A stretch of 24,994 nucleotides of DNA from a virus: IMG/VR virus record IMGVR_UViG_3300036768_000258, positions 1-24,994 of that record. One strand, 5' to 3'. A program made the translations under genes and the position numbers. Under the pieces are notes generated by a model. It worked only from the letters and a program-made list of their open reading frames with translations. It ran no database searches and had not been told where the DNA came from. Positions 1 through 24,994 of this stretch are shown piece after piece (the stretch's first letter is position 1; each line of letters starts with the position of its first letter).

Positions 1-2
1 GC

Positions 3-278
3 GCGAAAGCCCTCAAGTGGAGGCTCGCCAACCTCGGATGGCTGACACAGGCTGATCTTCTCGACATCAGCGACGCCCGGTTGACGGCCAATGGACGGCC
101 CAAGGAAGAACAATCGACGCCGCCCATGTTTTGCGAAGCCTTTGTGCGCCGCCTCCACACGGCCCTCGCGAAGGGGCAGTTGTCCGTCCGCCGGGCGGCG
201 AGCCTCCTGGAATTGACCGTTGACGGGCTCGCGCAGCTCTTCCAGGACTACCGGCTGCCGGTGCCGTTCGACCTGTGA
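3..278 (+). CDS. ImmA/IrrE-type protein, C-terminal end (5' partial)
   Basis: The frame is open from the window edge, so this is the C-terminal ~91 residues of a longer protein. The visible part starts KALKWRLANLGW and ends with a helical segment FVRRLHTALAKGQLSVRRAA followed by LPVPFDL. Both segments match what I know of the C-terminal half of XRE-ImmA/IrrE (COG2856, M78-like) proteins, which are DNA-binding/metallopeptidase regulators of mobile elements. The HEXXH catalytic part would lie upstream and cannot be seen. The gene is followed after 1 nt by a PIN-like ORF, an arrangement typical of ImmA-PIN pairs that resemble toxin-antitoxin loci. An internal TTG at 81 is not a credible start because coding signal continues upstream. 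Family assignment is fairly secure; role in this element is unknown. Confidence 0.6.
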   Translation, partial: AKALKWRLANLGWLTQADLLDISDARLTANGRPKEEQSTPPMFCEAFVRRLHTALAKGQLSVRRAASLLELTVDGLAQLFQDYRLPVPFDL

Positions 279-279
279 G

Positions 280-516
280 GTGGTTCTCGTGGACACGAAC
301 GTGATCATCGAAGCCGTCAGGACGCGCTGCTGGACCGTCACGCGCTACGAGACGGCCTGCCATGCCGCCGTCCGAGTGCGCGGCTCGGGGCTTCAAGGAG
401 CCGGTGCCTGTCGGGAGCGCGTGCCGCGCACGGAACTGGTCTGGGCGAATCCGCGCGCGGTGGCCGCGTGCCAGGACGGGCCGTCGCTCTTTCGCGGCGG
501 CAAGACAGAATGCTGA
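280..516 (+). pseudogene. PIN-domain-like ORF, probably truncated
   Basis: Starting from GTG at 280 (or GTG at 289), the first residues VVLVDTNVIIEAVRTRCW look like the N-terminus of the PIN-like protein usually found next to ImmA/IrrE genes; VDTN carries the first acidic residue of a PIN active site. After about residue 17 the sequence no longer resembles a PIN domain (low-complexity Arg/Ala/Val-rich), and I could not find the missing part in the other two forward frames. The ORF is only 78 residues, against roughly 130-170 for a full PIN protein. Its last two codons and stop (508-516) lie inside the 110-bp direct repeat, so its 3' end seems to have been supplied by the rearrangement that placed the ParB-methyltransferase gene here. 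Read as a decayed or cut gene; a short functional protein is not excluded. Confidence 0.4.
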
Positions 517-617
517 GTGGACATGATGGAGGTTCTATGACGACGCGCAAAGACCGTGCTCCCCTGAAAGTCGAATTAGTGCCGATTGACAAGCTTCAGC
601 CGTATGCGCGCAATGCG
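508..617 (+). repeat. 110-bp perfect direct repeat, copy 1
   Basis: Identical base for base to 1992-2101, offset 1484 bp. The unit contains the last two codons and the stop of the upstream ORF, a GGAGG ribosome binding site (528-532), the ATG at 537 and the first 27 codons of the ParB-like gene. Identity stops abruptly at 617, where the two ParB genes become clearly different at DNA level. Confidence 0.95.
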
Positions 618-2000
618 CGCCTTCACCCCCAGGAACAGATCGATCGCCTGGCGGAGAGCATCAAGCACTTCGGGTTCACGGCCCCGATCCTGATCGATGA
701 GCACGGTGAGATCATTGCCGGCCACGGACGCTTGCTCGCCGCGCGGCAGCTTGGTCTTAGCAAGGTGCCGTGTGTGCGGCTCTCGCACCTCACGCCCGAG
801 CAGGTCCGTGCGTACAGGATCCTCGATAACCGGCTTGCTGATTTGTCTGGCGGCTGGGATCTTCCGACCCTACGAACAGAACTGGCTGAGCTGCGAGTCG
901 AGGCACCTGACCTTGCCGCGCTTGGCTACTCTGACCGCGAGCTCGCGAACGTGCTCGAGCTCCCTGAACATGTGATCGCTGGTCCAGCACCGCAAAGCAT
1001 GCCTTCGCCTGATGCAGGGGAGGTCTTTACCATCCCGACATTCTCCGTCCTCGACTCCACGACGGCGACCTGGCGCGCGCGCCGCGACCACTGGTGGCAG
1101 GCGCTCGACTTCAACCCGCTATCCGGGTTGCCGGAGAATGCGACGTATGGCCACAGCAGCATGCCACCTGAGGTCTACCGTGCAAAGAGTCAGTACAGCC
1201 TCCGTATGGGGCGCCGTGTGCGCTGGGACGAGTTCTTCGCTGCACATCCAGAGCAGAAGGCCATGGCTTGTACGTCCGGGTTTGACCCTGTTCTTTGCGA
1301 GTGCGCCTATCGCTGGTGGTGTCCACCTGGCGGCACCGTGCTCGATCCGTTCGCTGGAGGTCCCACGCGCGGCATTCTCGCCGCAGCTCTCGAGCGACGG
1401 TATGTTGGGGTGGACGTGCGACACGAGCAGATCGAAGCGAACCGGAGCGAATGGGAACGGCTCGCCCCCGACTGGCGTGCGACGCGACCGGTGCCCGAGT
1501 GGCGACACGGCGATAGCCGACACCTCGCGACGCTCTGCGCGGATGTGCAGGCCGACTGCATCTTCTCGTCCCCACCGTATCCTGGCGTGGAGCGCTACTC
1601 GGACGAGAAAGACGACCTCTCGACCATGGACTACGAGGCCTTCCGGGAAGGCTATCGCCTGTGCATTGCGCAGGCGTGTGCGCGGTTGCGTGAAGACCGC
1701 TTCGCTGTGTTTGTGGTCGGTGAAGGGCGTGACCGGCGCGGCAGGCTCACCACGTTTATCTCCGACACCATCCATGCATTCCAGGCGGCAGGGCTCGAGT
1801 ACTACCAAGACGCGGTTCTCGTAAATTCGATTGGAAGCCTCCCGATGCGAGCACCGCTGATCTTCCGCGCTTCGCGCCGCCTCGGGCGACGCCATCAATG
1901 GGTGCTGGTTTTTCTCAAGGGCGATCACAAGCGCGCCACGGCCACCTGTGAAGTGCTGCGCTCGGAGCAGGTCGAGTCCTCTGCGGATTCCGAATGCTGA
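537..2000 (+). CDS. ParB-like domain fused to DNA methyltransferase
   Basis: A 487-residue protein. Residues ~12-115 are a ParB/Srx-like domain with GEIIAGHGRLLAA (58-69), where GHGR occupies the place of the ParB GERR nucleotide-binding motif. Residues ~185-470 form a SAM-dependent methyltransferase: motif I DPFAG at 270-274 and motif IV SSPPY at 344-348. Motif I precedes IV, and SPPY favours N4-cytosine methylation, although N6-adenine enzymes cannot be excluded. ParB-methyltransferase fusions are common in phages and are thought to modify phage DNA against restriction. The start at 537 is chosen because GGAGG lies 4 nt upstream; the frame also opens at 468, but that would ignore this site. 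The stop lies inside copy 2 of the direct repeat. It likely acts with the two following genes. No restriction enzyme is seen, so it is probably an orphan methylase. Confidence 0.88.
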   Translation: MTTRKDRAPLKVELVPIDKLQPYARNARLHPQEQIDRLAESIKHFGFTAPILIDEHGEIIAGHGRLLAARQLGLSKVPCVRLSHLTPEQVRAYRILDNRLADLSGGWDLPTLRTELAELRVEAPDLAALGYSDRELANVLELPEHVIAGPAPQSMPSPDAGEVFTIPTFSVLDSTTATWRARRDHWWQALDFNPLSGLPENATYGHSSMPPEVYRAKSQYSLRMGRRVRWDEFFAAHPEQKAMACTSGFDPVLCECAYRWWCPPGGTVLDPFAGGPTRGILAAALERRYVGVDVRHEQIEANRSEWERLAPDWRATRPVPEWRHGDSRHLATLCADVQADCIFSSPPYPGVERYSDEKDDLSTMDYEAFREGYRLCIAQACARLREDRFAVFVVGEGRDRRGRLTTFISDTIHAFQAAGLEYYQDAVLVNSIGSLPMRAPLIFRASRRLGRRHQWVLVFLKGDHKRATATCEVLRSEQVESSADSEC

Positions 2001-2101
2001 GTGGACATGATGGAGGTTCTATGACGACGCGCAAAGACCGTGCTCCCCTGAAAGTCGAATTAGTGCCGATTGACAAGCTTCAGCCGTATGCGCGCAATGC
2101 G
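1992..2101 (+). repeat. 110-bp perfect direct repeat, copy 2
   Basis: Exact copy of 508-617. It holds the final codons and stop of the methyltransferase gene, the GGAGG site and the first 27 codons of the second ParB-like gene. Recombination between the copies would remove 1484 bp, that is the whole methyltransferase gene, and leave a single intact ParB gene with its ribosome binding site. Confidence 0.95.
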
Positions 2102-2593
2102 AAACTGCACGATCAGGCGCAGGTCTCGCAGATTGCCGAGAGCATCAAGCAATTCGGCTTCAATGTCCCGATCCTGATCGACGACCAAGGCGAAATCATT
2201 GCCGGCCATGGGCGATGGCTCGCTGCGAAGCATCTTGGCATGACAGAGGTTCCGTGCATCCGTCTCAGCCATCTCACGGCGACCCAACGGAAGGCCTATC
2301 GTCTGGCTGATAATCGCCTGACCGAACTGGGCGGCGGCTGGGACTGGAACACGCTGGCGCTCGAAATCGAGGAGTTGCAGCTTGACGAGATCGCGCTCGA
2401 TTCTTTAGGTTTCGACGATCACATGCTCGAAAAGATTCTCGGTCCACAACCGTCGCAGCTTGATACGCCCGCGCTGCAGTCGATCACAGAACAGTATCTC
2501 GTCCTCGTCAGTCTCAAAACCGAGCACGAGCAACAAGCGTTACTCCTGCGGCTGACACAAGAGGGCTACCAATGCCGCGCATTGATCTCGTAA
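2021..2593 (+). CDS. Stand-alone ParB-like protein
   Basis: A 190-residue protein whose first 27 residues are identical to the preceding ParB-methyltransferase, because both lie in the 110-bp repeat. The rest of the ParB-like domain is similar but diverged and keeps GEIIAGHGRWLAA at 58-69. It has no methyltransferase domain; instead residues ~155-187 form a short C-terminal module (YLVLVSLKTEHEQQA then EGYQCRAL) that I recognise only as a recurring tail on phage ParB-like proteins. The start at 2021 has GGAGG 4 nt upstream. It overlaps the next gene by 22 nt, which suggests translational coupling and joint action with the ATPase-GNAT protein. ParB-like domains bind DNA and in true ParB hydrolyse CTP; which of these happens here cannot be told. 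Confidence 0.82.
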   Translation: MTTRKDRAPLKVELVPIDKLQPYARNAKLHDQAQVSQIAESIKQFGFNVPILIDDQGEIIAGHGRWLAAKHLGMTEVPCIRLSHLTATQRKAYRLADNRLTELGGGWDWNTLALEIEELQLDEIALDSLGFDDHMLEKILGPQPSQLDTPALQSITEQYLVLVSLKTEHEQQALLLRLTQEGYQCRALIS

Positions 2594-3705
2594 AGGAATC
2601 GCGGATCATCAGATCGCCGCGCGTGTTGCAGATCGAGGGCATGTTCGACATGCAGGCGTCGGAATGCTGTCGTCAAGAATGGCACATGGACATCGAGCTG
2701 CCACAGGACTGGCAGATCGGCGTGATCGTCGGACCGAGTGGCGCCGGGAAAAGCAGTATCGCTCGACACTTGTTTCCCCGCGTCATCACGCCGAGTTCGT
2801 TTTCTTGGCCGTCGGATCGCAGCATTCTCGATGCGTTTGAGCCTGCCGAGTGCAGCATTCGAGAGATCGCGATGATGCTCTCGTCCGTGGGGTTGAGTTC
2901 TCCTCCCACTTGGCTCAAGCCCTATCACGTCCTGTCGACGGGTGAACAATTCCGCGTGATGCTGGCGCGTGCGCTCTCACTCACCGAACCGATCATCGTC
3001 GTGGATGAATTCACGAGCGTCGTGGATCGCGTCGTCGCCCAGATCGGCAGCGCCGCCGTGGCGAACACCGTGAGAGCGAGACGGAAACAGTTTGTGGCGG
3101 TGACGTGTCATTACGACGTGGTTGACTGGCTCGACCCCGACTGGGTGCTGGAGCCACACCTTGGCCGCGTGACGACGAGGTGTCTTCAAGGCAGACCGCG
3201 CGTGTCGATCGATGTCCATCGCGTCGAGCGAACCGCCTGGCGCCTGTTTGCACCGCATCACTATTTGAGCCATGATCTGCACCCCATGAGCGTCTGCTTC
3301 GTGGGGCTGATCGAGCGGCGTCCCGCCGTCTTCGGCGCGGTGATACACTATCCCCATCCGCACGTCTCGCATTTTAAGCGCGAACATCGGCTCGTCTGCC
3401 TGCCCGACTACCAAGGGATCGGCATTGGCGGGGCGTTCTCGCGGATGCTGGGCAGTCTGTACCGAGGCTTGGGGTACCGGTATCTGTCCATCACCACCCA
3501 TCCCGCGCTGATAGCCGCCCGCACGCGATCCGCCGCGTGGGTCCTGCGCGTCGCGCCAACCCTGAAGGCGCCCGCCTTTCTCGGGCCAGGGAAGAGCGGG
3601 CCCGCCACGCGCTTGCGTGCCACATTTGAGTATGTCGGACCGGCGATGGATCGCGCGCTCGCGGAACGGCTCGCGACCAGCCAGCCGCTGAAGGACCTGC
3701 GCTAG
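2572..3705 (+). CDS. ABC-type ATPase fused to Mom-like GNAT domain
   Basis: A 377-residue two-domain protein. Residues ~15-205 are an ABC-type ATPase: Walker A GPSGAGKSS (54-62), signature LSTGEQ (121-126), Walker B IIVVDE (141-146) and a switch histidine (H180). No membrane segment or permease gene is near, so it is not a transporter. Residues ~215-325 look like a GNAT fold: a HHYLSH motif (229-234) and the acyl-CoA loop QGIGIGG (281-287). The H-H-Y-L-S segment followed by a GNAT loop recalls phage Mu Mom, which hypermodifies adenine. With ParB-like and methyltransferase genes upstream, a role in DNA base modification is a reasonable inference, but not proven. An alternative is acylation of a protein. 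Only 1 nt separates it from the terminase gene. Confidence 0.78.
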   Translation: MPRIDLVKESRIIRSPRVLQIEGMFDMQASECCRQEWHMDIELPQDWQIGVIVGPSGAGKSSIARHLFPRVITPSSFSWPSDRSILDAFEPAECSIREIAMMLSSVGLSSPPTWLKPYHVLSTGEQFRVMLARALSLTEPIIVVDEFTSVVDRVVAQIGSAAVANTVRARRKQFVAVTCHYDVVDWLDPDWVLEPHLGRVTTRCLQGRPRVSIDVHRVERTAWRLFAPHHYLSHDLHPMSVCFVGLIERRPAVFGAVIHYPHPHVSHFKREHRLVCLPDYQGIGIGGAFSRMLGSLYRGLGYRYLSITTHPALIAARTRSAAWVLRVAPTLKAPAFLGPGKSGPATRLRATFEYVGPAMDRALAERLATSQPLKDLR

Positions 3706-3706
3706 C

Positions 3707-4969
3707 ATGCGGATTCGTCTGCCGCCATTTCGCCTGCACCCCGCCCAACGCCAGATCCTCGACGCGCGCGGGCGCTTCAAGGTCATCGCGGCCGGCCGCC
3801 GCTTTGGCAAAACCATCCTGGCGCTCGAATGGCTCCTGCTCGCGCCGGGCGGCGCGCTCGACGGCCATCCGGTCGCGTACTGCGCGCCGACGTACAAGCT
3901 CCTGATGGACGCCTGGCGCAACATGGAACGCACGCTTACGCCCGTCATCGCCTCGGTCAATCGCGCCGAGATGCACATGCAGCTCATCACGGGCGGTCGA
4001 GTGGACGGGTGGACCTTGGAGGATCGCGACGCGGGCCGTGGGCGGCGCTACGCGCGGCTCGTGATCGACGAAGCCGCCCATGCGCGCTATCTGCAGGAGT
4101 GCTGGGAGCAGGCGCTCTCGCCGACCTTGACCGACCTGCGCGGCTCCGCCTGGTTTATCTCGACGCCGCGCGGCATGAATTACTTCGCTGACCTGTATCA
4201 GCGCGGTCGACAGGGCCTGGCCGGCTGGTGGAGCACGCGCGCGCCAACGTCGGCGAATCCGAAGATCGCGCGCGCGGAACTGGAGCAAGCCCGTAAGCAA
4301 TTACCCGAGCTGGTCTATCGCCAGGAATACGAGGCCGAATTCGTGACCATGGGCGCGGGCCTCGTCAAGCCGGACATGATTCGCGAGGGCCCAGCACCGG
4401 CCGATCTGCCCGTGACGCTCGGCGTGGATCTCGCCATCTCGACGCGCGACGATGCCGACTGGACGGCCATTGCCGCCGTCTCGCACGACCATGAGCGCGG
4501 ACGCGTCTATCTCCGCGAAGTCGAGCGGTTCCGCGGGGCGTTCCACGACGTGCTGGGGCGCATCGTCGGGGCCGCCACGCGCTGGCGTCCACGGCTCATC
4601 GCCATCGAGCAGGTGCAATATCAGGCGGCGGTTGTGCAGGAATTGGCGCGGACCACGCGCTTGCCCGTGCGCGGCGTGACCGTCGATCGCGACAAGCTCA
4701 CGCGCGCCCTGCCGCTCATCACGCGCTATGAGCAGGGTCTCGTCTATCACGATCCCTCCGGCGTGCCCGGATGGTTCCGCGAAGAACTCTTGGCCTTTCC
4801 GCAGGGCGAGCACGACGACGGCGTGGACGCGGTCGTGCATGCGTGGCAGGCGGGCCAGACCGGCCTCCAGTATCGCATCAGTAGTCTCGCCGAGGTGCCG
4901 CCGGAGCCGACCGAGCCGACACAGCCTCCAGACGAGGAGGAGGCCGTCTATGCGCGATTCCGCCTCTGA
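3707..4969 (+). CDS. terL: Terminase large subunit
   Basis: A 420-residue DNA-packaging motor. The N-terminal ATPase has Walker A AAGRRFGKT (28-36), Walker B RLVIDEA (117-123) with catalytic E122, and a coupling motif STP (152-154). The C-terminal RNase H-like nuclease has acidic residues D241 (GVDLA), E301 (IAIEQ) and D371/D374 (HDDGVDA). The enzyme would dock on the portal, translocate DNA into proheads and cut concatemers. Length and motif order fit the family. No recognisable small terminase subunit lies upstream, where the modification genes are found instead; the small helix-turn-helix gene downstream overlaps its end by 20 nt. The packaging type (cos or pac) cannot be read from the motifs. 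Confidence 0.95.
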   Translation: MRIRLPPFRLHPAQRQILDARGRFKVIAAGRRFGKTILALEWLLLAPGGALDGHPVAYCAPTYKLLMDAWRNMERTLTPVIASVNRAEMHMQLITGGRVDGWTLEDRDAGRGRRYARLVIDEAAHARYLQECWEQALSPTLTDLRGSAWFISTPRGMNYFADLYQRGRQGLAGWWSTRAPTSANPKIARAELEQARKQLPELVYRQEYEAEFVTMGAGLVKPDMIREGPAPADLPVTLGVDLAISTRDDADWTAIAAVSHDHERGRVYLREVERFRGAFHDVLGRIVGAATRWRPRLIAIEQVQYQAAVVQELARTTRLPVRGVTVDRDKLTRALPLITRYEQGLVYHDPSGVPGWFREELLAFPQGEHDDGVDAVVHAWQAGQTGLQYRISSLAEVPPEPTEPTQPPDEEEAVYARFRL

Positions 4970-5129
4970 GCAGTATCTCTCCGTGAAGGAAGTCGCCGCG
5001 CTCCTGCGCGTCTCGCCCGCGACGATCCGCGCCTGGATTCGGCGCGGCTATCTTCCGGCGCTCCAACCCGCGCGCGGGGCCGCGCTCAGGATTCCCCGTT
5101 CGAGTGTGTCACGTCTGATACGACCCTAG
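4950..5129 (+). CDS. Small MerR/excisionase-type helix-turn-helix protein
   Basis: A 59-residue protein starting at ATG 4950, inside the last codons of the terminase gene. Residues ~9-40 (YLSVKEVAALLRVSPATIRA followed by WIRRGYLPA) match the helix-turn-helix used by MerR-type regulators and phage excisionases, and the following RIPRSSVSRLI fits the wing/second helix. It is probably a DNA-binding protein. Its place between terminase and portal is where a packaging DNA-recognition protein could sit, so it may stand in for the missing small terminase; equally it may be an excisionase-like regulator. A 99-nt gap follows, holding only weak inverted repeats (GCGCAT/ATGCGC near 5168-5190) and no clear promoter. 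Confidence 0.75.
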   Translation: MRDSASEQYLSVKEVAALLRVSPATIRAWIRRGYLPALQPARGAALRIPRSSVSRLIRP

Positions 5130-5228
5130 CGAAGACCACGTAAATCGGTTGCATTCGGTAGCAATCCGCGCGCATCGCGTCATGCGCATCTTGGCGCGTG
5201 TCTCGTCGCGTGCTACACGCGGCATGAG

Positions 5229-7271
5229 ATGCCGTCATTGTGGTCTCGGTGGTGGCCCTGGCGCAAAGCCTCGGCCACGACACAGACACTCCTCTGGTTG
5301 ACGACGCCGGGCGTGGCGGTCTCGCCCCCGCGTGACTACGCCGCCTTGGCCCGCGAGGGCTATGGGGCCGTTGCGGTCGTCTATACCTGCATTGAGCTGA
5401 TCGCCCGCGCCGTCGGCGGACTCACCTGGATCGTGCGCCGACGACGCGATGGTCGGTGGCGCGAACTCGATGCGCATCCGCTCCTGACGCTGCTCGCTCG
5501 GCCCAATCCCGCCCAAAGCCATCACGCCTTTTTCGAGTCCGTCATCGGCTATCTCCTGATTAGTGGCAATACGTATATCGAGCGCGTCGGCCCGGGCTCG
5601 GGGCCGGCGCGGCTCACGGCGCCACCGCGCGAACTCTACGCGCTCCGCCCGGACCGCGTGCAGGTCGTGCCCGGCACGGCGGATCAACTCGTGGCCGGCT
5701 ACGAGTACCGCGCGGGCGGGTCGGTCACGAAGCTCGATGCGCCCCTGGTCTTGCATCTGAAGTATTTCAACCCGCTCAACGATTGGTACGGACTCTCCCC
5801 GATCCAAGTCCTGGCCAAGACGGTCGATTGCGAAAACGTGGCCGTCGCCTGGAATGTCTCGCTCCTCGAAAAAGGCGCGCGTCCATCGGGGGCGCTCGTC
5901 ACGCCGGATCGACTCGACACGGCGGACAAGCGACGACTCCGCGCGGAATTCCACGAGGCGCACACCGGCGCGGACCGCGCGGGCTTGCCGATCCTGCTCG
6001 AAGGCGGCATGGACTGGAAGCAACTCGGCCTCTCGCCCACTGACATGGACTGGCTCCGGCTCCGCGAGCGCAATGCGCTCGATCTCGCCATGGTCTACGG
6101 CGTGCCGGGCGAAATGATCGGACTCTCGAATGCCACGTACGAAAACCGGCGCGAGGCGCGGCGCCTGTTCTACCTGCAGACCGTGCTCCCGCTCGCGGAT
6201 CGACTGCGGGACGAACTCGCGCGGTGGCTGCTGCCGCTCTACGGCGACCATCTCCAGCTCGACTACGACCGCGACGCCATTGACGCGCTCCAGGAAGACC
6301 GGACGAAACTCTGGGAGTCGGTCCAGAAGGCGGAATGGCTGACCATCAACGAGAAGCGCGTCGCCACGGGCTACGACGAGCGACCGGATGGGGACGTGCT
6401 CTTGGTGCGGAGCCTGATGATGCCGCTCGACCACCTGAGCGGCGATGATACCGGCCCAAGCTTTGCCGAGCTGACACCGCCGACGGACCAACCGGGCACC
6501 AAAGCCGCGCCCGCCTCAGACCCGCGCGGGGCCCTCTGGCGCAAGCAGGTGCGGCAGTACGCGCCCATCGAGCGCCGGTATCTCGCCGCGATCCGACGGA
6601 TGCTCGCGAATCAACGCGACGCCGTGATCGCGCGCGTTCTGCGCGACGAGGCCAAGGCGCTTGAACACAAGCGGCTGGTCACTGACGAGATTCTGATCGC
6701 GCTTGACGAGGCCACGGACCAGTGGCGCGAGGTCTCGCGCCCGTTCTTCGAGGAGGCGGTGGCACGCGGCTACGAGACGGTCACCCTCGAAGTCGGCGTC
6801 GGTGCGGGGTTCGACGAACAGGCACCAGAGCCGAGATTGCAGATCGACTACCAACTTCGGCAACTCGCCGGCGTGTCGGAGACGGTGCGACAGGGACTAG
6901 AGCGAGTCATCGCCGAGGGCCTCTCATCGGACGACTCGCCACGCGAACTCGCCGCGCGCATCCGCGAATTCTATAGCGGCCTGAGCGCCGGCCGGGCTCA
7001 AACCATCGCCCGCACGGAAATCGCCAGAGCCTACAACCAGGCGCGCCATGACGCCATGCGCGCCATGGGGATCACCACGCACGAATGGCTCTCTGCGCGG
7101 GACGAGCGCGTGCGGACCGCCCCCTTCGATCACGCGATCGACGGCGAGCGCGTGCGACTCGGGATGCCGTTCAGCAACGGGCTCCGGTACCCGAGCGATC
7201 CGCAGGGCGAGCCCGGCAACGTGATCAATTGCCGGTGTGTGGCGATTCCGGCGAACTCAGCGGAGGACTAA
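5229..7271 (+). CDS. HK97-type portal protein fused to Mu gpF-like minor head domain
   Basis: A 680-residue protein with two parts. Residues ~1-400 are an HK97-family portal: YGAVAVVYTCIELIA, SGNTYIE, YGLSPI and a GVPGEMIGLSNATYENRREA segment are all typical. This ring protein is the DNA entry channel and the head-tail joint. Residues ~540-670 are a Mu gpF/SPP1 gp7-like domain with RTEIARAYNQAR near 594 and a C-terminal INCRC motif near 666. These are normally separate adjacent genes; here they are in one frame. Each portal subunit would then carry a minor head domain, probably inside the capsid. The start at 5229 follows a short gap; no strong ribosome binding site is visible, only GGCATGAG just upstream. 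Confidence 0.93.
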   Translation: MPSLWSRWWPWRKASATTQTLLWLTTPGVAVSPPRDYAALAREGYGAVAVVYTCIELIARAVGGLTWIVRRRRDGRWRELDAHPLLTLLARPNPAQSHHAFFESVIGYLLISGNTYIERVGPGSGPARLTAPPRELYALRPDRVQVVPGTADQLVAGYEYRAGGSVTKLDAPLVLHLKYFNPLNDWYGLSPIQVLAKTVDCENVAVAWNVSLLEKGARPSGALVTPDRLDTADKRRLRAEFHEAHTGADRAGLPILLEGGMDWKQLGLSPTDMDWLRLRERNALDLAMVYGVPGEMIGLSNATYENRREARRLFYLQTVLPLADRLRDELARWLLPLYGDHLQLDYDRDAIDALQEDRTKLWESVQKAEWLTINEKRVATGYDERPDGDVLLVRSLMMPLDHLSGDDTGPSFAELTPPTDQPGTKAAPASDPRGALWRKQVRQYAPIERRYLAAIRRMLANQRDAVIARVLRDEAKALEHKRLVTDEILIALDEATDQWREVSRPFFEEAVARGYETVTLEVGVGAGFDEQAPEPRLQIDYQLRQLAGVSETVRQGLERVIAEGLSSDDSPRELAARIREFYSGLSAGRAQTIARTEIARAYNQARHDAMRAMGITTHEWLSARDERVRTAPFDHAIDGERVRLGMPFSNGLRYPSDPQGEPGNVINCRCVAIPANSAED

Positions 7272-7274
7272 TCC

Positions 7275-8213
7275 ATGATGCACAAAGCGTTTGCTTGCAC
7301 CTTTGCCGCCGACAATCTCGACGCGGGCATCTTCTCTGGGCATGCCTCGATCTTCCATATCCCCGACGACGGCCAGCCGCCAGACATCGTGATGCCGGGC
7401 GCGTTCCAGAAGACGATCCAGGAATGGGGTCCATCAGGGAAAAACCGCATCAAGATTCTCGCCCAGCACCGCGCCGATTGGCTCCCGATCGGCAAGCCGC
7501 TCACGCTCGAAGAAGACGCGAAGGGCCTGAAGTTCACGGGCCGGATCAGTCCGACGACGCTCGGACGCGACGTGCTGACATTGATGCGCGACGGCGTGAT
7601 CTCGGAAATGTCCATCGGATTCGACGTCATCAAGGACGACTTCGACCGCCAGATGGGCGTGCGATTCTTGCGCGAGGTGCGCCTCTGGGAAATCAGCCCT
7701 GTCACCTGGGCCATGCACCCGGGCGCCAAAATCGAGGCTGTCAAGGCGGTGCCGCGCAATGTCTCGGAGCAACTGGCCGACCGCTCGACGCCATGGACCG
7801 CGCCACGGCTCAGCGATTTTACCGAGCAGGCGTGGGACGATCTGAGCGACACCGAGCGGCGACGGATCGCGGGCCATTTCGCCTGGGCGCGCACGTTGCC
7901 GCCGGAGACGTTCGGCGATCTGAAGCTGCCGCACCATGATCCGCAGACCGGGAAAGTCGTCTGGCGTGGCGTTGTGGCCGCGATGGCCGCGTTGTTGGGC
8001 GCGCGCGGTGGCGTGGACCTTCCCGAGGCGGATCGGCGCGCGGTCTACGCACACTTGGCGTCGCATTACGAACAGTTTGACGAGACGCCGCCCGCGTTTC
8101 GTCAGGCAGACCCGGAGCGATCCAGTCTGCTCGTGGACCCGGAGCTGATCCAGTCCATCAAGGGGCTCACCGCAGAGATGCAACTGGTCTTACGACAGAG
8201 GAGGACATCATGA
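7275..8213 (+). CDS. Prohead protease with extra C-terminal domain
   Basis: A 312-residue protein. Residues ~5-160 match HK97-type prohead serine proteases (U35): GHASIFHIPDD, catalytic H65 in ILAQHRADWLPIG, and S113 in ISEMSIGFDVI, followed by EISPVTWAMHPGAKI. It would cut the N-terminal scaffold part of the capsid protein during maturation. Residues ~175-280 are an additional helical domain (LPHHDPQTGKVVWRGVVAAM then LGARGGVDLPEADRRAVYAH) that I have seen on other phage protease or capsid proteins but whose function I do not know. Family proteases are usually ~160-220 residues, so the extension is real extra sequence. GGAGG lies 8 nt before ATG 7275; the next codon is also ATG. The stop overlaps the capsid start as ATGA. 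Confidence 0.92.
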   Translation: MMHKAFACTFAADNLDAGIFSGHASIFHIPDDGQPPDIVMPGAFQKTIQEWGPSGKNRIKILAQHRADWLPIGKPLTLEEDAKGLKFTGRISPTTLGRDVLTLMRDGVISEMSIGFDVIKDDFDRQMGVRFLREVRLWEISPVTWAMHPGAKIEAVKAVPRNVSEQLADRSTPWTAPRLSDFTEQAWDDLSDTERRRIAGHFAWARTLPPETFGDLKLPHHDPQTGKVVWRGVVAAMAALLGARGGVDLPEADRRAVYAHLASHYEQFDETPPAFRQADPERSSLLVDPELIQSIKGLTAEMQLVLRQRRTS

Positions 8214-9391
8214 GCGATGAGATCAAGGCGGCGGTCGAGGAACTCGGTCGCACCTGGAAAGCCTTCCGCGAGGAGCACGACCGACTCCTGGCGGAAGGGA
8301 AGCAGACACAGAAAGAATGGAGCGAGAAACTGCAGCGGCTCAACGACAGGCTGGACGAACTCGACACCAAGCTGAATCGGCGGCCGGCGGCTCCGGCGAA
8401 TGCCGAGCAGGAGCAGAGCGAGCAGAAGCGGGCGCGGAAAGAGGCGTTCCTGTCATTCCTGCGCTACGGGCTCGAGGGCCTGCCCGAGTCGCAGAAAGCG
8501 CTGCTCGTCAAGGACGCCGTGCCGGGCGAGCGCAAAGCGCTCAGTTCCGCGCAGGGCGTGGAGTTTCTCGCCTCGCCGGAGATCGTCAACGAGATCATCA
8601 AGGGCGTGGTGGAATTTTCGCCGATCCGCGCCATTGCGCGCGTCCGGACCACGAGCGCGAAATCGGTGAAAATCCGGAAGCGGACCGGGACCTTCGCCGC
8701 GGCCTGGACCGGCAAGCTGGCCGCGCGCACCGAGACGACCGGGCTCAAGTATGGACTGGAGGAAGTGCCCACGCACGAACTGTACGCGATGGTCGACGTG
8801 CCGTTCGAGGATCTGGAGGACGCGGACTTCAATTTGGAAGCCGAGCTCCAGAACGAGGCCGCCGAACAATTCGGGGTGGCGGAAGGCAAAGCGGCGATCA
8901 CGGGCGACGGGGCGGGCGAGCTCGAAGGCGTGTTGACGAACGCGGACATTGCCTATACGCCGAGCGGCAGTGCGTCGGCGATCACGGCGGACGGGATGAT
9001 CGATCTGTATTTCGGCGTCAAGGATAGCTACGCGCGCAACGGCACGTGGGTCATCAAGCGCGGCACGCTCGGGACCGTCCGCAAGCTGAAGGACACCAAC
9101 GGCCAGTATCTCTGGTCGCCCGGGCTCGCGGGGGCCGTGCCGTCCACGATCCTGGATCGGCCCTATGTCGAGTCGGTGGACATGCCTGACGTGGCGGCCA
9201 ACGCCTTCCCCGTCGTGTTCGGTGATTGGCGGCGCGGCTATCTGCTGATCGACCGGATTCAGATGGCGGTCACGCGCGATCCATTTTCGCAGGCGGCCAA
9301 CGGCGCGGTGCGGTTCCATTTCCGCAAGCGCGTCGGCGGCCAAGTCGTCGTGGCCGAGGCGTTGCGGAAACTCAGAATTTCGACGACCTAA
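8210..9391 (+). CDS. Major capsid protein, HK97 fold
   Basis: A 393-residue capsid protein. Residues 1-~75 are charged and helical, predicted coiled coil, as in the delta/scaffold domain that is removed by the protease. The mature shell domain starts somewhere after ~105 (region GERKALSSAQGVEFLASPEI). TGTFAAAW fits the E-loop area, and the C-terminal block RRGYLLIDRIQMAVTRDPFS then VRFHFRKRVGG is typical of the P- and A-domains. It is encoded directly after its protease with an ATGA overlap and a strong GAGGAGGACATC site, as expected for an abundant protein made in a fixed ratio. The exact cleavage position is not visible. Confidence 0.95.
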   Translation: MSDEIKAAVEELGRTWKAFREEHDRLLAEGKQTQKEWSEKLQRLNDRLDELDTKLNRRPAAPANAEQEQSEQKRARKEAFLSFLRYGLEGLPESQKALLVKDAVPGERKALSSAQGVEFLASPEIVNEIIKGVVEFSPIRAIARVRTTSAKSVKIRKRTGTFAAAWTGKLAARTETTGLKYGLEEVPTHELYAMVDVPFEDLEDADFNLEAELQNEAAEQFGVAEGKAAITGDGAGELEGVLTNADIAYTPSGSASAITADGMIDLYFGVKDSYARNGTWVIKRGTLGTVRKLKDTNGQYLWSPGLAGAVPSTILDRPYVESVDMPDVAANAFPVVFGDWRRGYLLIDRIQMAVTRDPFSQAANGAVRFHFRKRVGGQVVVAEALRKLRISTT

Positions 9392-9410
9392 TGAGTGAAG
9401 GAGGGACATC

Positions 9411-9818
9411 ATGCGTGCACTGAAATTGGATCTCTCGGTCGCCTCCTCGGTCCGTCATGATCGACAGAGTGCGACCGCGAACGGCTCGACCGTCGATCTG
9501 AGCGGCTACGATGGGGCCATGGCACTGTTGGACGTGGCGGCCCTAGGCGGGACGTCCCCGACGGCGACCTATCAATTGCAGGAGTCGGACAACGGGACCA
9601 CGTTTACCGCCGTCTCAACGACCGACCTGGGCGGCGAGACACAACCGGCGGCCTTCTCGGCGGCCGGGATGGTCACGCTCGGCTACTACGGGAACAAGCG
9701 CTATCTGCGCTGGGCGTTGACGGCTCTGGGCGGCACCTCGCCCACGGTGACCGCCTCCGGCACGATCGTGCGCGGCTACGCGCGCCATCAGCCGGCGGGC
9801 GTGACGCAGACGCCATAA
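9411..9818 (+). CDS. Putative capsid decoration protein, Ig/beta-sandwich-like
   Basis: A 135-residue, beta-rich protein rich in Thr, Ser, Gly and Ala with no charged core. Its position right after the capsid gene and its strong AAGGAGG site fit a head decoration (cement) protein. The pattern ALLDVAALGG, TYQLQESDNGTTFTAVS and YLRWALTALGG resembles the C-terminal extension of the first tail-tube protein at 11779, so the phage may use one surface module on both head and tail. No catalytic motif is seen. Decoration is inferred from position; a minor head role is possible. Confidence 0.6.
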   Translation: MRALKLDLSVASSVRHDRQSATANGSTVDLSGYDGAMALLDVAALGGTSPTATYQLQESDNGTTFTAVSTTDLGGETQPAAFSAAGMVTLGYYGNKRYLRWALTALGGTSPTVTASGTIVRGYARHQPAGVTQTP

Positions 9819-9828
9819 CCTGATGAGG

Positions 9829-9858
9829 GAGCGGGGCGGGCCTCGGCTCGTCCCGCTC
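9829..9858 (+). promoter_or_regulatory. Strong intergenic RNA hairpin after capsid/decoration genes
   Basis: The arms GAGCGGGGCGGGC and GCTCGTCCCGCTC pair over 13 bp (11 Watson-Crick plus two G-U) around a CTCG loop. It lies in the 51-nt gap between the putative decoration gene and the next gene, ending 3-4 nt before a GGGAGG ribosome binding site. There is no run of T after it, so it is not a typical intrinsic terminator. It could slow RNA decay from the 3' side, act as an RNA processing site, or lower translation of the connector genes relative to the abundant capsid genes. Confidence 0.6.
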
Positions 9859-9872
9859 ACCGGGAGGAGATG

Positions 9873-10064
9873 ATGAAAATCGTGATGCTGCGGACGGCTC
9901 CAGGCTCCGAGGACGGCATCCGTGTCCAGTCCTACGCGGAGGGCCAGACCTACGAGGTCGGCGAGGCCCTGGGCCGCGCGTTCTGCGAGTCGGGGGCCGC
10001 GCGACCGGCAGAAGACGAGAAAGCCGGCACCAAGCGGGCCAAAGGACCGAGCGAGAATAAATGA
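9873..10064 (+). CDS. Small phage protein of unknown function
   Basis: A 63-residue protein whose first ~45 residues (VQSYAEGQTYEVGEALGRAF then CESGAARP) are ordered and whose tail is charged and low-complexity (EDEKAGTKRAKGPSENK). ATG at 9873 is preferred over the ATG at 9870 because it leaves 5 nt after GGAGG. It overlaps the connector gene as ATGA. The layout G-x-x-Y followed by LG-x-A and G-A-A resembles the small protein at 11563, and both sit before a head-tail joining or tail protein. I recognise this only as a recurring small ORF in head-connector regions. Confidence 0.6.
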   Translation: MKIVMLRTAPGSEDGIRVQSYAEGQTYEVGEALGRAFCESGAARPAEDEKAGTKRAKGPSENK

Positions 10065-10633
10065 GTCTCACGAGCCTGTCGGCGGTCAAACACTATAAGG
10101 GCGTCACGGCGACCGATCACGATAGCGAGCTCTTGCGCCTCATCGGGGCCGTCGATGCCTTCGTCGCGCGCTACTGTGGGCGCGTGCTCGAATCGACGAC
10201 GCTGACCGAATACCAGAGCGGCGAAGACGGCCAGACGCGCCTCTTCCTGCGCGAGTATCCCGTGACGGCCATCACGTCGATCCACGACGATCCGCGGCGG
10301 ACCTATGGCGCCGAGACGCAACTCTCGACGAACGACTATGTGTTGACCGATCCGCAGGCGGGCATCGTGGACTTGGACGGGACGAGCTTCCGTGCGGGAC
10401 GGAACAATATCCGCGTGGTCTATACCGCCGGCTATGCCGCGACCGCGCCGGAACGGGCGCTCCTGGAACAGGCGGCCATCGAACTCGTCTGGCTCGCGCG
10501 CGATAAGGGCGAGAAGGCGCTCTTGGGCGTGCGGAGTCGCAGTATCGCCGATGGGCGCGTGGAGACGCTCGACATGGACTGGCCGGCCGGCGTGCGCGAG
10601 ATCCTGGACCGGTTCCGGCGGCGGGGGTGGTGA
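10061..10633 (+). CDS. Head-tail connector protein (gp6-like)
   Basis: A 190-residue protein typical of the adaptor that binds beneath the portal ring. It begins with a short helical segment (SLTSLSAVKHYKGV), then DHDSELLRLIGAVDAFVARY with a following CGR, a beta-rich middle (TEYQSGEDGQTRLFLREYPV) and an IRVVYTAGYAA segment before a C-terminal helix. These features and its order after the capsid gene match HK97 gp6/DUF3199-type connector proteins. ATGA overlap with the preceding gene and TGATG overlap with the following one suggest stoichiometric coupling. Subfamily not certain. Confidence 0.8.
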   Translation: MSLTSLSAVKHYKGVTATDHDSELLRLIGAVDAFVARYCGRVLESTTLTEYQSGEDGQTRLFLREYPVTAITSIHDDPRRTYGAETQLSTNDYVLTDPQAGIVDLDGTSFRAGRNNIRVVYTAGYAATAPERALLEQAAIELVWLARDKGEKALLGVRSRSIADGRVETLDMDWPAGVREILDRFRRRGW

Positions 10634-11106
10634 TGGCGTTGGAGGGATTGCAGATTCGCATCGTGCTCGCGGGACCGCTCCGCGAGAAGGTCGAGGCGAT
10701 TCGCGCGCAAGCATTGCCGACCATGCGCCGACACTTCAAGAGCGTCATGCAGGACGTGTTCCGCGCGTCGCAAGGGGAATTGTCAAACCGGATGCTCAAG
10801 ACCCGCACCGGCCACCTGAAGCGGTCGGGATATTGGGAATTGCAGGGCGATGGACTCACGGCGGAGATCGGCTACACGGCGCCCTATGCGCGGTGGCTCC
10901 ATGAGGGGACGCGCCCCTATACGATCGTGCCCAAAACCGCCCGAGCGCTCCGGTTCCAAGTGGGCAAGCGCGTCGTCTTTGCGAAACGCGTGCGCCATCC
11001 CGGATTGCGCGGCCGGCCGTTTCTCGCCGGGCCGCTCGTGGCGCATCGGCCCCTGTTTGTCGCGCGGCTCCGAGAGGGCATTCTGCAGACGCTCAATGAG
11101 GCGTAG
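10633..11106 (+). CDS. HK97 gp10-like head closure/tail joining protein
   Basis: A 157-residue protein with the hallmark order of HK97 gp10-like proteins: an N-terminal helical part (RLxx/MRRHF), then TRTGHLKRS, IGYTAPYARWLHEGT and a C-terminal RPFLAGPL. These proteins complete the neck between the connector and the tail. ATG 10633 shares its A with the upstream TGA; GTG codons at 10627 and 10630 extend the frame by two residues but lie inside the previous gene and have no better binding site. Confidence 0.85.
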   Translation: MALEGLQIRIVLAGPLREKVEAIRAQALPTMRRHFKSVMQDVFRASQGELSNRMLKTRTGHLKRSGYWELQGDGLTAEIGYTAPYARWLHEGTRPYTIVPKTARALRFQVGKRVVFAKRVRHPGLRGRPFLAGPLVAHRPLFVARLREGILQTLNEA

Positions 11107-11553
11107 ATGCCGGTCGATCCGATTGATGAACAGATCCTCTCGCGCGTGGCCGAGCGATTGTCGGCGATCCAGGCCGGCTCGACGTATTTCTACACGCCGG
11201 GCGAGGTGGGGCGGGATTGGAAAAACTGGGACGAGGTGCGCGGCTGGCCGTTTTATGGCGTGATTGAGGGCGAGCTCTCGCGCGCGGAGACGACGATGAC
11301 GACGGTCGAGGTGACGTTACCGGTGACGATTGTGGGCTGGGTGCGAAGCGATGATGCGCGGCGCACCGTGCTCAATCGCGCCTGCGCCGACGTGATCCGC
11401 GCGATCTACACCGACGAGAGCTGGGGCGGACTGGCGCTCATCACGAAAGTGACGCGGCGGGCGACCGATGAGGCGGCGTTGGTCGCGAAGCCGCATGCGT
11501 ATTTCGAGCTCATGCTAGAGATCTTGTATCACCTGGATCGAACCGCCGCGTAG
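11107..11553 (+). CDS. Tail terminator/tail completion protein
   Basis: A 148-residue protein that starts directly after the previous stop. It has an N-terminal helix (DPIDEQILSRVAERLSAIQA), a mixed alpha-beta body with TTVEVTLPVTIVGWV, and an amphipathic helix around DDARRTVLNRACADVIRAIY. Size, fold pattern and position before the tail-tube genes fit lambda gpU/DUF3168-like tail terminators, which cap the tail tube and set its end. Sequence signatures of this family are weak, so position carries much of the call. Confidence 0.7.
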   Translation: MPVDPIDEQILSRVAERLSAIQAGSTYFYTPGEVGRDWKNWDEVRGWPFYGVIEGELSRAETTMTTVEVTLPVTIVGWVRSDDARRTVLNRACADVIRAIYTDESWGGLALITKVTRRATDEAALVAKPHAYFELMLEILYHLDRTAA

Positions 11554-11562
11554 GCGCGCACG

Positions 11563-11775
11563 ATGGCGAAGACCGATGCACGAGGACACGACTCCGCCAC
11601 GGTGACGGTGCTCATGCGGGAGACCGTCACGGAGAGTCTGAACGACGGACGCACGCGGCAGACGTTCGACAAAGGGCGGCTCTACAGGCTGCCTGGTCCG
11701 CTCGCGCAACAGTGGATTGGGCGCGGCTGGGCGCTGGCCGCGCGCACGACGGAGCCGGCGGAGAAGGAGGAATAG
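11563..11775 (+). CDS. Small phage protein of unknown function
   Basis: A 70-residue protein between the tail terminator and the first tube gene. It has a short beta-rich start (SATVTVLMRETVTESL), then FDKGRLYRLPGPLAQQWIGR with a following GWALAA, and an acidic tail. The G-x-x-Y-x-L-P / LAQQWIGRGWA layout resembles the small protein at 9873, and both have a charged disordered end. It may be a related module used twice. There is no strong ribosome binding site before ATG 11563. Function unknown. Confidence 0.6.
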   Translation: MAKTDARGHDSATVTVLMRETVTESLNDGRTRQTFDKGRLYRLPGPLAQQWIGRGWALAARTTEPAEKEE

Positions 11776-11778
11776 CCC

Positions 11779-12489
11779 ATGCCCGCGACGCACGGCAAGC
11801 TCACCAGGGTCTATGTCAATGCCTACGATCTCACGGGGCTCTACCGGAAGGCGAGCCTTGAGGCCACGCGCGAGGTGGCGGATGTGACCGGATTCAATCA
11901 GGGCGAGAAGAGCTACGTCGCGGGTCTGGGCGATGCCACGCTCTCGTTGGAAGGCCTGTTCGATAGCGCGGTCAACAGCATCGACGCGGTGCTTGACGCC
12001 GCGCTCAATGCCGATCCGACGATCATTGCGGTCTGCCCGCAGGGCGATACGCTCGGCAATGTCGCCTATGGGGTGTCGTCCACACAGACGAAGTACAGCA
12101 TCGACACCTCGAAGGATGCCGTGGCGAGTCTCGCGCACGAGGTGCAATCGACGGTCGGGGCGGATCGGCTCGTGGTCCATCACATCATCTCGACGGAAGT
12201 CGCCACCGGCCAAGCGAGCAGCCTCGACCACGGGTCCGCGACCTCGGGCGGCGGCGTGGGCTACCTCGAAGTCTTCGCCATTTCGGGCATCAGCAGTCTC
12301 TCGGTCGTGATCGAGGACTCGGCGGACAACAGCAGCTTCGCGACGATCCTGACATTCAGTGCCGTCACCGCGTCGCGCGTCGCGCAGAGGGTCGCGATTA
12401 CGGGCACCGTGCGGCGCTACACGCGATGCCGATGGACGTTCACGGGGACGGGCTCGGCCCAATTCTGGGTCGGATTCGGTCGGAACTAA
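11779..12489 (+). CDS. Major tail tube protein with C-terminal Ig-like extension
   Basis: A 236-residue protein. Residues ~1-130 align by eye with the next gene: ATHGK at the start, KSYVAGLGDATLSLEGLFD, AVLDAALN, the block PQGDTLGNV and TKYSIDT. This repeated pattern and the position before the chaperone and tape-measure genes identify a tail tube protein. Residues ~135-236 are an added beta-rich domain (YLEVFAISGISSLSVVIEDS, VRRYTRCRWTFTGTGSA) resembling the decoration protein at 9411. Lambda gpV likewise carries an Ig-like domain on the tube surface. GGAGG lies 8 nt before ATG 11779. Confidence 0.8.
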   Translation: MPATHGKLTRVYVNAYDLTGLYRKASLEATREVADVTGFNQGEKSYVAGLGDATLSLEGLFDSAVNSIDAVLDAALNADPTIIAVCPQGDTLGNVAYGVSSTQTKYSIDTSKDAVASLAHEVQSTVGADRLVVHHIISTEVATGQASSLDHGSATSGGGVGYLEVFAISGISSLSVVIEDSADNSSFATILTFSAVTASRVAQRVAITGTVRRYTRCRWTFTGTGSAQFWVGFGRN

Positions 12490-12504
12490 CGGAGGAGGGA
12501 ACGC

Positions 12505-12915
12505 ATGGCAGTCACACATGGCAAGCGAGCGGTCATTCAGTTGGACAACGGCTCTGGAACGCTCACCGACATCACGAGCTATCTCTCGAAGGGCTCGATT
12601 GAGCGCATGCGCGAGACGGCGGAAACTACGGTCTTCGGCGTAGAGAACAAAACCTACGTGGCCGGACTGAAGGATGCGACGTTCTCCGGCGAAGGCAATT
12701 TTGATCCGGCGCTCGATGCGATCCTCGATGCGGCGCTCGGGACCGACAACACCAAGACCCTGCAGTACGATCCGCAGGGCGCGGGCACCGGGAACGTGCG
12801 CTACTCGGTGGAGACGCTCGTGACCAAGTACTCGGTCGATACCGACATCGGCGGCAAGGCGTCGTGTAGCTTCGAGTTACAGTGCACCGGCGTCATGACC
12901 AGGACCGTGCTCTAA
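12505..12915 (+). CDS. Second tail tube protein (paralogue without extension)
   Basis: A 136-residue tandem paralogue of the preceding protein, sharing THGK near the start, KTYVAGLKDATFSGEGNFD, AILDAALG, the PQG...GNV block and TKYSVDT. It lacks the C-terminal Ig-like part. A strong GGAGGAGGG site precedes ATG 12505. One of the two may form the bulk of the tube while the other decorates it or forms the end; which is major cannot be told from sequence. It could also be a tip protein. Confidence 0.78.
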   Translation: MAVTHGKRAVIQLDNGSGTLTDITSYLSKGSIERMRETAETTVFGVENKTYVAGLKDATFSGEGNFDPALDAILDAALGTDNTKTLQYDPQGAGTGNVRYSVETLVTKYSVDTDIGGKASCSFELQCTGVMTRTVL

Positions 12916-12930
12916 GAGGAGGACTGACGG

Positions 12931-13269
12931 ATGTTGAGTTGGGAGACGATTCACCGACTCGCCACGCGCAGGGACTGTCAGATCGAGGTGCCGCTCTTGG
13001 GCGAAACGGTCACGGTCAAGCTCCTGACGAAGGCCGAGCTCGACGCGATACGCCTCGAATCGATGCGGGCGGGCGAACTCGATCAGGAGCAATTCGAGCA
13101 ACTGTTGTTTGTGCGCGGGTTGATCGAGCCGGCCATGACCGAGGAGCAGTATCGCGTGCTCAAGGGCGGCAACGCCGCCGTGTACTATGCGCTGCTGGCT
13201 GCGGTCGTGCAGGGCAACGGACTGACCGAGCTCGCCCGGAGCGACGCGCGGCGCTCCTTTCGAGCTTGA
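12931..13269 (+). CDS. Tail assembly chaperone, first frame (gpG-like)
   Basis: A 112-residue, mainly helical protein (LTKAELDAIRLESMRAGELD, EEQYRVLKGGNAAVYYALLA) between the tube and tape-measure genes, where long-tailed phages encode the G/GT chaperones that wrap the tape measure during tail assembly. GAGGAGG lies 8 nt before ATG 12931. Its last codons TCC TTT CGA GCT TGA contain a candidate +1 slippage site, and coding sequence continues in the next frame straight afterwards, so a longer GT-type fusion is expected as a minor product. Confidence 0.78.
   Translation: MLSWETIHRLATRRDCQIEVPLLGETVTVKLLTKAELDAIRLESMRAGELDQEQFEQLLFVRGLIEPAMTEEQYRVLKGGNAAVYYALLAAVVQGNGLTELARSDARRSFRA
13255..13264 (+). 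promoter_or_regulatory. Candidate +1 programmed frameshift site
   Basis: The sequence TCC TTT CGA lies three codons before the stop of the first chaperone frame. A tRNA-Phe on TTT could slip forward one base to TTC, after which reading continues GAG CTT GAG in the +1 frame without interruption to 13435. The next zero-frame codon, CGA, is often slowly decoded, which would favour the slip. A -2 shift gives the same frame, but no matching slippery run is seen. Inferred from sequence alone. Confidence 0.5.
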
Positions 13270-13435
13270 GCCGGGCACACGGTTTCCGTTCATATTGGCG
13301 CGGGATCTCGGCATGACGGTCGCGCAATTGAGCGCAGAGATGACGATGGTTGAATATCTGCAGTGGATGGCGCTTTATGAGGTCGAGGGGCGCGAGCAGG
13401 AGCGCGCGATGAAACGGGCACGCGAGGGACGATGA
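13262..13435 (+). CDS. Tail assembly chaperone, second frame (gpT-like part)
   Basis: An open stretch in the +1 frame, reading ELEPGTRFPFILARDLGMTV then AQLSAEMTMVEYLQWMALYE and a basic/acidic C-terminal helix. The LGMTVAQLSAEM...EYLQWMALY pattern is typical of the T part of phage tail chaperones (DUF4035-like). There is no start codon before ATG 13313 and no ribosome binding site there, while the conserved part begins well upstream, so it is most likely made only as a fusion of 110 + 57 residues. Its stop overlaps the tape-measure start as ATGA. The frame is open from 13226, after a TGA at 13223. Confidence 0.72.
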   Translation, partial: ELEPGTRFPFILARDLGMTVAQLSAEMTMVEYLQWMALYEVEGREQERAMKRAREGR

Positions 13436-15663
13436 CGGACGCAACGCTCTCCGCAAAAGTCACGGCGGATATCGTGGACTTCACGCGGAAGTTCGACGAG
13501 GTGCGACGGTCCATCGACGGCCTGGGGTCGTCCGTGAGCGGCGGGGCGAAGCACGCCTCCTCGCAACTCAATGACCTGAACGAGCAGATCTCCACCATCG
13601 GCACGCTCCTGACGAGCGGTGCCCTCATTCAGGGCGGGAAGGCGCTCACGGAATTTGTGACCATGCCGCTCATCGGTCTCGGCCGGTCGGCGGTCACGAT
13701 GGCCGACAATCTGCGCCGGGCGGAATTGGCCTTTAGCACCCTCACCGGGTCTACGGATCGTGCCCATGCGCTGTTGCGCGACCTCCAAGCCTTCGCGGCC
13801 ACCACGCCCTTCGAGTTTCCCCAACTCGTCGAGGCCGGGAAAAAAATGCTCGCGCTAGGATTTCGCGCGGAGCAACTCATTCCCACCCTGACGGCGGTCG
13901 GAGATGCGACCGCCGGGTTGGGTGGAGGCGCCGACGTCATGAACCGCATCATTCTCGCGCTCGGGCAGATGCAGGCGAAGGGCAAAATTGCGTCGCAGGA
14001 AATGAAGCAATTGGCCGAAGCCGGTATTCCCGCCTGGGACATCCTCGCGCAGAAACTCGGCGTGACCGTGCCGGAGGCGATGCAGTTGGTCCAAAAAGGA
14101 TCGGTCGATGCGGCGACCGGAGTGAGCGCCGTGCTCGACGGGATGGCCCAGAAGTTCGGCGGACTCATGGCCCAACAAAGCGCCACGATCCAAGGCACCA
14201 TCAGCAACCTCCACGACACGTTAGGATTCATTCTGACCGATATTGGACGCGAACTGATCGAGACCCTGCGCCTGCGCGAGGGACTGCTCGCGGTGGGCGA
14301 ATTCGCCCAAGGGGTCCTGGAGTGGTTCCGCTCGCTCGACGAGGGCACGAAGCAACTCGTCGTCGTCATGACCGGCGTCTTCGCCGCGAGCGGCCCCATC
14401 CTCGTGGCGGTCGGCGCATTCATGGCGGCGCTCTCGGTCATCACCGCGCCGATGCTCGCGGGCGGCGCGATCATCGCGGGCATCATGGCCGGCGGCGCGC
14501 TCATCCTGATGAATTGGCAGAAGATCAAAGAGACCGGCGTGGCGCTCTGGCAAGCGCTGAAGGATCGCGTCACCGCCATCGTGACCGCGCTCGCGCAGGC
14601 GGTGCAGACGCATCTGGTCGAGCGGTTGCAGGCGATCGTCACCGCCGTCAGGGCCAACATCGAGGCGGTCAAGGGATTCTTCAAGGGGCTCTACGATGCC
14701 GTCGTCGGACGGTCCTATATTCCGGACATGGTTGATGAAATTGGGCAGCAGATGAAGAAGCTCGACGTCAACCTCGTGGCGCCGGCGCGACGCGCGGCGA
14801 TCAGCGTCGAGAACGTCTTTCGCGGGATGACCGTCACCGCCGCAGACCTGCTAGAGGATCTGCGCGAGCGGTCGTCCTACACGGCCGGGGCGATGATTCA
14901 ATCGCTCTCCGGCGCGTTCGCCGGCGCGATCCAGGGGACGACGAATTGGGCACGGGTGGGCCAACAGATCTTGAATCAATTTTTGACGAACGCCATCGGC
15001 ATGGTGCTCACGTGGACCACGACCTGGCTGGTCGGCGAGGCGATGCGGGCCGCGGCGACGACGACGGCCAACGCGACCATTGCGGCCTCGACGTCCGCGA
15101 CGATGAGCGCCATGTCGGCGGTGGTCACGCTCGCGATGACGGGCCTCAAGACGATCGCCATCGGCGTCGCGCGCACGGCCATCGGCGTCGTGAGCACCGT
15201 CATCGCGGCGATCACGCCGGTGTTGGTGGCGGTCAGCACCGTCATCGCCACCGTCATGCAGGTGATCGGCAAGATGTTGATTTCCCTTGGCACGGCCATG
15301 CAATCCATTCCCGTTATCGGCACCGTCTTGGGGGCGATCATGATCGCGATGGGCGGCGTCGCCATGGCGGCGGGCGCCGCGCTGCCCGGGGTGGTGCTCG
15401 GCCTGATGAGCGGGCTCGCGGGCGCGGTCGGCGCGCTGGGGGGCGCCATTCCGGCGTTGGCCGGCGGCGGCATCGTCACCCGGCCCACGCTCGCCATGAT
15501 CGGCGAGGCGGGACCGGAGGCGGTCGTGCCGCTCTCGCGGAGCGGGCTCTTCAGTGGTGGCGGCGTGACGGTCGTCCTCGAAGTCGATCGGCAGGAATTG
15601 GCCCGCATGGTCGCGCCGGCCTTGGTCCACGAGGTGCGCATGCGCGTGGGAGCGGTGGCATGA
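13432..15663 (+). CDS. Tail tape measure protein
   Basis: A 743-residue protein, the longest in the tail module. Residues ~10-60 are helical and coiled-coil-like. Residues ~120-260 match the TP901-type tape-measure core (TPFEFPQLVEAGKKMLALGF near 123, KIASQEMKQLAEAGIPAWDI near 184). Two hydrophobic zones, ~316-360 and ~555-670, are Ala/Val/Ile/Gly-rich and could insert in the host inner membrane during DNA entry. The C-terminus has GGGIVTRPTLAMIGEAGPEA, a frequent tape-measure ending. By the usual ~0.15 nm per residue rule the tail would be about 110 nm long. ATGA overlaps join it to both neighbours. Confidence 0.93.
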   Translation: MTDATLSAKVTADIVDFTRKFDEVRRSIDGLGSSVSGGAKHASSQLNDLNEQISTIGTLLTSGALIQGGKALTEFVTMPLIGLGRSAVTMADNLRRAELAFSTLTGSTDRAHALLRDLQAFAATTPFEFPQLVEAGKKMLALGFRAEQLIPTLTAVGDATAGLGGGADVMNRIILALGQMQAKGKIASQEMKQLAEAGIPAWDILAQKLGVTVPEAMQLVQKGSVDAATGVSAVLDGMAQKFGGLMAQQSATIQGTISNLHDTLGFILTDIGRELIETLRLREGLLAVGEFAQGVLEWFRSLDEGTKQLVVVMTGVFAASGPILVAVGAFMAALSVITAPMLAGGAIIAGIMAGGALILMNWQKIKETGVALWQALKDRVTAIVTALAQAVQTHLVERLQAIVTAVRANIEAVKGFFKGLYDAVVGRSYIPDMVDEIGQQMKKLDVNLVAPARRAAISVENVFRGMTVTAADLLEDLRERSSYTAGAMIQSLSGAFAGAIQGTTNWARVGQQILNQFLTNAIGMVLTWTTTWLVGEAMRAAATTTANATIAASTSATMSAMSAVVTLAMTGLKTIAIGVARTAIGVVSTVIAAITPVLVAVSTVIATVMQVIGKMLISLGTAMQSIPVIGTVLGAIMIAMGGVAMAAGAALPGVVLGLMSGLAGAVGALGGAIPALAGGGIVTRPTLAMIGEAGPEAVVPLSRSGLFSGGGVTVVLEVDRQELARMVAPALVHEVRMRVGAVA

Positions 15664-17111
15664 TTCTAACGAGTCTCACAATTGCGGGCGCGGAGCGACA
15701 GAGCCTGGTGGTGCCGAACACGCTACAGATTGAGGCCGTGTTGAACGGACGCGATGTGGCGCGATTCAGCCTCCGAGACAGCGGCGCGAATCGTCCGACC
15801 GTCGGGCAGGTGGTGCACATCGTGATGGATGGCACGTTGCGATTTGCCGGCACGATCGACCGTATCCGCGAGCGCAACCTCACGCCCCGCACCACGACGA
15901 CCGTGCAGTACGACATCGAGGCCGTCGATTGGAATCAACTCGCCGACCGGCAACTGCACGCCGATCTGTATGAGGGCCAGACGATGAGAGCGATCGTGGA
16001 GGATTTGGTCGCCGAGAATCTGGCGGACGATGGCGTCACGCTCGACGCGGCCTTCCCGACCGGCCCCACGATTGATTCGTTCGTGGCCAACTATCAGCGC
16101 GTCTCCGACCTGTTCGACCGACTCTCGGAGCTCACCGGCTACATGTGGGACATCGGACCCGATAAGGTGTTGCGATTTCTCGACCGGAGCACGATGACGG
16201 CTCCCGTGGCGCTCACGCAGACGAGCGGGGCCGACCTGGCCTACTCGCTCGACATTGAGTCGAGCCGCGAGCAATACCGGAACGTCCAGTTTGTGCGCGG
16301 CGGATTGACGGAGACCGATACGCAACAGATCGAGCAGTTCGCGGGCGACGGCAAGCAACGGACGTTCGTCGTGGCGCTCCCGATCAGTCGCGCACCGGTC
16401 GTGAAGGTCAACAACGTCGTGAAGACCGTCGGCATTCGGCAGGTGGACACGGGCAAAGACTGGTACTGGGCGGAAAACAGCAACGAGGTATCGCAGGATC
16501 TGAGCGGCACGGTGCTCACGGCGAGCGACACGCTCCGGGTCGAATACTATGGCTATTTCCCGCTCCTCACGATCCATCGCGAGGACATGCGCGTGACGGA
16601 ACGCCAGACCGTGGAGGGCGGAAGCGGCATCTACGAGCAGATGGAATCGGACGAGGATATTACGGACGCGCAGCTCGCCAGAGATCGAGCCGCCGGGTTG
16701 CTCCGCCGATTCGGCGTGATCGAAACAACCCTGCGATTTCGCTCGCGCGTCACGGGGTGGGAGCCGGGGCAACTGCTCTCGGTCTCGCGGCCGGAGCATG
16801 GACTCTCGGGGGAGTTCCTGATTACGCGCGTCGACCTGTCGCATGAGGTCAAGGACGAGTACCGCTATACCGTCACGGCGGTGAGCGGCGAGGCCGTGGA
16901 ATCGTGGGTCGCGTTTTTCAAGCGGCTCGCAGATGCGCGGCTGTTGTCGCGGCGCTCGCAGAACGAGGTCAAAAGTCAAGTGATCGCCTTGATCCGCACG
17001 GCGAGCGAATCGGTCACGGTGGCCGAATCCGTGACGACTGGCACCACGACGGCGGCCTTGACGCTGTGGGAAGTGGGCGATCCGATCGGCGTGTCGGAGG
17101 TTGCGGCATGA
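15660..17111 (+). CDS. Tail hub/tip protein (gpD/gp27-like)
   Basis: A 483-residue protein starting at ATG 15660, which overlaps the tape-measure stop as ATGA. The same frame is open upstream to 14946, but that part is a shadow of the tape-measure gene. It begins LTSLTIAGAERQSLVVPNTL with ARFSLRDSGANRP and GTLRFAGTIDRI, the beta-barrel layout of hub proteins that close the tail tube, then a helical insertion with LFDRLSELTGYMWDI and a further barrel ending in VTAVSGEAVESW. This fits baseplate-hub/late control D-type proteins, placed as usual right after the tape measure. No lysozyme motif is visible. Exact subfamily uncertain. Confidence 0.7.
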   Translation: MILTSLTIAGAERQSLVVPNTLQIEAVLNGRDVARFSLRDSGANRPTVGQVVHIVMDGTLRFAGTIDRIRERNLTPRTTTTVQYDIEAVDWNQLADRQLHADLYEGQTMRAIVEDLVAENLADDGVTLDAAFPTGPTIDSFVANYQRVSDLFDRLSELTGYMWDIGPDKVLRFLDRSTMTAPVALTQTSGADLAYSLDIESSREQYRNVQFVRGGLTETDTQQIEQFAGDGKQRTFVVALPISRAPVVKVNNVVKTVGIRQVDTGKDWYWAENSNEVSQDLSGTVLTASDTLRVEYYGYFPLLTIHREDMRVTERQTVEGGSGIYEQMESDEDITDAQLARDRAAGLLRRFGVIETTLRFRSRVTGWEPGQLLSVSRPEHGLSGEFLITRVDLSHEVKDEYRYTVTAVSGEAVESWVAFFKRLADARLLSRRSQNEVKSQVIALIRTASESVTVAESVTTGTTTAALTLWEVGDPIGVSEVAA

Positions 17112-17563
17112 CGGCGGTGGTGCACGGCGAGATGATCCGTGTTCGCGAGAATGTGGTGATCGAGGTGCGTGATCGGCTCGGACGATGGGTGCGGCGCGAA
17201 CGACGGGCAAACATCGTGACCACGGCGGGACTCAATCTGTTGCGCGATCTGCTCGATGCCTCCCAGGGGCCGATTACGCATTTCGCCGTCGGGACGAGCG
17301 GCACGGCTCCGGCGAGCGGCAATACCACGCTCGGCGCGGAAGTCTACCGCAACGTCATCTCGCAGCGGGACAAGCCCGCGAACGGTCAGATCGTCCATCG
17401 GTGTTTCGTGCCGACGACGGCCGCGAACGGGAACACGTTGCGCGAGGGCGGGCTCTTCAATGCCGCCAGTGGTGGCAGTCTGTTCAGTCGCATCGTGTAC
17501 TCCGACATCGTGAAGACGAACGCGATCAGTGTCACGATTACCTGGACGCATACTGTTAGCTGA
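17108..17563 (+). CDS. Tail tip/fibre-base protein
   Basis: A 151-residue beta-rich protein, ATG 17108, overlapping the hub stop as ATGA. The segment NIVTTAGLNLLRDLLDASQG then ITHFAVGTSGTAP recalls a phage family in which a short N-terminal helix precedes a domain found at the base of tail fibres, and SVTITWTHTVS ends the protein with a strand. Position between hub and fibre suggests a connector of the fibre to the tail tip. The frame extends upstream to 16904 only as a shadow of the hub gene. Confidence 0.6.
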   Translation: MTAVVHGEMIRVRENVVIEVRDRLGRWVRRERRANIVTTAGLNLLRDLLDASQGPITHFAVGTSGTAPASGNTTLGAEVYRNVISQRDKPANGQIVHRCFVPTTAANGNTLREGGLFNAASGGSLFSRIVYSDIVKTNAISVTITWTHTVS

Positions 17564-17571
17564 GGCTTATC

Positions 17572-18615
17572 ATGGCTGATGTGACCGTCTCCGCGCATGT
17601 CTGGCCGAGCGCCAACGATCTAGCCGGCGCGAATCCGGCGGGATGGGGCCGCACGGCGTATGAACGCAATCTCGCGGGCTCATGGATCGGCAATCTGCGC
17701 GGCAAGAATAACTACGTCATCAGCGGCGGCACCATGTGGAGCGGCAGCGGCCTCACGATCGTCGTGGAGGCGGTCGAGGCCCTGATCGACGGCCGCTATG
17801 TCAACGTGGCGAGTAACACCAATGTCACGCTGCCCGCGTCATCGACGAGCTACGTGTTCGTCAAGTTGCTCAAGGATGGCAATGGCAACGCGTCGTCGGT
17901 CGCGATTGAGCACAACACGACCGGTACGGTGCCGAGCGATTGCGTGGAGTTGGGATCCGTCGTCACGTCCTCCTCGGCGATCACGTCCATCACCGACAAC
18001 CGCGCGGTCTATGGCAGGGACAAGGTGTACACCGCATCGGGCGTCTGGCGCGTGCCGGGTGGAATCGTCTCGGTCGTGGGCGAGGTGTACGGCGCGGGAG
18101 GCGGCGGGGGCGGCGGCGGGGGTGGTGGCGGGAGCAATAGTACCACCGCAGGAGGGGCAGGGAGTCCCGGGACGCCCGGTCTACCAGGAGGCTATGCGAC
18201 TGGCCGTCTGAGTGTCACTGGCGGGAGCACGCACACCATCACGATCGGCAGCGGCGGCAGCGGCGGCAGCGGCGGCAGCGGCGGCAGCAGCGGCGGCGTG
18301 AGTGGTGGCTCAGGAGGTGGTGCGGGAGCCATCGGAGGCAGCACCTCGCTCGGCAGTCTCCTGAGCGCGACCGGTGGCGGCGGGGGCGCGGGAGGATGCG
18401 GCGGGCAACAGGCGAGCGGATATGGTGGATCCCAGGGCGCGGCACCGACTGGAGGTCTAGGAACAGGCTCAGGCGGTCACCTCGAGGTCTCCGGTGGTGG
18501 AGCGAGTGGTGGGCATGGTGGTCAGGGCGGGGCCGGCGGTGTTAATGGTAATGGCGGCAATGGGTCTAATGGTCAGTCGGGCGGGAGCGGCCGCGTCGTG
18601 ATCTGGTATCTGTAA
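17572..18615 (+). CDS. Tail fibre/adhesin with polyglycine-rich C-terminal domain
   Basis: A 347-residue protein. Residues 1-~145 form a beta-rich attachment part (WIGNLRGKNNYVISGGTMWS, SSTSYVFVKLLKDGNG). Residues ~143-170 read KVYTASGVWRVPGGIVSVVG followed by EVYGAGG, the classic entry to the phage glycine-rich domain. Residues ~170-340 are mostly Gly/Ser/Ala with many GG runs, and the protein closes with RVVIWYL. T-even adhesin gp38 (phage S16) folds such stretches into packed polyglycine II helices tipped by variable loops that bind the host receptor; this gene probably does the same. Loops such as NSTTAGGAGSPGTPGLPGGY would be the binding tips. Ribosome binding site GAGG precedes ATG 17572. 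Confidence 0.82.
   Translation: MADVTVSAHVWPSANDLAGANPAGWGRTAYERNLAGSWIGNLRGKNNYVISGGTMWSGSGLTIVVEAVEALIDGRYVNVASNTNVTLPASSTSYVFVKLLKDGNGNASSVAIEHNTTGTVPSDCVELGSVVTSSSAITSITDNRAVYGRDKVYTASGVWRVPGGIVSVVGEVYGAGGGGGGGGGGGGSNSTTAGGAGSPGTPGLPGGYATGRLSVTGGSTHTITIGSGGSGGSGGSGGSSGGVSGGSGGGAGAIGGSTSLGSLLSATGGGGGAGGCGGQQASGYGGSQGAAPTGGLGTGSGGHLEVSGGGASGGHGGQGGAGGVNGNGGNGSNGQSGGSGRVVIWYL
18253..18288 (+). repeat. Four tandem 9-bp repeats (GGCGGCAGC) in the fibre gene
   Basis: Four perfect GGCGGCAGC units, preceded by GGCAGC and followed by AGCGGCGGC, encode (Gly-Gly-Ser)n at about residues 226-240 of the fibre. Since 9 bp is three codons, slippage would change the length of the polyglycine stretch without breaking the frame. 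Confidence 0.9.
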
Positions 18616-18827
18616 TGCCCTGGTGTCCCTGGCACGAAGCGGACAACGGCACGGAGAATCGCATCTGCTCGACGTGTTTAGCGAGAGCACTCTGGTTAGC
18701 GAGAGCACAAGAACAGAAAGGAGAACAACATGAACCTGATGAACCTGTATCGGCTACACAACCTCGTCGCCGTCGCCGTCGCCGTCGGTGCAATTTCTGC
18801 GGGGCTCTGTCTGACGACGCCAGTTGA
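18615..18827 (+). CDS. Small Cys-rich, putative zinc-binding protein
   Basis: A 70-residue ORF whose start overlaps the fibre stop as TAATG, which suggests coupling. The N-terminal 30 residues have C-P-W-H (4-7) and C-S-T-C (18-21), a CxxH...CxxC layout that could hold one zinc ion. An 18-bp in-frame repetition at 18678-18708 (13 bp identical) encodes LARALWLARAQ. The last ~30 residues, with a run of Arg and a second CNFC, overlap the signal-peptide gene and may be only a by-product of its codons. Small zinc-ribbon ORFs are common in phages; function unknown. Confidence 0.5.
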   Translation: MPWCPWHEADNGTENRICSTCLARALWLARAQEQKGEQHEPDEPVSATQPRRRRRRRRCNFCGALSDDAS

Positions 18828-19356
18828 GGCGCAGACGCCCACCTATATCGGGTCCACCTGTACGTTCATCTGGGATCCGAACACAGAGTCCGACCTGGCC
18901 GGCTACCGGGCCTGGGCCGTGCGGGGCTCGACCGTGTTGCCGCCGGTGACGTTAACGAAAACGGCGACCAGTCATCCGACCAGCATCAGTTGCGCGGAGT
19001 TGGGCGTGACGGAGGACGGGGCGTACCGATTCCACGTCATTGCATTTGACTTGGCGGGTAATGAGAGTATTCCTGCTACGGTCGAGGCGGTGCGGGATAC
19101 GGTCGCGCCGGTGTCACCCGGGGGGGTGCGCGTGTCCTCTCCGCAGCCGGTGGCCCTGAGCGTCACCCCGAACCCGGCCGCCAACACCACAACCGTCGCC
19201 TGGGTGCCGGGGACGTGCCGACGTGAATTTATCGTGTCCCGGCTGGTGAGCGGCAGGTGGGTCGAAGTGGGCCGGACGCAGGACACGTGGCTCACGGTGC
19301 CGCTCGTCAATCAAGTCAGTCAACCCTACGGCGTGAGCGCCGTGTGTGAGCGATAA
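18730..19356 (+). CDS. Exported protein with FN3-like domain
   Basis: A 208-residue protein with a signal peptide: positively charged start, hydrophobic LVAVAVAVGAISAGLCL and a likely cut after VEA (~residue 35). Residues ~45-120 fit a fibronectin type III fold (FIWDPNTESDLAGYRAW, GAYRFHVIAFDLAGNES, VRDTVAPVSP), followed by a second beta-rich part (WVPGTCRREFIVSRLVSGRW). A clear AAAGGAG site precedes ATG 18730. A Sec signal is unusual inside a tail-fibre region: virion proteins assemble in the cytoplasm. It may act in the periplasm or cell surface, for example to block superinfection, or be a cargo gene. Several cysteines could form disulfides after export. Confidence 0.75.
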   Translation: MNLMNLYRLHNLVAVAVAVGAISAGLCLTTPVEAQTPTYIGSTCTFIWDPNTESDLAGYRAWAVRGSTVLPPVTLTKTATSHPTSISCAELGVTEDGAYRFHVIAFDLAGNESIPATVEAVRDTVAPVSPGGVRVSSPQPVALSVTPNPAANTTTVAWVPGTCRREFIVSRLVSGRWVEVGRTQDTWLTVPLVNQVSQPYGVSAVCER

Positions 19357-19358
19357 CG

Positions 19359-19592
19359 ATGGCGACCGTCTACCGAGTGCTCGACGCGGCGTTCGACCCT
19401 GCGACGAATAGCTACCGAGTCACCGTGGAAATCAACAAAGACAATCAAGGACCGATGGTGTTCGCGATGAATGCACCACGGCTGGTCGGGACCGCCCTTG
19501 ACCCTGCCGTCATCGCGCAGGCCGCCGCGTTATGGATGTCGGTCGGCGGCGGGATCAGTCTACTACGTACCCAGAGCTGGACGGTGACCTGA
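19359..19592 (+). CDS. Hypothetical small beta-rich protein
   Basis: A 77-residue protein starting 2 nt after the exported protein and overlapping the next start by one base. It begins TVYRVLDAAFDPATNSYRVT, a two-strand pattern, has VAFAMNAPRL-type middle strands and an Ala-rich helix (DPAVIAQAAALWMSVGGG). No family recognised. It probably belongs to the virion tail-tip group around it. Confidence 0.6.
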   Translation: MATVYRVLDAAFDPATNSYRVTVEINKDNQGPMVFAMNAPRLVGTALDPAVIAQAAALWMSVGGGISLLRTQSWTVT

Positions 19593-20731
19593 TGCCCAAA
19601 GGCAATCTCGGTACCATGATGATCGGTCCCCCGGTTTCGCAGCTGGCGCAATTCGGCGGCGCGGGAGGATTGCAAGATTTCGGCATGAACGCGGTCAACA
19701 ACTGTGTCGCATGGCGGTTTGTGGCACGGAACACGAAGATCCCGGCCGGAGTGCGTCTCAGGTTCCGCACGGTCACGAGCGGGTGCACCTTCACGGTGCG
19801 CATTGAGACGCCGGACAGTTCGTCTCCGAGCAAACCGTCTGGGACATTATATGACCCTAACGCGGTCTCGACCGGTAACGTGGCGAGCAACTCCGGCAAT
19901 CTCTCCGGCATGTTAATTACGTTTCCGACCGCCCCGACGACGCCGCTGGTGGTCGGCGCTCGGTATTTCGTGGTGGTGATCGTCACCGCCGCCGGGACGG
20001 GGTGTAACTTGTCCTATGCGGAGACCAACAACCTCCCAATGGCCAGGCTGCCGTATGCCTCATTAACGGCGTCGGACGGCTCGGTGCGCACGAATCTGAC
20101 AGAGGTGCCGAACGCGATGCCGCACTTCGCCCTCCGCTATACTGACGGCACGGAAGACCAGACCGAGTTGGGCGCGTACGGCTTCGGTGGCAACACGGCC
20201 ACGACCGGCGGAGCGACCGTCAACCAAGCCATATACGGTAATATCGTGTACGGAAATGAGTTTACGGTGCCGTACGGAGTCGCCTGGCGGGTCGTGGGCG
20301 CCGTCGGCGCGTTCGGGAGAAACGGCACCCCCGCCGACGACTTGCGCGTGCGCATCTTGGACATGGCCAATACGCCAGTCCCGGGCGCGACGTCCACCTA
20401 TACGGTCGCCGATTCCACCAACCTTTCTGGCCGGCTCCACTGGAGCCAGTTCCAGGAAGACACCTGGCTATTCCCGGGCACGTATCGTCTAGTCGCTGAT
20501 AGTCCAGGCAGCGTCAACAGCTCGAATTGCTTTACTGTGTTGACCGTCGGATTTTTCACTGAAGAGCTCACACCGGCTCAGTTCCGACAAGTCAGCACGA
20601 CAGATATCAGCGCATCGCCGCCGGTCTGGACGAAAGAGACCCGGTTCATTTGCAATATGGCGCTTGTGGTAGATGAAATTCTGCCGCTGGTTGTGCCGCG
20701 GACGCGCTCGATCAAGACCGTCGGAGTCTAA
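19592..20731 (+). CDS. Putative virion surface protein, two beta-sandwich-like halves
   Basis: A 379-residue protein with ATG 19592 overlapping the preceding stop (TGATG). Two halves look alike in pattern: NNCVAWRFVARNTKIPAGVR...TFTVRIETPD...LYDP...VVGARYFVVVIV (residues ~35-140) and FTVPYGVAWRVVGAVGAFGR...DLRVRILDMA...LFPGTYRLVAD (~225-315). Each has strands ending in a ligand-type loop, as in jelly-roll or carbohydrate-binding domains of phage receptor-binding proteins. This is inference from pattern only. The C-terminus (RTRSIKTVGV) is a short basic strand. GC content looks a little lower than in the head genes, as often seen for host-range genes. Confidence 0.65.
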   Translation: MPKGNLGTMMIGPPVSQLAQFGGAGGLQDFGMNAVNNCVAWRFVARNTKIPAGVRLRFRTVTSGCTFTVRIETPDSSSPSKPSGTLYDPNAVSTGNVASNSGNLSGMLITFPTAPTTPLVVGARYFVVVIVTAAGTGCNLSYAETNNLPMARLPYASLTASDGSVRTNLTEVPNAMPHFALRYTDGTEDQTELGAYGFGGNTATTGGATVNQAIYGNIVYGNEFTVPYGVAWRVVGAVGAFGRNGTPADDLRVRILDMANTPVPGATSTYTVADSTNLSGRLHWSQFQEDTWLFPGTYRLVADSPGSVNSSNCFTVLTVGFFTEELTPAQFRQVSTTDISASPPVWTKETRFICNMALVVDEILPLVVPRTRSIKTVGV

Positions 20732-20745
20732 CAAGGGGACAGTGT

Positions 20746-21243
20746 ATGGCATGGGGAAGCGGGCGTTCAGGTACTCCAGATAACACGAATGGCATTCAGA
20801 TTGCGATGCAGGACAGTCAGGCGGACCCGAACGAGAAGCTCCCGGCCGGCATCGCCGCCAGCGACATGATCGCCAACGGGCCGACCGCCCATCGGTCCGC
20901 GGTGTCCACCGCAGACACCGCGACGGATCTCTCGAGCGCAGGCTTCGGCAGCAGCGGCACCAAGCTCTCAGACAATCGTGGTGCCATTACGATCTGGGCG
21001 GAGTTCTCCACGTCTGGCGCCTCCGCCACCTGTCGCGTGGTGTACTACGACAATGCCTCGACGCCCGCGCCGATGTGCGTCGGACCGGCCTTTACGTTGG
21101 CCGCGACGATGCGGCGGGTCTCGGCATCGGGCGACTATGTGAGTGAGCCGAAGATGGTCGAAACGTACGGCTTTGCGCGGTTCAAGGTGTTCATCGAGAC
21201 CCTCAGCGCGGGCACCATCGATGTCTTTGCGGAGCCAATCTAG
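20746..21243 (+). CDS. Hypothetical virion-type protein
   Basis: A 165-residue protein rich in Ala, Ser, Thr and Gly, with an N-terminal low-complexity part and a beta-rich C-terminal half (AITIWAEFSTSGASATCRVV, ARFKVFIETLSAGTIDVFAE). An AGGGGA site precedes ATG 20746. Composition and position suggest a structural protein of the tail tip or fibre complex; no specific family recognised. Confidence 0.65.
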   Translation: MAWGSGRSGTPDNTNGIQIAMQDSQADPNEKLPAGIAASDMIANGPTAHRSAVSTADTATDLSSAGFGSSGTKLSDNRGAITIWAEFSTSGASATCRVVYYDNASTPAPMCVGPAFTLAATMRRVSASGDYVSEPKMVETYGFARFKVFIETLSAGTIDVFAEPI

Positions 21244-21255
21244 GAGCCGATCGAG

Positions 21256-21678
21256 ATGATGAGTGTCGGAGCGATTCTCGTCTTGTTCTGGGGCGCGACC
21301 GGTGGCGGGGGCGGCGCGCAGACCATCACGGCGTCCGGCATCGCCTCTGCCGAGGCCGTCGGGACCGCCCGACTCAATCTGCAGCTTCGACCGACCGGCC
21401 TCGCGAGCGGCGAGACCATCGGCTCGCATCTCGTCAGCACGGGCGGGCTGGTCCTTCAGCCGACCGGCCTCGCGAGCGGGGAGACCGTCGGGGCGCCTGT
21501 GGTCCTGCCCGGGCCGGTGACGATAGTCGTCTCCGGCATCGCGTCCGCCGAATCGGTCGGCTCGCCGATGGTCGTGCTCGTGGAGAGCCAGACGCCGCGA
21601 CGGGTGCTGGCCGCGCACGGACGGGTCTATACGATCGATGCGCGCGCGCGCGACTACGTGTTCACCGGCACCGCATGA
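21256..21678 (+). CDS. Repeat protein with GIASAE/GLASGE units
   Basis: A 140-residue protein. A short hydrophobic start and GGGGG are followed by four copies of a repeat: GIASAEAVG, GLASGETIG, GLASGETVG and GIASAESVG, spaced 20, 23 and 23 residues. Each copy predicts one short strand-turn-strand. A 20-bp DNA identity (21391-21410 and 21460-21479, 69 bp apart) shows that copies 2 and 3 arose by recent duplication. The rest is a C-terminal segment LAAHGRVYTIDARARDYVFT. Repeats of this type occur in phage tail or fibre proteins; function unknown. GGAG lies 9 nt before ATG 21256; the next codon is also ATG. Confidence 0.75.
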   Translation: MMSVGAILVLFWGATGGGGGAQTITASGIASAEAVGTARLNLQLRPTGLASGETIGSHLVSTGGLVLQPTGLASGETVGAPVVLPGPVTIVVSGIASAESVGSPMVVLVESQTPRRVLAAHGRVYTIDARARDYVFTGTA

Positions 21679-21690
21679 AGGAGGGCAACC

Positions 21691-22098
21691 ATGGCTAATG
21701 CACTGTTTGACAGTTACCGCTCGCAATGCCTCACGGCAGACGTGGATTTGGACGATGCGATCAAGCTGATCCTCGTCGATCATGGCGTGGATACGCCGAA
21801 CCCGGCGGTAGACGATTTCCTGGACGACATTGCGGCGGGCGCGCGCGTCTCGACCAGCGGCGCGTTCACCGGCAAGACCTTCACGGCAGGCGTGTTCGAC
21901 GCGAACGACGTGACGCTCGCCAGTGTGAGCGGATCCTCCGCCGAGTCCATCGTCATTTTCAACGACACGCCGGCGACGGAAGCCACGAAGGATCTGATCG
22001 CGTTCATTGACACGGCGACCGGACTCCCCGTGACGCCGAACGGCGGCGATATTACGGTCCAATGGGATAATGGGCCCAACAGAATTTTCAAACTATGA
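21691..22098 (+). CDS. Conserved phage virion-associated protein
   Basis: A 135-residue protein with a strong AAGGAGG site. The order is MANALFDSYRSQCL, DLDDAIKLILVDHG, FLDDIAAGARVSTSGAFTGK, TFTAGVFDANDVT and a C-terminal TGLPVTPNGGDITVQWDNG then NRIFKL. I recognise this as a widespread phage family of ~130 residues of unknown function found near tail-fibre genes. The repeated beta pattern suggests a structural protein. Overlaps the next gene as ATGA. Confidence 0.75.
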   Translation: MANALFDSYRSQCLTADVDLDDAIKLILVDHGVDTPNPAVDDFLDDIAAGARVSTSGAFTGKTFTAGVFDANDVTLASVSGSSAESIVIFNDTPATEATKDLIAFIDTATGLPVTPNGGDITVQWDNGPNRIFKL

Positions 22099-22466
22099 CC
22101 GACGCTCTCACCATCCGCCAGGACGGCACGCGGGTCATGCTTTTGCATCAGGGCCGCTGCCTGTGCTCGATGCCCTGGCAAGCGGCGCTCGATCTCGCGC
22201 ACGCCATCCGCATCCAGGCCAAGCGCGCCGAAGAGCTCGACCGCGCGCCGGCGATCATCCACGATCAGGCCATCGTCACGCGCCTGGGGTTGCGGTTCGG
22301 GCTCACGTCTCATCCGTCGTTGCTCCGCGAGGCGTGCCGAGAGGCCGCGTGGAATCGCAATCTGCGGCGCTACATTCCGTCTGGCAAAGCGCGCGGGCTC
22401 GACCGGCAATCCATGGTCGGCGCGCCGCGTCTGATTCGGACTCCACCCACACAGGAGGCACTATGA
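22095..22466 (+). CDS. Hypothetical phage protein
   Basis: A 123-residue protein. The first half reads LTIRQDGTRVMLLHQGRCLC then MPWQAALDLAHAIRIQAKRA, i.e. short strands followed by a helix; the second half has an AIVTRLGLRFGLTSHPSLLR segment and a basic tail (NRNLRRYIPSGKARGL). Similar short ORFs recur between fibre and lysis genes of phages, with no known role. ATGA overlaps both neighbours, so it is cotranslated. Confidence 0.68.
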   Translation: MTDALTIRQDGTRVMLLHQGRCLCSMPWQAALDLAHAIRIQAKRAEELDRAPAIIHDQAIVTRLGLRFGLTSHPSLLREACREAAWNRNLRRYIPSGKARGLDRQSMVGAPRLIRTPPTQEAL

Positions 22467-22687
22467 CCGAGCAGGAACTACACGAACGCATGCGCACGCT
22501 GCACGAGCGGATCAAGGCGCTGAAGCGCGAAAAGGCGGCGGTGGCGCATGAGCTCGAGAAAATCGAGCTGCATAAGCAGGCCATGCGGAAGGTCGCGCAG
22601 ATGAGCGACGCCGAGCGCGCGGCGCTCGCGCTCGCGATCCGTGACGCGGGCGGCATCGACGCCGCGAGCACCGTAGGGATGCCATGA
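22463..22687 (+). CDS. Small coiled-coil protein
   Basis: A 74-residue protein starting at ATG 22463 with AGGAGG upstream. Residues 1-~45 are a charged heptad-like helix (LHERIKALKREKAAVAHELE), followed by a second motif MSDAERAALALAIRDAGGID. The same frame is open from 22070, but that upstream part is out-of-phase DNA of the previous gene. Probably forms an oligomer; role unknown. Confidence 0.7.
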   Translation: MTEQELHERMRTLHERIKALKREKAAVAHELEKIELHKQAMRKVAQMSDAERAALALAIRDAGGIDAASTVGMP

Positions 22688-22980
22688 TCCGATTCCTCAA
22701 GCAACCATCGGAGACCTACACCATTGCAGTGGAGTTTTCCGGCAAGCTCCCGAGCGGCGCGTCGCTGTCGAGTGGCACCGTGAGTGCCACCAGGATGGAC
22801 ACGGGAGCGACGGACAATTCCGTGCTCGCTTCGACCTCGGCGACCATCTCCGGCACGCAAGCGCGCGTGCGCGTCAAGCAGGGCGTCAGTGGCGTAGCCT
22901 ACAAGATTACGTTCGTCGTCACATTGTCGAACACCGATATTTTGGAGGAGGACGTGCTCATGCACGTGGTCGATGACTGA
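22684..22980 (+). CDS. Small Ig-like phage protein
   Basis: A 98-residue beta-rich protein (TYTIAVEFSGKLPSGASLSS, ARVRVKQGVSGVAYKITFVV, VTLSNTDILEEDVLMHVVD). The strand pattern is Ig-like and matches a small family often next to phage lysis genes or fibre adaptors. It overlaps both neighbours (ATGA and TGATG). Function is not established. Confidence 0.68.
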   Translation: MIRFLKQPSETYTIAVEFSGKLPSGASLSSGTVSATRMDTGATDNSVLASTSATISGTQARVRVKQGVSGVAYKITFVVTLSNTDILEEDVLMHVVDD

Positions 22981-23201
22981 TGGGCGAACTGTGGCACAGC
23001 TATACAGCGGAACTTTTATCGAGCTTGACGCTGGCGGGTGTGGCGTGGATTGTGCGCGGCGTGCAGCGCATCAATGCCCATCTCGCGCAGCTCAACGGAC
23101 GATTGGGCAAGGTCGAGGAATGGTCGCGCGGCCACGAACGATTGGACGATGAGCGACATCGCATGGTCATTGATCGGATCGATGAAGGGAGGATCAGATG
23201 A
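22980..23201 (+). CDS. Small membrane protein with coiled coil, holin-associated
   Basis: A 73-residue protein with one predicted membrane helix at ~10-28 (ELLSSLTLAGVAWIVRGVQR) and a charged helix (~30-70: QLNGRLGKVEEWSRGHERLD). This resembles XhlA-type accessory lysis proteins, which sit beside a holin. An inner-membrane spanin role is the alternative. It is the first gene of the lysis group and is coupled by TGATG upstream and ATGA downstream. Confidence 0.6.
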   Translation: MGELWHSYTAELLSSLTLAGVAWIVRGVQRINAHLAQLNGRLGKVEEWSRGHERLDDERHRMVIDRIDEGRIR

Positions 23202-23389
23202 ACTGGAAGGGGATCGGAAATTGGCTGTTGAGCGGCGTCGGGGCCGGGTTGGCGGTCTTTTGCTCGTCGGTCTTTGCGGCCGGCGTGCCGGATCGGGATG
23301 CCATCCTCGGCGCGTTGGCCGGAGCGGCAGCGGCGATGGTCAATCATCTCCGGCAGAATCCGATGCGGAGACCCGATGGCGATGCGTGA
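23198..23389 (+). CDS. Putative holin
   Basis: A 63-residue protein with two hydrophobic helices, ~8-28 (NWLLSGVGAGLAVFCSSVFA) and ~34-50 (ILGALAGAAAAMVNHL), joined by a short polar turn, and a basic polar tail. Size and topology fit class II holins, which open the inner membrane and let the endolysin out. The endolysin gene starts inside its last codons. Holins have no conserved residues, so position carries the call. Confidence 0.65.
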   Translation: MNWKGIGNWLLSGVGAGLAVFCSSVFAAGVPDRDAILGALAGAAAAMVNHLRQNPMRRPDGDA

Positions 23390-23870
23390 GCAAATCGACT
23401 TGCTACGCCTCGCCCCACGCGCGAAGGCGGGCGCGCTCTTGCTCAATGAGCGATGCCCCTATGTCGAATTCACGAGCGGCTATCGCTCCATCAAGGAGCA
23501 GGCGCGCGTCATGGCCGTCAACGAGTGGCGCGCGCCGGGCTGGATCGGCGCGACCTATCGGCTCGGCGCGGACCTGGCCGACTCGATCCGTGTCAATCGC
23601 GCGCAACTTCGCTCCGAGGCCGATCTGCGGCACTGGATCGAGCAATATCTGTCGGTCCAGTCCGAAGAGTGGTTGTCGGGTCTCTCGCGACACCTGACCG
23701 GGTATGCCTTCGATGTGCGGCCACTGATCGACGACTACGGCCATCCGACGGCGAAGGGCTGGGCGATCATCAATTGTGCGCGGCGCGACATCGGCGCGGA
23801 GAAAGTGCTGCTCCGCGAGGGTGGACTCGTGATCTGGCACGTGCAGTTTGCGCCGACGGAGGAGATATGA
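23376..23870 (+). CDS. Endolysin, M15-type peptidase
   Basis: A 164-residue peptidoglycan hydrolase of the M15 (VanY/D-Ala-D-Ala carboxypeptidase-like) fold. Zinc ligands are H106 and D113 in SRHLTGYAFDV (SxHxxGxAxD) and H155 in VIWHVQF; SGYRSIKEQARVM (34-46) is the usual substrate-side motif. It would cut peptide bonds of the host wall at the end of infection. ATG 23376 is preferred to ATG 23382, because GGAG lies 5 nt before it. No signal peptide, so it needs the holin. Overlaps the previous gene by 14 nt. Confidence 0.9.
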   Translation: MAMREQIDLLRLAPRAKAGALLLNERCPYVEFTSGYRSIKEQARVMAVNEWRAPGWIGATYRLGADLADSIRVNRAQLRSEADLRHWIEQYLSVQSEEWLSGLSRHLTGYAFDVRPLIDDYGHPTAKGWAIINCARRDIGAEKVLLREGGLVIWHVQFAPTEEI

Positions 23871-24058
23871 CGGAGCTCGACCGATTGCGCGCGGTCAGGA
23901 TCGAGGGCATTCAGGAGACGCTCGACGGGCGGTGGTTCGCCATCGTCACGGATCCGCTCACGGGGACATCCGCCTGTATGCCGCCGGGCGAGACCATCGC
24001 CGCGTGTCTGGCACGGATCGACGCGCGCTACGCGGAGGCGGAGCACGGCCATGCTTGA
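23867..24058 (+). CDS. Small protein in the lysis cassette
   Basis: A 63-residue soluble protein, ATG 23867, overlapping the endolysin stop as ATGA with GGAG upstream. It reads IEGIQETLDGRWFAIVTDPL then TSACMPPGETIAACLARIDA, a small alpha-beta pattern with an acidic C-terminal helix. No family recognised. The frame runs back to 23453 only as endolysin shadow. It lies between endolysin and spanin-like genes, so a lysis or regulatory role is possible but unsupported. Confidence 0.6.
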   Translation: MTELDRLRAVRIEGIQETLDGRWFAIVTDPLTGTSACMPPGETIAACLARIDARYAEAEHGHA

Positions 24059-24245
24059 GTTCGTAACAGCGCTCCTATCAGTGCTTGCCCCCATTGTCGC
24101 GCTCTGGCTCAAATCGCGTGCCGCGCAGACACCCTCATTCTCCGACGAGGTGGACCATGCTTTGGCGACTCATGATCGGGCTTGGCTGGCTCATCAGCTT
24201 GACCGCTTGCACGAGCGGGCCAAGCGCCTACGTGATTCCCGATAG
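24051..24245 (+). CDS. Inner-membrane spanin-like protein (Rz-like)
   Basis: A 64-residue protein with one N-terminal membrane helix (~4-21: FVTALLSVLAPIVALWL) and a ~40-residue charged, helical tail (AWLAHQLDRLHERAKRLRDS). The overlapping +1-frame lipoprotein gene starts inside it, the arrangement of Rz/Rz1 spanin pairs. At 64 residues it is much shorter than lambda Rz (153), so its periplasmic part is short; a holin-like or other small membrane role is possible. Start ATG 24051 overlaps the previous stop by 8 nt. Confidence 0.55.
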   Translation: MLEFVTALLSVLAPIVALWLKSRAAQTPSFSDEVDHALATHDRAWLAHQLDRLHERAKRLRDSR

Positions 24246-24633
24246 CCGCCAACTCATCCCGGTCTGGGACGAGCACGGGCAACCGCTCAACGGATGGATT
24301 GGCATTAGTGAGGGCTACCTACGGGAACTCCTGCTCGACCTCGAACGATGCGCGGGGGCCACGCCGACCAGTCTCCCCGATCCGCATCGGTGCATCGTGA
24401 CCGGCTATCTGTATCAGATGCCCTCGGAGCCGGTGGGCCTCGCGCGGACGGATCAATGTCTCGCCATCCGGCACCGCGTCGAGGATGGACGCGTGCTGCT
24501 CTGGTCCGTCGATCAGTGGGTCACGATTCCGCTGCCGCCGGAGATGCGCGGGCATGTCCGCTACCGATGGGGCGCGGACGTGGCGCATCTCGACGCGCGC
24601 GCCGTCGCCATCGAGCGCGGGGCCGCGCACTAG
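24157..24633 (+). CDS. Outer-membrane lipoprotein, o-spanin-like (Rz1-like)
   Basis: A 158-residue lipoprotein. The signal is MLWRLMIGLGWLISLTAC, with lipobox L15-T-A-C18; C18 would be lipidated. The part after it (YVIPDSRQLIPVWDEHGQPL, then GWIGISEGYLRELLLDLERC) matches the Rz1-like outer-membrane spanin pattern I know from phages. Residues ~65-158 are an unusual long extension. The start at 24157 lies inside the 24051 gene (89-nt overlap, +1 frame); the frame runs back to 24085, but only the 24157 start gives a proper lipoprotein signal. Spanins fuse inner and outer membranes in the last step of lysis. A secreted lipoprotein with another role cannot be excluded. Confidence 0.75.
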   Translation: MLWRLMIGLGWLISLTACTSGPSAYVIPDSRQLIPVWDEHGQPLNGWIGISEGYLRELLLDLERCAGATPTSLPDPHRCIVTGYLYQMPSEPVGLARTDQCLAIRHRVEDGRVLLWSVDQWVTIPLPPEMRGHVRYRWGADVAHLDARAVAIERGAAH

Positions 24634-24653
24634 GTAGTCTCAATTAGATAGTT

Positions 24654-24713
24654 TCGTCCTATCCCCGCTCCGCGCGTTCTTCCGCTCCCTTTCTCTCGCT
24701 TCACTAGACCCTC
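24654..24713 (+). terminator. C-rich, G-poor rut-like tract after the lysis genes
   Basis: A ~60-nt pyrimidine-rich stretch, mostly C and T with only about eight G, in a window that otherwise has plenty of G. It begins 20 nt after the last lysis gene. This is the composition at which Rho loads on RNA, and no hairpin-plus-U-run terminator is visible, so Rho-dependent ending of the late transcript is a possibility. The rest of 24634-24814 holds no gene I can support; a TATAAT at 24714-24719 has no -35 partner. Confidence 0.35.
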
Positions 24714-24814
24714 TATAATAGGATGTAGGCCGCCCGCCCGTTCTCCGCGCAAAACCGCCTAACCTCTTGATTCTCCGAGATATTCAAGCCTAGAAAAATT
24801 TTTTCATTGGGGGC

Positions 24815-24843
24815 TTGACAGGTATATTATATTCTATTATATT
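24815..24843 (+). promoter_or_regulatory. Near-consensus sigma70 promoter with AT-rich flank
   Basis: TTGACA at 24815-24820, a 17-nt spacer, and TATATT at 24838-24843. An A/T block (GAAAAATTTTTTC, 24793-24805) lies about 10-20 bp upstream of the -35, where an UP element would bind RNA polymerase alpha. The 9-mer TATTATATT occurs twice, at 24825-24833 and 24835-24843, one DNA turn apart and overlapping the -10, which could be an operator. Transcription would start near 24850. This AT-rich patch stands out in a GC-rich window. Confidence 0.82.
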
Positions 24844-24849
24844 ACAGCC

Positions 24850-24882
24850 ATGATGATTGCCAACCACAAGGAGGAAAAATGA
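24850..24882 (+). CDS. Ten-codon leader ORF, possibly leaderless
   Basis: ATG ATG ATT GCC ... AAA TGA encodes MMIANHKEEK. The ATG is at about the predicted transcription start, so no ribosome binding site fits in front of it. Its stop overlaps the next ATG as ATGA, and it contains that gene's AAGGAGG site. It may be a leader peptide that couples or controls translation of the next gene, or chance. Confidence 0.3.
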   Translation: MMIANHKEEK

Positions 24883-24994
24883 AATACGAAGTCAGAAGAC
24901 CAATCACCACCGGCCCAGACCGGTGGAGGTCCGCAGCGGTGGTGTCGCGCCACCGCACTCTCGACGGCGCGCTCCGGTCACTCCGGAGGCAGCA
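24879..24994 (+). CDS. Start of an unidentified gene (3' partial)
   Basis: ATG 24879 with AAGGAGG 5 nt upstream begins MKYEVRRPITTGPDRWRSAA, then VVSRHRTLDGALRSLRRQ and leaves the window. The small basic start does not name a family. It is the first gene of a new transcription unit served by the promoter at 24815. Its first codons contain two hairpin-forming stretches (CCACCGG/CCGGTGG at 24907-24926 and GCGGTGG/CCACCGC at 24936-24956) whose arms are also mutually complementary, so they could form alternative structures. Confidence 0.65.
   Translation, partial: MKYEVRRPITTGPDRWRSAAVVSRHRTLDGALRSLRRQ

Follow-up and report, generated by a model that had tools for sequence, protein, structure and literature searches.

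The stretch of viral DNA analysed here (24,994 nt, referred to as the window) carries a gene for a ParB-like protein followed by a gene that joins an ABC ATPase to a GNAT domain (ABC-GNAT), directly upstream of the terminase large subunit gene (TerL). As the initial annotation had described, the first two genes overlap; both reading frames are present and intact, the overlap measures 22 nt, and a single nucleotide separates the end of ABC-GNAT (3705) from the start of TerL (3707). The ParB reading frame was taken to start at the ATG at 2021, with the ATG at 1994 as a possible longer alternative, and it stops at 2593. TerL is followed by genes for the portal, the protease, the major head protein, the tail and the tape measure. 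A small open reading frame (4950-5130) overlaps the end of the terminase gene and looks by eye like a helix-turn-helix protein of the excisionase/MerR-like kind (SVKEVAALLRVSPATIRAWIRRGYLPA). The open reading frame at 3-278 gave no noteworthy family match in Pfam or PHROG. A perfect direct repeat of 110 nt (508-617 and 1992-2101) takes in, for each of the two ParB genes in the window, the ribosome-binding site and the opening codons; beyond it the identity between the two falls to about 50-83%. The repeat stems either from a recent duplication or gene-conversion event or from a join in the assembly.

Table 1. Features of the ParB/ABC-GNAT locus and its flanking genes in the window.
Feature	Coordinates	Strand	Basis
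ParB domain-DNA methyltransferase fusion	537..2000	+	Context only; N6_N4_Mtase E=1e-10, ParB_N (Pfam); PHROG 498 E=5e-110
Shine-Dalgarno-like GGAGG for ParB start 2021	2011..2015	+	Sequence
ParB-like protein, 190 aa	2021..2593	+	ParB_N/Srx-type domain and conserved C-terminal tail; Pfam, PHROG
22-nt overlap, ParB codons CRALIS-stop / ABC-GNAT start	2572..2593	+	
ABC ATPase-GNAT fusion protein, 377 aa	2572..3705	+	PHROG 11143
ABC ATPase domain, residues ~1-198	2572..3165	+	Invariant alignment columns
GNAT domain, residues ~204-377	3181..3702	+	Alignment, model, Foldseek to GNATs
Terminase large subunit (TerL)	3707..4969	+	Pfam Terminase_6C E=2e-10; context, outside module

The ABC-GNAT protein is a full-length match (residues 8-325, E=9e-94) to PHROG 11143, a family that carries no function label and whose records are annotated mostly as transporter or hypothetical protein. 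Homologues were found in 57 viral contigs and 70 phage records, and one-per-species genomes gave 252 places, of which 80 were kept; in one planctomycete family, 42 of 95 searched genomes contain a homologue. The search of the two-domain fusion and its gene neighbours that the initial annotation had called for thus returned a widespread phage family with a near-constant ParB upstream. Two different ABC-GNAT genes, about 1 kb apart, lie in one phage locus in L025, L026, L028, L029, L031 and L034. Four Porphyromonas phage records (H7, H8, H23 and H24) give the label 'acr candidate' either to the homologue or to the neighbour that overlaps it.

The ParB-like protein of the window matched Pfam ParB_N (PF02195, E=1e-7, above the curated cut-off), the domain that places it in the ParB/Srx superfamily, and PHROG 620 (E=8e-52). 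At 90% protein identity the 138 loci of the family collapsed to 109, of which 101 had at least 400 nt of upstream sequence. A ParB-like gene on the same strand was present within 1.5 kb upstream of ABC-GNAT in 99 of the 101 non-redundant loci. The start codon of the ABC gene lies exactly 22 nt inside the ParB gene in 38 of 100 ParB-bearing loci (28 ATG, 9 GTG, 1 TTG). This overlap encodes the conserved ParB end, CRALIS followed by the stop, and the ABC-GNAT start codon straddles the Cys codon; the Glu-Gly codons before it (often GAGGG, as in the window) stand at Shine-Dalgarno distance. The overlap of 22 nt is retained in loci that split ABC and GNAT into two genes (for example L045, L046, L056 and the Oenococcus phage). 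The ParB C-terminal tail, roughly VxVxCxxExxQxxLLxRLxxEGxxC(R/K)ALIS, is conserved in about 100 loci, and since it is kept in loci where the genes do not overlap, it is a feature of the protein more than a by-product of dual coding. In one locus on a Gemmataceae contig (L121), ParB, ABC and GNAT form a single open frame. No second fusion of this kind was found in 95 genomes of the same family, where the relatives are adjacent separate genes with stops between them; the fusion therefore stands alone and may have come about by one isolated loss of a stop codon. The frequency of the upstream gene, the conserved overlap and the one natural fusion together establish that ParB is an integral partner of ABC-GNAT, and the pairing first noticed in the window is genuine. 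A recognisable ParB just upstream was absent in the carriers Aeromonas PX29 and Tenacibaculum pT24.

Other neighbours were less constant. When 81 loci were scanned for large genes up to 4 kb downstream, many had a terminase or portal there (Terminase_6N 15, Phage_portal 8, Phage_portal_3 6, GpA_nuclease 5, and others); a terminase neighbour is not universal. The setting is that of phage late and packaging genes. Leptospira LE4 and Pasteurella Pmp13 carry ParB, ABC-GNAT, terminase and portal in the order of the window, with 19-nt overlaps. The upstream methylase, which the initial annotation had counted in the set, has a homologue in just 2 of 109 loci and was dropped as a component of the module. 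L006 (1-3694) has in one row ParB, ABC-GNAT, another ParB and a homologue of the window's methylase. In Microbacterium phage Antuna (L183, 2469-3621) the gene of a related ParB-like protein shares 8 nt with that of a Mom-like acetyltransferase. We also considered a PADLOC defence system and set it aside; similarity was confined to the ABC part (to mad3) and the ParB part (to a methylase model).

The ABC domain (Pfam ABC_tran, E=1e-8) has the Walker A motif GPSGAGKS at residues 54-61, the signature LSTGEQ at 121-126, a Walker B with D145 and E146, a D-loop at S149-R153 and the H-loop residue H180, the elements by which ABC ATPases are recognised. G54, S56, G57, G59 and K60 of Walker A were invariant in 31 aligned full-length members, as were L121, S122, G124, D145, E146, S149, D152, R153 and H180 in the rest of the domain. 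Judged by these motifs, the ATPase is complete and active-looking. Its best sequence and fold matches are the nucleotide-binding domains (NBDs) of transporters, and many records annotate it as the ATPase of an ABC transporter. The distance from the Walker A Lys to the signature Ser is however 62 residues in the window protein and 55-67 across the family, compared with 129 and 106 in the two matched halves of OpuCA, as read off the alignment. In transporter NBDs the helical region between these two motifs is the part that contacts the permease, so this region is largely missing from the ABC-GNAT family. Furthermore, no permease partner was found nearby: the scanned neighbours included no permease family, and the sole open reading frame with several transmembrane-like segments was the tape-measure protein. 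The suggestion that this is not a transporter ATPase is borne out by these findings and by the constant ParB partner. A soluble, dimerising ABC protein that acts on DNA or on a partner is more likely.

The motifs on which the initial annotation relied are all there: besides Walker A, the signature and H180, the GNAT part has HHYLSH at residues 229-234 and QGIGIGG at 281-287, and across 31-38 homologues the residues of these motifs vary little or not at all. The key residues of the GNAT domain are W223, F226, H230-Y231-L232, R273, P278-D279, Q281-G282-x-G284, H310-P311 and W323; W223, F226, H230, Y231, R273, V275, P278 and G282 were invariant in the 31 full-length members. The acyl-CoA loop QGxGxG/A is kept by nearly all family members. 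A single-sequence GNAT match in Pfam fell below the cut-off (E=0.03). An AlphaFold2 model of the domain built with 32 sequences reached pLDDT 91.7 and pTM 0.86 (pLDDT 89.2 for the full-length protein), and a PDB fold search with it gave 176 matches at E<=0.001, GNATs throughout, with RimI included and TmcA (2zpa) at rank 13. NAT10 gave a weak profile match (E=0.06). With both the fold and the Q/RxxGxG/A loop, the domain is a member of the GNAT superfamily.

The initial annotation had gone further and likened this domain to Mom of phage Mu, and this is where the comparison failed. The structure of Mom (8bv8) was not among the best 50 of the 176 PDB matches, and in a viral structure library Mom of Salmonella phage FSL SP-031 appeared at rank 25 (E=3e-4, TM 0.55), after generic acetyltransferases. 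The Mom family PF25680 did not match the window GNAT domain, whereas Mu Mom itself matches at 2e-75. When the ABC-GNAT family was aligned with a 12-member Mom alignment by hhalign, the probability was 28% over only 56 columns around the HY motif. The Mom alignment has invariant HY, E-L-x-R, S-xx-D and Y-x-A-x-N and lacks QxxGxG; the ABC-GNAT family has HY(L), R-x-V and QGxGxG/A, and of the Mom signature HYS, ELxR, SxxD and YxAxN only HY and an Arg are recognisable in it. The prediction of a GNAT fold therefore held and that of a specifically Mom-like domain did not. We rejected membership in the Mom family on the combined evidence of Pfam, profile-profile, motif and fold comparisons, and Mom is at most a distant cousin. 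The intact QGxGxG loop argues for ordinary acyl-CoA chemistry.

The coupling of a GNAT to an ABC ATPase was identified by Iyer et al. 2013, according to section 19 of the jumbo phage review PMC7824862, which gives pT24 as the example and predicts that the pair modifies a DNA base with an acyl group in an uncharacterised way. The interpretation of ABC-GNAT as a DNA-acylating protein has thus been published as a prediction and is not new. The text of that review around the prediction makes no mention of a ParB partner. The window protein belongs to PHROG 11143 and to the predicted system by its full-length match across ABC and GNAT. It shares this domain pairing with its homologue in Tenacibaculum phage pT24 (36.5% identity over 85%); the pT24 match, unlike the window, spans two annotated genes. 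In the literature searched, no report of a modified DNA base was found for any ABC-GNAT carrier; the passages retrieved from the Leptospira LE3/LE4 phage paper contained no base analysis, and the wheat phyllosphere phage paper does not mention an acetyltransferase.

Several known systems resemble parts of this one. Mom of phage Mu (PF25680, PDB 8bv8), which modifies phage DNA and is made from late genes, shares with ABC-GNAT the GNAT superfamily and a His-Tyr after helix 1, but has no ATPase, no classical acyl-CoA loop and a different catalytic signature, and the profile link is weak. TmcA is an ATP-driven ATPase-GNAT enzyme that acetylates tRNA cytidine. Like ABC-GNAT, TmcA and NAT10 carry an ATPase and a GNAT in a single chain, and the GNAT folds match; they differ in having a helicase-type rather than an ABC module, an RNA substrate and no ParB. 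Because TmcA too couples a nucleotide-hydrolysing module to a base-acylating GNAT, we regard it as the best functional analogue, with Mom as a looser one; this is a working analogy that assigns no family. SSU5-type and related phage-plasmids (PHROG 930 plus PHROG 293) and those of Acinetobacter have a ParB-like gene and then a related ABC gene upstream of the terminase, without a GNAT; the next gene is thioredoxin-like, as in the Acinetobacter phage-plasmids, or another. Such loci include L173 (5070-8061), L174 (3999-6612) and the phage records H160-H175. The occurrence of ParB-ABC without GNAT implies a module in its own right, with some role besides acyl transfer, and it is possible that these loci are a sister system with another chemistry.

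The analysis shows how the genes are laid out and coupled, that the motifs of the ATPase and of the acyl-CoA loop are intact, that the GNAT fold is present and that ParB is the partner. The hypothesis that best accounts for ABC-GNAT and its ParB at present is a role in DNA base modification, and we put the chances at about even or slightly better that the two genes form a module in which ParB directs an ATP-dependent acylation of the bases of phage DNA, ahead of packaging. For the substrate (DNA), the donor (acyl-CoA), the role of ATP, the timing and the purpose we infer the following. The ParB-like protein would recognise or load onto phage DNA and recruit the ABC-GNAT protein. ATP binding would make the ABC domains dimerise around or on the DNA, and hydrolysis would reset or move the complex. 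The GNAT would use its QGxGxG loop to accept an acyl group from acyl-CoA and would pass it to an exocyclic base amine, either N6 of adenine or N4 of cytosine. Acylation would occur late in infection, ahead of packaging by the terminase, and would protect the genome from restriction. A more specific version, in which an ABC clamp delivers the GNAT, the ATP-driven and ParB-guided base acylation is chemically unlike that of Mom, and the system is widespread in tailed phages and prophages, is plausible but falls somewhat short of even odds; it would depend on acyl-CoA, and the product would perhaps be N4-acylcytosine or N6-acyladenine.

The ParB partner points to DNA modification through guilt by association, which falls short of proof: the DNA methylase of the window carries a fused ParB domain of a related kind, a related ParB gene overlaps the Mom-like gene of Antuna, and the ParB-superfamily proteins DpdB and DndB belong to the Dpd and Dnd DNA-modification systems (PMC12839542 and PMC10853773, respectively). 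The terminase or portal genes often present close downstream also speak for the module. Points against DNA acylation are the carriers with no recognisable upstream ParB, the GNAT-less ParB-ABC pairs of phage-plasmids, the less than universal terminase neighbour and a GNAT domain no closer to Mom than to ordinary GNATs. The substrates of generic GNATs are mostly proteins or small molecules, and the target of acylation may instead be a protein of the host or the phage, such as RNA polymerase or a nucleoid or packaging protein; ParB and ABC would then carry the GNAT to targets bound to DNA. The closest solved folds, such as RimI, are indeed protein or small-molecule GNATs, and there is a known case of host RNA polymerase being modified by a phage GNAT (PMC7824862). 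A ParB-like partner would be unexpected for such an enzyme, however, and related ParB domains accompany a DNA methylase and a Mom-like enzyme; we consider protein acylation unlikely, at roughly one chance in five.

A somewhat smaller chance attaches to an accessory role in segregation or packaging, in which a ParB-ABC clamp or loader would aid replication, partition or the terminase and the GNAT would merely regulate it. The GNAT-less pairs upstream of the terminase in phage-plasmids fit such a role, as does the GNAT being at times a separate gene, but in the fused family conservation of the GNAT residues is roughly on a par with that of the ABC motifs. It is improbable that the GNAT is a divergent Mom that performs the true Mom-type modification of adenine, carbamoylmethylation. 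The invariant His-Tyr after the first helix is common to both families and is where hhalign aligns them; the poor alignment and the missing Pfam match speak against it, as do the absence of SxxD and YxAxN and the presence of QGxGxG in the ABC-GNAT family. Aeromonas phage PX29 (T4-like; L181, L190), moreover, holds both a Mom homologue and an ABC-GNAT gene. Least probable is the transporter ATPase of many database records, suggested by the top matches of the ABC domain and rejected on anatomy.

If ParB-directed base acylation is correct, the ABC-GNAT family would add another chemical class to the base modifications of DNA, one that is common in phages and bacterial genomes. The near-constant ParB partner shows which two genes to co-express, and the hypothesis is directly testable; cultured carriers exist, among them Leptospira phage LE4, Rhodococcus/Gordonia phage Jace, Oenococcus vB_OeS_unk162 and Lactococcus P335, and mass spectrometry of their virion DNA could decide the matter. 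It would also point to a common role for the phage ParB-like proteins that are found beside several kinds of DNA-modifying enzyme.
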